64,000 nucleotides of DNA, taken from the NCBI GenBank assembly GCA_027214385.1, contig JAPVXR010000001.1:124001-188000 (forward strand). Reading direction: 5' to 3'. The translations under genes and the position numbers were made by a program. Below are positions 1 through 64,000 of the stretch, one piece after another. How positions within the stretch are numbered: the stretch's first letter is position 1; each line of letters opens with the position of its first letter. This DNA comes from Cryomorphaceae bacterium 1068. GTDB taxonomy: Bacteria > Bacteroidota > Bacteroidia > Flavobacteriales_D > Cryomorphaceae. A model generated the notes under the pieces. The model saw only the letters and a program-made list of their open reading frames with translations. It made no database searches and was not told the origin of the DNA.

Positions 1-36
1 GGAGAATATAAATGGTTGAAAAAAAGGGAGCTATAA
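1..36 (+). CDS. Possible C-terminal tail of an upstream gene (partial)
   Basis: Frame 1 is open from the window edge to a TAA at 34-36 and would encode a Lys/Arg/Trp-rich tail (GEYKWLKKREL). It is too short to identify. Between it and the next gene lie two small overlapping frames, 12-146 (44 codons) and 143-208 (21 codons), joined by an ATGA overlap. Neither resembles a known protein, and they may be chance openings in AT-rich DNA. Confidence 0.25.
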   Translation, partial: GEYKWLKKREL

Positions 37-179
37 CGTCAATTTCATTTTTCAAAAACACCTCTGATTTCCCATATGGAAAACGAGCCGTAAGGATTAA
101 AATGTCAATTTTTTGTTCATTCACAGCTACCTTCTCTTTGGGATGAAAATCTGCATATTTGCAACAAACTTACTACCAT

Positions 180-1364
180 TTGAATCATATACTCATACTT
201 TGTTTTGACTATCCTCCTTACAAGACAGTAGGCGCACAGAGACCTAATCATTGGAAATTATTTTTTGAAAGCCAAGGTATAGAGGTAACAGTTGTCTCAA
301 GAAATGATTTTGACGATCATCAGGAGACATTGAAAGCCGATTCACCATCATTATTACAAGTAATTCGGAGAAAAATTCGCTCGGCTTTAAGTTTATATTT
401 TGCATACTTCTTACCTGTGTATGATCAAAAAAGACAACTATTAAAAACTGCATTTGAAGTATGTGCTACGAACTCTCCGGACATAATAGTTGCCACAGCT
501 GAACCTTTTATTTTGTTCAAATATGCAAATACCTTATCCAAGAAATTTGACATACCTTGGATTGCAGATTACCGTGATAATTGGTCCAATGAACCCACTC
601 TGGATTATTCCTATTTGCATGCTTTGTTATATCGCCAGTATTTCAGTGCTATTGAAAAGCGAATGGTATCAACAGCTTCTTATATAACTACTGTCGGTAT
701 CCCAACAGCGCAAAGAATCCAACAGATTTTCCCTCAAAAAGATATCGCCTTGATACCAAATGGTCATGCCATTCCCACGAACTTTAAAAGTTCATTGGTT
801 TCAAAGTCAAGGATCAAAATATCCTATTTTGGTAGACTTTACAAACATCGTAATCCTTCATTGTTCATATTGGGGGTAAAAAAATGGATAAGTGAAAATT
901 CAGATTCCGACTTGAAGATATACTTTTATGGTCTTGGGGATTTTAAGGAGCAAGCAGATTATTTATTGGAACTATTTGATGGAGTTGAAGATAAAGTGGT
1001 CATAACTGAATCTCTTTCATACATGGATTTAGTTTCGGCTGCCTCCGATTCAAATGCTTTTCTAATGCTTTCCGACCGAAATTTGCCGCTGACCAATGGG
1101 AAAGTGTTTGATTATCTGGGCTTGAAACGCCCTATTCTTCTTTGCCCTAATGATCATTCGGTTTTTAATGAACTCCTGACTAACCAAAGCTGCGGATACA
1201 TCGCCGATTCAGTCGAAGATGTGGTTAGAATTCTAGACGAATTTTGGGAACATATTGGGCAAGATGAATACTTTACAACTCCAGTTCTGAGGCAAGAGTA
1301 TTCCAGAGATAAATCATCTGAAGAGCTTTTGAATCTGATTAAGGAGGTATGTGCGGAATCATAG
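180..1364 (+). CDS. Glycosyltransferase, GT4-like (surface polysaccharide)
   Basis: A GT-B-type glycosyltransferase of about 394 residues that probably transfers a sugar from a nucleotide donor to a lipid-linked glycan at the cytoplasmic face of the inner membrane. The N terminus (HILILCFDYPP, then GAQRP) is the usual first strand and glycine loop of GT4-like enzymes. The C-terminal half has KISYFGRLYKHRNPSL at the start of the second Rossmann domain and a late acidic/Gly region (LPLTNGKVFDYLGLKRPIL) in the donor-binding position. I chose the TTG at 180 (MNHILIL) because it places the first strand at the N terminus. The frame is also open back to a TTG at 159. No ATG is available in this frame, so a frameshift from the ATG at 143 is possible. 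The stop overlaps asnB by 16 nt. Confidence 0.8.
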   Translation: MNHILILCFDYPPYKTVGAQRPNHWKLFFESQGIEVTVVSRNDFDDHQETLKADSPSLLQVIRRKIRSALSLYFAYFLPVYDQKRQLLKTAFEVCATNSPDIIVATAEPFILFKYANTLSKKFDIPWIADYRDNWSNEPTLDYSYLHALLYRQYFSAIEKRMVSTASYITTVGIPTAQRIQQIFPQKDIALIPNGHAIPTNFKSSLVSKSRIKISYFGRLYKHRNPSLFILGVKKWISENSDSDLKIYFYGLGDFKEQADYLLELFDGVEDKVVITESLSYMDLVSAASDSNAFLMLSDRNLPLTNGKVFDYLGLKRPILLCPNDHSVFNELLTNQSCGYIADSVEDVVRILDEFWEHIGQDEYFTTPVLRQEYSRDKSSEELLNLIKEVCAES

Positions 1365-3115
1365 GCTCAGTTAGCGGGCGGTCATTGCTCAATAAGTCAA
1401 TTGTGGATACCCTTTTTCATCGTGGACCTGATTCCGGAAATCTCTGGCAAGATTCCAAGGGTAAAACAGTCTTTGGCCACCGTCGGCTTTCCATTATTGA
1501 TCTGGCCGAGGCAGCAAATCAACCTTTTTTTAGCATTAGCGGTCGTTACGTAATGGTCTACAACGGCGAGGTGTACAACTACCGCGACTTGGTTTCTAAA
1601 AACAGCCTCCGCCTTAAGACTCAATCCGATACCGAAGCACTTCTCGAGTTCTTGGTGCAGGAAGGCTTTGACCAAATAACCCAACTCAACGGCATGTTTG
1701 CCTTGGCCATCTACGACAAGGAAACCGATGAAATCCACCTTTTCCGCGACCGTTTGGGCATCAAACCCCTTTATTATTACCACGACGGAAACCGATTTGC
1801 CTTTGCCAGTGAACTACCGGCACTCAAAGAACTAATTGGTGACGTGGAGATCAATCAAGACGTCATACCTCTTTTTCTCCACCGTGGATATATTCCCGAA
1901 CCCTACACTTTCTACAAGAACATCTATAAATTTCCTGCTGGTGCATATGGGCTCTACAAAAACGGGAAACTCACCATTAAGAAATATTGGAGACCTGAGG
2001 ACCATATTACGGAAACCGTTCTTCATTCTGAAGCTCAGGTCCTGCAGAAGGTGGAAGAATTGCTTCGTGATTCGGTTCAAATGCGGCTGATGTCTGATGT
2101 ACCCTTTGGCACATTTCTTAGCGGAGGAGCAGATTCGGGATTGATCACTGCCATGGCAGCTGATCAGCTAAAAGAACCTATCCTAACCTTTAATGTGTCT
2201 TTTGAGGATGCTGCCTTTGATGAAAGTCCTTTTGCCAAAGCCATGGCCGATCACCTTGGTGCGAAATACCATCATATTCATGTTACCCGTAAAGAAGTCA
2301 TGGATAATTTGGAGCAAGGGATTGATCTGTTGGGAGAGCCATTTATCGATTCTTCGGTGTTTCCGACGATGGCCGTTTCTAAGTTTGCCGCACAACACGT
2401 GAAGATGGTGCTAAGTGGGGATGGGGGAGATGAACTCTTTATGGGCTACGGTGCCTATACTTGGGCCGATAGAATGACCAAGTACTGGCCTTATCGTAAA
2501 GTATTGACTATGGCACTTCGAGCCTCGGGAAAGACTCGAAACAAAAGAGCAGCAAACGTTTTTGATGCCCCTTCCAAGGCAGAGTTATTTGCTCACATTT
2601 TTTCTCAAGAACAAAACCTCTTTTCCCGAAAAGAAATTGAGCGGATCTCAAACAAAGAGTTTATTGACCCATATAGCCCGAGTAAAAAGGCCCGAGACTT
2701 TTCCCCCGCTGAAGAACAAGCCTTTTTTGATTTGACCAATTACCTCAAGGATGATCTGCTGGTAAAGGTAGATAGAGCTTCTATGCGCTACAGTTTGGAA
2801 GCCAGAGTTCCATTTTTGGATCACCGGCTGGTAGAGCTTTCCCTGAATATTGACCCCAAGCTGAAACGCAAAAACCGAGAGTCAAAATATCTGATCAAAA
2901 AAATCATGGAACGATACTACCCCAATGAGCTGATCTACCGTCAAAAATGGGGATTTTCGATACCACTCGAAAAATGGATGAAAGAGTATCATCCATATAG
3001 GGTGTCGGCTGTGTATGAGAAGCCTTACAATGAAATAAATCGAAACTATCAATCCGGTGACGACTATCTCTACAATCGCCTTTATGCTTTAAAGGTCTTA
3101 TCCCGTTATATTTGA
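1349..3115 (+). CDS. asnB: Asparagine synthase (glutamine-hydrolysing), AsnB family
   Basis: A class II glutamine amidotransferase fused to an ATP-PPi synthetase domain; the family makes Asn from Asp or amidates other carboxylates. The start is fixed by the catalytic Cys2 (MCGIIGS), which becomes the N-terminal nucleophile after Met removal. Later motifs fit: HRGPDSG, NGEVYN, DTEALL, RDRLGIKPLYY, then the PPi loop SGGADSG near residue 250 and SGDGGDELFMGY. The length (588) is within the usual range for the family. The ATG overlaps the preceding glycosyltransferase by 16 nt and follows an AAGGAGG sequence at 1341-1347, too close to act as a normal Shine-Dalgarno. Its place between glycosyltransferases suggests amidation of a sugar acid or amino-acid decoration in the glycan rather than housekeeping Asn synthesis (inference). 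Confidence 0.93.
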   Translation: MCGIIGSVSGRSLLNKSIVDTLFHRGPDSGNLWQDSKGKTVFGHRRLSIIDLAEAANQPFFSISGRYVMVYNGEVYNYRDLVSKNSLRLKTQSDTEALLEFLVQEGFDQITQLNGMFALAIYDKETDEIHLFRDRLGIKPLYYYHDGNRFAFASELPALKELIGDVEINQDVIPLFLHRGYIPEPYTFYKNIYKFPAGAYGLYKNGKLTIKKYWRPEDHITETVLHSEAQVLQKVEELLRDSVQMRLMSDVPFGTFLSGGADSGLITAMAADQLKEPILTFNVSFEDAAFDESPFAKAMADHLGAKYHHIHVTRKEVMDNLEQGIDLLGEPFIDSSVFPTMAVSKFAAQHVKMVLSGDGGDELFMGYGAYTWADRMTKYWPYRKVLTMALRASGKTRNKRAANVFDAPSKAELFAHIFSQEQNLFSRKEIERISNKEFIDPYSPSKKARDFSPAEEQAFFDLTNYLKDDLLVKVDRASMRYSLEARVPFLDHRLVELSLNIDPKLKRKNRESKYLIKKIMERYYPNELIYRQKWGFSIPLEKWMKEYHPYRVSAVYEKPYNEINRNYQSGDDYLYNRLYALKVLSRYI

Positions 3116-3118
3116 GCC

Positions 3119-4396
3119 ATGCAAAAAAGGGTGCTATACCTGACTTACGATGGCTTGACCGACCCCTTGGGTCAAAGCCAAATTCTGCCCTATTTGGAGG
3201 GGCTTAGCGAGAGAGGCCATCGGATCACCATCTTGTCTTTTGAAAAGACAAAGCCCTTTGCTCGTTTGGAAAACACCATTCAACGACGCTGTAAAAAGGT
3301 AGGGCTGGAGTGGAAACCACTGCAATACACCAAGAATCCACCCATTCTCTCGACTATAAAGGATTTACAGCGGCTAGAAACAGAGGTAAGAGACCTTCAC
3401 GGACAAGAACCATTTGACCTGATCCATTGTCGCTCTTACCTGACCTCATTGGTAGCGCTCAAGTTGAAGCGTGAGAAAGGCATTCCGTTCCTGTTTGATA
3501 TGCGCGGATTCTATGCCGATGAGCGGGTCGATGGGAAAATTTGGAACCTGACTAACCCACTTTATAAACGCATTTATGATTACTTTAAGATAAAGGAACG
3601 CGACTTCTTGGAGCAGGCGGATGCCATTGTTTCACTCACCTACGAAGGTAAGCGTGAAATCGAAAACTGGTACGTGCAAAATGAACTCTATGGGGGAGGT
3701 GAGTTTATGTACAACTATGACCGCGCCCTTAAAGTTCAAGACAAAATCACAATTATTCCTTGCGCTTCTGATTTGGATCATTTTGATTTTCGCCGCATTA
3801 CGGACAACAAGAAGTTGTGGCTCCAAGCAGTCTACGGAATAGACCCGAGTTTAGAATACCTCGGCTACGTAGGATCTCTCGGGACCTGGTATATGGCCAA
3901 TGAGATGCTGGATTTGTACAAAGTGCTACTCCAAAAGAAGCCCAGTCTTCGCTTTCTCATATTAAGTCACGATGATTTGGCTCCTCTTCGACAAAGGGCA
4001 AGTTCCTTAGGTATTCCACAATCCTATATCGTGCATGTCGCTGCCGAGCGAAAGGATGTACCGGCTTTGATGAGTTTGATGTCCGCTTCTGTATTCTTTA
4101 TCCTACCAGCCTATTCCAAGAAAGCCTCCAGCCCCACCAAGCAAGGGGAACTGATGGCCATGGGAATTCCGGTGATTTGCAATGCAGGAGTAGGGGATAG
4201 TGCGGACATTGTTGAGAAATTCGGTTCGGGATGGGTGGTGAAGAACTGTGAAGAAGAATATTATATAGAGGTAGCGGAGAACTGGGATAAGATCACGTTA
4301 CTGGACAAAATCCAAATTCGAATAGGAGCTAAAGACTATTTTTCTTTAGAGAAAGGAATCAATGCCTATGGAGATATATATTGCAGAATAGAGTAG
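3119..4396 (+). CDS. Glycosyltransferase family 4
   Basis: A GT4-type enzyme of 425 residues. The N-terminal domain starts VLYLTYDGLTDPLGQSQ and continues with HCRSYLTSL and FDMRGFYADERVDG, a pattern common to GT4 enzymes in Bacteroidota polysaccharide clusters. The C-terminal donor-binding domain has YLGYVGSLGTWYM and, near residue 340, SSPTKQGELMAMGIPVICN, which is the E-x7-E-like nucleotide-sugar region. It begins 3 nt after the asnB stop, so the two are almost certainly co-transcribed. It ends just before a short convergent gap facing the minus-strand glycosyltransferase. The sugar and acceptor cannot be deduced from the sequence. Confidence 0.88.
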   Translation: MQKRVLYLTYDGLTDPLGQSQILPYLEGLSERGHRITILSFEKTKPFARLENTIQRRCKKVGLEWKPLQYTKNPPILSTIKDLQRLETEVRDLHGQEPFDLIHCRSYLTSLVALKLKREKGIPFLFDMRGFYADERVDGKIWNLTNPLYKRIYDYFKIKERDFLEQADAIVSLTYEGKREIENWYVQNELYGGGEFMYNYDRALKVQDKITIIPCASDLDHFDFRRITDNKKLWLQAVYGIDPSLEYLGYVGSLGTWYMANEMLDLYKVLLQKKPSLRFLILSHDDLAPLRQRASSLGIPQSYIVHVAAERKDVPALMSLMSASVFFILPAYSKKASSPTKQGELMAMGIPVICNAGVGDSADIVEKFGSGWVVKNCEEEYYIEVAENWDKITLLDKIQIRIGAKDYFSLEKGINAYGDIYCRIE

Positions 4397-4451
4397 GAAC
4401 TACTCTACGGACAAGTGTATTTAACCAGATCGAGAGATTCTGTACAAATAC

Positions 4452-5618
4452 TCAACTCCAAAATAAGCTTACAAAACTTTTTTTGTTAGAGAGAATTGAA
4501 TATTTGTCCAAAATGCGCTCCTTGCCTTTTATTCCCAATCCGTTGCGCAGTGAATGATCGTCCAGTAGATTGAAAATATTTTTTTGCCATAATACCGAAT
4601 TATTCAACGGCATTTCTTCAGCGATCAACCCAAATTCATTTTCACCTATAATATCCAAATTGGCTCCAACTTTCGAAACAATTGTAGGAATTCCTAAAGC
4701 CATGTATTGAAGTGCTTTGAACCCGCATTTGCCCTTTTCCCACTCCGTATTATAGAGGGGCATCACTCCGATATCGATTTCCAATAGATCCTCTATCTCA
4801 GTTTTCTTTTTCCATTTACGGAACTCCACAAAATCGGGCATCGACTCAGGTGGTACATCAGCGATCAACAAGAACCGAAAAGGATGGGTCCGATAGACCT
4901 CCTCCAAAACAGGGAATAGGGGAGTAAGCTGTTTCAATGTGCTATGAGTACCAGTCCAACCAATGGTTACGAGCTTGTCACTTTCAAGACGATCAGCCGA
5001 CAGCTGATAGCTGGGAGCCGACAGCCCATTGACAGCTTCCCCCTTCTTAATCCACTTTGAGCCCCTACGAATATACAAATCAGGATTATGATGTCCCTTC
5101 GTATCAATCGTAGTAGGAATAATCCTTACATCCTCACAATACTGCCTCGCATACTCCGACAGGAATTTATTTCCGGTTACTACGGTAGTGGCCCACGAAC
5201 AAATCTTTGCTGTTTTCCCATGAAACTTCAGCTTACCCGCAGTTCTCTCGTTTGCTTTTGAGCTATTCGGAAGCCAAATGGCGTCGTCAAAATCAAAAAT
5301 TATTGGTTTCCTGAATACTTTGGCTACAGCCCATTCAAACCATGGCGGCCCAATGGGCGTGGCCTCTCGATGAATAAAAACTTTATTGTAATTGCTCACT
5401 TGAGCAAGTAATAAGAGTCGCCTCCAAAATCCTCCTATCGTTCTTAATACTTTGTACTTGATACTGCCGTCTTCGTAAATTCTCGGCCATTCATCTTTTC
5501 TCCAAAATCCTATCTGCTTAAAATCCACATTTTGCACCAAATCAAGATATTGCTCAAATCTAAATCGTTGGGATGGAGCAAGACCAGAAGGATAAGGACC
5601 TAGAACTAATACTTTCAT
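4452..5618 (-). CDS. Glycosyltransferase (GT-B, family 1/4-like) with repeat-derived insertion
   Basis: 388 residues. It begins [24 protein letters not shown], has [15 protein letters not shown] and DFDDAIW in the N-terminal domain, and [15 protein letters not shown] then [32 protein letters not shown]-type motifs in the donor-binding domain, split here by ordinary residues. This is the glycosyltransferase family common in Bacteroidota capsule loci. Just before VTIGWTG is an extra segment containing [14 protein letters not shown]. Its DNA (about 4995-5036) is an array of AGCTGAN/AGCCGAC-type heptamers like those in the intergenic blocks at 11.6 and 14.2 kb. The array is in frame, so the enzyme may still work. 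The ATG overlaps the upstream membrane-protein stop as TAATG at 5616-5620, indicating translational coupling. Confidence 0.85.
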   Translation of the reverse strand: [388 protein letters not shown]

Positions 5619-7018
5619 TAATAGTTAAATCCAGGAATAAGCTGATTGTTTTGGCGAATTCTTGCCTCGATCTCTTTTTCCACAAATCCTTTTTTCAGCT
5701 CTTTATGCTTATATCTCAATATAAACAATGAAGCGACGAAAAAAGGAACACATTGTATTTTATATCTGGATAAGGCTCCAAAATTATAGGAAGAAAAACC
5801 AACCGCAAATCCAAAAAATATTGAAAAAATCACACACATTAATAAGAAGGAATCATTGGTTATAAAACTGTAAGTGCGAAAGATTCCAACTTTTAAAATT
5901 GTAGCAACAGTAAAAAAAAGGAAGAGAAAACTTTCGATCGCTTGAGCCAACATAGCCGTATTCTTAACCTCCCAAAAATAGGGCCTAAAAAAGGTGACAT
6001 TCACAGCCGCTGGAAAGACTTTTAGAAGGCCTGTAGTAGTCTCTTCATAACTTCCTAAAGTATAGCTAGATCCCCTCCCATTATCACCGGAGGTATTGCG
6101 TCCTTCAACATAATGCCAGCCTTGCATACTTTGAGCGGAGTCAACAAAATTTTCAACAGAATATTTTTCCGTATACTGACTCAAAAAGTTAAGAGAGTAA
6201 GTTACGGCCAAAATAGAAATGCCTCCGATTATTGGTAATACCGCTGATCTTAGCCACCAAACGTTTATTCGATCTCTAAGGTAGAGTGTCCGCCAAATAA
6301 GAACCGCTGGTATCAAGCTAACCAATACATATGCTTTGATGGAAAAGATCAAATAGCCTGTAATAAGTATGATCAAAATTGCTTTAATATTGAAAATCTT
6401 CCATGAAAATAGTTTATCCGAATAAAAGAGGAAGAGACCTACAAAGCACAATATAAATGTGTCTTTATTGAAGCCAGAACCCCAAAATAAGACCGAGGGA
6501 ATAAACAATACTGAGAACGCCATTTGTTTCTCAAGTGCGGGAAATTTTCTTTGAAAGAGCAAGAAAAAATGCCAGAGCCCCCAATAATTGAATAGCCCAA
6601 TAAGCATGCTTCCTGAAAAATAGCTTCCCATCCCCATTAAAATAAATGGAGTACCTAAATTGACTGTGTAATATTCAGTTGTAGAGTGAAAAGAGGTTTG
6701 AAAAAGTAAATCCAGAGTAGTCGCGCTGACATTTTCATATTGTCTCGTCATAACCTCATAAAAGACTTGAGGTCCATTTGACAAGGCTTTAATATGGATG
6801 AGCGCTTCTTGAAAATAGGCACGTGTATCTCCGCCATAATCATAGTAAAAGGTGTATACTAGGCAAAAAGCGATACAGGCCAAAAGTTTGAACAACAATC
6901 CTTTCATGAACCATTTTTGATAGATAGGATTGTGAGGATGTTTGTTTTGGAAATATTTCCCAACACCCAAGCAAAGAGGGAGATAAACAAGAATAAGCAA
7001 AAAGTCAAGAAAACTCAT
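5618..7018 (-). CDS. Polytopic membrane protein, possible polysaccharide polymerase/ligase
   Basis: 466 residues with roughly ten hydrophobic membrane segments spread over the whole length and a long periplasmic-type loop (around residues 275-340, rich in Asn/Gly/Thr). The short motif WGSGFNKDT near the middle resembles the SG-x-x-KD motif of EpsG/Wzy-like proteins. No enzymatic domain can be named with certainty. It lies directly upstream of a glycosyltransferase (1-nt overlap) in a polysaccharide gene cluster, so polymerisation or transfer of repeat units is the best guess. An O-antigen-ligase-like or uncharacterised membrane protein is equally possible. The region upstream (7019-7827) shows no convincing promoter. 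Confidence 0.7.
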   Translation of the reverse strand: MSFLDFLLILVYLPLCLGVGKYFQNKHPHNPIYQKWFMKGLLFKLLACIAFCLVYTFYYDYGGDTRAYFQEALIHIKALSNGPQVFYEVMTRQYENVSATTLDLLFQTSFHSTTEYYTVNLGTPFILMGMGSYFSGSMLIGLFNYWGLWHFFLLFQRKFPALEKQMAFSVLFIPSVLFWGSGFNKDTFILCFVGLFLFYSDKLFSWKIFNIKAILIILITGYLIFSIKAYVLVSLIPAVLIWRTLYLRDRINVWWLRSAVLPIIGGISILAVTYSLNFLSQYTEKYSVENFVDSAQSMQGWHYVEGRNTSGDNGRGSSYTLGSYEETTTGLLKVFPAAVNVTFFRPYFWEVKNTAMLAQAIESFLFLFFTVATILKVGIFRTYSFITNDSFLLMCVIFSIFFGFAVGFSSYNFGALSRYKIQCVPFFVASLFILRYKHKELKKGFVEKEIEARIRQNNQLIPGFNY

Positions 7019-7827
7019 TTAGGCCACAACTTTTTCATGTATTTTCTGAGCTGTACAGTGGAATTGATGTGTTCCATAATAGCTGAGGGTTACAGGAAAG
7101 TTGTTGCCTTGAATAGCGAATTTGCTCATGTCCATAATGATTACCCCCCCCCCTCCTTTTTTATTCAGTTTAAAGTTGCTAGAAAACGCATAGATCAATC
7201 GTTTAAATGTTCAAACCTGTCGCTAAAAGAGATAAGCCCTAGCATAGGTCTTATTCGTGAAGTTCTCTTCAATTCCATCAAGGCTTAAGCCTTATTCATA
7301 AATTTAAAGCCATAATCTTAATCAAACTTAAATGAATAATTTGTTTAATCTAACAATTTGGTGCAAAAGCTAAACTTGGGTTGTAAAACATAATGATGTT
7401 TACTTTTAGCACTGCGGAAAACTATTTGATAGTATTTAGCTAACCCAATTGACACGTGCTCAATCTACTTATTTAATACGAATATAAGCTCTTCGGTTAA
7501 GCTGGCGTCAATTCCACTATATTCGCATTTCCAACTCCGCAACAAAACTTAATATGAAGCCAATCAGATTTTGGGCTTAAACTCGACTTAGATACTTTTT
7601 GGGGTTTAATTACCAAGCGTCAAACTTATTAGATTAGACAATCAGAGTTATGGACCGAATATTTCGATCAGGTCTCTTCTGCTTGAAATGCTCACTGATA
7701 TTTCTTTTTCCAGCTTTCAAAATTGCTTACTACTTATTTGACTTTTTTAAAAAAAAGAAACTGACCTTTCGTGTCTGATATAGAAAATCAGAATTATTAA
7801 TTATTTAACGATCATTGAGATTTTAAA
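7019..7827. other. AT-rich intergenic stretch with a poly-C tract
   Basis: About 800 bp with no convincing gene. It holds a run of ten C residues at 7144-7153 followed by TCC and a T run. The rest is AT-rich with no clear hairpin terminator or promoter. It separates the polysaccharide cluster from the accessory region. Confidence 0.6.
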
Positions 7828-8340
7828 TTACGGTTCAACCACCTCCATCCAAAACGTCGTCCGATCCAATCCGGTCAAGCTTCCGCCGACGCAGAAATCC
7901 ATGCCTTTCAGCTCTTTCAAACCCGTCAATTGCGCAGCCATGGCCAATTCTTTCTCCATCACGTAAACAACACCCCGGCGCACGTATTTTCGGTTGATCC
8001 AATCCCAAACAGCTTCGAGCTCTTCACTTCTTCCCACCTCGGTCACAAAAACCAATACCTTCGGTCGCTTCCGCTTTCCGCAAAAACGACCCAGCACATC
8101 CAAAAAACCTTCAGGATTATCCCGACCATAACGGCCAAAACCATACTCCAAATCAAATTCAGATAAAATGCCACTCGAATAAGCAGATACCCATGTGTCA
8201 ACGGGCCATTCGCGCAAGCAAACCTGAGCCTTCCCGATACCGAGAAAACGATCCAAACAAACCGGCAAACCATCGCCGATCCATATACCTCGGAACTTAC
8301 TCCTCTTTTTCGCTATCCCTTCTTCCCTCACCGATCGCAT
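7828..8340 (-). CDS. Hypothetical protein, partner of the small HTH gene
   Basis: About 170 residues, alpha/beta in character, with basic patches (CGKRKRPKVLVFVTEVGR) and several Trp and Cys residues; no signal peptide or membrane segment. I do not recognise the family. Start uncertain: ATG at 8340 (MRSVREEG) is used; ATG 8358 or GTG 8367 are possible. All overlap the end of the upstream HTH gene (stop at 8297-8299), so the two are probably translated together. The segment KVLVFVTEVGRSEELEAVWDW, followed by RGVVYVMEKE, reads like two beta-strand/helix units. It may belong to the neighbouring phage-like module (inference from position). Confidence 0.55.
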   Translation of the reverse strand: MRSVREEGIAKKRSKFRGIWIGDGLPVCLDRFLGIGKAQVCLREWPVDTWVSAYSSGILSEFDLEYGFGRYGRDNPEGFLDVLGRFCGKRKRPKVLVFVTEVGRSEELEAVWDWINRKYVRRGVVYVMEKELAMAAQLTGLKELKGMDFCVGGSLTGLDRTTFWMEVVEP

Positions 8341-8536
8341 CAAAATGAGTGTAAACATCTGATTCACTTATTCCGGTGTAATGACAAAATTCACTCACGG
8401 TGATAAACATATCACGTCCTTTTCCGAAGTACTTGCGCATCTGGGAAATATGTCGATATCCCGTCTTTACACTCTTTCCAAGTAAAATGGCAATGTCACT
8501 TGCGTAGATCACCGCCCTGTAGTTTTTGTGTTTCAT
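8297..8536 (-). CDS. Small helix-turn-helix DNA-binding protein
   Basis: 79 residues. The N-terminal part (YASDIAILLGKSVKTGYRHISQMRKYFGKG) looks like an HTH with the recognition helix around TGYRHISQMRK. The second half (ITVSEFCHYTGISESDVYTHF) resembles a second HTH-like or winged segment. Small proteins of this shape recur in Bacteroidota, often near phage-like or repeat-rich regions (general knowledge, not checked here). The C terminus is strongly acidic. It overlaps the downstream gene by 44 nt. A role as regulator of the adjacent module is inference. Confidence 0.6.
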   Translation of the reverse strand: MKHKNYRAVIYASDIAILLGKSVKTGYRHISQMRKYFGKGRDMFITVSEFCHYTGISESDVYTHFDAIGEGRRDSEKEE

Positions 8537-8691
8537 AAGGATAAGTTTGGTTAATAAAACACTGGCTATGTCGGCCTCAGCTACTACTAGTTAGTGATTT
8601 TTTCTAAAAAAGTCAAGCGTTTTAACAATCTCATTAATCTTAACTGTGTGATATATAGAGTGTTTATGCCAGCTGTCAAAAAGTGACACCC

Positions 8692-9170
8692 ATGCACTTC
8701 GAAATACTCACCACACAATATGCCCTACGTACTACACACTACGAGCTACGCACTACGCCCTGCGAGCTACGAAATACTACCACCGACTATCGACTACCGA
8801 CCATCGACTACCACCTCCACCTTCTCGATACATTTTGCCCCTTCGTCGCAAAACACTCGAAGTGACAACGCTTTTCATTCTTAACTGCCCACTGCCCACT
8901 GCCCACTGACCACTGACCACTGACTACTGCCCACCGACCACCAACCATCGACTACCGACTTCGCCCTACGAGCTACGAGCTACGCACTACGTCCTACGAG
9001 CTACGAAATACTACCACCAACCATCGACCATCGACTACCACCTCCACCTTCTCGATACATTTTGCCCCTTCATCGCAAAACACTCGAAGTGACAACGCTT
9101 TTCATTCTTAACAGCCCACTGCCCACTGCCCACTGCCCACTGCCCACTGACCACTGACCTCTGACCACCT
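8692..9170. repeat. Heptanucleotide repeat block 1 with two core palindromes
   Basis: Long run of degenerate 7-bp units in three flavours: CACTACG/AGCTACG/CCCTACG, ACTACCG/ACTATCG/ACCATCG, and CCCACTG/ACCACTG/ACTACTG. The same order occurs twice and ends each time in a conserved core at 8809-8885 and 9038-9112, in which TCGATACATTTTGC and GCAAAACACTCGA can pair as an imperfect hairpin around CCCCTTCGTC. The core is followed by GTGACAACGC and TTTTCATTCTTAAC, then by CCCACTG units. No protein-coding capacity beyond chance. Confidence 0.9.
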
Positions 9171-9186
9171 TTCTTCCCCTATACCT

Positions 9187-9213
9187 ATCCCTAACCAATC
9201 CCTAACCAATCCC
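9187..9213 (+). repeat. 11-bp tandem repeat
   Basis: Unit ATCCCTAACCA occurs at 9187-9197 and 9198-9208 with a partial third copy, in a C-rich stretch (TATCCC/ACCAATCCC) running from about 9180 to 9240. It lies between repeat block 1 and the promoter region of the next gene. Confidence 0.7.
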
Positions 9214-9345
9214 ATACCTATCCCTATCCAACTCCTATTCATTTCCATTTTCAATCCCGTTTTTTCCCGGGTCATCCCAAAATTTCCCGCGATTCCAAAT
9301 AATTAGACACCTTTCACGATCATTTCCCAACTTTCCCGCAACTGC

Positions 9346-9377
9346 TTGTTTAGCATGTGTGTAGCGCCCCATATTTG
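9346..9377 (+). promoter_or_regulatory. Candidate Bacteroidota-type promoter for the phage-like trio
   Basis: TTG at 9346-9348, 21 nt, then CATATTTG at 9370-9377, which matches the TAnnTTTG -7 element at all but the first base. Transcription would begin near 9384 and give a leader of about 46 nt before the ATG at 9430, which supports that start over the frame opening at 9346. Confidence 0.4.
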
Positions 9378-9429
9378 TCTTGTTGGCAAAGCGCCAACCT
9401 TGATTAATGACAATTTAAAACCTAAATAT

Positions 9430-10185
9430 ATGGGACGTCAATCAGGAGTGATCAGGATCCGAGGAAAAGTCGGAAACCTGACCTTCACACAATCAGAAGA
9501 CGGACACGAAGTGCGCCTCAGTACCTCCCTCAACGGAGATAAAATGCGCAAAGACCGCCGTTTCATTAGAACGCGTGAAAATTGGGCCGAATTTGCCCGA
9601 GCCGGAAAAGCTGCAAAGCTCATCCGCCAGGCATTCGCCATTCAAACGCGTCAAATTTCAGATCGTCGTGGGTACCCGCGACTCGTAACTCAAACCTTGA
9701 AGGTCGTGAAATCCGACCCCGTCAACGGAAGGGGAGAGCGAGTCATAACCCAAGGCGACTTCAATTACCTCTTGGGGTATGAATTCAATCAACGTCAAAC
9801 CATGTCAGGGGTGCTCAAAGTACCCGTGGATGTCGCAATAGATCCTGCCGCCGGCACCGTCAACATCGACCTCCCCGAAATGCTGCCCGAAGTCGGGGTA
9901 GCTGCACCTGAAGGAACAACCCACATCCGCCTCGCCGCGGCTGCCGCTGAACTCGATTGGGAAAACCTCGTGTTCACAAACGATGTCGTCGAATCGACCG
10001 ACATCCTCTACGGCAACCAAACCGAAGCACCGCAAACCCTCAGCTTAACTCTTCCTGCGGGAAGCACGCATACGCTGGCGGTAGCACTGGGTGTGTGGTT
10101 CTACCAAGAGGTAAACGGACAATTGTACATCCTCAATGATGGAGTGAAAAACGCCATGGCCCTCGTGGGCATCGATAACGCATAG
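9430..10185 (+). CDS. Conserved Bacteroidota protein of phage-like module (structural-type, function unknown)
   Basis: 251 residues from ATG 9430 (MGRQSGVIRIRGKVGNLTF). The N-terminal signature MxRQxGxIxxxGxxGxxTF, then RTRENWAEFARAGKAAKLIRQAF, matches a widespread uncharacterised Bacteroidota family as I remember it (R-T-R-E-N-x-x-E-F-x-x-A-G-K-A). The second half is beta-rich (DPAAGTVNIDLPEMLPEVG, LSLTLPAGSTHTLAVALGVWFY) and Ala/Gly rich, like a shell or fibre protein. There is no signal peptide. It is followed after 3 nt by a DUF5675 gene and then a holin-sized membrane protein, so a virion-like or secreted-particle role is plausible but unproven. The open frame extends to 9346, but that overlaps the promoter candidate. 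Confidence 0.75.
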   Translation: MGRQSGVIRIRGKVGNLTFTQSEDGHEVRLSTSLNGDKMRKDRRFIRTRENWAEFARAGKAAKLIRQAFAIQTRQISDRRGYPRLVTQTLKVVKSDPVNGRGERVITQGDFNYLLGYEFNQRQTMSGVLKVPVDVAIDPAAGTVNIDLPEMLPEVGVAAPEGTTHIRLAAAAAELDWENLVFTNDVVESTDILYGNQTEAPQTLSLTLPAGSTHTLAVALGVWFYQEVNGQLYILNDGVKNAMALVGIDNA

Positions 10186-10188
10186 GCC

Positions 10189-10584
10189 ATGAGGTTCAAC
10201 CTTATCCGAATATACGGTAACCAAGGGACAAACGGCTACCTCATCGCTGAAGGCAAACTGGTCTGCAAGACCATCGAACTGCCCTGGCGCATGAACCAAC
10301 CCAATGTCTCTTGCATTCCCGAAGGACAGTACATCCTGAAGGCGCGTTACAGCCCGCGATTCGGACACTGCGTGGAAGTGGTAAATGTTCCCAACCGATC
10401 CCATATCCTCCTTCATCCGGCAAATAATGCTCTGCGAGAACTTCGCGGTTGCATCGCACCGGTGTCAGAGCTTACAGGGCAAGGAACCGGACTTCGCTCC
10501 CGCGCAGCTACGCAACGATTCCTTGAGGTGTTCAACCGCCTCAAGGCTAATGGGAATAGTTTAATCTTAAACATTCATACATGA
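10189..10584 (+). CDS. DUF5675 family protein
   Basis: 131 residues covering a complete DUF5675 domain. Visible motifs: RIYGNQGTNGYL at the N terminus, ELPWRMNQPNVSCIPEGQY near residue 30, and the C-terminal block SHILLHPANNALRELRGCIAP with His72, His76, Arg86 and Cys88. The H...GC arrangement recalls cysteine L,D-transpeptidase-like or cell-wall enzymes, but that activity is not established for DUF5675. The family is common in phages and phage-like loci. It starts 3 nt after the preceding gene and its TGA overlaps the next ATG (ATGA, 10581-10584), so the three genes form one operon. There is no signal peptide; if it reaches the cell wall it needs the neighbouring membrane protein or lysis. 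Confidence 0.85.
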   Translation: MRFNLIRIYGNQGTNGYLIAEGKLVCKTIELPWRMNQPNVSCIPEGQYILKARYSPRFGHCVEVVNVPNRSHILLHPANNALRELRGCIAPVSELTGQGTGLRSRAATQRFLEVFNRLKANGNSLILNIHT

Positions 10585-10805
10585 AAAAGAGCGAAAAAAT
10601 GAATTTGGGCCAAAGGCTTTTTAGCAAAACTCCCAAATTCTTCCGCATAATCCGCAATGTCGGACTGGCTTTAATAGCCGCCGGTGGAGCGGTCCTTACG
10701 GCGCCCGTATCCCTACCTGCCTTGGTCTCCACGGCAGCAGGTTACGTGGCGGTAACGGGTGGCGTCCTCACAGCAGTGTCGCAAGCCACTGTAGATGGCG
10801 AATAA
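10581..10805 (+). CDS. Small membrane protein, holin-like
   Basis: 74 residues. A basic N terminus (KKSEKMNLGQRLFSKTPKFFRIIRN) is followed by two hydrophobic Ala/Gly/Val-rich segments (GLALIAAGGAVLTAP and VSTAAGYVAVTGGVLTAV) with a Pro-containing turn, the size and topology of many phage holins. It is coupled to DUF5675 by ATGA and followed 23 nt later by a strong terminator. Partnership of a cell-wall-type enzyme with a two-segment membrane protein suggests a release cassette (inference). A structural membrane peptide is the alternative. Confidence 0.65.
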   Translation: MKKSEKMNLGQRLFSKTPKFFRIIRNVGLALIAAGGAVLTAPVSLPALVSTAAGYVAVTGGVLTAVSQATVDGE

Positions 10806-10828
10806 CCATCCCTCACGCTTAATCCAAG

Positions 10829-10859
10829 CCCCGAGCGCAAGCTCGGGGTTTTTCTTTTT
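10829..10859 (+). terminator. Rho-independent terminator of the phage-like trio
   Basis: Perfect 8-bp stem CCCCGAGC (10829-10836), loop GCAA, GCTCGGGG (10841-10848), followed by TTTTTCTTTTTATT. It closes the three-gene operon. Confidence 0.9.
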
Positions 10860-10902
10860 ATTGTTCTTTTTGACCCTTTAAAGACGCTTAGAGTTAAATC
10901 AT

Positions 10903-11198
10903 CTAAAGTCCATAAGCCCAGCCGCCACGGATCGGACGTCGTGCAGCAATACCGGTAAAAAGGGTACCACCATCAGCTGTAATCGACCAACGAAATAATC
11001 CTCTTCAAAAAGAGTTGCCCCGAAAAGTGCGCGTGTCCGTTTTTAGCCGGGGTTTTGCGCTACTCGCTTTGCCCAATATGATAAGATTTGATCACGCAAA
11101 AATTGCCTTTCGACGTCCTTGATTTTTACTCCACTTTTTATCAAGAAAAAGGGGAAGAGATTAGCTATGTCACGATTTTCACGAAAAGTAAAAAATCA
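10903..11198 (-). pseudogene. Possible decayed coding remnants
   Basis: Two stop-bounded minus-strand frames without starts read like protein. One, ending at the stop 10903-10905, contains WSITADGGTLFTGIAARRP then IRGGWAYGL. A neighbouring frame just upstream reads GATLFEEDYFVGR, suggesting a frameshift. The second, ending at 11043-11045, contains IKSGVKIKDVERQFLRD then QILSYWAKRVAQNPG. Neither has a recognisable family. They may be fragments of lost genes or chance. Confidence 0.3.
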
Positions 11199-11550
11199 TC
11201 CCACAGCTAAAACAGTAGTGAATCTATATCTTCCTTTGGAGAATTGAATAAAACGTTCTCACACGGCGTAGCAAGTAGCTCAGGTGGCTTCATTGTAGCC
11301 TGCGGAGCTGAAGACGTAGATGGATTTAAAAATGAGCTCGCGAAGCCCAAATCACCAACTTTCATTCGAATTGTCACTATAAGAAAATCACCTAGTAGCT
11401 AAAGGCTAGTGCCTCCCCACGCACCATCTCGATTACCTCCCGAAGGTCGGTGAGAGCGCTCGTGCCTCACTAAGTTCAACCTCCTTCGTTGGCCACTCGA
11501 TGTGACAACGCTGCTCACTTTTCGTTTTTCACTCTTCACTTCTCACTCAA
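11199..11550. other. Intergenic stretch without clear features
   Basis: I see no gene. A degraded version of the repeat core is visible at about 11495-11520 (CACTCGATGTGACAACGCTG), leading into repeat block 2. Confidence 0.5.
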
Positions 11551-12155
11551 AACTGCCCACTTCCCAAGTCAAACTTCAACAATAATCACCCTTAAAACCG
11601 CGATTCGCTGGTAGCTGAAAGCCGACAGCCCACAGCTAAAACACTTTTCGCTCATCTCTACCGACTACGCCCTACGATCTACGCACTACGCACTACGAGC
11701 TACGCACTGCGCCCTACGAGCTACGAAATACTACCACCGACTATCTACCATCGACCACCACCTCCACCTTCTCGATACATTTTACCCCTTCGTCGCAAAA
11801 CACTCGAAGTGACAACGCTTTTCATTCTTAACAGCCCACTGCCCACTGCCCACTGCCCACTGACTACTGACCACCAACCACCGACCACCGACTACCGACA
11901 ACGCCCTACGCACTACGAGCTACGAAATACTACCACCGACTATCTACCATCGACTACCACCTCCACCTTCTCGATACATTTTGCCCCTTCGTCGCAAAAC
12001 ACTCGAAGTGACAACGCTTTTCATTCTTAACAGCCCACTGCCCACTGCCCACTGACTACTGCCCACCAACCGCCGTCCACCGACTACCGACAACCCCCTA
12101 CGAATCTCACACTACGATCTACGCACTACGCACTACGAATTACGCACCACCGACC
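11551..12155. repeat. Heptanucleotide repeat block 2 with two core palindromes
   Basis: Starts with a 117-bp composite unit (11551-11667) that also occurs at 14110-14226 and includes AGCTGAA/AGCCGAC heptamers. It continues with CACTACG/AGCTACG, ACTATCT/ACCATCG and CCCACTG heptamers around two core copies at 11758-11832 and 11957-12030. The order heptamers-core-CCCACTG units is the same as in block 1. It ends about 60 bp before the next secreted-protein gene. Confidence 0.9.
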
Positions 12156-12214
12156 AAGAACCTCTCTACCTAATTTTCCTTACCTTTAGAAACCAATCAC
12201 TTAACAACCAACCC

Positions 12215-13819
12215 ATGAAATGCTTACCTGCTATTTCCCTGCTATTCCTACTTTTCAATTTTTCCTTATTCGCCCAAGAGCTTACTCCCTGCGAAGAGCC
12301 GTATCCACAAGTTACCAATCTCTCAGTGGCTTTCGGAGAAGGAGCATTGGTCCTCAATTGGGCACCAATTATTGGTTCGCAAGCATGCCGAATCCAAATT
12401 AGACCCTTTGGCTCATCTGAATCACAGTATACCTTAATAGAGGGAGCTGATTTAGGCACGTATTCCATCTCAGGCGACGTCCTGCTCTTTCAAACTCAAT
12501 ATGAAGCCCGTGTGTCCTGCGGTTGTCCGGGAGATCCTCCTGTTTTTGGTCCTTACTCAAGCACCGTGGCATTCTGGACGAGCACAGTCGGTCAAATCGT
12601 GCCTTGTGCTGATCCTTATCCGGTGGTATCCGGTTTGATCGCTTCTCCTACCGAAGAGGCAGACGGCATTCACCTGATGTGGAATCCCATCTCCAAATCA
12701 AAAGGGTGCCGAATCGAATTTCAACCGGTCGACGGTCCATTGGAAGCAATGCAAGTATTGGGTACGGAACTCTCTGAGTATGTGATACCCGGATCTCAAT
12801 TGCTGGCAGACTTTGATTACAACTGGCGGATACGCTGTGGATGTAGTTTCGATCCCTTGGTGCAGGGGCCGTGGTCATTACCTGCTTTTTTCAATACCGG
12901 AGAGGTAGGCGACTTAGCGGGTTTCATGCCAAAACCGAAGTTTAAAGCCACCCCTCAGGCACCTCTTACGGGTGCTGAGGTTCAGTTTAAGGACGTGTCC
13001 CCGTTTGAACCTACATCCTGGTTGTGGGATTTTGGCGACGGCACCACATCTACGGAAGCGGACCCTGCGCATACATACGCCTCTCCCGGAGCCTACAATG
13101 TATCGCTTACCGTAGCGAATGAGTTTGGCGAGAACACCAGCTCGATTGAAGAATTTATTCAAGTATTCGACCCTGTTTGTCCTCAGTCGGTCACCGATCT
13201 TGATGGAAATCAATACACGGTAGTGCAAATAGGAAACGCCTGCTGGACTGGTGAAAACCTCAAGGTAACGCAGTTTAACAATGGCGATGAAATTCCGAAT
13301 CTCGAACCGGCAAGTGAGTGGCTCTCGACCACCGAAGTGGCTTATTGCAACTTCAACAATGACCAGGCCCTTGGAGATTCCACCGGAAGACACTACAATG
13401 GCTATGTGGTCTTGGATGAGCGAAATGTATGCCCCGCAGGTTGGCATGTTTCAGCTGAATCCGACTGGCTTACAATGGAAGAGGTCATGGGTATGCCCAC
13501 TCAGGAATTGACCACCGACGGTCCTGAACGCGGAAGAGGCCGAAACATAGGAGGTCAATTAAAGGCCGATCAATTCTGGTCCCCATTCAATATAGGAGGA
13601 GCTGACACCTATGGATTCGGAGCTTTGCCTCTCGGCTACCGCTTTTTCGTATTTATCGATTTTGTGGGATTACAAACTACTGCGCGCTTTCATGTCCCCA
13701 ATGACCTCGGTTCGGATCCCGAGCTTCACTACCGCGGTTTCTCATACTTATCTATGGGTATCTCCAAGATCTCGGCACAATTGGGAGAAGGCATGAGCAT
13801 CCGTTGTGTTCAGGACTAG
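12215..13819 (+). CDS. Secreted protein with Fn3-like repeats, PKD domain and FISUMP domain
   Basis: 534 residues with a clear signal peptide (CLPAISLLFLLFNFSLFAQ). Two tandem fibronectin-III-like modules each begin PCxxPYPxVxxL and end with a CGCxxDP...GPxS segment (about residues 25-125 and 130-225). A PKD domain follows (SWLWDFGDGTTSTEADPAHTY, about 245-315). The C-terminal 200 residues form a FISUMP (Fibrobacter succinogenes major paralogous) domain: DLDGNQYTVVQIGNACWTGENLK, DSTGRHYN, RNVCPAGWHV, DTYGFGALPLGYR and MSIRCVQD at the end. No T9SS sorting domain is visible. Likely a cell-surface or extracellular adhesion or binding protein. The gene is flanked by repeat blocks 2 and 3. Confidence 0.88.
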   Translation: MKCLPAISLLFLLFNFSLFAQELTPCEEPYPQVTNLSVAFGEGALVLNWAPIIGSQACRIQIRPFGSSESQYTLIEGADLGTYSISGDVLLFQTQYEARVSCGCPGDPPVFGPYSSTVAFWTSTVGQIVPCADPYPVVSGLIASPTEEADGIHLMWNPISKSKGCRIEFQPVDGPLEAMQVLGTELSEYVIPGSQLLADFDYNWRIRCGCSFDPLVQGPWSLPAFFNTGEVGDLAGFMPKPKFKATPQAPLTGAEVQFKDVSPFEPTSWLWDFGDGTTSTEADPAHTYASPGAYNVSLTVANEFGENTSSIEEFIQVFDPVCPQSVTDLDGNQYTVVQIGNACWTGENLKVTQFNNGDEIPNLEPASEWLSTTEVAYCNFNNDQALGDSTGRHYNGYVVLDERNVCPAGWHVSAESDWLTMEEVMGMPTQELTTDGPERGRGRNIGGQLKADQFWSPFNIGGADTYGFGALPLGYRFFVFIDFVGLQTTARFHVPNDLGSDPELHYRGFSYLSMGISKISAQLGEGMSIRCVQD

Positions 13820-14109
13820 GGTTTTCATCCCACATCCGCTTTATTAATTTTCAGGCGTTCCCGCTTTCGCGGAAAGGGGTGCCTGATACCCACGTCCTAC
13901 ACGTCCTTTCCCCCATTCGTGTTCATTCGTGTCTATCCGTGGATAAACTTTAACGAGCTCTAGCGAGTCTAGCCAGGCTCAGTGTATCCCTCCCAGCTAA
14001 GGACTAAGTCGGATGCAGGAAAGGTTACTACCGAACATACTGCCAATACAAAACACAAAATACGCCCTGCTCACTGCTAACTACCGGCTACCGACTACCG
14101 TCCATCCAT
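13820..14109. repeat. Intergenic repeats: hairpin and 10-bp tandem repeat
   Basis: Contains an inverted repeat AGGC...CCGC-TTTC-GCGG...GCCT (about 13853-13883), which may act as terminator of the preceding gene although no T run follows. A 10-bp period repeat ATTCGTGTTC/ATTCGTGTCT/ATCCGTGGAT lies at 13915-13944. Heptamers begin again near 14060 (ACTACCG/GCTACCG). Confidence 0.6.
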
Positions 14110-14272
14110 AACTGCCCACTTCCCAAATCAAACCTCAACTCTAATCACCTTTAAAACCGTGATTCGCAGATAGCCGGAAGCCGACCGCGGGAAGCCAAAA
14201 CACTTTTCGCTTTTCTCTACCGACTACCGACTACCGACTACCGACTACCGACCATCGACCATCGACAACTCC
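14110..14272. repeat. Heptanucleotide repeat block 3
   Basis: Second copy of the 117-bp composite unit (14110-14226), diverged from 11551-11667 mainly by point changes, followed by pure CGACTAC/ACCATCG heptamers to about 14272. No core palindrome is present here. A small perfect hairpin GCGCAA-AACG-TTGCGC lies at 14368-14383, just upstream of the next gene. Confidence 0.85.
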
Positions 14273-14426
14273 CCAACTCCATTCCTCCCAGCCACTTACC
14301 AAACCTCCACTAAAAACACTTCCAAACATTCGAAACCCCACTGTTTTCTCCGCGTATAATCTCCTTCGCGCAAAACGTTGCGCCTCTATTGCCTTCCTTT
14401 TTGAGTTAGAACTAAAAACCCATTTT

Positions 14427-17400
14427 ATGGTAAGAAATCTACAGTTCATTCTAACTCCCCTTATCCTAAGTACAACCTTTTCCCTTTCGGCCCAAAACAG
14501 CGGCTGCGAAGGTTTCAGAACCCAAACCCAAGGTGGTTGGGGATCATCGGCCAATGGGAATAATCCCGGGGCTTATCGTGACGCTCACTTTGACGATGCA
14601 TTTCCCGATGGAATCACCCTTGGTTGCGATTATGTCGCGGAGTTTGAAACCTCTGCCAATGTGGAGGCTTTTTTGCCTTCCGGCGGAACGGCAAGATCAC
14701 TCGAGTCTGATCTTTTAAATCCCACCGACTACGGAAACGTTCTCGCGGGACAACTGCTCGCACTTACCCTCAGCGTGGGATTTGATGCTAATGACGCCGA
14801 CTTCTCTACCTCGAGCATACTCTTGGGCGACCTGATTGTAAACTCAGGTACCTTCGAAGGGTACAGCGTTTCGGAAATCCTCGAATTCGGAAATCAAATC
14901 CTCGGTGGATGTGAAACGGATTTTTCCGCTTCCCAGATCAATTCGGTCCTCAGCTCTATCAACGAAAACTACGTGGACGGATCGTCCAACAGTGGTGTTC
15001 TCGATTGTCCCGAGGAAGAACTTTCCTGTGCCCTCGACCTTTCGGGGATGTCTACTGAGTGTACGCAAAACAATACGTACTTTCTGACGGTCAATATCAC
15101 GGGCGCCAATGGCTCCTTTCAGGTGGTATCGAATGATGCACTTTCCATCGAGCCCGCTTTTCTCTGCTTTTCCGAGATAAGCGATAACCCGTCGGAGAAT
15201 GTGATCAACGTTTCGTTGGAATTTCCGCTGGGCGCTGATTACAACTTTAGTGTGGTTTCTGCCGAGAACCCCGATTGCGATGCGTCGGCCAATGTGGATT
15301 GTCAACTCGACAATATCTCAGGGGTTGCCCCGGAATGCTGCACCCTTACCATCGAGTGCGACGACGCTGATCAGATCATTTATTCGTGCATTAGCGATAT
15401 TCCCGATGCTGATACCAATATTCCCTACACTTCAGAGGGGTGCGGAGAAGTGAGTATTCAGGTATCGGAAACCACCCAAGGTAACGGGTGCCAGAGCAAC
15501 CCTTTGGTGCTGACCCGTACCTATACCGTTACCAATGGGACGGACATGCAATCGTGTACACAAACCTTTATGGTGATTGACGATGAGGTGCCGGTAATCA
15601 CTTGTCCTCCCGATCAAAATGCTACTTGCAGTGCATTTATCGAGCCTGACCAGTATGCCACGGCTACGGACAATTGCGACGATGAGGTAACCATTACCTA
15701 CCAAAACGGACCGAGCTCCGGATGTGGCTTGTTCATTCGAACCTGGATAGCCACCGACGATTGTGGAAACAGCGCTTACTGCTACCAAAATGTATACGTG
15801 GATGACACGACCGGGCCCCAAATTGCGGGGTTGACGGATGTGATTGTCGATTGCGGTACCAATTTGGATCCGTTTTTTGTAGGAGGTCCTTTTATCTCCG
15901 ACGCCTGTTCTGAATTTGAATTTTTCTACACGGACAGTGAGCCCGTAGTGGAGGAGTGCAGCACGACCATAACCCGCATATGGACGGCTACCGATGCTTG
16001 TGGAAACACATCGACGGCCGAACAGCAGATTACCGAAACCGACTTGAGTGCCCCCGTCCTTTACGGTGTGCCCGGCAATCAATTTTTTCAGTGTGAGGAA
16101 ATCCCTGAGGTTCCCGAAGTCTATGCCGTAGACTTCTGTAGCGGCGATACCGTGGATGTCGAAATGGAGGAAACCATTGCCGACGAGGGATGCCGCAAAA
16201 CCATACAGCGAACATTTACGGCCACCGACAATTGTGACAATAGCAATAGCATCAGCTACACCATCACCATTGAAGATACGCAGGGACCACAATTGACTTG
16301 TCCCGAAGATGTGCTCTTAACTTGTGGCGACGGGAACATTGATCCTGCGGAAACGGGACAGGCTGAGGCCCTGGACGCCTGCAGCGAAAACTTTGTGACC
16401 ATTACTTTTGACGACAGTGAATACCAAGCCAATACTTGTCCGCCGAGAATTATACGGACATGGACTGCAGTAGACACTTGTGGAAATGCGAGCAACTGCG
16501 TGCAACTCATTCTTTTCGACGATCAGGAAGCACCTTCCATCGATTGCTTGGATGATATAACCATCAATTGTTCGGAAGCGACCACCGATCCTGAGTTTAC
16601 GGGAACTCCTGCAGCTGAAGATGCCTGCAGTGAAGTGACGGTGACCTATGCCGACGGTCCTTTTGACGGGAGTTGTCCTGCCTCGTTCGTTAGAACATGG
16701 GAGGCTTCCGATGCCTGTGGAAATGCATCGTATTGCTACCAAGTGATCACGGTGATCAGTGAAGAGGCACCCACATTGGTATGCCCACCTGAGGCTACGG
16801 TTTCTTGCGGAGCCAGCTTTGAGCCTTATAATACGGGGATGGCTACCGTGACGGATCAGTGCCTCGATGTAACACTGACCTATACGGATACGGACTTAAT
16901 CGGCGATTGCGAAAAGCAATTTACCCGTACCTGGATAGCTACTGACGTTTGTGGAAATACTTCTTCTTGCGATCAATTGATCATTGTGGTCGATCAGATG
17001 AATCCTTTTATCACCTGTCCGCCGACGGCCACCGTTGAGTGCGGTGGCAATACCGATCCATCGGTGTTGGGCGAAGCTACGGCAGTGGACTACTGCTCGG
17101 CGGTGGAGGTGACCTATGCGGATGAAGAAAACTTTGACTCATGTACACCATCAATTCTGAGAACCTGGACGGCTGTTGATGTCTGTGGAAATACGCATAG
17201 CTGCGTGCAGGTGATTGAAATCATCGGTGGGGGAGTTGTTGATATAACCTGTCCCGATGACGTGACCATTGCCTGTGATGCCGATACTGATCCAGTAAGT
17301 ACGGGAACGGCTACGGTGATTGCCAATTGTGCGGATGTGGCTTTGACATACGTCGATAGCATTCTACCTGCCGATGAAACATCGGGCGGTGACTGCGGAC

Positions 17401-18275
17401 AGTTACGCACCCAGACTCAAGGTGGATGGGGATCGCGTGCCAATGGAAATAATCCCGGTACCTATAGAGATGCAAATTTTGAAGCTGCATTTCCGGAAGG
17501 ATTGGTCATAGGATGTGAGTATACTCTCACACTTACAAGTTCTGCCGCAGTGGAGGCTTTTCTTCCCAACGGCGGTCCGGTAACGGTATTGACGGAAGAT
17601 CTGGTTGATCCAACTGACTTCCGCACTGTGCTCGCCGGTCAATTGGTAGCAGCTACTCTTAGCGTGGGATTTGACGCCAACGATGAGGACTTTTCTGAAT
17701 CGGTAGCGAATCTGGGCGATTATACCCTTTCTTCGGGACCGATGGTTGGTTTGTCCGTTTCTGAGGTCATCGCCGAAGCCAATGCTTTTATCGGAGGATG
17801 CGAAAGCGCCTACTCGGGATCGGAACTGAATACGACTCTCACAGCCATCAATGAAAGTTATGTGGATGGAAACGGAAGCAGCGGAACATTGAATTGCCCC
17901 GAGACCACAGGAACTGGCGATTGCCTCGTGATCTTCCGAACATGGACAGCCACCGATCTTTGCGGAAATGCCGTGTCGTGTACACAGGTCATAACGCAGA
18001 GCAGCGAGCTCGACGAACTCTTGACAAGTGATGCTCAAATGATGGCCTATCCGTCGCCTGCTACTTCTACGGTCAATTTCACCATGGAACGCAGCGTGTA
18101 CAATTCAGGAACGTTGACCATTGCCAATCTTTCGGGAATAGTCGTTCACACGGAGACTGTACCATCCGGAGTTCAACGCATTGAGTTGGATTTGTCGGGC
18201 TTTGTTGAGGGGGTTTATGTGGTAAACTTCCGTTCGAAGAGCGGTGCATACACCACCAAATTTGTGAAAATGTAA
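14427..18275 (+). CDS. Giant secreted HYR-repeat protein with T9SS sorting domain
   Basis: 1282 residues, signal peptide at the N terminus (MVRNLQFILTPLILSTTFSL then SAQ). A roughly 165-residue domain beginning FRTQTQGGWGSSANGNNPG and ending SGVLDCPE occurs after the signal peptide. It recurs near residues 990-1160 (LRTQTQGGWGSRANGNNPG to SGTLNCPE). Between the copies are about nine HYR-like repeats of 75-85 residues, each with TCP...(A/S)C, a DxC centre, and (F/R)TWxAxDxCGNxxxC. The C terminus (MAYPSPATSTVNFTM to YTTKFVKM) is a type A T9SS sorting domain. It is probably exported across the outer membrane and anchored at the surface, possibly for adhesion or gliding. The abundant Cys pairs suggest disulphides. 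Repeat identity makes it prone to length change. Confidence 0.9.
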   Translation: MVRNLQFILTPLILSTTFSLSAQNSGCEGFRTQTQGGWGSSANGNNPGAYRDAHFDDAFPDGITLGCDYVAEFETSANVEAFLPSGGTARSLESDLLNPTDYGNVLAGQLLALTLSVGFDANDADFSTSSILLGDLIVNSGTFEGYSVSEILEFGNQILGGCETDFSASQINSVLSSINENYVDGSSNSGVLDCPEEELSCALDLSGMSTECTQNNTYFLTVNITGANGSFQVVSNDALSIEPAFLCFSEISDNPSENVINVSLEFPLGADYNFSVVSAENPDCDASANVDCQLDNISGVAPECCTLTIECDDADQIIYSCISDIPDADTNIPYTSEGCGEVSIQVSETTQGNGCQSNPLVLTRTYTVTNGTDMQSCTQTFMVIDDEVPVITCPPDQNATCSAFIEPDQYATATDNCDDEVTITYQNGPSSGCGLFIRTWIATDDCGNSAYCYQNVYVDDTTGPQIAGLTDVIVDCGTNLDPFFVGGPFISDACSEFEFFYTDSEPVVEECSTTITRIWTATDACGNTSTAEQQITETDLSAPVLYGVPGNQFFQCEEIPEVPEVYAVDFCSGDTVDVEMEETIADEGCRKTIQRTFTATDNCDNSNSISYTITIEDTQGPQLTCPEDVLLTCGDGNIDPAETGQAEALDACSENFVTITFDDSEYQANTCPPRIIRTWTAVDTCGNASNCVQLILFDDQEAPSIDCLDDITINCSEATTDPEFTGTPAAEDACSEVTVTYADGPFDGSCPASFVRTWEASDACGNASYCYQVITVISEEAPTLVCPPEATVSCGASFEPYNTGMATVTDQCLDVTLTYTDTDLIGDCEKQFTRTWIATDVCGNTSSCDQLIIVVDQMNPFITCPPTATVECGGNTDPSVLGEATAVDYCSAVEVTYADEENFDSCTPSILRTWTAVDVCGNTHSCVQVIEIIGGGVVDITCPDDVTIACDADTDPVSTGTATVIANCADVALTYVDSILPADETSGGDCGQLRTQTQGGWGSRANGNNPGTYRDANFEAAFPEGLVIGCEYTLTLTSSAAVEAFLPNGGPVTVLTEDLVDPTDFRTVLAGQLVAATLSVGFDANDEDFSESVANLGDYTLSSGPMVGLSVSEVIAEANAFIGGCESAYSGSELNTTLTAINESYVDGNGSSGTLNCPETTGTGDCLVIFRTWTATDLCGNAVSCTQVITQSSELDELLTSDAQMMAYPSPATSTVNFTMERSVYNSGTLTIANLSGIVVHTETVPSGVQRIELDLSGFVEGVYVVNFRSKSGAYTTKFVKM

Positions 18276-18302
18276 AAAGCCCATAAGTGCACATGAATAA
18301 GC

Positions 18303-18340
18303 AAGCTTCAAGTCGGAATACCCGATTTGAAGCTTTTTTT
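18303..18340 (+). terminator. Rho-independent terminator
   Basis: AAGCTTCAAGTCGG (18303-18316) pairs with CCGATTTGAAGCTT (18322-18335) with one G-U pair and is followed by TTTTTT. It terminates the HYR gene. Confidence 0.88.
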
Positions 18341-18589
18341 GTTTGGTGACTAAGCACGCTCTTGGATTCAACTTTTGAATGAAGTACAGATCACCCATTA
18401 ACCCATGCCATCAATAGGCAGGTACACTTCTACTCCGCTGGCGGAGGTGGATTTTCAGAAAAGCACTCAATCTGACGGCGGTCTCTGTCTCCCTTTGGAG
18501 GCGATGTGCTGAGCATGTCTAAGTAGAGTGGCAATTTCCGTGTAAACGTCAATTGACGAGGGAGGAAGTATTTAACCTCCCAATCACGC
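18341..18589. other. Intergenic region with short palindromes
   Basis: No gene seen. Contains CTCCGC-TGG-CGGAG (about 18435-18448), a perfect 12-bp palindrome CGTCAATTGACG (18547-18558) and GGAGG...CCTCC shortly after. Confidence 0.5.
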
Positions 18590-18743
18590 CCTGCACCCTA
18601 CACCCTAAGAATTACGACCACCGACTATCGACTATCTACCATAGACTACCACCACCACCTTCTCGATACATTTTGCTCCTTCGTCGCAAAACACTCGAAG
18701 TGACAACGCTTCTCTTACTAAATTGACTATCGACCACCAACTC
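18590..18743. repeat. Heptanucleotide repeat block 4 with one core palindrome
   Basis: Heptamers CACCCTA, then ACTATCG/ACTATCT, leading to the fifth core copy at about 18646-18712. The 3' half is altered (CTTCTCTTACTAAA) but TCGATACATTTTGC and GCAAAACACTCGAAGTGACAA (split here: GCAAAACACTCGA, AGTGACAA) are intact. Further ACTATCG/ACCACCA units run to the stop codon of the regulator gene on the minus strand. Confidence 0.88.
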
Positions 18744-19508
18744 TCAAATCCAATGCCCCGTCAAAGCCACCTTAAGCGCCTCCAAAGAGCTCTTCGCATT
18801 CGTTTTTTCCAAGATGTTCTTGCGGTGGATGTTGACCGTATGCTTCGAGATCTCCAATTTCTCAGCTATTTCTACCGAGTTTAATCCGTCGGCCATGGCA
18901 GCTAATACCTCTCTTTCGCGTTCGCTCAGAGGCGATTCTCCCGAAGTGTAAGAATTGTCCTCTTTAACGTTGTAGAAAGAAGGCTCACCATCAAGGCCGA
19001 TTAGATTCAGCTGCATATGGGTATCCGTTTTCAGGTGGGTGATATCCGTCAAGACGGCGAAGGTTCGGATCAGAGCACCGTCATCTTCGTTTTGAAGAGT
19101 CATGACTTGGTGCAAAAGTCGCTTGTAATTGCCTTTACCATCCTTGATGCGGTAATCGTAAGAAACTTTGTATTTAACTAGTTTCTCAGGAGGTATGGTA
19201 GGAAGGAAAGTAAGTAGAGTACCCTCAAAACGCATAAAGTTTTTCAGGTCATCCGGGTGCATGTTTTCAATTATATAAGTAAGACTGAATGCTTTCGGAT
19301 CAATGGATAGAACATCTTTGGTTCCTGCGCTGCAATACTCCATTTCCTGATTAGGGAAAGAATAGATCAAGAAAAAGTAATCTCCGATGTGGAAGGTGTT
19401 CATCAGAAACTCGCTCAATTCCACCTCACCGTCAAATTTCTTTGCCTCTCGGTTTTTAGAGCCGCTTCTGTATAACTCTCTCGCTTGATTTAAAATATCT
19501 TCTTTCAT
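18744..19508 (-). CDS. PAS-like/LuxR-type HTH regulator
   Basis: 254 residues. The N-terminal 150 residues form a PAS-like sensor (GDYFFLIYSFPNQEMEYCSAG, then IENMHPDDLKNFM, a hallmark of PAS folds, and TFAVLTDIT). The C-terminal 60 residues are a classical LuxR/GerE HTH: LSEREREVLAAMADGLNSVEIAEKL, SKHTVNIHRKNILEK, NAKSSLEAL. It has no receiver domain, so it is a one-component regulator or a partner of a separate sensor. It is the second gene of a pair. Its ATG (19508) is the last of four ATGs in an 8-bp tandem repeat linking it to the paralogue upstream. The stop abuts repeat block 4. Confidence 0.88.
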   Translation of the reverse strand: MKEDILNQARELYRSGSKNREAKKFDGEVELSEFLMNTFHIGDYFFLIYSFPNQEMEYCSAGTKDVLSIDPKAFSLTYIIENMHPDDLKNFMRFEGTLLTFLPTIPPEKLVKYKVSYDYRIKDGKGNYKRLLHQVMTLQNEDDGALIRTFAVLTDITHLKTDTHMQLNLIGLDGEPSFYNVKEDNSYTSGESPLSEREREVLAAMADGLNSVEIAEKLEISKHTVNIHRKNILEKTNAKSSLEALKVALTGHWI

Positions 19509-19534
19509 TCTTTCATTCTTTCATTCTTTCATTC
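19505..19534 (-). repeat. Octamer tandem repeat forming a chain of ATGA stop/start sites
   Basis: Unit ATGAAAGA on the minus strand, four copies with ATGs at 19532, 19524, 19516 and 19508. The upstream gene stops at TGA 19531-19529 overlapping the first ATG. Each of the first three ATGs reads Met-Lys-Glu-stop, with the TGA overlapping the next ATG. Only the fourth opens the regulator gene. Confidence 0.9.
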
Positions 19535-20290
19535 TTTTTTCAACCATTTGTTTTCATTGGTCATAGCCAATAGGTGAACCGTCGATTTTGCCCCTGCTTT
19601 TCTGCGGATCCGCTTTAAGTGATTATTCAATGTTTCTAAGCTGATGTGCAATTTTTGAGCCGTAAACGGTAAGTCCTTCTCCCGCATTGCCGCTTCCAAT
19701 ATTTCCAGTTCTCTCATCGTGAAATCAGGCAACTTTTCGATTTTCTTCTTTTGGCGGTAAAGCTTCTTTGACTCACCTCCGCGAAGATTTATCAGCGATA
19801 AATACTGATCGGAATTCGTTTTAATCGAGCTAATATCCGTGAAAACATAGAGGTATTCAACCTGCTGAGTATCTGTCAATCTGAGCGGCTGTGATTGAAA
19901 CATGAGTTGCTTGAACTTACCCGTTTTTGACTTCAACCTCAGATTGTACTGCGTTTTGTAGTTCCATCTTTCTTCTTCAGGAATGGATAAATAAAATCGC
20001 TCGGCCTCAGCTTCAAATTCTTCCATTACCGCTACATCGTCAGGATGAATCAAATCAAGAAGAAAATCAAAGTGGATGTCTTGGGCATCGTAGCCCAAAA
20101 CCTTCGTCACACCTTCACTGCAAACGGTAGCACGGGTAGATTCGGAAAGGACAATCAAGTAGAAGAAGTCACCCGTTTGAAACCGTTCGAGCCAAGCTTG
20201 GTGCTCTTTGATTTTTTCCGGATAGATGGATTGGTCCGATTGTAGAACCATCCACTCATTCCTACTCAAGTTGAATTTTAATTTTTCCAT
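19529..20290 (-). CDS. PAS-like regulator with degenerate LuxR-type HTH
   Basis: 253 residues, a paralogue of the following gene. The sensor half has GDFFYLIVLSESTRATVCSEG, LLDLIHPDDVAVMEEFEAEAE and YVFTDISS. The C-terminal HTH is recognisable but diverged (FTMRELEILEAAMREKDLPFTAQKLHISLETLNNHLKRI, which I read as two halves around MREKD; then AGAKSTVHLLA). The usual LuxR T-x-x-E is reduced to TMRELEIL. The pair presumably arose by duplication and may heterodimerise or respond to different cues (inference). Translationally coupled to the next gene through the octamer repeat. Confidence 0.82.
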   Translation of the reverse strand: MEKLKFNLSRNEWMVLQSDQSIYPEKIKEHQAWLERFQTGDFFYLIVLSESTRATVCSEGVTKVLGYDAQDIHFDFLLDLIHPDDVAVMEEFEAEAERFYLSIPEEERWNYKTQYNLRLKSKTGKFKQLMFQSQPLRLTDTQQVEYLYVFTDISSIKTNSDQYLSLINLRGGESKKLYRQKKKIEKLPDFTMRELEILEAAMREKDLPFTAQKLHISLETLNNHLKRIRRKAGAKSTVHLLAMTNENKWLKKE

Positions 20291-20660
20291 CTCGCCTTTG
20301 AAAGCAGAAGTCGTAAATAATTACTCAGTATCCAAGCTTAACGCTAGAAGCTATATTGAATTTTACCCATATTATTTTGGTAAGCCTCTATGGATAGAAA
20401 GATATTACTTTCTCTATTCCTCGACAAAAAATCTGATCAAATATTTCAATCCTCCCTTCGGATAATTTCAACTTTCATCTTGAAATCGCAAATGAAGATT
20501 GACCAAAAATAGCTATTGACCGCGGGCGCAAGAATCACAACCTTGCGCATGGTTAAAATGGGAGAATATTTAAGGAATATTCTCTGATATGCTCGAGACG
20601 ATCGGCTTTTAATAAAGAGAAGAGGGCAAAAAAATTAATCCAAGCATATCGAAGGTCTAT
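20291..20660. other. Intergenic region upstream of the regulator pair
   Basis: No gene seen. A hairpin with stem GCGCAAG (20527-20533) and CTTGCGC (20542-20548) separated by 8 nt is present. The region should contain the promoter of the minus-strand regulator pair, but I cannot identify a convincing TAnnTTTG element. Confidence 0.45.
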
Positions 20661-20759
20661 GAATCAGGTTAGAGCGAAACCGCTGCACTTCGTTCAGTGG
20701 TAATAGCGCTTAACCAACTTCGCCGAAAGCACTTGTCCCCAAAAGACAGGTGCTTTTTT
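20661..20759 (+). ncRNA. Candidate small RNA ending in an intrinsic terminator
   Basis: A terminator-like hairpin AGCACTTGTC (20728-20737), loop CCCCAAA, GACAGGTGCT (20745-20754), then a T run to 20759, has no plus-strand gene in front of it. The preceding bases include pairable blocks (GGTTAG near 20669 with TAACC near 20710; AGCG repeats). The 5' end is not defined. Confidence 0.3.
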
Positions 20760-20927
20760 GGTATAAGCTGCCCAATCGAAGATCATTTTTCATGGCTTTT
20801 TTCCGATAGCGTAGGTTGTATAGCCGATGCAGGGGAATGGAGTGGATGAGGTGGCCTTGTAATCTGTAGAACAATCCCTATGGATTCATCGAGCGTATTT
20901 TCGTTTATTTGTCCTTTAAATCAAGAG

Positions 20928-21692
20928 ATGAAGCGATTTTTTCTCCACCTGTTATTGACGTTGCTGCCACTACTGGCGCTTATTCAAGCCAAAGGGCAAT
21001 TCACCTATTTCGAGGGATCATTTGGAATTTCTGCCACTAAGTACAGCAGCGACTTTTCGAACAGTGTTAGTTCGCGGGCCTTTTCACTCAATTTATCGGC
21101 GGTAAGAAGGGTGGCGCGTCCGATTGGTTTTGGGTTGGAACTAGGGTTGCCACTGGTGCAAGGCGGAAGTGCCGTTTACGACCAAGTAGAAATTGAAACA
21201 TCGACTCAATCCGTGTATTCTTCCTACTATTGGGGTAGCGAATTCGATATGGATGAGCTAGAGTACACGGTGAGGCAGCGGCCTATACCTCGGGTGTTGA
21301 TGCGGGTATATCTTGGCGATGGTTATTCTGATTTTTACTTTGAAGGCCGATTTGGATTTTCGTCGGTAAAGGAGGAGCTCACCATGCAGCGCGATAAGAT
21401 AGAATATCCCGATGGCACCGAATATCCCGAAGTGGATATCGATTTTAGTCAGAACGTGAGTTTTACCGCGATAGGACTCGCAATGGGTTATCAGAATACT
21501 TACGATACGGGGTGGTTTTTTAGAATTCGCGGTGGATTCGACATCATGAATTATGAAGACCACGAAATAGACGAGGCCTTTATATACGGTACGGATGATG
21601 ATGGTGAAGTGAATATCGCTACACCAAGAAGTTTAATTGATAATTCGTCTACCCTATGGGTGCTCGACATCGGGACCGGCTATTACTTTTGA
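20928..21692 (+). CDS. Outer-membrane beta-barrel-like secreted protein
   Basis: About 254 residues from ATG 20928, chosen because it begins a good signal peptide (MKRFFLHLLLTLLPLLALIQ, then AKGQ). The upstream ATG at 20880 only adds 16 unrelated residues. The mature part alternates amphipathic strands with acidic turns (FTYFEGSFGISATKYSSDF, FGLELGLPLV, FYFEGRFGFSSV, FTAIGLAMGYQ, WFFRIRGGFDIM) and ends LDIGTGYYF, an aromatic terminus typical of outer-membrane barrels. Function unknown. It is followed after 1 nt by the serine protease gene, so the two probably form an operon. Confidence 0.75.
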   Translation: MKRFFLHLLLTLLPLLALIQAKGQFTYFEGSFGISATKYSSDFSNSVSSRAFSLNLSAVRRVARPIGFGLELGLPLVQGGSAVYDQVEIETSTQSVYSSYYWGSEFDMDELEYTVRQRPIPRVLMRVYLGDGYSDFYFEGRFGFSSVKEELTMQRDKIEYPDGTEYPEVDIDFSQNVSFTAIGLAMGYQNTYDTGWFFRIRGGFDIMNYEDHEIDEAFIYGTDDDGEVNIATPRSLIDNSSTLWVLDIGTGYYF

Positions 21693-21693
21693 T

Positions 21694-23190
21694 ATGAAGC
21701 GCATTATTTTTCTCTTGATTTTTCTGCTCCCCGTCACTTCTTTCGGACAGTTGAAATACACCTTTACATCTGAGCCTGACTCTGCTACCGTTTATGTGAA
21801 TGGGGAGGAAGATTGCACTACACCCTGTGTTTCGAGGGTGTATTGGCGTGCTGCTTCAAAAGATGTCGGGAAGGTGGTTTTCACCGTGAAAGCAGAAGGC
21901 TATACGACTTGGAGCGATTCCCTGTTTGAAAAGCCAAAAAAGTTTGACCATTCTTTCCGTGCGAGGCTTAAGCCTGAGGTCACCAAGTTTGATTTTGACA
22001 GCGAGGTGGCCCCGATTACTTTCGAAAAAATTCTAACCGTCGGATTGGAAGAAGACCAAGTAATAGGGGAGATTCGCGAAGGGAACCAGGTGGAGGAAGA
22101 AATAGAATGGCATGCCTACTTTAAAAGTGATTTTAATAAATCGATCAGTGCTTTCTATGAGATGGCTGATCGTTCGGGCTTTCCAACTTCTCGCTCAGAA
22201 ATCAAGAAAGAAACACTGTTTCAAGCTCAAATAAAAACATTGCCACGTCGACCGCGATTTATTGTAGGTGTTGAAATCAGCGATGTCAATGTGATGCAGG
22301 AGGAATCTCAATTTGGCAACCTGTCCAGAGGGTACGAGGTTCGTGTGAAAACACGGCTCAGGGCCAAGTGGCAAGTCTTTGACAAAGTTGAGAACAAAAT
22401 AGTGGAGGAGTATGAAAACATAGGTACGTTCAATAGCAGGAACTATCGCAGGACTTACGACTTTTCATTGGTCGGCGCAATCAATAACTCGGCTGCTGAT
22501 TTTTTGAAGAATAGCAGATTGAATGAACTCGTCGGCGAAAGCAGATCAAAGACAGATCAGTTTATATCTGCAGGAAGTGACAACCATGAAGAGATTTTGA
22601 TTGGTTCAAAAGCCAAAGAGACATTTGCCAGCCTTAGTTCAATGGTTCAGAGTACAAGCCCTGCCTGCGTTACCGTAATAACCGAAATGGGGCATGGAAG
22701 TGGTGTAGTGATAGACCCATCGGGATTGATTCTGACCTCATACCATGTGATTGAGGATGCCAATCAAGTGGATGTGAAGTTTAACAATGGGTTGACGCTA
22801 GGGGCCGATGTCATCGTTTATGACGATTCCAGCGATGTGGTTTTGATGAGGGTCAAGGGTAAAGAATTCGCATACTTATCTCCTGCACCTGAAGCCTCGA
22901 CCATTCTTGGTATGGAAGTCATCACCATTGGCACTCCTTCCAGTCCCGATCTGGGGCAGAGTATAGCCAGGGGAATTGTAAGCGGACGTCGGATGGATGA
23001 AGAATTGGAGTACATCCAAATAGATATGGCAGTAAGCCCGGGCAATAGCGGAGGTCCACTACTGGACAGTCATGGAAGAATATTGGGTATTGTGAAGAGT
23101 AAAATCGTGGATGAGGGAGTAGAGGGTATTGGTTTTGCCGTGCCAATTGAGACGGCTCTTAAAAAGCTGCGAATCAGCGTAGGGGAATAA
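21694..23190 (+). CDS. Secreted trypsin-like (HtrA-type) serine protease with PEGA-like domain
   Basis: 498 residues from ATG 21694 (MKRIIFLLIFLLPVTSFGQ signal peptide); the longer open frame overlaps the upstream gene and is rejected. Residues about 20-95 resemble a PEGA domain (TSEPDSATVYVNGEEDCTTPC). The middle is alpha/beta and unassigned. The last 170 residues are a chymotrypsin-fold protease: GHGSGVVIDPSGLILTSYHV with His351, DDSSDVVLMRV with Asp381, and GNSGGPL with Ser452, so the triad is intact. It lacks the PDZ domains of DegP/DegS. Likely acts in the periplasm on misfolded or specific envelope proteins (inference). Confidence 0.88.
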   Translation: MKRIIFLLIFLLPVTSFGQLKYTFTSEPDSATVYVNGEEDCTTPCVSRVYWRAASKDVGKVVFTVKAEGYTTWSDSLFEKPKKFDHSFRARLKPEVTKFDFDSEVAPITFEKILTVGLEEDQVIGEIREGNQVEEEIEWHAYFKSDFNKSISAFYEMADRSGFPTSRSEIKKETLFQAQIKTLPRRPRFIVGVEISDVNVMQEESQFGNLSRGYEVRVKTRLRAKWQVFDKVENKIVEEYENIGTFNSRNYRRTYDFSLVGAINNSAADFLKNSRLNELVGESRSKTDQFISAGSDNHEEILIGSKAKETFASLSSMVQSTSPACVTVITEMGHGSGVVIDPSGLILTSYHVIEDANQVDVKFNNGLTLGADVIVYDDSSDVVLMRVKGKEFAYLSPAPEASTILGMEVITIGTPSSPDLGQSIARGIVSGRRMDEELEYIQIDMAVSPGNSGGPLLDSHGRILGIVKSKIVDEGVEGIGFAVPIETALKKLRISVGE

Positions 23191-23194
23191 AAAA

Positions 23195-23224
23195 AGCCTC
23201 ACTTGCCAAAAAGGAAGTGAGGCT
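23195..23224 (-). terminator. Terminator between convergent genes
   Basis: AGCCTCACTT (23195-23204) and AAGTGAGGCT (23215-23224) form a perfect 10-bp stem. On the minus strand it is followed by a U run, so it mainly serves the leftward gene ending at 23261, and may also stop the protease transcript. Confidence 0.85.
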
Positions 23225-23260
23225 CGAGAATTCCAGGCTTATTTTCTACCGCAATGTGAC

Positions 23261-24853
23261 TTATTTAAAACGCATCGTCATGAACTGCTTTCGCTTTCCT
23301 CTTTGAGAGAATAACAAGATATCCCTATCTGAAATTTGTTCTGAAGACAAAGGCATTACAATTAGATTTTTTCCTTTTCCCTCATTGAGTAGTGTTCTTC
23401 TAAATACGCGGCCATCACTGTCTACTTCTACCATGGCCACATAATTTTCTTTGAAACTCATGTTTTTTAGCTTTCCATCACCGGCATACAACATATTGTC
23501 AGGATGATCATTGAAGATGAAGTAAATACTCGACTCTACAATGGCTGAAAGATAGGAGGAACCGTAGTTACTATTGGTCGTCATCTGCTCCTTAGGAACG
23601 CGTGCATTCCACTCGATGTTTCCATCAGGGCCGATACTCACCAAGATAATATCGTGGTGATGATATACGTAATAAGTCGTTGTGCGTCCATTGGATGTCC
23701 TCGTCCGTCTTTCTATCCATTGACGCTCTCCTACCAGCACTGCACCGCCATCCTCTTTGCGAATAAATTCATCAATCTTCAAATGGCTGATGCCGATCTC
23801 TTTTCCCTTATCTGCTCTCTTCTCGGTCTTCTTCTTCTCTTTTTTACGCATGTCCTCCATGATAAAAGTCTCGTCGAATTCATTGAAACTCTTCTGCGTA
23901 ATCTCCTTGGTCGTTCGATTTACCTTCACGAAGAAGCTACCATCGGCACCCGTAGTTCCTTGATTTCTATAAAAACCACCCAAAATCAGTTCCTTTTGGT
24001 CGTTTAATCCAACGTAGAGGTTACTCACAAAACGGCCGTCCAACGTCACATCGTAATCATTCAGGTCAGCCCCATCATTGGTCAAAGCCAATATCTTGTA
24101 GCCGTAGTTGACCTCTTTTTTCTCCCGATCAGCTTTGTCTTTCCAGAGCCTACCCATTACAAAGACGTCTCCGTTATCTGCCAATTCTTTAGATTCTACC
24201 ACAAACAATTCATCTGAATAGGGAAGCTCAACTTCCTTTTTCCATAGGAGCTTCATGTCTTGGTCGTAAAGATTTACACCATAGCGTTCGTTATCATCTT
24301 CGCCAAAAGGCATGTCGTAATAAACAAGGAGCTTGCTTTTGTCTTCTGATCGAAGGATCGAAAAGCCCAAATTCTTGATGTCTTTGTTTTTATCACCCGG
24401 AATTTCAGCAACTTTAACCAAATCGTTATTCGGCAAAAGCGTTTCTTTATCTACCGTTTGGTAGAAGAGAAATACTTTTTTCTTCGCTTTATTTAAAAAG
24501 GAGTTGAACATAATCAGTTGATCTCCCTGCATGAGAATTTGTTCGACATCGAGGTCTTTTCCTTCAAATTGAGGATCGAGCTCTGCTTCGGTAACGGGAG
24601 ACATATCGATTGTAAACTTGGCAAGGAAGTACTTGTTTTTGGCAAACTGCGTCTGGACTACATTGTGTTTCTTCAGTACGGCATAGTAGTGACCATCTTT
24701 AACTGCAACGATATCGTTAAGCATGTTCTTTGACTTGTATTCAGGACCTTCCTCTATTGATACAATATCCGTAGGGTTGAAGTCGGCTGTCTGCGATTGG
24801 GCTCCCGTGTAGAGAAACACAGACAAGAGAAGCAATTGGACTATTTTTTTCAT
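23261..24853 (-). CDS. Secreted beta-propeller-like protein, function unknown
   Basis: 530 residues with a signal peptide (MKKIVQLLLLSVFLYTGAQS). The body shows repeated strand-rich blocks of the form (G/D)-hydrophobic-DQ(D/M)KLLW, ILALTNDG, VKVNRTTKEI and ILVSIGPDGNIEW, as in propeller or WD-like proteins. A lysine/glutamate-rich insert (MRKKEKKKTEKRADKGKE) lies near residue 340 and a His/Tyr stretch (TTYYVYHHHD) near 400. There is no T9SS sorting domain. It is 8 nt downstream of the next gene upstream on the same strand, so probably co-transcribed. I do not recognise a family. Confidence 0.7.
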   Translation of the reverse strand: MKKIVQLLLLSVFLYTGAQSQTADFNPTDIVSIEEGPEYKSKNMLNDIVAVKDGHYYAVLKKHNVVQTQFAKNKYFLAKFTIDMSPVTEAELDPQFEGKDLDVEQILMQGDQLIMFNSFLNKAKKKVFLFYQTVDKETLLPNNDLVKVAEIPGDKNKDIKNLGFSILRSEDKSKLLVYYDMPFGEDDNERYGVNLYDQDMKLLWKKEVELPYSDELFVVESKELADNGDVFVMGRLWKDKADREKKEVNYGYKILALTNDGADLNDYDVTLDGRFVSNLYVGLNDQKELILGGFYRNQGTTGADGSFFVKVNRTTKEITQKSFNEFDETFIMEDMRKKEKKKTEKRADKGKEIGISHLKIDEFIRKEDGGAVLVGERQWIERRTRTSNGRTTTYYVYHHHDIILVSIGPDGNIEWNARVPKEQMTTNSNYGSSYLSAIVESSIYFIFNDHPDNMLYAGDGKLKNMSFKENYVAMVEVDSDGRVFRRTLLNEGKGKNLIVMPLSSEQISDRDILLFSQRGKRKQFMTMRFK

Positions 24854-24861
24854 TGAGCTAA

Positions 24862-25470
24862 TTATGAGTGAAATGATAATTTTAGTGAAACGGTCATATT
24901 AAATGTGGCCTTATCTAGAAAGGAAGAAACAGGAACATTCAGATCAGGAGTCTCAGCGAATAATGCACCGAGCGTAAAGGCGAGTTCCCCACTGAATCGA
25001 TCCGCCAGTTCCAAACGATATCCTTGGTAGTAGGCAATGTACGTGTCGCGCCGATCGTATTTTCCTAATTCAGGGTTCCCCGATTCTATTCCCCGACCCT
25101 GACGAACAAAAAACTGCATTCCATAAACCAGGCTGTTCATGGGGTCCTCATAGGGGTGAAGCATGGGAGTAATGATAAATTTATATCCACCGTCTCTCTT
25201 CTCAGTGAAGTCGCTGCCATCGAGGAGCGCATTAAAAGGAACCACAGAGCTTTTCAAAAGAACGGCTGCGCCCACCTCTATACTGAAAACATCCCATATA
25301 AATCGCTCATAAGCGAACGTTAAGTCACCCCCTACTGACTGCATGAGGTCAATTTTATAGGCGTTTTTCAGATTGCTCATTCCCCCGTCATCAAAGTATT
25401 TCGATACATCACTTTGAGTAAATGCGAGAAATGGGGCTAAAAAAGCTATCAGTAGTGCTGGAAGTCTCAT
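24862..25470 (-). CDS. Secreted or outer-membrane protein, function unknown
   Basis: 202 residues with a signal peptide (MRLPALLIAFLAPFLAFTQ). The mature protein has alternating strands and aromatic residues (LTFAYERFIWDVFSIEVGAAVLL split around IWD, GYKFIITPMLHP, YIAYYQGYRLELADRF, LAFTLGALF, MTVSLKLSFHS), consistent with a small barrel. No named domain is recognised. First gene of a two-gene leftward unit with the propeller-like protein. Confidence 0.65.
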   Translation of the reverse strand: MRLPALLIAFLAPFLAFTQSDVSKYFDDGGMSNLKNAYKIDLMQSVGGDLTFAYERFIWDVFSIEVGAAVLLKSSVVPFNALLDGSDFTEKRDGGYKFIITPMLHPYEDPMNSLVYGMQFFVRQGRGIESGNPELGKYDRRDTYIAYYQGYRLELADRFSGELAFTLGALFAETPDLNVPVSSFLDKATFNMTVSLKLSFHS

Positions 25471-25616
25471 CTCCGTATCAGAATGTAATGCTTAAATCGG
25501 GGGCAAGATAATAATTGACCCTAGAAAAGCTAATTCTGACAAGAGCGGTGTATGATTTTTCAGGCTTTACTATTCTTAATTTGTCAAGAAGACTCTACTG
25601 CGCTTATCTTCGGCAT

Positions 25617-26114
25617 ATGCCTCAATCGATACAAGACTTGGTAAATCAGCTCCACCTCCTTCCACACCCCGAGGGTGGCTACTACCGCGAAACCTACCGA
25701 AGTGATCTCTCGCATTTGCCACCAAATGCTCTTGGAATAGAGGAGGAGCGAAACATCTCTACCGCTATTTACTTCCTCTTGACTGGTGGTAATTTCTCAG
25801 CCTTTCACCGCATCAAGCAAGATGAACTTTGGCACCATTACATGGGAGATGCCATCGCGGTGCATACCATTTCACCGGAAGGGGAGTATCAAAAGTTGCT
25901 TTTGGGAAAGGACTTGGCAAAGGGTGAGCTCCCCCAGCACTTGGTAAAAGGAGGGACTTGGTTTGCGTCAGAGTCTTTGGGTGAGTATTCTTTGGCAGGA
26001 TGCACAGTCGCTCCGGGCTTCGACTTTGCCGATTTTGAGTTGCCCCCTCAAGAAGAATTGCTGGATTTATTTCCTCAGCACTGCTCTGAGATTGAACGAT
26101 TAACAAGGGAATAG
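25617..26114 (+). CDS. Cupin, DUF985 family
   Basis: 165 residues from ATG 25617 (MPQSIQDLVNQLHLLPHPEGGYYRETYRS). The family signature is clear: HPEGGYYRE, TAIYFLLTGGNFSAFHRI, ELWHHYMGD and AGCTVAPGFDFADFELP. DUF985 is a cupin superfamily group of unknown substrate. The cupin metal-binding type residues (His in SAFHRI, Glu/His in DELWHH) are present. The open frame begins at 25515, but the extra residues do not belong to the family. A partial second copy of its 3' end follows at 26198. A TTG-N21-TATCTTCG sequence (25581-25612) could be a promoter giving a near-leaderless transcript. Confidence 0.92.
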   Translation: MPQSIQDLVNQLHLLPHPEGGYYRETYRSDLSHLPPNALGIEEERNISTAIYFLLTGGNFSAFHRIKQDELWHHYMGDAIAVHTISPEGEYQKLLLGKDLAKGELPQHLVKGGTWFASESLGEYSLAGCTVAPGFDFADFELPPQEELLDLFPQHCSEIERLTRE

Positions 26115-26197
26115 AAGGGGCAATAGGCTGTTATCCTTTAGCAAAATGTGATTCAAGAGGAATTAGGTGTGGTGGGGCCCTTCAGGGATCGGGCGCG

Positions 26198-26320
26198 GGA
26201 CGCACCCTAGCACCCGGATTTGATTTCGCCGATTTTGAATTGCCCTCACGGCAAGAGTTAATCAAGCTTTTTCCTCGGCATCACAAGGAGATTATGCGAT
26301 TGACTCGAGAGAATGTATAG
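26198..26320 (+). pseudogene. Remnant of a second DUF985 gene (3' end only)
   Basis: The frame 26198-26320 reads GRTLAPGFDFADFELPSRQE then LIKLFPRHHKEIMRLTRENV and a stop. It is a close, diverged copy of the last 40 residues of the neighbouring DUF985 gene. No 5' part is present; the DNA before it is GC-rich and unrelated. It points to tandem duplication followed by deletion, or recombination between two paralogues. Confidence 0.85.
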
Positions 26321-26378
26321 TGCAAGTAGTATCTCGATTATCTTAAATACCAGATTAGGAGATGGGCATTTAGACCAT

Positions 26379-26386
26379 TATATTTG
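26379..26386 (+). promoter_or_regulatory. Candidate -7 element TATATTTG
   Basis: Exact match to the Bacteroidota TAnnTTTG -7 consensus, 27 nt before the ATG at 26413. The -33 region has TTA instead of TTG. Confidence 0.45.
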
Positions 26387-26412
26387 AAGTTAGCCGATTT
26401 TAAACCAAGCCG

Positions 26413-27654
26413 ATGAAAGTTTTTCTTACGATCTTTTCTCTTCTTTTTTGTCTTTGCACTATCTGTTCTGCACCAGAAGAACACTATAATTCTCACGGTC
26501 CCAATGAACAACTGGGGACCTGTTCCGACCCAATTGATTTGGGTGTACAGTCAACCAATAGCTTGTGCGATGGTACTGCTCTGCTGAATGATTTATGGCT
26601 CAATCCTTCCGTACTTCTTCCACCAGACGGCGTATGGACTTTACCAAACGGATCAATTGTTCCCGGTGGTGTGGTGAGCCATGGTACAAGTCCTTCCGGA
26701 ATTTACACCTACAACTACATAAATGCTGAAGGTTGCCCCGTGACTATTTCCATGTGGTTAAGTATTAGTACAGGGCCTGCAGAGCTTTTCCCTTCCAATG
26801 ATATTGAAGTCAGCCTTTCGGATCCCCCATTTGCACCTTTCGACTCTTTACTGGGTGAGCCGGCCTCACTGGGTGGATCTTGGATTTATTTTGATAGCTG
26901 GGATAACCTTTTGCTTTTTTCAGGAATAGGAGGTGCTACTACTTGGACGCTCAATCCCGCCGACTATTTTGAAGGTAATCCAATGGTAGACGGGTATGTG
27001 GTTTACTACTCAAATGATCCTGCTTGCGGTTTTTCACAAGACACCATTTATATTGATGTGTTAGAATCGAGTTCTTGTGTGGTTTCAGGGGGTACCATCA
27101 CGCGTAATCAACCGAACCCCGTTTGCTCTGATGAGGATCAAGTTTCGTTCAGTGTCACGGGAGCCCAGGGCCAAAATCTAGTTTGGGCCGTATTTGATCA
27201 ATCGCTTCAAAATCTGTTGGCCACCAATACAACCGGCATTTTTAACTTACCGAATAACACTCCTTCGGGAACTTATAAAATCGTTCATGTAGCGTATGAG
27301 GATGATGTGCCCTTGGGGCAAGTGACTCCCACAAATTTTCCCGATTGCTTTGATCCTTCGAATGTTTTAAATCTTGTAATCATCAATTGTCCGGGTATAA
27401 GTATGGCAACTTTCCCCAATCCTGCGAAGGAACATATGACCGTTTCGATGCAATTCGTTGATCAAGAGATGACGAGCTTAAGGCTATTTGACAATACGGG
27501 CAGAGTGGTTAAAGATATTTTTCTAGGAATTCCTGAAGTTGATCTTGACTATCAGTTTCAGGTTGATCTAAATGGATTACCGCCCGGAGTTTATGTCTTC
27601 AAGGTTACGACACCCTCAGAAGTTATTACTGAGAAGATAATCCTATCTAAATAG
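26413..27654 (+). CDS. Secreted protein with T9SS sorting domain
   Basis: 413 residues. The N terminus (MKVFLTIFSLLFCLCTIC) is a signal peptide. The middle resembles immunoglobulin-like repeats seen in Bacteroidota adhesins: NDLWLNPSVLLPPDGVWTLP, SPSGIYTYNYINAEGCPV, SSCVVSGGTITRNQPNPVCS, SGTYKIVHVAYED. The C terminus from about residue 335 (ATFPNPAKEHMTVSM, GRVVKDI, LPPGVYVFKVTT, IILSK) is a type A T9SS sorting domain. Surface-anchored or secreted, function unknown. Its TAG abuts the end of the convergent GAF gene with no gap. Confidence 0.85.
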   Translation: MKVFLTIFSLLFCLCTICSAPEEHYNSHGPNEQLGTCSDPIDLGVQSTNSLCDGTALLNDLWLNPSVLLPPDGVWTLPNGSIVPGGVVSHGTSPSGIYTYNYINAEGCPVTISMWLSISTGPAELFPSNDIEVSLSDPPFAPFDSLLGEPASLGGSWIYFDSWDNLLLFSGIGGATTWTLNPADYFEGNPMVDGYVVYYSNDPACGFSQDTIYIDVLESSSCVVSGGTITRNQPNPVCSDEDQVSFSVTGAQGQNLVWAVFDQSLQNLLATNTTGIFNLPNNTPSGTYKIVHVAYEDDVPLGQVTPTNFPDCFDPSNVLNLVIINCPGISMATFPNPAKEHMTVSMQFVDQEMTSLRLFDNTGRVVKDIFLGIPEVDLDYQFQVDLNGLPPGVYVFKVTTPSEVITEKIILSK

Positions 27655-30051
27655 TCAAACCTCCTCCGTCACCACCCCAACAACCTCCTGCATTTCCTTT
27701 TCAAAGGCTTTTTCTATGGTGTTATTTTCACTGAGGTTAACCCTCACACGAATGGCCTTGAGTCCGCTCACACCCTGCATATGCTCCAAGTCGAAGCGCT
27801 CGATCTTATCTTCGATGAAATCCAAATGAGTCAAGTACTTGATGTAAGTCATGTACTCGGCTTCTTCCTTGGATTGAGAGAAGATGACCGAAACGGTATG
27901 CGGTTGAGTGAGTCGCTCGCCCGTTCCTAAAATAGTGGCTTTGTCGATTCGCTTCTTCATAATTTCGTAGCGAATATTGTAGGCGCCGTCCACGTCAAAC
28001 TTTTTCTCATCCGTTCGGAAGCGAATAGAAAGTGGAGCGCTTTGCACCAAAATAAGCTGCGCCGTTTCCAATGCGATGGGTAGCTTGGGAAGAATCTTGT
28101 GCGTTTCGCGGGTCACCTTGCACATCAGCATCAGCTGCCACAAGCGCAGGTTTTGCAGGTAAATCGGGTTGTACACTTTGCGCTTCGCAATCGACTGACC
28201 GATGTAGATATTGTACTCCACCCCGTCGGTTTTGTAATTTTCGAAGTAGTAGGGAAACATCTGTTGCGTTTTCTCCTCTTCTTTTTCGATTAAGGCATAA
28301 GACATTCCATTGATGAGTTCTATGGAATCCTCAAAGTCTTTTCTCTTTCGATAGATGATACCGTGATCATCATCCAGTGCGTCAAAGTAGTCGTCAATGC
28401 ATGTATGCAAATCGGAATTGTCCTTGCGTAAATGCTGAAACAACGGTTCGATTTCGGTTCGAATGAATTCAACGATCACGACCTCTTCATCCGAAAGCAA
28501 GTGATCGCTAATTTGAGTGCGGTAATTTTGAACCTCAAACTCAAGTCCTTTGTAAATGGGGTATGGATGTTTCTTGATGATTTCTTTGAATACATCCAAG
28601 ATCATATCGAGCTGTGTGGCCAAGTCGATTTGGATGCAACTGTTTCTGATAATGGAAGAATTTCGCACATCGGAGGACCCATAGAGCGGATGCACATTAT
28701 TGAATACGACTTCCTCCAGTGGTTTATCTTCTCCACTGGATTTGGCATCCAAATAATTTAAAGCCACCTCTTGAAACTTCCATTCTACGGCCGAGTGTAG
28801 AGACGTGAACTTATCTTTGATAATACCCACAACATTGTTTTCTTCAGTATCGCGCACACGTTCCACAGACATGGCTAGTAGTGGAATGAGCTCATTAAAT
28901 CGAAGTAAATCCAACGAGCTGAAAGCGTTCTCTTCTTCTGAAACCATTTGGAACAGACCGACTACCTCATCGTCAAGAACGAGCGGTACCACGATGACAC
29001 TTTGCAACCCGAAATCCAGCAAGCCGGCCCGTATTTTCTCGTCGATATTGGCTTTGTTGACATTGGTCAGAACAATGGGTTCTTTACTTTCAAAAAGGGG
29101 TGCCATCATTTCTTTGGAGTCGACATCGTTCATCCCACACTTAAATTCATTGTAGGCATCGTCATTGTCCTCCTCCATCTTCGCTCCCATAAAAATTATG
29201 GCATCTCGCAGTCTTTGGTAGAAGGCAATTCCGATTTTAAGCTCCTTGCGGCCCATCAAACTTTTGAAGCATTGTTCTATGGATTCTATGCTTTCCATAG
29301 AATTGAGCGCTCCCGGCTTGAGCAAGTCCGCTTTAAGTCTCGAGAGCAATTGTTGCTCGGTGACTTCGGTAAGGTCTACAATGCTTACACCAGAGAACTT
29401 GAAGAGTGAAGGCGGTAGTTTCTTTATCCAAAGTGGAATATTCATGTAGTTGTTGATGAGTTCTACGAGTTCATCTTCGCAAAGCTCGGGAAGGTCACCC
29501 TCCAAGATAAGGTCGACGAACTCCATGTTCATCTGACCGTGGAAAAAACGTTCCAATCCCGTGTCGGGATCGATGAAACTGATTACTCTGTATGGGCGCC
29601 GCTCTACAGGGAAGTCGTAGTAATTTTCCAAGATGGCAACATACGCCCCGATGATTTGGAAGTACATGTTCTCTGCATATTGCTCTTCCGGAATGAATGA
29701 CTTCTGATTTCTAAAAACATTGACAACGCGATTGAATTGCGGTGTTTCGTAAAAACAGTCTACATCGAAGGCTGCCACCACTCCCTTCATCTCTCTTTCC
29801 CAAGTAGCCTTGCTGAAAATATCCGACATCAGCAACTCTACCTTATCCATATGCTTTACAATGATTGCGTGATCATCAATGGGCTCCATGAGTTCGGGCT
29901 CGCTTTTGACTGCTTCCAAAATTGCTTTCGCATTTTGTGCGACAGTTGGAGCGGATGAATTTGCTTGATCTTCCCAAAAGTCAAAGATTTTCTCAAAGTT
30001 CAATTCACTCTTGAAAGGAAATTCTTTTTGAAATAGTTCGTGCTTGTTCAT
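27655..30051 (-). CDS. GAF-domain protein, function unknown
   Basis: About 798 residues from ATG 30051 (MNKHELFQKEFPFKSELNF). The frame is open to 30087 but the extra residues look unrelated. A GAF domain is visible in the middle (about residues 290-430): GMNDVDSKEMMAPLF, KEPIVLTNVNK, GLQSVIVVPLVLDDEVVGLFQMVS and SSLDLLRFNELIPLLAMSVERV. The N-terminal 270 residues (FFHGQMNMEFVD, PLWIKKLPPSLF) and the helical C-terminal part are unassigned. No kinase, cyclase or HTH output domain is seen, so it is probably a cytoplasmic sensor or scaffold. Large proteins of this type recur in Bacteroidota. Confidence 0.72.
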   Translation of the reverse strand: MNKHELFQKEFPFKSELNFEKIFDFWEDQANSSAPTVAQNAKAILEAVKSEPELMEPIDDHAIIVKHMDKVELLMSDIFSKATWEREMKGVVAAFDVDCFYETPQFNRVVNVFRNQKSFIPEEQYAENMYFQIIGAYVAILENYYDFPVERRPYRVISFIDPDTGLERFFHGQMNMEFVDLILEGDLPELCEDELVELINNYMNIPLWIKKLPPSLFKFSGVSIVDLTEVTEQQLLSRLKADLLKPGALNSMESIESIEQCFKSLMGRKELKIGIAFYQRLRDAIIFMGAKMEEDNDDAYNEFKCGMNDVDSKEMMAPLFESKEPIVLTNVNKANIDEKIRAGLLDFGLQSVIVVPLVLDDEVVGLFQMVSEEENAFSSLDLLRFNELIPLLAMSVERVRDTEENNVVGIIKDKFTSLHSAVEWKFQEVALNYLDAKSSGEDKPLEEVVFNNVHPLYGSSDVRNSSIIRNSCIQIDLATQLDMILDVFKEIIKKHPYPIYKGLEFEVQNYRTQISDHLLSDEEVVIVEFIRTEIEPLFQHLRKDNSDLHTCIDDYFDALDDDHGIIYRKRKDFEDSIELINGMSYALIEKEEEKTQQMFPYYFENYKTDGVEYNIYIGQSIAKRKVYNPIYLQNLRLWQLMLMCKVTRETHKILPKLPIALETAQLILVQSAPLSIRFRTDEKKFDVDGAYNIRYEIMKKRIDKATILGTGERLTQPHTVSVIFSQSKEEAEYMTYIKYLTHLDFIEDKIERFDLEHMQGVSGLKAIRVRVNLSENNTIEKAFEKEMQEVVGVVTEEV

Positions 30052-30200
30052 TGCCTGGCGGGTGTAGTCGAGAATCAGGATTCTCACCTTCTTCTGAAAT
30101 CAATGTTAACCAAATGTACGATTTCCCCTGTCGGGAATCTTTCGCGAAGTTATCGCCTCCTTTGCATTAGTTCTATATTTAGGCTGTTATAATTCTCTAA

Positions 30201-31370
30201 ATGGATCAAAGTATCGTTAAGGCGGCAGAAGCTCACGCCACGGAAAGACTAAGTGCAGACCTCCCTGCTTACGTCAAATACCACGATTTGCAACATACCT
30301 GTATGGTAGTTGCCGAAGTAAAAGATTTGGCCGAGAAAGAAGGGGTTGATTCGAATACAATCAACACGATGCAAGTGGCCGCATGGTTTCATGACCTGGG
30401 CTATCTCAAGAAGGTAGAGGGACACGAAGTGCTCAGCTCCGAAATTGTGGAGGAATTTCTCAAAGAGTACGAAGTCAGCGAAGAAGAGCATCAACTCATC
30501 TGCCGCCTGATTTTAGCGACCGAAATGGATTTTGAACCTACTGACAAATTGGAGGAGATCATTCGCGATGCCGATTTGGCCCATCTGGGAATGGATGTGG
30601 CCGCCGAACGATCCGACTTGCTTCGAGAGGAGAAGGAGATACTTCAAGGTATACCGATCAAGAAATCTGATTGGGCCAAAATGAACATTGAGTTTTTAGA
30701 GAAGTATGGCTACTATACCGACTCGGCTAAAAAGAAATACGGCGGAAAGAAGCAAGCTTATCTGGATACATTGAAGGCACAGGTGAAAAAGAAAAAGGGA
30801 CCAAAAAAGAAAGACGCCAAGAAGACCCAAAGTAAGGGCAGGGGAGTGGAAACCATGTTTCGGGTTACCCTGAAAAATCACACGGCTCTGAGCCAAATTG
30901 CCGACAATAAGGCCAATATTATGCTCAGTATCAACGCCATTATTATATCGGTGGTGTTGAGTTCCCTTTTGCCAAAACTAGATAACAACGCTTACTTGCT
31001 CTGGCCTTCCGTATTGTTGCTGACAGTCTGTATTGTGGCAGTCATTTTTGCTACCATTTCTACTATCCCCAAGGTAACGCGCAACGGAGCCACTCCTGAA
31101 ATGGTCAAAAGCCGAAAGACCAATTTGCTCTTCTTCGGAAACTTTCAGGGACTCGACCTCGACGTGTACATTGATGGAATGAAAGACTTGATGGAAGATG
31201 ATGATTACCTCTACGAGACTTTAATGAAAGACTTGTACTACTTGGGTAAAGTACTGAACAAGAAGTACCGCTACCTGAGACTTTGCTATACCGTTTTTGT
31301 GGTGGGAATTGTGCTATCGGTATTGGCTTACATGCTTTCGTTGTATTTTATGTTTCAACCACCGGCGTAG
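30201..31370 (+). CDS. HD phosphohydrolase fused to a DUF5706/Pycsar-effector-like membrane domain
   Basis: 389 residues. The N-terminal HD domain has H28/H32 (VKYHDLQHT), H64-D65 (AAWFHDLGY) and D123/D125 (RDADLAHLG), the metal-binding pattern of HD hydrolases. A lysine-rich linker (about 195-212) follows. Residues 215-385 match DUF5706, which is the Pycsar effector (PycTM) family: NHTALSQIADNKANIMLSIN, then two hydrophobic segments (about 243-258 and 266-288), STIPKVTRNG, FFGNFQGLDL, and a last membrane segment (361-385). In Pycsar, PycTM is a cyclic-nucleotide-gated membrane effector. Here no cyclase gene is adjacent, and the HD domain suggests nucleotide turnover rather than simple killing (inference). 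Confidence 0.82.
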   Translation: MDQSIVKAAEAHATERLSADLPAYVKYHDLQHTCMVVAEVKDLAEKEGVDSNTINTMQVAAWFHDLGYLKKVEGHEVLSSEIVEEFLKEYEVSEEEHQLICRLILATEMDFEPTDKLEEIIRDADLAHLGMDVAAERSDLLREEKEILQGIPIKKSDWAKMNIEFLEKYGYYTDSAKKKYGGKKQAYLDTLKAQVKKKKGPKKKDAKKTQSKGRGVETMFRVTLKNHTALSQIADNKANIMLSINAIIISVVLSSLLPKLDNNAYLLWPSVLLLTVCIVAVIFATISTIPKVTRNGATPEMVKSRKTNLLFFGNFQGLDLDVYIDGMKDLMEDDDYLYETLMKDLYYLGKVLNKKYRYLRLCYTVFVVGIVLSVLAYMLSLYFMFQPPA

Positions 31371-31431
31371 GTAGCTTCTGTATACCAAGTCAATAGTCTG
31401 AATTAGAAAGTCCGATATCAAGGCGCACGTA

Positions 31432-31479
31432 GTTTTAAAAACCAAGGAGTTGACAAATGTCAATGACTGTTTTTAAAAC
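31432..31479. terminator. Nested inverted repeat in the gap between convergent genes
   Basis: GTTTTAAAAAC (31432-31442) and GTTTTTAAAAC (31469-31479) are perfect inverted copies, enclosing TTGACA-AA-TGTCAA (31450-31463). This can fold as a two-tier hairpin between the HD-DUF5706 gene and the leftward phosphoesterase gene and may serve as their terminator. Confidence 0.5.
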
Positions 31480-31519
31480 AAGTGGAACGCAGATAGCGGG
31501 CTTTATAGACAGACTCTGC

Positions 31520-34500
31520 CTAAAAGAAAAACCCCAAACCAACCTGGACCACTTCATCATCATTCGAAACCGCATAACTCGCCGTGAGCACCGCAAAGTC
31601 GATGATGTTAAAGTACAACCCACCGCCATAAGACGGGTGCCAGGTTTTGGAGTTTTCTCCTTCCAGCCAAACGCGACCGACGTCGAAAAATCCCATGGCG
31701 CCCATTCCAAAGGGCAAGATGTAGTTCTTAGAGTCAAATATTTTCACACGTAGCTCTGCATTGTTGTAGAAGGTCACATCTCCCGCGTAGCGATTTCTGC
31801 GGTAGCCGCGCATCTGCTCGTACCCGTCGATGAAATTGGCCAAGAAGAACGGGTAGTCTCCGAAGTTGGCGGCAGTTCCCGTTCTCAAGGCCAAGGTCGC
31901 TCGATTGGGGAGTACAGAAAAAGGAATGTAAAAGGCCAATTCTGATTTTAAATTGAAGAAATCGGTTTTGGAGTCATCCAATCCACTAGTGTACGAAAGC
32001 TCGGTCATAAACCGAATACCGCGATGGGGATTGACCTTATTGTCTACATTGTTTAAGGCGTAGCTCACTCGAGCTCCCAAGTAAGATTGATTTTGAAATT
32101 CGAGATTCTCGACCAAGTCACCCACATTTTCTACTAGGCGTTCATCCACTTCATCGGGTGGGTTTGCCAAGAGGTAAGTCGGCCCTATTTCCAGTCGGTG
32201 TACATCTCGTTCCGATGTTCTGGCAAAAGCGGGATTGAACTCAATGAAGTTCAACCGAATTCGGTTGTCCCGAAAATCATCACTGATCCATTCGGTATCG
32301 TTTCCCAAACCGAAATAGTTGAAAAGGTAGTCGGGTGCTTTGACTTCTAATTGACCGCTCAAGTCCCACTTGGAGTGGAAAACAGAACGGTAATCAAATC
32401 GGTAATCGAAGTTAAACGCTCCCGTGGCGATAGCATATTGTCCCGTAAGTCGATGACGGTACCGATAAGGGTCACGGTTGAATCCAAACTTGGTGAATTG
32501 AAATCCACCGCCTAAGAAAACTCCGTCGTCTGGATTGTATCCCACAGATATGAGCGGCATCATGATGTCATAGAGAAATGCTTTTCGATCGTAGTCTACT
32601 GCATCGTCATTATGGACCAGGTAGAGTTTGCTGTCCTTTCCTAAATCAAAGTCGTTTCGGTTCTTCTTTTTCTTTTCACGCGTATCGTGTACTTCCACTT
32701 TGCGACGGAGTCCCTTAACGTTTGATTCATTAATATACCGATCTTCATCCGGCCCACCGATAATTCGGATGAGCGGACCTCGCTTTACCTCTCCTTTCAG
32801 AACATAGACATCGTCATTGTCCAATCCGTAAAGCCTGATCTCTTTGGTTTCATCTGTTAGGAAGGTGCGCTCGTAAATGATATCGTTTTTCTTCTTTTTG
32901 TCCTTACTTTTCTTTTTCTCGTAGATCCGCACCCTTGTTGAATCGTTGTTCTGACGAATCACTTCGAAATACTCTTCTTCATAAGTGCCGACAACATCGA
33001 CTTCTTCGGCCAGAACCTCGTAATACTCACGTGCAAACTCTTTCAGCTTGTCGCGGTGAACCTGCAGCGTTTTGAATATGCGCTCTCCATCCAAAGCGTA
33101 GGCCGTATCAGGAAATTGAGCTAAGGCTTCACGGAAAACCGAGTCGGTTAAAGCGGCCTGCAGTGTATCGCACATGGCTAGCCAATCACTCCACTCCAAC
33201 TCGTCAAGATAGGCTCGATCCACATACTTCCCGTTGAAATTCATTCCCGGCATATCGGTGATTTCCTCCTCGAAAGGTTGAAACCTTCGGTCAATCCACT
33301 TGCTATTGATGAGATTGGGCAAAAGCCCGTCAACTTTGTAAAAGACCTGATCACGATCGCGCGGAATGGGCCGATATATGGTTTTCCCTTCTTCCTTGAA
33401 ACTCGCCCATCGCCACTGATCGTCATGTCGATCCCAATCTCCGATCACCAAATCAAAAAGTCTTGCTCGAAGGAAAGCCTGAGCATCAACTTTGTGATCG
33501 TAGTCTTCCCTGATTTTCTCGATCACTTTCGAAGAGCTTTCCACTTTTTTGGAATACCCGAAAGAGGCTTCATCTCGCTGATCGTCATCAGGACGCTCTT
33601 CGTAGAGGCAGAGCAGATTGGCAAACTCATTCCGAAACGGGCCGAGAGCGGGATCGTCAGGCACGTAAACCAATTTTGGATTGGTGTGGTAAACGCCCGC
33701 CGCATCGGCCATCGGCGCCACGGTAACGGAAGCATATGGATGTGAGGCAGCGATGACATCTTGGATGATATCTGTCACAAACGTTTGTTGCAGCTCGGTG
33801 GGCAATATGGTTGCCGGAAACTTCTGAATCGAACGGAGTACATATTGCTTCCCATCGGGAGCTTCCAATCGAAGCGACTTGGACTGCATTCCCCCGCCTC
33901 GTTTAATGGGAGTCAGCCCTCCATGCTCCTCAGCGAGATTGATAACGGGAACTTCGATGGGTGCTCGCCAAACATCACGGTAGAGTTCACCCATTACCAC
34001 GTCCTTAAATCCACTTCGGTCGTAATAGGAACCTCCGGGGATTACGGTTACCAAACTGTCACCTTCAGTTACGGTCAGCTTCGCATCATCTTTTATTTCA
34101 AGTAGTCGATGTCCGTCGCGCAGTTGAGCCCGATAGGTGGGCTGTTCGGGACTCTCTGAATTGGGCGAGTAGAACTCCAGCCATAAATCTCCGTTTGGGA
34201 AGTAAGAGAGCTTGGCAAATCCTTTGTCTGCTTTTCCGTAAGTCAGATCGTTGTTCTTGCGCAGATAACCCCGCTTGGAGCCTGCACCGCTCACTACAAA
34301 ATGTGCAGTACCGTGCTGTTGATACTGAAGATTATGCTCGTGTCCTGAGGTATAAACAATGTCATCGTACCCGTCGAAAAGTGTGCTCAGCTCATTGACC
34401 AGCGCCGTGTATTTGTAATGTGGAATGTCTTGAATGTCGCCAATCAGGCTTCGGTAAAGGGGATAGATACTTCCCACGATCGGTAAGGGCAAGTAGAGGT

Positions 34501-35269
34501 TCTTGTTGAGCTTGGTAAGCGGAAAAAGGTGATCCTTTACCGGGAAATATCCTCCGTGGTTTCCATTGCTGTATAGCGGATGGTGTCCTGAAATGATAAC
34601 CTGATTGTTTCGGTTTTTCTTGAGGACATCTTCCACCTGCTGGAGAAACTCTTCTTCGTTATATACGTCGCAATCGTCCTGATCGCCATGTGGTTTGTCA
34701 TTTTCGTGGAGCCACCATTGGGTATCGATGATGATCCAGGTAAGTCGCTCGGCCAGTCTGATTTCAATTGGGCCTGGGCATCCACCGTCGGGAAGAAAAA
34801 CATTGCCCCGATGTAGGTATTTCTCCACGTACCGCTCTTGGCGTTGAACGAACTTATCTCCTTCGCCTTTGCCTTCTTTCCAGTCGTGATTTCCCGGAAG
34901 GAATACGACTCTTCCCTCAAATTCTTTGAGGATATCCATCTGGGTATTGATCGCCCGCTCATCTCCAGCGCGCTTCGAATGCTTCTTTTTGTGAAGCCCT
35001 GAAGGATAAATATTATCGCCCAGAAAAACGACTGATGACTTCTCCTGATTGACTTCGGCCATTTTCTTTTGGAGAAGGGCCAAGGAGGGCTCGAGTGGAA
35101 ACGAGTCGGGTGTCCCTGCATCTCCGATTAGGAATATTGTTTGTTCGGGTACTCCATCGGTTGAGAGCTCTTGAGATGGATAGTTCTTGTGAACCAGCTC
35201 CTTGGTGGTGTCGCAAGCAGCGCCAGTCAAGATAATTACCAAAAACAGAAACATCGATCTCTTCGTCAT
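31520..35269 (-). CDS. Fusion: metallophosphoesterase, kinase-like domain and outer-membrane beta-barrel
   Basis: About 1249 residues from ATG 35269, whose ATGA overlaps the upstream stop. The signal peptide ends in a lipobox (ILTGAAC). Residues about 45-390 are a calcineurin-type phosphoesterase: FLIGDAGTPD, FLGDNIYPSG, LPGNHDW, IISGHHPLYS, YTSGHEHNLQ. Residues about 440-720 resemble an atypical kinase fold of the Fam20C/CotH type: KSLRLEAPDGKQYVLRS with a possible nucleotide-binding Lys/Arg, LFDLVIGDWDRHDDQW near 610 and RPIPRDRDQVF near 640. The last 380 residues form an outer-membrane barrel like bacterial surface antigen/BamA C-termini (DGVFLGGGFQFTKFGF, FNFDYRFDYRSVFHS, ending VVQVGLGFFF). 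The kinase-like assignment is inference. A protein that carries phosphoesterase and barrel together is probably exposed at the outer membrane. Confidence 0.85.
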   Translation of the reverse strand: MTKRSMFLFLVIILTGAACDTTKELVHKNYPSQELSTDGVPEQTIFLIGDAGTPDSFPLEPSLALLQKKMAEVNQEKSSVVFLGDNIYPSGLHKKKHSKRAGDERAINTQMDILKEFEGRVVFLPGNHDWKEGKGEGDKFVQRQERYVEKYLHRGNVFLPDGGCPGPIEIRLAERLTWIIIDTQWWLHENDKPHGDQDDCDVYNEEEFLQQVEDVLKKNRNNQVIISGHHPLYSNGNHGGYFPVKDHLFPLTKLNKNLYLPLPIVGSIYPLYRSLIGDIQDIPHYKYTALVNELSTLFDGYDDIVYTSGHEHNLQYQQHGTAHFVVSGAGSKRGYLRKNNDLTYGKADKGFAKLSYFPNGDLWLEFYSPNSESPEQPTYRAQLRDGHRLLEIKDDAKLTVTEGDSLVTVIPGGSYYDRSGFKDVVMGELYRDVWRAPIEVPVINLAEEHGGLTPIKRGGGMQSKSLRLEAPDGKQYVLRSIQKFPATILPTELQQTFVTDIIQDVIAASHPYASVTVAPMADAAGVYHTNPKLVYVPDDPALGPFRNEFANLLCLYEERPDDDQRDEASFGYSKKVESSSKVIEKIREDYDHKVDAQAFLRARLFDLVIGDWDRHDDQWRWASFKEEGKTIYRPIPRDRDQVFYKVDGLLPNLINSKWIDRRFQPFEEEITDMPGMNFNGKYVDRAYLDELEWSDWLAMCDTLQAALTDSVFREALAQFPDTAYALDGERIFKTLQVHRDKLKEFAREYYEVLAEEVDVVGTYEEEYFEVIRQNNDSTRVRIYEKKKSKDKKKKNDIIYERTFLTDETKEIRLYGLDNDDVYVLKGEVKRGPLIRIIGGPDEDRYINESNVKGLRRKVEVHDTREKKKKNRNDFDLGKDSKLYLVHNDDAVDYDRKAFLYDIMMPLISVGYNPDDGVFLGGGFQFTKFGFNRDPYRYRHRLTGQYAIATGAFNFDYRFDYRSVFHSKWDLSGQLEVKAPDYLFNYFGLGNDTEWISDDFRDNRIRLNFIEFNPAFARTSERDVHRLEIGPTYLLANPPDEVDERLVENVGDLVENLEFQNQSYLGARVSYALNNVDNKVNPHRGIRFMTELSYTSGLDDSKTDFFNLKSELAFYIPFSVLPNRATLALRTGTAANFGDYPFFLANFIDGYEQMRGYRRNRYAGDVTFYNNAELRVKIFDSKNYILPFGMGAMGFFDVGRVWLEGENSKTWHPSYGGGLYFNIIDFAVLTASYAVSNDDEVVQVGLGFFF

Positions 35270-36123
35270 TTCCACTTCATCATTTTCAAGACTACAATAT
35301 TTCCTTTCTCATCTCCACCTTCCGTAGAAATGAATAGACGGCCGTCCGGAGCGAAACAAATGCCTTCGACTTGCTTGGCATAAGTCTTTGGCAATTTGAC
35401 GACATCAATTAATTCTTTATTATCATCGAAGGCCGCTAGCAAATGATTGGCGGCAGATACGATATACAGGTCGTCGGTCAATGGGTGAAAAGCGATACCC
35501 GAAGGCTTGAAACTACTCCCGAAACGGTTGCCGTACTTGGTATGCAGCGCTTTCAATAGCGCTTCCTCGTCGATTAGGAGATATGGCTTTTTGTCAATAT
35601 CCTTCTCTCCGATTCCCATCTGATAGATGACTCGATTCCCTTTGGTTTCTCCTTCTTCTTTTGCGGCAATCAAGAACGACTTGCTTTTTGTCTCAAAACA
35701 CAAGCCTTCCGCATCATCTTTTTGGGAAAGATCAGTTTCGTTCTTGTCTGCTTTTGTTTTTTCCCGCAAGGGATGTTTCACTTTGAAAAGATCTCCGTCG
35801 CTGCGCAAGACGTAAATCTCTCTTTCAACCACCGCTATGCCTTCGTAATCACCCTTATCACCAAAGTCGGTTTTTTTGATGATGCTGCCGTCTTTCGCCG
35901 AAAGGAAATAGATCGTTGCGCTTTCGTCCTCAATAGACACCAGCGTGTCTTCATTCCACCAAGCCAATCCTGAAATCTCCCGCAGGTCTTTGTCCAGCTC
36001 GAAAGTATATTCGGGCTTTGCGAAACGATAGGGCAAAGCATCTTTCACCTCCGACTGAGGCGACTGGCACTGAAGCAAAATGTGGGCAAGAACAAATACT
36101 ACGGTAGGAAAATGCTTCGGCAT
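35266..36123 (-). CDS. SdiA-regulated-family lipoprotein (propeller)
   Basis: 285 residues. The N terminus is a lipoprotein signal (FPTVVFVLAHILLQC). The body is an SdiA-regulated/phytase-like beta-propeller: LREISGLAWWNEDTLVSIED, DKGDYEGIAVVEREIYVLRSDG, KDDAEGLCFE, FKPSGIAFHPLTDDLYIVSA, QVEGICFAPDGRLFISTEGG. These repeat the S/EGxA...DxxxxV pattern of the family. Function is uncertain; some members bind Ca2+ or phospho-compounds. It overlaps the next gene by ATGA, which suggests that it works with the large phosphoesterase. Confidence 0.85.
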   Translation of the reverse strand: MPKHFPTVVFVLAHILLQCQSPQSEVKDALPYRFAKPEYTFELDKDLREISGLAWWNEDTLVSIEDESATIYFLSAKDGSIIKKTDFGDKGDYEGIAVVEREIYVLRSDGDLFKVKHPLREKTKADKNETDLSQKDDAEGLCFETKSKSFLIAAKEEGETKGNRVIYQMGIGEKDIDKKPYLLIDEEALLKALHTKYGNRFGSSFKPSGIAFHPLTDDLYIVSAANHLLAAFDDNKELIDVVKLPKTYAKQVEGICFAPDGRLFISTEGGDEKGNIVVLKMMKWK

Positions 36124-36326
36124 GGGCCGTATTTGGGATTAGTAAAAAAGTAAAGTTACTTGTTTCGGGAAATCGCGGTGACTTGAACTCGACTTAATGA
36201 ATTTCTAGGATGCTGAGAAGGCGAGTTGGGTTTATAACACAATCATTAGCCGAGGGTAATTAATACTTTTTCTTTCTTCCAATCGTTTGTTTTCGGACAT
36301 TCACCGCCATTGCGATAAGTATCAGA

Positions 36327-37112
36327 TTGAAAAACCTTTTATCAAAAGCGAAGCGCCAAGCTTTCGTAACCGCTTTTCTTCTTTGTTCCTGCAGCCAACT
36401 GATGTGGGCTCAGTCGGCAGTTGAGGATTCAACACGGCAATACGCTTATGAAATTCCATCGGTAGATGAACGACGTGCTGAATTTCGAAGATCGCTGATT
36501 GCTCCGGCCGCTTTTTTTGTAGCAGGTGGTATTGCATTTACCGACAACCCTATCTGGAGTGACGACGCTTGGGAGGATGCTCGGAACAGAAACTTCCCCG
36601 ACTTTAGAACTACGGCTGATGATTATTTGGCATTTGCGCCTATCGTTGCGGCATATGGATTGGAACTGGCAGGAGTTAAGGGAGCTCATAGCCTTAGAGA
36701 TCGCTCGGCAATATTGTTCAAAGCTGAATTGATTGCCGTTGCAATCGTGACTCCGTTAAAGTTGGGGACCAATCGGGTAAGGCCAAATGGAGATAACGAT
36801 GAGTCATTTCCCTCGGGGCATACCGCCCAAGCTTTTATTTCTGCCACTTTCCTTCATAGGGAATACGGACATTTGAGTCCTTGGTATTCGATAGGAGGCT
36901 ATGCCGTAGCGGGTTCGGTGGGAGTGCTGAGGATTCTCAATAACAAGCATTACCTCAGCGACGTGCTCTTTGGTGCAGGAATAGGCCTCTTGGCAACTAA
37001 CCTGGCTTACCTAACTCATGGATACAAACGCACCAAAAGGATCGAAGGACTTACCATTATGCCCACTTATAATGAAGGTACTGTCGGTGTTTTTGCAGGT
37101 CTGAGGTTCTAG
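36327..37112 (+). CDS. PAP2-family phosphatase
   Basis: 261 residues with a signal peptide (AFVTAFLLCSCSQLMWAQ). The three PAP2 motifs are present: KLGTNRVRP (C1), FPSGHTAQAF (C2, catalytic-helper His) and RILNNKHYLSDVLFG (C3, nucleophile His and Asp), within hydrophobic segments. Members dephosphorylate lipid phosphates such as undecaprenyl-PP or phosphatidic acid on the periplasmic side. A TTG start is used at 36327 because no ATG precedes the signal peptide in frame. The C terminus (TYNEGTVGVFAGLRF) ends in an aromatic residue. Convergent with the next gene. Confidence 0.88.
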   Translation: MKNLLSKAKRQAFVTAFLLCSCSQLMWAQSAVEDSTRQYAYEIPSVDERRAEFRRSLIAPAAFFVAGGIAFTDNPIWSDDAWEDARNRNFPDFRTTADDYLAFAPIVAAYGLELAGVKGAHSLRDRSAILFKAELIAVAIVTPLKLGTNRVRPNGDNDESFPSGHTAQAFISATFLHREYGHLSPWYSIGGYAVAGSVGVLRILNNKHYLSDVLFGAGIGLLATNLAYLTHGYKRTKRIEGLTIMPTYNEGTVGVFAGLRF

Positions 37113-37137
37113 CAAATACCGATTGATCGGATATTTC

Positions 37138-37752
37138 TCATTTTGCGACCACAAGCTTATTGGCCACTTTAATGGATCCATCGGCCGTTTCAATTCTGAA
37201 AATGTAAATACCTGCGGAGAGGTCGATCGTATTCAAAACGAAAAAATCATTTCTCGTGGTCAACTGTCTTAGCATAGACCCATCGGTTGAAATCAAGGTA
37301 AGTCGGTGTTCCTCGCTTCGGTCATTGTCAAAATAAATTCTGCCTTCCTCAACAATAGGGTTTGGGCGTACTTGGTAGCCCGTGCCTTGAAGGTTGATGA
37401 TTTCAACCGATATGGTTTGCGACGGGCCTAAATTGCCCATCAATAGTCGGTAATAATTAACTTGATTCAGAATGGGAGATTCATCGATAAAGGAATAGCT
37501 CACTGTATCGGTAGGGCTCCCGCAAATGCCTTGAATATTGCCAACCGGCGAAAAGTTGATGTTGTCGGTCGAGCGGGTGATATCGATTCCATTGCAGGTT
37601 TGGCCAAAGTTCATAGTCCAGTCCAGAAAGACCTTTCCGCTGACTTGGGTTGCCGAGAATTGCAACTGTACGATTCCGTCTTGGGCTAGTCCTTCGGGAG
37701 AAAGCACTAAAATGGAGATCAGAGTCATGGAGTATGATAGAAAAGTTCTCAT
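37138..37752 (-). CDS. Secreted T9SS-sorted protein
   Basis: 204 residues. Signal peptide (FLSYSMTLISILVLSPEGLAQ). The N-terminal 100 residues are a strand-rich module (VQLQFSATQVSGKVFLDWTM, GIDITRSTDNINFSPVGNI) of the kind that precedes sorting domains. The C-terminal part (YQVRPNPIVEEGRIYFDN, RLTLISTDGSMLRQL, LSAGIYIFRIETADGS, NKLVVAK) is a type A T9SS sorting domain. No other domain, so it is a small surface or secreted protein of unknown role. Confidence 0.82.
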   Translation of the reverse strand: MRTFLSYSMTLISILVLSPEGLAQDGIVQLQFSATQVSGKVFLDWTMNFGQTCNGIDITRSTDNINFSPVGNIQGICGSPTDTVSYSFIDESPILNQVNYYRLLMGNLGPSQTISVEIINLQGTGYQVRPNPIVEEGRIYFDNDRSEEHRLTLISTDGSMLRQLTTRNDFFVLNTIDLSAGIYIFRIETADGSIKVANKLVVAK

Positions 37753-37897
37753 TCACCCAGAAGTACGTTGAATCGACCCTGTTATTATTCTGTGACAATC
37801 GAATCTCAGTTTTTGTCAGCAAAACGTCAGTTGCCCCCTCTTCAATTTTTTAGTGTGCAGGTGCTTGTCGGTTTAAAAGGATTAACCGTAAAACGGA

Positions 37898-38827
37898 CTA
37901 TTTAATCCGAGTGAATAGTACCTCTTGAGTTAGCAAAAATTGGGAGAATTTTTTAGCACCATTCACATTCATGTGATCGATGTTTCGGTAGTCATGTTCC
38001 GTCAATTCTCCCGAAAAGTTAATTATGGGGTATTGAGCCGCCAAGGTCTTTTTAAACTGAGCGTAATCGGTCATGAATTCAGCCGAGATAAAATCTCTCA
38101 ATCGGTTGGTTGGCATTTCTATCAATACCACCTTGATTCCTTTTTCATTTAGCGAACCAATGAAGGATTTTAAACGCTCTGCCTTGTTATTGTCAAAAAA
38201 GTCTTCCTTCAATGGCAAATAAAAATGATGGGTAAAAGCATAAATGCTATCGTTATATAACTCATCACTTGAGTAGAACCCTCTTGGAGAAATGACTTCT
38301 TTCGAGCTGCCTGTAGCATCTCCATCTCTGAGATTTTGTGCGGCTTTTTCGGCCGATTTCCCAAGAAGTTGAAAGTAGAGTATGGGTGAACCTTCTTCAA
38401 TAGCGATGGCTTCATTCTGAATCGGTTTATGCAAGTAGCGATGAATCGGGTAAGTTTCGAAATTATCGCTCAAAATGGAAAACGTTATCGGAGAAATGGT
38501 GAGGGCAATTGTTTTTGGTTTTTGACTGCAGGTTTCCAGATAATCATGGGTGATAATCTCATAAAAGAAAGGTCCTGCCGAAGCCGTTCCGAGATTGAAG
38601 GTGTGAAATCCTTCATGGTCGAATGAAGCTGGAATAATGGAAGAGTAAGCGTATGAGTTTCCAACAAAGAGAATATCTAGGCTATCAAATTGGGCCGCCA
38701 GCTGCAGTCGCTTGATGTTTTGATTGGCTGATACGGCTGCGTGCGTATTATCGGCTGTCCCGATGATTCTAAGAGTAATCAGAACGATACCTGTAAAAGC
38801 CAATGTTTTTAATAGGAATCGGAGCAT
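37898..38827 (-). CDS. SGNH/AlgX-like protein of the sialic-acid-type polysaccharide operon
   Basis: 309 residues with an N-terminal membrane anchor or signal (FLLKTLAFTGIVLITLRIIG). The motif ILFVGNSYAYSSI is a GDSx-like block and IDHMNVNGAKKFSQFL supplies the D-x-x-H of SGNH hydrolases. Intermediate motifs resemble AlgJ/AlgX/DltD-type acyl-transfer proteins. It probably O-acylates or de-acylates an exported glycan in the periplasm. Last gene of the leftward operon, 10 nt after the preceding stop. Confidence 0.7.
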   Translation of the reverse strand: MLRFLLKTLAFTGIVLITLRIIGTADNTHAAVSANQNIKRLQLAAQFDSLDILFVGNSYAYSSIIPASFDHEGFHTFNLGTASAGPFFYEIITHDYLETCSQKPKTIALTISPITFSILSDNFETYPIHRYLHKPIQNEAIAIEEGSPILYFQLLGKSAEKAAQNLRDGDATGSSKEVISPRGFYSSDELYNDSIYAFTHHFYLPLKEDFFDNNKAERLKSFIGSLNEKGIKVVLIEMPTNRLRDFISAEFMTDYAQFKKTLAAQYPIINFSGELTEHDYRNIDHMNVNGAKKFSQFLLTQEVLFTRIK

Positions 38828-38837
38828 ATTCGTCTTC

Positions 38838-40094
38838 CTATATTTGCGGAATTGCAGTGCGCAAAATACCTAAAACGAGCTCCGTCGACTTCCCTTCATT
38901 CTCGGTTCCCAGCGTATCATTGTATCGCTTTGCCTTCTGTCGGTGGTAGGTCAAATCGAACTCTTCACTCAATTGAGAAATGACTTCGCCAAAAGTCAAA
39001 CATGCTCTTTTGCAAATCTCTTGTTCTACGAAACCATAGTAGTCTATCGAGACACCTGTGGAAGCAAAGTAGATTGGTTGCCGCTTCAAAATGATGGCCT
39101 CCAGCAAGATATTGCTATCGCCTGAAACGATGCTTCCGCAGCGAAGGATGAAGTCAGGTGCTTTCTCTTCCTTATCGGAAATCTCCCAGCCGCGATCGGT
39201 AAAGCTCTTTTGAACAGCTTCGTCCATCAAAGGGTGAAAGCGCAGACAGAAAGGCGTTCCCGCTTTTTCCAAAGCTTCGCAGAGCTTGAAGTTCTCGTCC
39301 ACTTCGTGGTAAACCATGCCGATGCAAACACCGACCAATTCTTTGGTTTCGTCGATCTCGCGTCGCTTCAAATAGGGGTCGTATTTCAGGGAGCCGACCA
39401 AGTGTATTTTGGTTTTGGTAGCACCGGCAGCGAGGTACTTCTCTTTGGCGTCTTCTCCATCCAGAAAAGCGATATCAGCAGAAAGCGGCGGGAAGTTCTC
39501 GCTTACCGACGCATGTTGAATATAGATGGTCGGAATACCCGCTCTTCGTGCAGCAACAAAACCTACTTGACTCAGCCCTGAGTGATCATTTGAGGCGATG
39601 TAGGCTTTCACTGTTCTCATAGATCGTTGAAAGGCATTGTGGTAATAATTGTACTGCCCCAACCGACGATAAAAGTTGTAGTATCTCGATCTAAACACTT
39701 CGCGGTCCCTGCCTTTGAAAGAGTATAACCACCCCATCATCTTGGAAGAGTATTTCAAATACTCAGACTTTAAATAGGCGTCGGGGAGAAGTTCATCCGT
39801 GAAGTCACTGTTTTCTGAAATCAATTCAGCCATATCTCTCATAGCCTCAAAAAGTGGAAGGAGAGCCTCGCGCTGATTGGTGGTATTGAAAGAGAAAACA
39901 AAGGGTTTGGTGAACTCCTTTGGCGCGACACCCTTTACGATGTCACTATTGATTTTGACCTCACCTTGTTTCTTTTTCAGGTCGACCAAAATCTCACGTG
40001 CACCCACTCTCATAGTTGGGATTTCCCGATCAAAGGGTTCCCAGAAGTTAATGAGATCGAGGTTTTTAAGGAGATTTTGATCTTTAACTTTCAC
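38838..40094 (-). CDS. Glycosyltransferase-like protein of the sialic-acid-type operon
   Basis: 418 residues with no signal peptide. The second half contains PTIYIQHASVSENFPPL, DIAFLDGEDAKEKY, KIHLVGSLKYDPY, GVCIGMVYHE, CLRFHPLMDEAV and SIVSGDSNILLEAIIL, a GT-B-like order (HxxxxxxG, G-S-x-K-x-D, RFHP, SxSN-x-LEA) seen in polysialyl- and CDP-glycerol-type transferases. The acceptor or donor is not clear. Position directly after the NeuB-cytidylyltransferase fusion (gap 9 nt) suggests that it adds the CMP-activated sugar (inference). Confidence 0.72.
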   Translation of the reverse strand: MKVKDQNLLKNLDLINFWEPFDREIPTMRVGAREILVDLKKKQGEVKINSDIVKGVAPKEFTKPFVFSFNTTNQREALLPLFEAMRDMAELISENSDFTDELLPDAYLKSEYLKYSSKMMGWLYSFKGRDREVFRSRYYNFYRRLGQYNYYHNAFQRSMRTVKAYIASNDHSGLSQVGFVAARRAGIPTIYIQHASVSENFPPLSADIAFLDGEDAKEKYLAAGATKTKIHLVGSLKYDPYLKRREIDETKELVGVCIGMVYHEVDENFKLCEALEKAGTPFCLRFHPLMDEAVQKSFTDRGWEISDKEEKAPDFILRCGSIVSGDSNILLEAIILKRQPIYFASTGVSIDYYGFVEQEICKRACLTFGEVISQLSEEFDLTYHRQKAKRYNDTLGTENEGKSTELVLGILRTAIPQI

Positions 40095-40103
40095 GCGGTT
40101 GAT

Positions 40104-43031
<2,928 letters not shown>

Positions 43032-43035
<4 letters not shown>

Positions 43036-44090
43036 GATTGCAAGTCTTTGGGGTAAATTACTTCGTTTGCTGGAATTTCTTTCGTTGTTTTTTTGCCAAT
43101 GACGTTGGCTTTTTCGCTCCATTTGTACCCGTCTCCAGGGCTTAGTAAATGAATATCTTGGGCGGTAATGGTTTCGCCTGAAGCAATAATTCTATTCGTG
43201 GCTACCGAGCGTTCCAGTTTTTCTTTGGCTACTTGGACGCCATCGGCGATAAAGATTTTTTCCTCGCCTAGCTCCATTTCCAGCAGGCGAATGTCGCGTA
43301 CCATCCGGTTGAGTCCATCGGGACCGAGTGAGCCACGTTGATCGGTTCCCTTCATTCGGCGGTCTAGCGTAATGTGTTTTTCGATAATTGTAGCTCCCAT
43401 CGCAACTGCGGCAACTGGCACCGATATTCCAACAGTGTGATCGCTATAGCCAACTCCATAGTTGGGATACTTCTTTTGGAGATAGGTGATCGTCTTCAAA
43501 TTTACATTTTGCGGGTGCGTCGGGTATTCCGATACACAATGCAGAATTGATAGTTTGTCGTGGTGCTTGGTTATCACCTCAACCGCTTGGTCGAGTTCTT
43601 TCTCACCCGCCATTCCTGTAGAAACAATGATGGGTAGTTTGGTCTCTGCCAATACTTCTAACAGTGGAAGGTTGGTCAAATCGCGGGAAGCCACTTTGAG
43701 GTAGTCAGGTGAAAAATGCCGGAGAATGCTTGTGCAAGAAGGGGCGCAAAGTGTTTCTACAAAATCGAGACCTAAGGCCTTGGCGTATTTGTAAACTTCG
43801 AAGTGCTCTTCATCTGAAAGCTCGAGAACTTCGCGGTGCTCACCGTAAGTCTTTCCGAACGAATTTGGCGTATTGTAAGGTCTCCTCATCTGGGAGTCGC
43901 TTAGCTCATACTTCAAGTCCCGCTTCGTGAGCTTCACGGCGTCCATTCCTTTTAGGGTAAGACCAAAGAGCTGCTCTTCCACTTCTCTGGCTGCCGCGTC
44001 GACAATCAGCTTGGCAATATCAACTGAGCCATTGTGGTTTTGACCGATTTCACCTATGAGATAGGTTTGGTTATTGGTGTTTTTTACCAT
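43032..44090 (-). CDS. neuB: N-acetylneuraminate synthase (NeuB)
   Basis: 352 residues from ATG 44090 (MVKNTNNQTYLIGEIGQNHNG). NeuB hallmarks: EIGQNHNGSVD, GMDAVKLTKR, DYLKVASRDLTNLPLLE, IIVSTGMA, LHCVSEYPTHPQNVNL, VGYSDHTVGI, TIIEKHITLDRRMKGTDQ. The C-terminal 60 residues (GETITAQDIHLLSPG, KKTTKEIPANEVI) are the SAF domain. It condenses N-acetylmannosamine (or a related six-carbon sugar) with PEP. The GTDQRGS form is close to legionaminate/pseudaminate as well as sialate synthases. The 30-bp region just upstream is occupied by the inverted repeat of the four-helix element. Confidence 0.92.
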
Positions 44091-44120
44091 GGGGCACAAA
44101 TGTATTAATGTTCTGTGAAG

Positions 44121-44705
44121 AGTTTTCAGTGAGCAGTGTACAGTGAGCAGTTTTTCAGCAAGATTACCTCAAAAGAGACTGATTCATTTTACTAATACTT
44201 TGTCACAGACGTCAATTATTTAGTTTGATTTCGCATTGTGCGAAGAGATGCACCCATCATTCTAAGTAATTCTTCCAGATCATTCAGTAATTCTTGAGCT
44301 TTCTCTTTGTCAAGCCAATCGGTGTGTCGTAATAGCATTATCCAGTACCTAGCTTCTCGACCCTCTTTGTAGGATATGCTGATTTTATGATGGAAGTCTT
44401 TTTTTGAATAGGCACCGTTTGCTTCTTCGGCATTTGCCCCTATGGATGTAGCGCTCCGAATGAGCTGTTTGGAAAGAATGAATTCTTTCTTCTCGATTAG
44501 TTGATAACCGACCTTGACAACTTTAACAGCAAATGCATAGCTCTTAGCTTTGAGTGTTCCTGTTTTCATCGTGACACATGGAATTAGTATGGGTTTATTT
44601 GAATTGCCCTCAAGATACAAATTCGCGGATTTCAACCTTTTTTTTCGTTGCCCACTGAAAACTGCTTACTTCCCACTGTACACTGAAAACTGCTCACTGA
44701 AAACT
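44121..44705. mobile_element. Inverted-repeat-bounded element carrying a four-helix-bundle gene
   Basis: A perfect 17-bp inverted repeat AGTTTTCAGTGAGCAGT: left copy 44121-44137, right copy as its complement at 44689-44705. Both ends continue inward in related heptamers (CAGTGTA/CAGTGAG on the left; CCCACTG/AAAACTG/CTCACTG on the right, about 44651-44706). The 585-bp unit contains one gene (minus strand). It sits in an operon between the ABC ATPase and neuB and so looks inserted. No transposase or target-site duplication could be identified. Confidence 0.7.
44216..44569 (-). CDS. Four-helix-bundle protein (S23/IVP-like)
   Basis: 117 residues from ATG 44569 (MKTGTLKAKSYAFAVKVVKVG); the open frame to 44635 is rejected because the extra residues are not part of the family. 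The four-helix-bundle signature is clear: LSKQLIRSATSIGANAEEANGA, then YSKKDFHHKISISYKEGREARYW (split here around the KISIS) and RTDWL-like LLNDLEELLRMMGA. The family is known from intervening sequences in 23S rRNA genes and as avd-like accessory proteins; free-standing copies are common in Bacteroidota. It is embedded in the inverted-repeat element. Confidence 0.9.
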   Translation of the reverse strand: MKTGTLKAKSYAFAVKVVKVGYQLIEKKEFILSKQLIRSATSIGANAEEANGAYSKKDFHHKISISYKEGREARYWIMLLRHTDWLDKEKAQELLNDLEELLRMMGASLRTMRNQTK

Positions 44706-44708
44706 GAC

Positions 44709-45932
44709 CTAATGAATTCGCCCCGGAAGGTAAACCACCGCAGGAACATACCCCAACGCGTCACTCGCCTTTACCCTAAACTTCGTCCAATAGCGGTAAA
44801 GCCCGAGAAGATTCCATTTTTTCAGAACCATGTCTCGCTGTTGAATAAATATGGTCACGCTGTATTCGCCGTTTATGAAAATACAATTCGGGATTACTGC
44901 TTCCAAATTGTGTGTTTTCTTATCGTTTTGGATGGGCTCTTGAAATTGGAAGCTGTCATAGATTCCCACGATTTTTAAGTCCTTATCTGTGATTTGAACT
45001 TTTACATGAAACCAATCGATCGAAGGATCAACCTTTACACGAATTCCTACTTTCAAGTCGTCTTGGTAGTCTACGGCAGGCATTCCTTCCAAGTCGAGGT
45101 ATTTCTCTGAAGAGGCCACCGTCACTTCTTCGACTTGGGCGAACTCGTCGTACTCTACCTTCGGATCATTGCCACCGAAATGCTCAAAGTACTTGTCGAT
45201 TCCAGTGGAAACATCTTCCCCTTCAAACTCCATCTGGCCGTACTCCATCAGCAAAATTTTGTTGGAGATAATGGCGACGTTTGGCATGGAATGACTGACG
45301 AAGATTACCGCAGCATCCTTCATCATTTCGTTGATCTTATTGAAGGATTTGATCTTGAATCCAGAGTCACCGACGGCGAGTACTTCGTCGAGGATAAGCA
45401 CATCGGGTTTCATATGGACAGCGACTGAGAATCCCAGTCTCACCTTCATTCCAGAACTGTAGTACGCCACAGGACTGTCGATGAACTTCTCAATTTCAGA
45501 GAAGGCGATAATTTCATCGATTACTTTGTCGATCTCCTTTTTGGAAATGCCCAAGACTGAACCATTGTTGTAAATGTTTTCTCTTCCCGTAAGGATAGGG
45601 TTGAAGCCCGAACCGAGCTCGATCAGAGCACCTACGCGACCATCCATCGTGATGGTACCCATATCGGGTTTGATCAATCCGTTGAGCATTTTAAGCAACG
45701 TACTTTTTCCCGCGCCATTTCTTCCGATCAGACCTAGACACTCGCCTCTTCTGAGTTCAAAACTCACATTTTGCACCGCCCAAAACTCTTTTGGCCTTAG
45801 CTCCGATTGTCCCTTGCGACCGCCCATTAATTCTCCTGTGAGATCCTTGACACCATACCACAAGCTTGTCTTCAAATCGCGGCAAAACTTCTTCGAGACA
45901 TTTTCAACCCTTACCAGAACTTCTTTTGACAT
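44709..45932 (-). CDS. wzt: Polysaccharide ABC exporter, ATP-binding subunit
   Basis: 407 residues. Walker A GLIGRNGAGKSTLL near residue 67, Q-loop region, signature YSSGMKVRLGF and Walker B VLILDEVLAVGD near 180 give a complete ABC ATPase of the O-antigen/teichoic-acid export type. A C-terminal domain (about 255-400: VTVASSEKYLDLEGMPAVDY, VKVQITDKDLKIVGIYDS, CIFINGEYSVTIFIQQRD) matches Wzt carbohydrate-binding domains that recognise a modified glycan end before export. 1 nt after the permease stop. The stop is 3 nt from the right end of the four-helix element. Confidence 0.9.
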   Translation of the reverse strand: MSKEVLVRVENVSKKFCRDLKTSLWYGVKDLTGELMGGRKGQSELRPKEFWAVQNVSFELRRGECLGLIGRNGAGKSTLLKMLNGLIKPDMGTITMDGRVGALIELGSGFNPILTGRENIYNNGSVLGISKKEIDKVIDEIIAFSEIEKFIDSPVAYYSSGMKVRLGFSVAVHMKPDVLILDEVLAVGDSGFKIKSFNKINEMMKDAAVIFVSHSMPNVAIISNKILLMEYGQMEFEGEDVSTGIDKYFEHFGGNDPKVEYDEFAQVEEVTVASSEKYLDLEGMPAVDYQDDLKVGIRVKVDPSIDWFHVKVQITDKDLKIVGIYDSFQFQEPIQNDKKTHNLEAVIPNCIFINGEYSVTIFIQQRDMVLKKWNLLGLYRYWTKFRVKASDALGYVPAVVYLPGRIH

Positions 45933-45933
45933 A

Positions 45934-46776
45934 CTATGCGTTCATTCGTTCGATCAAGATAGGCATAGCCAATCTGTATGCTATCATGACAAGTGCCAAT
46001 AGGACCAATACTATTAAGTTAATCCAGATGAAGCTATTCAGAAATTCGGGTTCCATTCCTGTCAACCAATCTCGGGTAGTCATTATGAGGGGTGTAACAG
46101 GATTGTTACGCAAGATTTCACCAGAAAGACCTTCCTCCGGAATGGCGTAAACCACAGGAGTGAAAAACATCAAAAATTGCATCACCAGCGGGATTGCTTT
46201 ACTAATATCTGTGTAGAGCATCCCCAGCGGTGTCAGCATAAGTCCGATGGCTGTACCTGCAAGTACCAGTGATATGACACCGATTGGGAAAAGAAGTAGC
46301 GACCATCCGCTGAAATAGCCCATGATAGCAAGTGCTACAATGAGGATAACTGCTTTTACTCCCGCGTTGAAAAGCCCTTGATAGATTCCGGCAACGATGA
46401 GTGCTTCACGAGGGAAATTCACTTTTGCAAGAATGCTTTTATTCTGTGTTGTTTTTTCAATGGGGGCTTGCATGCTTTCCATGAATATGGCCCAAATCAT
46501 GGTGCCGGAAAAAACGTAAATAGGATAGGGAATAGCCGTTTCGCCCATGGAAACAATGCCGCTATTATTCAGGAAAATCCATACCAATGTATTGGCCAAC
46601 GGCAAAATGAAGGCCCAGAGAATACCCAAAAAACTCTGCCGATAAAGTGCTTTAATATCGCGAATGGTGAGCCGCTTTGCTAAGTCGTTTCCCTTCCGGA
46701 TATCGATGGCCATTTCGCGTACCATCACCCACGGCTTACGGATGTTTGAATGTGGCGTGTATACTCTTCTTTCCAT
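45934..46776 (-). CDS. wzm: Polysaccharide ABC exporter, permease subunit (ABC-2 type)
   Basis: 280 residues with about six membrane segments. Motifs typical of Wzm: N-terminal RRVYTPHSNIRKPWVMVREM, then ALYRQSFLGILWAFILPLANT, ALIVAGIYQGLFNAGVKAVI, FFTPVVYAIPEEGLSGE, LRNNPVTPLIMTTRDWLTG. It forms the channel through which the glycan leaves with the ATPase. First gene of the operon. The promoter -7 element lies only 8 bp before the ATG, implying a leaderless mRNA. Confidence 0.92.
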   Translation of the reverse strand: MERRVYTPHSNIRKPWVMVREMAIDIRKGNDLAKRLTIRDIKALYRQSFLGILWAFILPLANTLVWIFLNNSGIVSMGETAIPYPIYVFSGTMIWAIFMESMQAPIEKTTQNKSILAKVNFPREALIVAGIYQGLFNAGVKAVILIVALAIMGYFSGWSLLLFPIGVISLVLAGTAIGLMLTPLGMLYTDISKAIPLVMQFLMFFTPVVYAIPEEGLSGEILRNNPVTPLIMTTRDWLTGMEPEFLNSFIWINLIVLVLLALVMIAYRLAMPILIERMNA

Positions 46777-46783
46777 TCGATGG

Positions 46784-46791
46784 CAAAGATA
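46784..46791 (-). promoter_or_regulatory. -7 element TATCTTTG before the export operon
   Basis: Exact TAnnTTTG match 7 nt upstream of the wzm ATG (46776). No good -33 TTG is seen at the usual spacing. Because the element is so close to the start, the transcript would have little or no leader. Confidence 0.4.
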
Positions 46792-46945
46792 GTTTTTACC
46801 CTAAGATTGAGAGGGTGTCTCCACTTGAACCTGCATTAAATAGTCTATCTCTCAATTTCCAATGGAGGGCTTTAAGAATTGAATACAACTTGTTCCGTTA
46901 GTTTTCGTCATTCCAATACCTTATCTAATCAACAATTAACCTATT

Positions 46946-48841
46946 ATGAAGACCAAGAAACTATCCATTATTTATTTCCTGGCAGCCCTTGTGCTGTTCT
47001 CATGCAAAGATGACAAAGACGACATGGACACGATGTCCGCGTCAGGTAACCCTGTTGGAATCGTAGAAAACTCTCACACTTCCGGTCAGACGGTCAGTGT
47101 AGATTTCAGAGGTAGAATAACGAATCAACAAGGAGAACCAATAGCGGGCGCTACAGTAAGTGCAGGTGGTTCGGTAACCATTACCAATGCACAAGGGTTT
47201 TACCAAATTATTGATGCCATTGTCGACAATCAATACGCCTTGGTCAAAGTAGAATTCGGTGGAAAGTTTGATCAGTTTCGAGCTTTGAAGCCAAAGCAAA
47301 GTGGGACCAATTTGGTCGACATTACCATGATTGATAAGGTAGCCAATGGTTTTTTCTCTACTTCCTCCGGTGGGGTCGTGGATATACCGGGAGGCGCGTC
47401 AGTTTCTTTTCCTGCAGGAGAATTGGTCACTACAGGTGGTCAACCTTACTCAGGCGAAGTGGTCGTGTCTACCACCTACCTGGACCCGTCTGATCCTGAG
47501 CTCATGTCTTATATGCCCGGCTCATTAGCAGCAGTGAGTGAAGATGGTGAGCCTGTGGGAATGATCACGTACGGAATGGTAGGGGTTGAACTTTTGGGTG
47601 CCACCAATGGACAACAATTACAATTGGCAGGTAATCGAAAAGCTACACTGACTTTACCGCTACCCGAAACACATACTTCACACGCACCTGAGAGTATTTC
47701 ACTTTGGTACTTTGATGAGACTGCCGGTATTTGGCAAGAAGAAGGCGAGGCTTCCAAACAGGGAAGCTCTTACGTAGGACAAGTGAGTCATTTCTCTTTT
47801 TGGAATTGTGATGTGTCAGTAAATACGGCCGTATTGGAAGGTAATTTGGTTTTATCTTCAAGTGATTTTCCCATCAGTTCTCTTCTAGTCAAACTCACTC
47901 GTCCCAATGGATCGTCGGCTTGGGCTCAAGTCGGTGCTGAGGGTTATTTCAGTGGGATAATTCCTTCTGACGAAATTTTGCAGTTTGAAGTAATAGCCAG
48001 TGAGTGCGATGAAGTTTTGTATGAAGATGAAATCGGACCATTCTCGGAGGATACTGACCTTGGAGAAATCGAATTAGAAATTTCAAGTATCGACTTAGGT
48101 ATTATTAGTCTTTCGGGATCGATTGTGGACTGCGATGGTGAACCAATGGAGAATGTTTTTATTACATACGAAGAGATAGGAAGTAATGTGAACGGCTACT
48201 TTGTTACGGATGAGTTCGGATTCTACTCAGCCTCTATTCCTTGTTTGGAAGAAGGAACAATCGTTTTTGAGCCTTTCAGTTTGTCTGAATTGATTCAAGG
48301 AGAAATCTTTAGTTTAGACTACGAACTGAGCGAGTCAGAGCAATATGATCTGGGGCAAGTTGCTCTTTGTGACGGAGAAGTGATTTTTGAATACTTAAAT
48401 TATTCCGACGGGACCAATGAGCTGTCTTTTGATGAGGTGGAATTCATACCATCAGACGACGAGGAGTGTGGAGAACTGGCTGCGTTTTTGCAAGGGAGTG
48501 GGTCTACGGATTATACCGATGGAATAGGATTACTCAACTTCGATATTAGTGACTCGCTAGATTTTTGGGGAGCTTGTTCCTTAGAGATAGAAATCAGAGG
48601 TTATCTCTCCAATGGAAACTACTTAGTGGCGAGCGTTCCCGCAGGACAGACCATATTTGATATCATCCAACAAATAGAAGATGGAACGACTACTCTATTG
48701 GAAGCGACTATGACATATGGAGAAGCCTTTTCGGGAGTGACTGAAGTCAATATTTATGAAGACGATATGAGTACAACTCCGCTCAGTACCTACGAGCCGG
48801 ATGAGGTCAATATTGACTTTCTTGTCGTGTATGAAGAGTAG
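46946..48841 (+). CDS. Surface lipoprotein with carboxypeptidase-regulatory-like domain (paralogue A)
   Basis: 631 residues. The lipobox is AALVLFSC; the Cys is followed by KDDKDD, which fits the K-(D/E)2 lipoprotein export signal described for Bacteroidota surface lipoproteins. A CarboxypepD_reg-like domain follows (VDFRGRITNQQGEPIAGATV, about 55-110), then a second region (SGGVVDIPGGASVSFPAGEL, SGEVVVSTTYLDPSDP, SLWYFDETAGIWQEEG, HFSFWNCDVSV), and acidic strand-rich modules to the C terminus. It is followed by a terminator. A tandem paralogue lies 236 bp downstream. Possible roles: nutrient capture or adhesion; not identifiable from sequence. Confidence 0.82.
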   Translation: MKTKKLSIIYFLAALVLFSCKDDKDDMDTMSASGNPVGIVENSHTSGQTVSVDFRGRITNQQGEPIAGATVSAGGSVTITNAQGFYQIIDAIVDNQYALVKVEFGGKFDQFRALKPKQSGTNLVDITMIDKVANGFFSTSSGGVVDIPGGASVSFPAGELVTTGGQPYSGEVVVSTTYLDPSDPELMSYMPGSLAAVSEDGEPVGMITYGMVGVELLGATNGQQLQLAGNRKATLTLPLPETHTSHAPESISLWYFDETAGIWQEEGEASKQGSSYVGQVSHFSFWNCDVSVNTAVLEGNLVLSSSDFPISSLLVKLTRPNGSSAWAQVGAEGYFSGIIPSDEILQFEVIASECDEVLYEDEIGPFSEDTDLGEIELEISSIDLGIISLSGSIVDCDGEPMENVFITYEEIGSNVNGYFVTDEFGFYSASIPCLEEGTIVFEPFSLSELIQGEIFSLDYELSESEQYDLGQVALCDGEVIFEYLNYSDGTNELSFDEVEFIPSDDEECGELAAFLQGSGSTDYTDGIGLLNFDISDSLDFWGACSLEIEIRGYLSNGNYLVASVPAGQTIFDIIQQIEDGTTTLLEATMTYGEAFSGVTEVNIYEDDMSTTPLSTYEPDEVNIDFLVVYEE

Positions 48842-48867
48842 AAACGACGCAGGGTAATGAATTATTA

Positions 48868-48896
48868 AGCCATCTGGAAACAGATGGCTTTTTTAT
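48868..48896 (+). terminator. Rho-independent terminator between the lipoprotein paralogues
   Basis: AGCCATCTG (48868-48876), loop GAAA, CAGATGGCT (48881-48889), followed by TTTTTTATT. It separates the two genes transcriptionally. Confidence 0.9.
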
Positions 48897-49077
48897 TCTG
48901 TCTATCATTAATGTCCGACACTCTATCTCATACTCAGATAACAGTTGACCTGATCGGGTAAAAATTTGTGAGGATTTCATTTAGGAGTGTAAGATTGACG
49001 GGTAATTGTTGGTATTGATTGAAATGGGCTTTTTATATTGTTAAACATAAGTTTAACCACACTAACCAAACACGACC

Positions 49078-50967
49078 ATGAAAAAATACAATCGGATCTT
49101 ATTCCTGGCGGCCCTTGTGCTGTTCTCATGCAAGGATGACAAAGACGACATGGACACGATGTCCGCGTCAGGCAACCCTGTTGGAATCGTAGAAAACTCT
49201 CACACTTCGGGTCAGACAGTCAGTGTAGATTTCAGAGGTAGAATAACGAATCAACAAGGAGCACCAATAGCGGGCGCTACAGTAAGTGCAGGTGGTTCGA
49301 TAACCATTTCCAACGCACAGGGTTTTTACCAAATAGAAGACGCGGCAGTAGATGACAACTATGCTCTGGTTAAAGTGGAGTACAACGGTATGTTCGATCA
49401 GTTTCGAGCATTAAAACCCAGAGCAGACCAAACGAACTACGTGGACATTGCCCTAATTCAAAAGATAGTAAATGGTTTTTTCTCTACTGCATCGGGAGGA
49501 GTAATCAATGTTCCCGGAGGACCAACCGTTTCCTTCCCCGCGGGGGAATTGGTTACGAGCGGAGGTCAGCCATACTCGGGAGAAGTCTTGGTGGCATCGA
49601 CCTACCTTGATCCGTCTGATCCTTCATTGATGTCATACATGCCGGGTTCGCTAGCTGCTATTGATGATGAAGGCGAAGCGGTTGGGATGATCACATACGG
49701 AATGGTGGGTGTAGAGCTCTCGGCCGCTTCCAACGGACAGAAATTGCAATTGGCCGGTGGAAGAAAAGCAACGATAACATTACCGCTACCCGAAACACAT
49801 GCTTCACATGCACCTCAGAGTATTCCTTTGTGGTACTTCGACCAGACGGCAGGCATATGGCAAGAGGAAGGAGTAGCGACTCGAAGTGGGAATTCTTATG
49901 TTGGACAAGTAGGTCACTTTAGTTTTTGGAATTGTGATGTTTCCGTGAACTCAGTCTTTTTGGAAGGACATTTATATCTACAACCCGAAGGCATACCACT
50001 CTTTGACACTCGGGTCAAGATTGAGAGGCAGGACGGTGGTTTTGCCTCGACTCAGGTCGATCAAGACGGATACTTTAGTGGAATAGTACCAGGAAATGAA
50101 TTGCTCACTTTTATCGTAGAATCAGGTGATTGCAATCAAATTTTGTATTCAACCGAAATAGGTCCTTTTACCGATGATGTCGACATGGGAGAGGTACCTT
50201 TAGAGCTTTCCACATATGATTTTGGGATCGTTGAATTCCAAGGAACTGTAGTGGGTTGCGATTCTGACCCACTTTTAGGCATTTTGGTAATAGTTAATCT
50301 GCCAGGCAGTAACTTCGGCTACTACACAACTACAAATCAAAATGGTGAATGGGACTTGGCTATACCATGTCTGGATCAAGGCCAGGTTTTCATCAACGCA
50401 TTTGATATTTCAGAGCTTACGGAGGCGGAAGAACTGATTCTTCCATACAATATTGAACAAAGCCCACTGGTAGAAGCTGGAGAGATTGACTTCTGTGATG
50501 CCGAAGAGGTTATCGAGTACCTCATCTATTCCGACGGGGAGAATGAACTGGAATTTGATGTGGTTCAAGCAAATATTGGGAATTGTGGTGTTCTTTATGC
50601 TTTTAATGGTGGGAATGAATCTACCGAGTACCTTTTTGCGGAAGATTTCTTTGGCTTAAGTTTCGGAACATTATCCGATACTTCCTGGACAGTTTGTGGT
50701 ACAGTTGATATTGATTTACGTGGCTACAGTGCGGATGGCGAATACCTTATCGTCACCATTTCAAGTGCCTTATTTAATGCCTCTGAAATTCAGTACATCA
50801 ATTCAGATTCATTTTACTTATTTCAAGGAGAGCTCAGCAGTCTCTCCAATGTTGGTGGATTCAGCATTCAAGTTGAAGTTTATGAATCTCATTTGAGCAC
50901 TACGCCTACAAGTACATACGCCCCGGATGAAGCAGTAATCAATATGCTTGTTACCGAAAACGAATAA
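49078..50967 (+). CDS. Surface lipoprotein with carboxypeptidase-regulatory-like domain (paralogue B)
   Basis: 629 residues, same architecture as the preceding gene: lipobox AALVLFSC, KDDKDD signal, CarboxypepD_reg-like domain, VSFPAGELVTSGGQPYSGEV, LWYFDQTAGIWQEEG, HFSFWNCDVSV. The first 100 residues are almost identical at DNA level to paralogue A, the middle is similar, and the C-terminal third is clearly diverged (VVGCDSDPLLGILVIVNLPG vs IVDCDGEPMENVFITYEE). Probably a recent or gene-converted tandem duplication. Not obviously truncated. Confidence 0.82.
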   Translation: MKKYNRILFLAALVLFSCKDDKDDMDTMSASGNPVGIVENSHTSGQTVSVDFRGRITNQQGAPIAGATVSAGGSITISNAQGFYQIEDAAVDDNYALVKVEYNGMFDQFRALKPRADQTNYVDIALIQKIVNGFFSTASGGVINVPGGPTVSFPAGELVTSGGQPYSGEVLVASTYLDPSDPSLMSYMPGSLAAIDDEGEAVGMITYGMVGVELSAASNGQKLQLAGGRKATITLPLPETHASHAPQSIPLWYFDQTAGIWQEEGVATRSGNSYVGQVGHFSFWNCDVSVNSVFLEGHLYLQPEGIPLFDTRVKIERQDGGFASTQVDQDGYFSGIVPGNELLTFIVESGDCNQILYSTEIGPFTDDVDMGEVPLELSTYDFGIVEFQGTVVGCDSDPLLGILVIVNLPGSNFGYYTTTNQNGEWDLAIPCLDQGQVFINAFDISELTEAEELILPYNIEQSPLVEAGEIDFCDAEEVIEYLIYSDGENELEFDVVQANIGNCGVLYAFNGGNESTEYLFAEDFFGLSFGTLSDTSWTVCGTVDIDLRGYSADGEYLIVTISSALFNASEIQYINSDSFYLFQGELSSLSNVGGFSIQVEVYESHLSTTPTSTYAPDEAVINMLVTENE

Positions 50968-50999
50968 ATAGATCAAAGGGATCCGTTCGATTATAAAAA

Positions 51000-51027
51000 A
51001 GCGCCGGCTCAAAACTGAGTCGGCGCT
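51000..51027 (-). terminator. Terminator for the thioredoxin gene
   Basis: AGCGCCGGCTCA (51000-51011), AAAC, TGAGTCGGCGCT (51016-51027): 12-bp stem with one G-U pair. On the minus strand a U run follows (complement of the A run 50995-51000). Convergent with the lipoprotein gene. Confidence 0.85.
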
Positions 51028-51052
51028 ATTAATTGAAGTATTTTAAGATGCT

Positions 51053-51616
51053 TTAGAAACTCTCTACCAATTCATCCAAAGCCATATCGAGATACTGGCC
51101 TCTTAAGTTTTTGGCTAGAATTACACCATTCTCATCAATCAAAATGCTTTGAGGAATACTGCGCACATTGTAAATCTGAGCAGGCTTAGAACTCCATCCT
51201 CCTAGATCACTTACGTGGTATTTCCAAGCCAACTTGTCTTGGGCAATAGCTGCCACCCACTTGTCTTTGGCCTTGTCAAGGCTTACGCTGTAAATCTCAA
51301 AACCTTTGGCATTCTTGAATTTAGCCTTCTTGTATTTGTTGTAGGCGTTCACCACATTTGGATTTTCTCTTCTGCACGGTCCGCACCACGAGGCCCAAAA
51401 GTCGATTAAAACGACATTTCCCTTGAGGTCAGAAAGGCTCAACATTTTTCCATCAGGACTCTCAAAGGATAATTCAGGAGCGATGTCGCCGATGTTAAGC
51501 CCTACTTCGCCTGATTGCTCTACTGGGGTGTTCTTATCTACGTTATTGGAGCTTACGCTGAATGCTGTAAGTACCGCCAACCCTATAATTGCTATGCTTG
51601 TTGTCAATATTTTCAT
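51053..51616 (-). CDS. TlpA-like thioredoxin, secreted
   Basis: 187 residues from ATG 51616 (MKILTTSIAIIGLAVLTAFS); the frame is open to 51682 but the added residues overlap murA and lack sense. Motifs: APELSFESPDGKMLSLSDLKG, LIDFWASWCGPCRREN with the CGPC redox site, and RSIPQSILIDENGVI with the cis-Pro. A redoxin/AhpC-TSA-TlpA type protein, periplasmic or membrane-tethered through its N-terminal hydrophobic segment, in thiol-disulphide reduction or cytochrome maturation. Confidence 0.9.
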   Translation of the reverse strand: MKILTTSIAIIGLAVLTAFSVSSNNVDKNTPVEQSGEVGLNIGDIAPELSFESPDGKMLSLSDLKGNVVLIDFWASWCGPCRRENPNVVNAYNKYKKAKFKNAKGFEIYSVSLDKAKDKWVAAIAQDKLAWKYHVSDLGGWSSKPAQIYNVRSIPQSILIDENGVILAKNLRGQYLDMALDELVESF

Positions 51617-51656
51617 GATGATTTTTTTTGCCTGTTTAGTCAAAAGACGTACCAAA

Positions 51657-52964
51657 TTACGAAATGCGCTTGATATTTGCACCCAAGGCCTGTAGTCTGG
51701 TGTCTATATTTTGGTATCCTCTATCAATTTGTTCAATGTTGTGAATGGTGCTCTTACCGTCCGCGCTAAGTGCTGCAATCAAAAGTGAAACTCCCGCACG
51801 AATATCAGGTGAGGTCATCGATATTCCTTTGAGGTTTACCTGTTTGTCCAATCCAATTACCGTGGCTCTGTGCGGATCACAAAGGATAATCTGTGCTCCC
51901 ATATCGATCAGTTTATCCACAAAGAAAAGACGGCTTTCAAACATTTTTTGATGGATCAATACCGATCCTTTTGCCTGTGTGGCAACAACCAAAACAATGC
52001 TCAATAAGTCAGGTGTAAATCCAGGCCACGGATGGTCTGATACGGTCATGATAGAACCATCAATATAAGTATCGATAGCGTAATGATCTTGCGCCGGAAT
52101 GTGGAGATCATCTCCCCTCAAATCCATCTTGATTCCCAACCTTCTGAAGGTGTCAGGGATAATCCCAAGCATCGGATAGTTGACATCTTTGATAGTAATT
52201 TCGGAACCGGTCATTGCTGCCAATCCAATGAAACTGCCGATTTCGATCATGTCGGGAAGCACCCTATGCTTAGTTCCCCCGAGGTATTCAACACCTTCAA
52301 TGGTAATGCGATTGGAACCCGCACCTTCGATCTTAGCTCCCATTGCATTCAGCATTTTGCAAAGTTGCTGAATGTATGGTTCGCAGGCCGCATTGTAAAG
52401 AGTGGTAGTGCCTTTGGCCATGGAAGCCGCCATAATAACATTGGCAGTACCGGTTACGGAAGGCTCATCCATGTGATGGAAAGTGCCCTTGAGGTTATCA
52501 GCTTCTACTTGGTAAAATTGCTCTCCGGGATTGTAATTGAATTTGGCACCGAGTTTCTCAAACCCGATGAAGTGAGTATCCAGTCTTCTTCGACCTATTT
52601 TGTCTCCACCGGGCTTTGGGATATATCCTTTTCCAAATCGAGCGAGTAGAGGACCGACGATCATAATTGAACCGCGAAGACCGCTGCCTTTCTTTTTGAA
52701 TGTCTCGGTATGGAGGTATTCTATGTCTACGTTTTCAGCAGTGAAGGCATAGTGCTCTTTTCCCAGCTTCTCCACCTTTACTCCCAAATCGCGCAGGAGA
52801 TCGATCAGTTTATTGACATCAATGATATCGGGAACGTTTTCTATTTCAACCCTTTCAGGAGTTAGCAGCACAGCGCAAAGGATTTGAAGAACCTCGTTTT
52901 TTGCACCTTGGGGAATAATCTCACCTTTTAATTTTTGTCCCCCGATAATTTCAAATGCACCCAT
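51657..52964 (-). CDS. murA: UDP-N-acetylglucosamine 1-carboxyvinyltransferase
   Basis: 435 residues. First committed step of peptidoglycan synthesis: enolpyruvyl transfer from PEP to UDP-GlcNAc. Lys22 (PQGAKNE), GLRGSIMIVGPLLARFGKG, RRRLDTHF, DIRAGVSLLIAAL and GFTPDLLS are all present. The residue matching the fosfomycin-target cysteine of E. coli (Cys115, PGGCAIG) is Asp121 here (PGGDKIG). Enzymes with Asp at that site keep activity and are fosfomycin resistant (known from mycobacteria and chlamydiae). Gap of 3 nt from DUF4290 upstream. Confidence 0.96.
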   Translation of the reverse strand: MGAFEIIGGQKLKGEIIPQGAKNEVLQILCAVLLTPERVEIENVPDIIDVNKLIDLLRDLGVKVEKLGKEHYAFTAENVDIEYLHTETFKKKGSGLRGSIMIVGPLLARFGKGYIPKPGGDKIGRRRLDTHFIGFEKLGAKFNYNPGEQFYQVEADNLKGTFHHMDEPSVTGTANVIMAASMAKGTTTLYNAACEPYIQQLCKMLNAMGAKIEGAGSNRITIEGVEYLGGTKHRVLPDMIEIGSFIGLAAMTGSEITIKDVNYPMLGIIPDTFRRLGIKMDLRGDDLHIPAQDHYAIDTYIDGSIMTVSDHPWPGFTPDLLSIVLVVATQAKGSVLIHQKMFESRLFFVDKLIDMGAQIILCDPHRATVIGLDKQVNLKGISMTSPDIRAGVSLLIAALSADGKSTIHNIEQIDRGYQNIDTRLQALGANIKRIS

Positions 52965-52967
52965 CCT

Positions 52968-53606
52968 TTAATTTCTTTTTTTGCGTCGTTTCTTTTGGCC
53001 TTTTCTCTGGTTCTGTCTTTGGGGTGGCTTGTTGACTCCCATTTGCTGTATCACCTTTTGGGTAGATTCCAGGTCTTGTTCGGGGTTTTCCAGCTTCAAC
53101 TTGCCGTTTGATAATTTCTGCAAGTCTGAAGCTATCACTTCATCTCTTACACTGTTTTGGTTCCAAACCACATAAGCACGCTTCATTACATTGCCCATGC
53201 TGATGGTAGCTTTTTGACGCTCTTCGTCATCTTCGATCAAGAGGACTTGTTCGAGAAGCTTTTCGATAGTCTTACCATAGTGACCTAAACGAATATCGTT
53301 TTTGGGGTAACCTACTTTCTTCGGTTTTGATTCGAATGACTCCGGAGTAGGCTTGGGATAAGGTGATTCCACGTCCAATTTAAAATCGGACATCACGTGT
53401 AGGTGATCCCACAATTTGTGATTAAAGTCTTCTACGTCACGAAGTTGTGGGAAAAGGTTTCCCATGGTTTTAATAATGGAACGCGCACATCTATTGCGTT
53501 CATCTCTATCTTCTATGGTGACACAATGTGCGACCATTGTATGGATACTACGGCCATATTCCGATATTTTTAAATCGGGCCGCGTACTATTGTAAGTTAA
53601 TTTCAT
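52968..53606 (-). CDS. DUF4290 family protein
   Basis: 212 residues. The N terminus NSTRPDLKISEYGRSIHTMV and LFPQLRDVEDFNHKLWDHLH match DUF4290, a Bacteroidota-specific family of unknown function commonly found next to murA. The C terminus ends in a strongly basic tail (PPQRQNQRKGQKKRRKKRN) that could bind nucleic acid. Probably co-transcribed with murA (gap 3 nt). Helical and cytosolic. Confidence 0.9.
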   Translation of the reverse strand: MKLTYNSTRPDLKISEYGRSIHTMVAHCVTIEDRDERNRCARSIIKTMGNLFPQLRDVEDFNHKLWDHLHVMSDFKLDVESPYPKPTPESFESKPKKVGYPKNDIRLGHYGKTIEKLLEQVLLIEDDEERQKATISMGNVMKRAYVVWNQNSVRDEVIASDLQKLSNGKLKLENPEQDLESTQKVIQQMGVNKPPQRQNQRKGQKKRRKKRN

Positions 53607-53696
53607 ATGGTGATTTTCTCGTCAGATAAGACGGCTAATGCTGTGCAAAGTAAAGATGAATTAATTCTTTAAAAAGGATTTAACCAAGTTTTCGAC

Positions 53697-56021
53697 CTAT
53701 TCAACGATTTCTAGCTTGGCAAATTTTAGAAGGAGCTGTTTTTGTCCAACCGTAGGGAAAAAGACCGTTGCTTTTTCATTTGGCGATTCTCCTTCAAGAT
53801 TAACCACTTTTCCCTTGCCAAATTTAGCATGCGCCACTTTCGTTCCGACTACGACAGATCCGGGAGGTAGCGTGCTTCCTACCGCTGCACTTGTCTGACT
53901 CACTTTTTTGAGATTTTTCGGTACAGATGGTTGAGGTGTTTGTGGTTTGGTTTCAGACTTTCTCTTGAAGTTCTGCCTTTTGGCAAATGAGTTGCCTCCT
54001 GAAGATCCGAATCCGCCCCAAGGGGTCTCGTCAAAGGACGAAGGTGCATTTCTCTCTTCAGTCTCAGGTAAATCTACATATTGCGTGTCTATCTCATCGA
54101 TGAATCGGCTGGGCTCACAATAATTTAAGCTGCCGTACTTGTATCTACTCATCGCATAAGTAAGGGTGACTTTTTTCTCAGCCCTCGTCAATGCCACATA
54201 AAATAGTCGGCGCTCCTCTTCCAATTCGCTTCTTTCATTCAGCGAGAGTTGAGAAGGAAATAGATTTTCTTCCAGCCCGACGATGTAGACATAGGGAAAC
54301 TCAAGACCTTTTGATGCATGGATAGTCATGAGACTTACCTTGTTATCATCGTCATCGTTCTGATCGGCATCGGTCAAAAGAGCAACATCTAACAAGAAGT
54401 CGCTGAGTGTTGGCTTTTTCCCATCAAATTCAGGTCGCTCACTTTCAGTGAACTCCTTTATCCCGTTTAAGAGTTCTTGGATGTTTTCAAAACGACTCAA
54501 ACCCTCCGGCGTTTTATCCGCATAGAGCTCGCGCAGGAGGCCCGTGCTTTTCGCAACATGTTCGGCCAAGGAAAAGGCTTCCTCCGTCTGCAATTGGGCA
54601 GAAAAGCTCTTCATCATCGTTGTGAAGTTGGCCAGCTTTGCTTTCGTACCTGAATTTACATCAAGCTCATCTCGAGAGGTCGTCATGATCTCCCACATGC
54701 TTTTGTCCAGCTCGTTGGCTTTGATTGTAATTTTCTCCAAGGTCGTTTTTCCAATTCCACGAGTGGGATAGTTTATCACTCGCTTCAGCGATTCCTCGTC
54801 GTTCGGATTGGCAGTAAGTCGATAATAAGCCAGTAAGTCTTTGATCTCCTTCCTTTGGTAGAAAGATTGACCTCCATATATGCGGTAAGGAATATTAAGT
54901 TTCCTCAGGGCCTCCTCCATCGAACGACTTTGGGAGTTTGTTCTGTATAGTATAGAGAAGCTTTTATTGTCTAGCCTAGCGTTATTCTTTTCTTGAAAGA
55001 TGTCATTGGCCACGAATAGCCCTTCTTCATTGTCAGATAGGTTGCGAACCACACGAATGATTTCTCCTTCATCATTGGAAGTCCATACATCTTTCTTTAT
55101 GCGGTCGCGGTTTTTATCAATAACGCTGTTTGCGGCACCTACAATACGCTTTGTAGAGCGGTAGTTCTGTTCGAGTTTGTAAAGACCATAATCGGGGTAG
55201 TCCTTTTTAAAATTGAGAATATTCTGAATATTGGCCCCTCTAAATCCATAGATGCTCTGGGCGTCGTCCCCAACCACGCAAAGGTTTTCATTGAGAGCAG
55301 CGAGTTTCTTTACTATAAGGTATTGGCTGAAGTTGGTATCCTGGTACTCGTCAACCAGGAGGTATCTGAACTTGTGTTGGTATTTATACAAAACGTCAGG
55401 GAAATCCCTTAGCAAGACATTCGTTTTATACAATAGATCATCAAAGTCCATCGCTGAAGACTTGAACAAGCGCTTATTGTATTCGAAATAGATTTCAACC
55501 AGTTTAGGTCGGCCACCCATCTCGTCATCACTCATGATTTCCGCGTGCTCTCTGTATGCTTTCGGTGAGATGAGGTTGTTCTTCGCCGCCGAAATCCGGT
55601 TCTGGACAAAACTCGCTTTGTAAAGTTTGTCGTCTAGCCCCATTTCTTTGACAATACTCTTCAAAAGATTACGGCTATCTTGAGTATCGTAAATAGAGAA
55701 ATTGGAAGGGTAGTTGAGCTTTTCAGATTCTACTCTGAGTATTCTTGCGAAAATACTGTGAAAGGTTCCCATCCAGATATTTCGCGCTTCGCTCGAACCT
55801 ATGATGGAAGCAATCCTTTCTTTCATCTCTTTGGCTGCCTTATTTGTGAAGGTTAAGGCTAAGATTTGAAACGGGTCTACTCCTTTATTAATAAGGTAAG
55901 CGATTCTGTATGTAAGGACTCGTGTCTTTCCTGATCCGGCGCCCGCGATGACCATTGTAGGTCCTTCTGTATTGATGACTGCCTCTTTTTGGGCAGTATT
56001 TAGAGAATCCAAATATTCCAT
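53697..56021 (-). CDS. uvrD: DNA helicase UvrD/PcrA family
   Basis: 774 residues. SF1 helicase motifs in order: Q-motif LDSLNTAQKEAV, Walker A VIAGAGSGKTRVL (I), LTFTNKAAKEM (Ia), DEYQDTN (II), VVGDDAQSIYGFRGA (III), LEQNYRSTKRIV (IV), SLMTIHASKGLEFPYVYIVG (V), RRLFYVALTRAEKKV (VI). The C terminus (TLPPGSVVVGTKVAHAKFGKG) is the usual UvrD/PcrA tail with a Tudor-like fold. Acts in nucleotide excision and mismatch repair. A TATTTTTG -7 match lies about 5 bp before the ATG. Confidence 0.95.
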   Translation of the reverse strand: MEYLDSLNTAQKEAVINTEGPTMVIAGAGSGKTRVLTYRIAYLINKGVDPFQILALTFTNKAAKEMKERIASIIGSSEARNIWMGTFHSIFARILRVESEKLNYPSNFSIYDTQDSRNLLKSIVKEMGLDDKLYKASFVQNRISAAKNNLISPKAYREHAEIMSDDEMGGRPKLVEIYFEYNKRLFKSSAMDFDDLLYKTNVLLRDFPDVLYKYQHKFRYLLVDEYQDTNFSQYLIVKKLAALNENLCVVGDDAQSIYGFRGANIQNILNFKKDYPDYGLYKLEQNYRSTKRIVGAANSVIDKNRDRIKKDVWTSNDEGEIIRVVRNLSDNEEGLFVANDIFQEKNNARLDNKSFSILYRTNSQSRSMEEALRKLNIPYRIYGGQSFYQRKEIKDLLAYYRLTANPNDEESLKRVINYPTRGIGKTTLEKITIKANELDKSMWEIMTTSRDELDVNSGTKAKLANFTTMMKSFSAQLQTEEAFSLAEHVAKSTGLLRELYADKTPEGLSRFENIQELLNGIKEFTESERPEFDGKKPTLSDFLLDVALLTDADQNDDDDNKVSLMTIHASKGLEFPYVYIVGLEENLFPSQLSLNERSELEEERRLFYVALTRAEKKVTLTYAMSRYKYGSLNYCEPSRFIDEIDTQYVDLPETEERNAPSSFDETPWGGFGSSGGNSFAKRQNFKRKSETKPQTPQPSVPKNLKKVSQTSAAVGSTLPPGSVVVGTKVAHAKFGKGKVVNLEGESPNEKATVFFPTVGQKQLLLKFAKLEIVE

Positions 56022-56026
56022 TGATG

Positions 56027-56034
56027 CAAAAATA
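56027..56034 (-). promoter_or_regulatory. -7 element TATTTTTG before uvrD
   Basis: Exact TAnnTTTG match with only 5 nt to the ATG (56021); no -33 TTG at the right distance. A leaderless transcript is implied if functional. Confidence 0.35.
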
Positions 56035-56168
56035 CAGTTTCGATTTTGATACCGATCTTCGTATTGAAAATCCTTGTAAACAAAGACGAAATAAGTATCC
56101 GAAAGCTGAGTGTAGTAGGGGTGAAAAGCAATTTCTTACAAACTCTTAAAAAACTCTCAAATCCTCTG

Positions 56169-56198
56169 TTGTATAATTGATTTATTCTTGTACATTTG
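56169..56198 (+). promoter_or_regulatory. Promoter of the str/S10 operon
   Basis: TTG (56169-56171), 19 nt, TACATTTG (56191-56198) fits the Bacteroidota consensus TTG-N19-21-TAnnTTTG. The leader would be about 60 nt to the rpsL ATG. It includes a GCCCCAATTA-TGCTAGGGGT stretch (about 56201-56220) that can pair and could be a regulatory hairpin. Confidence 0.65.
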
Positions 56199-56266
56199 CA
56201 GCCCCAATTATGCTAGGGGTTAAGCGCATTGCGCCGAAAAACACTGATTAAGAGCAAGTTTAAGAT

Positions 56267-56641
56267 ATGCCAACGATACAGCAGCTTATACGAAAAGGAA
56301 GAGTAACAAAAGCAAAGACAAGTAAGTCAGCCGCTTTAGCATCATGCCCTCAACGCCGAGGAGTTTGTGTGCGTGTATACACTACCACACCAAAGAAGCC
56401 GAATTCGGCAATGAGAAAAGTAGCGCGTGTGCGTTTGACCAACGGAAGAGAGGTGAACGCCTACATCGGGGGTGAAGGTCACAACCTGCAAGAACACAGT
56501 ATTGTGTTGGTGCGTGGAGGAAGAGTAAAGGATCTTCCGGGTGTGCGTTACCACATTGTGCGTGGCGCGCTTGATACTGCCGGTGTTGACGGTCGTACAC
56601 AACGTCGCTCTAAATACGGAACAAAAAGACCTAAGAAATAA
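56267..56641 (+). CDS. rpsL: Ribosomal protein S12
   Basis: 124 residues, full length. The decoding-centre loops [17 protein letters not shown] and [13 protein letters not shown] are intact, with the usual lysines at the positions where streptomycin-resistance mutations arise, so the allele is predicted sensitive. First gene of the operon, followed by rpsG after 13 nt. No Shine-Dalgarno upstream, as expected for the phylum. Confidence 0.97.
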
Positions 56642-56654
56642 GGGAATCTGAGTC

Positions 56655-57125
56655 ATGAGAAGAAAGACAGCAAAGAAACGCATCACTCTCCCCGACCCGA
56701 AGTTTAACGAGGTGTTGGTGACCAAGTTCGTGAACAACATGATGTACGCGGGCAAGAAGAATACTGCTTACTCAATCTTTTACGACGCGATTGCCATCGT
56801 TGATGAGAAAAGTGGGGAAGAACAAGGTTTGGACGTATGGAAGAAAGCTCTTACAAACGTTACTCCTGCCGTTGAAGTGAAAAGCCGCCGTGTAGGTGGA
56901 GCTACTTTTCAGATTCCACAGCCTATTCGCGATAGCCGTAAACTTTCAATGGCTATGAAATGGTTGATCAGCTATTCTCGAAAGAGAAATGAAAAGACCA
57001 TGAGCGAGAGAATGGCTTATGAAATTATCGCTGCTGCTAAAGAAGAAGGAGCAGCTTACAAGAAAAAAGAAGATACCCACAGAATGGCAGAGGCAAACCG
57101 TGCTTTCTCTCATTTTAGGTTCTAG
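56655..57125 (+). CDS. rpsG: Ribosomal protein S7
   Basis: 156 residues. Typical S7: [88 protein letters not shown]. Binds the 3' major domain of 16S rRNA. 31 nt before fusA. Confidence 0.97.
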
Positions 57126-57156
57126 AACATAGTCAAGTTAGATAATACAGCAAATA

Positions 57157-59271
57157 ATGGCTAAAAGAGATTTATCCTACACCAGAAACATCGGAATCGC
57201 TGCCCATATTGACGCGGGTAAGACGACGACGACCGAGCGTATCTTATACTACGGTGGTGTAAGTCACAAGATTGGAGAGGTGCATGATGGTGCCGCTACA
57301 ATGGACTGGATGGAGCAGGAGCAGGAGCGTGGTATCACGATTACTTCTGCGGCTACAACATTGAATTGGAATTACCGTGGAGACAAATACCACGTAAACA
57401 TTATTGACACCCCTGGTCACGTTGACTTTACTGTAGAGGTAAATAGGTCTTTACGTGTTCTTGATGGGTTGGTTTTCTTGTTTAGTGCTGTTGACGGTGT
57501 TGAACCTCAGTCGGAAACGAACTGGCGTTTGGCCAACAACTACAACGTTCCGCGTATAGGATTCGTAAACAAGATGGACCGCCAAGGTGCAGACTTTTTA
57601 AATGTTTGCGCTCAGGTAAAAGAGATGCTGGGTAGCCACGCGTTACCATTGCAAATCAACATCGGAGCTGAAGATGATTTCAAAGGAGTGGTTGACTTGA
57701 TCAATTTCAAAGGAATTGTCTGGAACGAAGATGACATGGGAATGACTTTCAAGGAAGTGGAAATCCCTGCCGAGATTTTGGATGAGGCAACTCAGTTGAG
57801 AGAGGAATTGTTGGAGGCGGTAGCTGAATTCGATGAAACGGAATCTTTGATGGAGAAATTCTTCGAGGATCCTGCTTCTATCACTGAAAGAGAAATCTTG
57901 GATTGTTTGCGTGAAGCGACCATCGCTGGGAAAGTTGTTCCGATGATGTGTGGTTCAGCTTTCAAGAATAAAGGAGTTCAAGCAATGTTGGATATGGTTA
58001 TGGAAATTCTTCCTGCGCCAACTGACATTGAAGGTATAGAAGGTACAAACCCTGATTCAGGTGAGCCTGAACTCAGAAAGCCATCTTATGATGAGCCTTT
58101 TGCAGCATTAGCATTTAAAATTGCTACTGACCCATTCGTAGGTCGTTTGTGCTTTACCAGAGCTTATTCGGGTGTTCTTCCTTCAGGTTCATACGTGTTG
58201 AACACGAGAACAGGTAAGAAAGAGCGTATCTCGAGAATATTCCAAATGCACTCAAACAAGCAGAACCAAATCGATTCTCTTGGAGCAGGAGACATTGGAG
58301 CTTTGGTAGGTTTTAAGGATATTAAAACGGGAGATACACTCTGCAATGAAAAGCATCCGATCGTGTTGGAATCTATGGATTTCCCGGATCCGGTTATTGG
58401 ATTGGCGATCGAGCCTAAGACGCAATCTGACGTTGACAAGTTGGGTGTAGCCCTAGGTAAGCTTACTGAAGAGGATCCAACATTTACAGTGAAGACTGAT
58501 GAGGATTCAGGACAAACAGTCATTAGTGGTATGGGTGAGCTTCACTTGGATATCATCATGGACCGTCTTCGTCGTGAATTTAAGGTAGAAGTGAATCAAG
58601 GTGCACCTCAGGTTTCTTACAAGGAAGCCATAAACGGAACGATTGATCACCGTGAGACTTATAAGAAACAAACAGGTGGTCGCGGAAAATTCGCAGATAT
58701 CGTAGTTACGATTGAGCCTGGTGACAATGAAAATCCTGGATTGATTTTCGTTAATGAAATCAAAGGTGGTAACGTACCAAAAGAATTTATTCCATCTATT
58801 GAGAAAGGTTTTAAAGAAGCAATGGCCAATGGTGTTCTTGCAGGCTTTCCGGTAGATTCATTAAAGGTGACATTGAAGGATGGATCTTTCCACGCAGTGG
58901 ATTCTGACCAACTTTCATTCGAGCTGGCAGCAAAACTGGCATTCCGTACGGCTGTTCCAAAGGCAAAACCAATTCTTCTTGAGCCAATCATGAAGCTAGA
59001 GGTGTTGACTCCTGAAGAAAACATGGGAGACGTTGTAGGTGACTTGAACCGTCGACGAGGAATCATGGAAGGAATGGGAGACAGAGCTGGAGCAAAAGTT
59101 GTAAAAGCAAAAGTTCCACTTTCAGAAATGTTTGGATATGTGACTCAATTGAGAACGATTTCCTCAGGACGTGCTACGTCTACAATGGAATTCTCTCACT
59201 TCGAGGAAGCACCTAAAAACGTAGCTGAAGAAGTAATAGCCAAAGTAAAAGGTAAATCAGTAGAAGCTTAA
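57157..59271 (+). CDS. fusA: Elongation factor G
   Basis: 704 residues. GTPase motifs [17 protein letters not shown] (G1), [11 protein letters not shown] (G2), DTPGHVDFT (G3), NKMDRQGAD (G4) and CGSAFKNKG (G5); domain III-V follow to the normal end. Translocates tRNA-mRNA on the ribosome. Conserved position in the str operon; there is no tuf downstream in this window, as is common in Bacteroidota. Confidence 0.97.
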
Positions 59272-59293
59272 TTATACAGTAGCATTCATAACG

Positions 59294-59599
59294 ATGAGTC
59301 AAAAAATCCGCATTAAGCTAAAGTCGTACGATCACAATTTGGTCGACAAATCGGCAGAGAAAATCGTGAAGACCGTAAAGTCAACAGGTGCCGTAATTAG
59401 TGGGCCAATTCCACTACCTACACACAAGCGCATCTACACAGTTTTGCGTTCACCTCACGTAAATAAAAAATCTAGAGAGCAATTTGAACTCTGCTCCTAC
59501 AAGCGACTGTTAGACATCTACAGTTCTTCTTCGAAGACTGTCGATGCGTTGATGCGCTTGGAATTACCCAGTGGGGTTGAAGTAGAGATTAAAGTCTAA
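59294..59599 (+). CDS. rpsJ: Ribosomal protein S10
   Basis: 101 residues. Signature: [68 protein letters not shown]. Also the NusE partner of NusB in antitermination. Marks the start of the S10 part of the fused operon, 22 nt after fusA. Confidence 0.97.
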
Positions 59600-59615
59600 T
59601 AATTACAATAAGAAG

Positions 59616-60239
59616 ATGCCTGGTTTAATTGGTAAAAAAGTAGGAATGACCAGTACGTTCGTAGGTGAAGACGGTAGAAACGTCGCATGTACGATCATAC
59701 AAGCTGGTCCTTGCGTTGTAACGCAAGTGAAGACCGAAGAGAACGATGGTTACAAAGCCATTCAGTTAGGATTCGGCGAACGGAAGGAGAAAAATACTCC
59801 CGCTCCACTCAAAGGGCATTTCAAAAAAGCCAAGACTTCTCCAAAGAAGAGATTGGCTGAGTTTGCTCACTTCGCAGGCGAGTATAAGCTCGGTGATGAA
59901 GTGACTGTCGAAATATTCGCTGAAGGTGAGTTTATCGACGTGAGTGGAAAATCTAAAGGAAAAGGTTTTCAGGGTGTGGTAAAACGTCACAACTTCCGTG
60001 GAGTTGGAGATGCAACACACGGCCAGCACAACAGATTGCGTGCTCCAGGTTCTATTGGAGCTGCTTCTGATCCCGCGAGAGTATTCAAGGGAATGAAAAT
60101 GGCTGGTCAAATGGGTGATGCAAAAGTTACTTTGGAGAATATCCAAGTGCTTAAGATTATGCCCGAAGAATCCTTGCTAATTGTGAAAGGTTCCGTACCC
60201 GGAGCAAAAGGTTCATTTCTAATCTTGGAGAAAAACTAA
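59616..60239 (+). CDS. rplC: Ribosomal protein L3
   Basis: 207 residues. [13 protein letters not shown] at the N terminus, [20 protein letters not shown] and [38 protein letters not shown] are L3 motifs; the central loop reaches the peptidyl-transferase centre. Its TAA shares one base with the rplD ATG (TAATG), so the two are coupled. Confidence 0.96.
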
Positions 60240-60874
60240 TGGAACTTTCAGTCTACAATATCGAAGGAAAGGAGACCAAAAAGGTTAAATTGGACGATTC
60301 CGTATTCGGAATTGAACCGAACGATCACGCCATTTATATGGATGTGAAACAGTTTGGAGCCAACAACCGACAAGGTACTCATAAAGCGAAAGAGCGCGCT
60401 GACGTAAAAGGAAGCGGACGCAAGATCAAAAAGCAAAAAGGAACAGGTACTGCCCGTGCGGGTGATATAAAGAACCCTTTGTTTAGAGGTGGAGGTCGTG
60501 TTTTTGGTCCCAGACCAAAAGACTACAGCTTCAAGTTGAACAAGAAATTGAAGCAACTTGCACGAAAGTCAGCATTGAGCTACAGAGCAAAAGAGAACCA
60601 GATAACCATCATTGAAGATGTTAAAATGGATGCTCCGAAGACCAGCGCATACTTGGCAATGATGACCGCTTTGAAATTGGCAGATCAAAAACCCCTTTTG
60701 ATTACCAATGGTACAGATAAAACACTATCTTTGTCGTCCCGTAACGTTCAGAAGCATAAAGTTGTGAGTGTCAACGAGTTAAGTACTTATGACATTATGA
60801 ACTGCAACCGACTGGTAATTGCTGAAAGCGCTATCGAAGTGATAGAGAACACATTAAAAAGAACTGCTAAGTGA
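60239..60874 (+). CDS. rplD: Ribosomal protein L4
   Basis: 211 residues. HKAKERADVKGSGRKIKKQKG, TARAGDIKNPLFRGGGRVFGP, YSFKLNKKLKQLARKSALS are the conserved L4 extended loop and core. L4 also represses S10 operons in gammaproteobacteria; that regulation is not demonstrated in Bacteroidota. Ends in TGATG overlap with rplW. Confidence 0.96.
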   Translation: MELSVYNIEGKETKKVKLDDSVFGIEPNDHAIYMDVKQFGANNRQGTHKAKERADVKGSGRKIKKQKGTGTARAGDIKNPLFRGGGRVFGPRPKDYSFKLNKKLKQLARKSALSYRAKENQITIIEDVKMDAPKTSAYLAMMTALKLADQKPLLITNGTDKTLSLSSRNVQKHKVVSVNELSTYDIMNCNRLVIAESAIEVIENTLKRTAK

Positions 60875-61167
60875 TGAGTCGTATTGTTTTAAAGCCAATT
60901 GTCACAGAAAAGATGACTGCGATTTCAGAGAAACTGAATCGCTACGGATTTTACGTGAGCAAAGAGGCGAATAAGATCGAGATCAAAGAGGCCATCGAAA
61001 AGCTATATGACGTGAACGTTGATAAAGTATGGACGATCCGTTACGCAGGTAAATCGAAGTCTCGCTACACGAAGACGGGAATGGTGACCGGAAAGAGCGC
61101 TGCTTATAAAAAAGCGGTTGTTACGGTTGCTGAAGGAGAAACCATCGACATATACAGCAATATTTAA
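60874..61167 (+). CDS. rplW: Ribosomal protein L23
   Basis: 97 residues from ATG 60874, which overlaps the rplD TGA by one base; the GTG at 60871 is an alternative. VLKPIVTEKM, LNRYGFYVSKEANKIEIKEAIE, YDVNVDKVWTIRYAGKSK. Sits at the exit tunnel and docks trigger factor and SRP. Confidence 0.95.
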   Translation: MSRIVLKPIVTEKMTAISEKLNRYGFYVSKEANKIEIKEAIEKLYDVNVDKVWTIRYAGKSKSRYTKTGMVTGKSAAYKKAVVTVAEGETIDIYSNI

Positions 61168-61178
61168 AAGACTGAGAG

Positions 61179-62003
<825 letters not shown>

Positions 62004-62010
62004 TTGAGAT

Positions 62011-62289
62011 ATGAGTAGATCACTCAAAAAACCGCCTTTCGTACACTACAAATTATTGAGCCGCGTGGAAGCTGCCCAGTCTAGTGGAAAGAAATCAGTA
62101 ATCAAGACTTGGTCAAGAGCCAGTACGATTACTCCGGAGTTTGTAGGTATGACTATAGCAGTGCACAACGGAAACAAGTTTATTCCTGTGTATGTAACGG
62201 AGAACATGGTAGGACACAAGTTTGGTGAATTTGCCCCGACACGTACTTACCGTGGTCATGCTGGAAATCGAAAAGACAAGAAGCGGTAG
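62011..62289 (+). CDS. rpsS: Ribosomal protein S19
   Basis: 92 residues. [58 protein letters not shown] and TYRGHAG are standard S19 motifs. Binds the 16S 3' domain head. Confidence 0.97.
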
Positions 62290-62312
62290 AACCGACTTAA
62301 ACTGAATTAGTA

Positions 62313-62708
62313 ATGGGATCAAGAAAACATATCGCAGCTGAGAAAAGGAAAGAGGAAAGAAAGACTTTGGCCATCGCCAAGTTGAACAATGTTCCGACTT
62401 CTCCACGAAAAATGCGAAAGGTAGCAGACGTAATCCGAGGTGAAAACGTATTGCAAGCATTGAACATGTTGAAGTTCATGCCCCAAGATGCAGCTCGACG
62501 TTTAGAGAAACTGGTTCTTTCAGCCATAGCGAACTGGCAGGCAAAGAATGAAGATAAAAGTACTGACGAAGAAAACTTGATTATCAAAGAGATTTCAGTT
62601 GACAGTGGTCGGATGCTAAAAAGGTTGAGACCTGCTCCGCAGGGAAGGGCTCACCGAATAAGAAAAAGATCAAATCACGTAACCATCATTTTAGATAGCG
62701 CGAAATAA
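62313..62708 (+). CDS. rplV: Ribosomal protein L22
   Basis: 131 residues. A Bacteroidota-type basic N-terminal extension ([17 protein letters not shown]) precedes the core: [56 protein letters not shown]-like ending with the tunnel hairpin. 1 nt before rpsC. Confidence 0.95.
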
Positions 62709-62709
62709 T

Positions 62710-63435
62710 ATGGGACAGAAAACCAACCCAATAGGAAACAGACTGGGATTCATCCGCGGATGGGATTCAAACTGGTATGGAGGTCGTGATTACAGCGATA
62801 AGATTGTCGAAGATGACAAGATTCGTAAGTACTTAGATGTCCGTTTAGCGAAGGCTAGCGTCGCCGCAGTGATTATCGAACGTACGCTGAAATTGGTTAC
62901 AATTACAATTAAGACAGCACGTCCCGGAGTAATTATCGGAAGAGGTGGGTCTGAAGTAGATAAGCTAAAGGAAGAGTTAAAGAAACTGACTAACAAGGAG
63001 GTTCAAATCAACATCTTCGAAGTAAAGAGACCTGAACTTGACGCGAGATTAGTTGCGGAGAGTATTGCACGACAAATCGAAGGAAGAATTTCTTTCAGAC
63101 GCGCAGTTAAGATGTCCATTGCAGCTACTATGAGAATGGGTGCTGAAGGAATAAAAGTTACTGTTTCAGGTCGACTGAACGGTGCTGAAATGGCAAGAAC
63201 TGAATCTTACAAGGAAGGTAGAACGCCGTTGCATACTTTCCGTGCAGATATAGACTATTATCAAGCGGAGGCCCACACAAAAATGGGACGCTTAGGGGTG
63301 AAAGTTTGGATTTGCAAAGGTGAAGTATATGGCAAGAGAGATCTTTCGCCTTCTTTTGAGAAGAGTAATTCTCCGGGAGGACCTCGCCCAGGCGGAGGCG
63401 GTGGAAACCGCAAGCCGAGAGCAAGACGTAAGTAA
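62710..63435 (+). CDS. rpsC: Ribosomal protein S3
   Basis: 241 residues. KH-domain [62 protein letters not shown] and a Gly/Pro-rich C-terminal tail ([20 protein letters not shown]) that is lineage-variable. Part of mRNA entry tunnel. Confidence 0.97.
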
Positions 63436-63463
63436 GAATTAATAAGGATTAAGACGAACAGCA

Positions 63464-63889
63464 ATGTTACAACCGAAGAGAACGAAGTTTAGAAAAATGC
63501 AGAAAGGTCGCATCAAGGGAATTGCTTCCCGTGGTACTACCATTGCATTCGGATCCTTCGCAATCAAAACGATGGATGAGGGTTTTATTACCTCTCGTCA
63601 AATCGAAGCCGCTCGTATCGCACTAAACAGATACATGAAGCGTGAAGGTAAAGTTTGGATTAGAATTTTTCCAGACAAGCCGATCACTTCTAAGCCTGCA
63701 GAGGTACGAATGGGTAAGGGTAAAGGAGCCCCTAGTCACTGGGTAGCGGTAGTGCGACCAGGTCGAATTCTTTTTGAAGTGGACTCTGTTCCTTTGGAGG
63801 TAGCTCAAGAAGCTTTGCGACTTGCATCACAAAAGCTGCCGGTAAAAACAAAATTTGTGGTTCGACGCGACTACAGTGTTCAAGCATAA
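63464..63889 (+). CDS. rplP: Ribosomal protein L16
   Basis: 141 residues. [75 protein letters not shown]. Binds near the A-site tRNA and helix 89. Next gene starts 7 nt later. Confidence 0.97.
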
Positions 63890-63895
63890 GGGATT

Positions 63896-64000
63896 ATGAA
63901 AGCAAAAGACATTAGGGATCTTACGACCGATGAACTCATCGAAAAATTAGAGATCGAAGAAGAAAATTTTGGGAAATTAAGGCTGAACCACGCTGTTGCT
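63896..64000 (+). CDS. rpmC: Ribosomal protein L29 (truncated by window end)
   Basis: 35 codons visible: MKAKDIRDLTTDELIEKLEI, then EEENFGKLRLNHAVA. The L29 helix-loop start is clear. The gene continues past position 64000. Confidence 0.9.
   Translation, partial: MKAKDIRDLTTDELIEKLEIEEENFGKLRLNHAVA

Follow-up and report, generated by a model that had tools for sequence, protein, structure and literature searches.

Does the palindromic core that recurs at this locus belong with the 7-bp repeats around it, as one family of heptamers sharing a core, and if not, what kind of element is it? We addressed this question in a 64,000-nucleotide stretch of the Cryomorphaceae bacterium 1068 genome (the whole stretch of DNA analysed, hereafter the window). 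The core lies five times on the minus strand (8821-8867, 9048-9094, 11768-11814, 11967-12013 and 18659-18705) and not once on the opposite strand of the window, as the original prediction of five cores in one orientation had it, so that no window copy has a partner in opposite orientation. All five carry a TGTC tag; the first, delimited from its AAG foot to the tag, reads TGTC-A-CTT-C-GAGTG..TATCGA-G-AAG on the minus strand, and the third differs by a single inner-stem base (TTTTAC instead of TTTTGC). Whether the core is absent from the rest of the genome depends on its definition: with up to three mismatches the exact core has five genome matches, all within the window, whereas fixing the arms and freeing the stem yields 14 copies, nine of them outside the window with different stems. 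A looser pattern gave 11 copies outside the window in the stretches of this genome that were fetched.

The core is part of a large palindrome family in the Bacteroidota. A scan for it returned at least 118 stretches, and among the matches listed all but two were Bacteroidota by name; the core, which the original prediction had proposed to search for in relatives, thus occurs in other genomes too. Members combine fixed arms with an inner stem whose sequence varies while its pairing is kept, a compensated foot and, on the minus strand in the window, a YGTC tag, giving the tag-strand consensus 5'-YGTC-A-STT-C-GAG-TG-[variable stem-loop]-GTA-TCGA-G-AAS-3'. The stem covaries: inner segments pair over at least 5 bp in 75.5% of 196 distinct cases versus 1.6% of shuffled ones. 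At the foot, GAAG occurs with CTTC in 169 of 178 cases and GAAC with GTTC in 90 of 92. Of 270 contexts, 251 have a purine (A or G) just past GTGAC, that is, YGTC on the opposite strand, and when the foot was left free TGTC or CGTC was present in 39 of 59 distinct contexts. Opposite-orientation pairs join a GAAG type to a GAAC type in 72 of 78 cases; among the 110 pairs no more than 150 bp apart, the tags point outside in 49 and inside in 29, and 32 are direct. The distribution is patchy, with strict cores in 27 of 295 genomes that were not chosen for the core, and the strict pattern found none in viral contigs. Seven spacers were compared with a core-less counterpart, and the insertion ends were resolved in none.

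The largest recurrent ORF cluster in core-bearing stretches encodes GIY-YIG nucleases (20 ORFs in 18 loci, three members having been checked by Pfam), and for 14 of these 20 ORFs a core is no more than 64 bp away. The nuclease is about 97 residues long; its relatives of solved structure are two UPF0213 proteins, 1zg2 and 1ywl, and two more such matches were weak and chance-like. Across the 295 genomes, nuclease matches were found in 23 of 27 core-positive versus 123 of 268 core-negative genomes at E<=1e-12 (p 8e-5), in 15 versus 19 at 1e-35 (p 2e-9) and in 12 versus 4 at 1e-39 (p 4e-11), three thresholds being given as the last was picked post hoc, and A2 E-values favour the core-flanked clade because A2 was built from core-flanked nucleases. 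Four core-positive genomes have no match at 1e-12, and in two others the best nuclease is flanked by another palindrome type (G021) or lacks an intact flanking core (G010); in two core-negative genomes, G281 and G077, looser cores adjoin the nuclease. When 30 nuclease loci were fetched, one per genome, the 500-bp flanks held a core in 14 (on both sides in 11), the TTCGACARGCTC palindrome on both sides in 10, the TTCGACTCCGCTC palindrome in two and none of the three in four. Altogether 28 of the 46 nucleases examined are core-flanked, 23 on both sides and 14 from these 30 loci, whose selection did not involve the core, in searches whose patterns and flank lengths differed slightly between analyses.

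The core palindrome flanks small GIY-YIG nuclease genes in many genera, usually on both sides, and a related nuclease group is flanked by a different YGTC-tagged palindrome. Identical 12-mers are common to both flanks of 26 of 31 nuclease genes, versus 19 of 91 other small ORFs and 8.7% of 997 random places. On the nuclease tree the core label requires two changes, compared with a mean of 9.3 after shuffling and no equally low value in 500 shuffles, while host families f18, f22 and f23 each have more than one palindrome type; palindrome type therefore follows the nuclease tree rather than host family. In the genome of the window itself, five GIY-YIG matches have no core within 1.5 kb, and the only small intact GIY-YIG gene there has a different palindrome on its flanks. 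As no core-flanked nuclease was found, the copies in this genome are probably inert or acted on by a diverged enzyme alone. Searches of the open-licence PubMed Central literature found nothing relevant linking GIY-YIG with REPs, dRS3, Ssn, Neisseria or Flavobacteria, and only unrelated material with the arm sequences, both weak evidence of absence. One paper, on Moraxella, contains both 'GIY-YIG' and 'repetitive extragenic palindrom'.

We consider it likely that the core is an orphan member of a REP-like palindrome family with a small GIY-YIG endonuclease as its partner, and that the heptamers are independent slippage repeats; of the choices that the original prediction offered, 'mobile palindrome' is the best reading of the core. 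The single-stranded element would fold into a hairpin, which the nuclease may recognise by the YGTC tag together with the fixed internal loop (GAG/TCGA), a nick would be made close to this hairpin, and repair templated by another hairpin copy would spread the repeat. GIY-YIG enzymes hydrolyse DNA, and strand joining is not known for them, so spread would have to depend on repair. The palindromes might instead be nuclease sites that benefit the host, perhaps by serving DNA uptake or repair, rather than a selfish element. Nuclease and palindromes are indeed widespread in the Bacteroidota, and a Neisseria GIY-YIG nuclease acts on single-stranded DNA repeats, but the patchy distribution of strict cores, the existence of orphan copies and the internal stops that disrupt the nuclease genes of L270 and L275, out of 30 fetched (the L258 and L259 matches have a stop as their final codon), make a host function unlikely.

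The covariation could also reflect RNA structure, if the core were a terminator, 3' end stabiliser or structured RNA under transcript selection. Consistent with this, the 182 cores between two called ORFs comprise 53 in convergent and 20 in divergent gaps, whose shares of gap length are 18% and 19%, and cores in tandem spacers lie at a median of 98 bp from the end of the upstream gene versus 205 bp from the next start. Tandem spacers nevertheless hold both core orientations (66 opposite and 43 same strand), called ORFs contain 21 of the 269 cores, no Rfam family matched at the core, whether in the window or at the seven plus three further loci tried, and palindrome type tracks the nuclease clade, all of which renders an RNA element improbable. 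One locus, L015, has a sub-threshold match to the Rfam whalefall-1 family, away from its core.

That the core is a conventional REP mobilised by a RAYT (Y1/HUH) transposase would fit a palindrome tagged at one end and found in inverted pairs, and Bacteroidetes RAYTs of subclass 2.6 are reported, in excerpts of one study, with flanking 'atypical secondary structures' (PMC6006769). However, the genome of the window has no PF01797 match, and PF01797 is absent from seven of the 27 core-positive genomes and not enriched there (20 of 27 versus 182 of 268 core-negative genomes). Within the PF01797 neighbourhoods examined, which are part of the PF01797 matches in the 295 genomes, TCTCGATAC cores were near the gene at none of 30 loci, and in 14 core-positive genomes a core was near it at one of 27 loci, about 1.2 kb off. 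PF01797 genes have 12-mers common to both flanks in 27 of 57 cases. Neither presence nor neighbourhood of PF01797 thus supports a RAYT partner, and we regard this reading as very improbable.

As for the heptamers, they form four intergenic blocks with no assigned strand, delimited by lag-7 identity: block 1 (8688-9210; NNCTACG, CTACCGA, CCATCGA and CCCACTG units, with the first two cores inside), block 2 (11599-12164, with the third and fourth cores inside), block 3 (14158-14309; CTACCGA units, no core, also delimited by TRF) and block 4 (18580-18665), which runs into the fifth core. The predicted 7-bp periodicity is real, since lag-7 identities of 0.58, 0.56, 0.59 and 0.42, respectively, lie above every one of 300 dinucleotide shuffles per block (means 0.27-0.29, sd 0.02-0.04, maxima 0.35-0.37), least so in block 4. 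The claim that phase is kept over long runs holds for blocks 1 and 2, given identities of 0.41-0.51 at lags 21 and 28, but in blocks 3 and 4 identity at lag 28 drops to 0.36 and 0.27, respectively. Strong periodicity in block 3 sets in only near 14212 (0.78 at lag 7), the part at 14110-14212 being weakly periodic (0.46-0.48), and an additional heptamer-like array lies at 44649-44706 (a period-14 TRF row; lag-7 identity 0.57 over 44640-44706). TRF further reports a 227-bp tandem block of 1.9 copies in block 1 and a 199-bp one of 2.1 copies in block 2, a difference of 28 bp, or 4 x 7, and the plus-strand segments 11548-11689 and 14107-14248, 81% identical over 142 bp by blastn, are by this similarity a segmental duplication between spacers. 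Block 1 is followed by a plus-strand gene at 9427-10185 (part of the 9346-10185 ORF) with no Pfam match, and the stop codon of a minus-strand LuxR-family (GerE) regulator at 18744-19508 lies 38 bp from the fifth core.

The claim that heptamers and core form one family fails outside the window. Among the 11 copies found there in the same genome, a clear lag-7 tract lies within 300 bp of one (0.64) and a weaker one of another (0.57), the remaining nine reaching at most 0.38-0.52, and four further heptamer stretches of this genome have no core. In other genomes, 17 of 36 intergenic period-7 arrays fall within 300 bp of a core, as do 31% of intergenic bases there, a weak excess (p = 0.03). In a genome of the same family (G296), the spacer anchored by the ortholog of the 9427-10185 gene likewise carries heptamers, but these are built from different units, and the core is absent from it. 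That the arrays and cores of the window are a single functional unit, such as a binding array, is the least credible reading we weighed, for although all five window cores sit in heptamer tracts, arrays come within 10 bp of cores at L082, L112 and L136 and within 13 bp at L147, and the excess just given exists, the outside copies, the core-less stretches and the G296 spacer all speak against it.

The best explanation is that the window joins two independent repeats, heptamer arrays and a palindromic core. One core may have entered a heptamer tract, and tract and core would then have been duplicated into other spacers, as the shared flanks suggest; with their tandem blocks and common heptamer flanks, the five copies in the window seem to stem from a single insertion by block duplication. 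The arrays themselves belong to a known kind of repeat, the degenerate short tandem repeat. We found no fixed heptamer consensus across genera, 38 distinct unit strings falling into 35 classes by rotation and strand, and, to judge from G296, an array may keep its position and period even as its units are replaced, which speaks for a mutational origin. Replication slippage, lengthening and shortening the arrays by 7-bp steps, most likely lies behind them, in line with the slippage originally proposed.

How do these elements compare with known systems? Heptanucleotide tandem repeats (STRRs) occur in cyanobacteria, and the likeness to them originally noted for the heptamers is apt, these being intergenic tandem 7-bp units. 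TAACTGA heptanucleotide arrays are reported, in excerpts of the study, from five Bacteroidetes and 15 Cyanobacteria (MacGregor 2015, PMC4679880). The window heptamers share the 7-bp period and largely intergenic position of STRRs and TAACTGA arrays, but their units are strongly degenerate and mixed inside single arrays; they are of lesser interest than the core-nuclease pair. Ssn of Neisseria is a GIY-YIG single-stranded DNA endonuclease with a repeated target and would resemble the present system in tying a small GIY-YIG enzyme to a repeated genomic sequence, in a different phylum and with a different target. REPs are common small bacterial repeats, and like REP, BIME and REPIN elements with their RAYTs, the core family is small, palindromic, arranged in inverted pairs and clustered at one enzyme gene, although its partner is GIY-YIG instead of Y1 HUH and its tag YGTC instead of GTAG/GTGG. 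The genomic link to the nuclease, in which the palindrome type goes with the enzyme clade rather than the host family, offers a concrete pair for in vitro work and may assign a role to some small genes known just as GIY-YIG nucleases.

The CGTC-tagged REPs are palindromic and extragenic, with an unpaired CGTC/TGTC end tag, 8-9 bp stems that nearly always begin with A-T, 4-5 nt loops and a CCA-like tail; they form dimers, predominantly head-to-head, and heterodimers, count Bacteroidetes among their hosts and, in the parts of the survey drawn on here, have no reported RAYT gene link or dedicated transposase (Di Nocera et al. 2013, PMC3733652). The core family has the same terminal unpaired tag and resembles them in its palindromic form, extragenic location, dimers and heterodimers, occurrence in Bacteroidetes and the absence of any RAYT link in the data examined. 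It differs in its short foot, fixed GAG/TCGA internal loop and extra variable stem-loop, in having no CCA-like tail (no base is fixed at the examined positions past the foot) and in the GIY-YIG gene that adjoins it. A wider proposal, which we hold to be evenly balanced, is that YGTC/CGTC-tagged REPs are a palindrome class with a GIY-YIG endonuclease partner, spreading by transposase-free nick and repair, in which nuclease and hairpin would co-diversify under 5'-YGTCA-NNN-Y-GAG...TCGA-R-N'N'N'. If true, it would supply the enzyme that CGTC REPs lack in those parts of the 2013 survey (PMC3733652).

The original prediction described four intergenic blocks of heptamers (8692-9170, 11551-12155, 14110-14272 and 18590-18743), and their 7-bp periodicity was indeed above random expectation: lag-7 identity is 0.58, 0.56, 0.59 and 0.42, respectively, against dinucleotide-shuffle means of 0.27-0.29, and was matched by none of 300 shuffles per block. 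The strong periodicity of the third block begins only at about 14212. An 11-bp array (CCCTAACCAAT; 9177-9231) lies immediately 3' of the first block, and a further heptamer-like array (TGCACAC/TGAAAAC) occupies an inter-ORF gap at 44649-44706, beyond the range first described. A perfect 8-bp array of 4.8 copies (TTCTTTCA; 19500-19537), possibly a phase-variable site, stands at the junction of two minus-strand LuxR-type regulator genes (18744-19508 and 19529-20290), and in an HYR-domain protein with a Por secretion tail (14427-18275) an N-terminal stretch near 14500 apparently recurs, by eye, near 17390.

As also predicted, the window holds five palindromic cores in a single orientation, between 8821 and 18705. 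The expectation that the core recurs elsewhere in the genome (4.32 Mb, 59 contigs; window at contig C1, 124001-188000) held only in part: the exact core, at up to three mismatches, was found in this window only, whereas fixing the arms and freeing the middle gave 14 copies, nine of them outside the window with differing inner stems. Upstream heptamers are common to all five window cores, a 19-base downstream tail is common to copies 1-4 and diverged in copy 5, each of the first two blocks is a tandem pair, with lengths of 227 and 199 bp that differ by 28 (4 x 7), and 11548-11689 and 14107-14248 share a 142-bp segment at 81% identity. Because of these shared heptamers and tail, tandem pairs and shared segment, a single core insertion followed by block duplications would best explain the window's history.

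A scan of species genomes with the core listed at least 118 stretches, and the titles of those 118, as we read them, are Bacteroidota names except for a Chlorobiota MAG (L047) and a Dojkabacteria MAG (L079). The loci collected up to that stage gave 196 distinct inner segments; a pairing of 5 bp or longer is possible in 75.5% of them, compared to 1.6% of shuffled segments, and the foot is compensated, with GAAG facing CTTC in 169 of 178 cases and GAAC facing GTTC in 90 of 92. Beyond GTGAC, 251 of 270 contexts have a purine (A or G), and therefore the opposite strand begins YGTC. When folded as ssDNA, TCGA pairs with TCGA around the inner stem in all three tag strands tried; the four folds have z-scores between -1.8 and -3.1, which means that the window copy by itself does not fold strongly. 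Neighbouring cores at most 150 bp apart (n=110) place their tags outside in 49 pairs, inside in 29 and as direct repeats in 32. Of the 78 opposite-orientation pairs, 72 combine a GAAG type with a GAAC type.

Core-bearing stretches have 69 intergenic TRF rows with periods between 4 and 15, and in 36 of these the period is 7. In a genome of the same family (G296), the ortholog of the gene at 9427 is preceded by a spacer that has heptamer arrays of other units and no core. On its contig C1 (L306:4109-4496), heptamer arrays are interleaved with a palindrome of the GCCTAAGGCGG type, and here too the repetition is in blocks. A convergent gene pair encloses cores in two stretches (L066 and L046), while its counterpart (L121:718-771) is a gap of 54 bp that holds CAATTAT-like heptamers but no core; six more spacer comparisons also gave a core-less counterpart, with insertion ends resolved in none.

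Unbiased ORF clustering of the 118 stretches listed gave a largest cluster of 20 ORFs from 18 loci, identified by eye as GIY-YIG, with Pfam confirmation for three; 14 are at most 64 bp from a core and the remaining six at 0.7-5.4 kb. Of 295 genomes drawn from the class independently of the core, 27 carry strict cores. Matches to a query built from core-flanked GIY-YIG nucleases, whose E-values favour that clade, occurred at E<=1e-12 in 23/27 core-positive versus 123/268 core-negative genomes (p 8e-5), at 1e-35 in 15/27 versus 19/268 (p 2e-9) and at 1e-39 in 12/27 versus 4/268 (p 4e-11). Two genomes counted as core-negative (G281 and G077) have looser cores adjoining their nuclease; counting against the link, core-positive G021 has another palindrome flanking its best nuclease, and core-positive G010 has none of the motifs beside its own best one. 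Across 30 nuclease loci fetched from this sample, one per genome, the core flanks 14 (both sides in 11), a TTCGACARGCTC palindrome 10 (both sides) and TTCGACTCCGCTC two, with no such motif at four. Without reference to motifs, 12-mers common to the two 400-bp flanks were found for 26 of 31 nuclease genes (these 30 and the window genome's own), versus 19/91 other small ORFs, 36/473 larger ORFs, 27/57 genes of PF01797 (the RAYT and IS200-type transposase family) and 8.7% of 997 random places. A RAYT was not supported as the core's partner enzyme, since PF01797 has no match in the window's genome, is not enriched with the core (20/27 core-positive versus 182/268 core-negative genomes) and is core-flanked at 0/30 and 1/27 fetched loci.

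The window's own genome has five GIY-YIG matches, and none of them has a core nearer than 1.5 kb. This genome's small intact GIY-YIG gene, on contig C3, is flanked by a palindrome family of its own, TTCGGCTCCGCTCA (L251:1314-2036), with 13 of 14 exact arms in that region of C3. These palindromes form tandem units of 85 bp, found almost entirely in two clusters separated by about 2-3 kb. A GIY-YIG remnant on contig C14 (L254:1501-1617) retains a 52-codon open frame, half of the domain.

Palindrome type follows the nuclease tree to differing degrees. With 31 rows, the core label changes twice against a shuffled mean of 9.3 (0/500 as low) and the TTCGACARGCTC label five times against 8.4 (9/500), and a third motif (three rows) shows no clustering; with 46 rows, the core label again changes twice (shuffled mean 11.3), and 9/10 TTCGACARGCTC rows group with two third-type rows at modest support (82/81). 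Many inner branches of these trees are weakly supported and the bootstrap is not settled. Different palindrome types occur together in each of three host families (f18, f22 and f23).

Within the TTCGACARGCTC family, 39 of 42 copies have GTCA no more than 16 nt 5' of the hairpin word, compared with 3 and 2 when either of two control words is used. Complementarity of this family's 3-nt foot is exact in 23/29 distinct contexts versus 15% with shuffled partners; with the foot left free, the core family gives 37/59 versus 18%. Both families would fit one plan, 5'-YGTCA-NNN-Y-GAG...TCGA-R-N'N'N', noticed post hoc.

Neisseria has a GIY-YIG ssDNA nuclease, which would reduce the novelty of these findings. 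Earlier work bears on CGTC REPs (PMC3733652), RAYT classes (PMC6006769) and heptamer repeats (PMC4679880).
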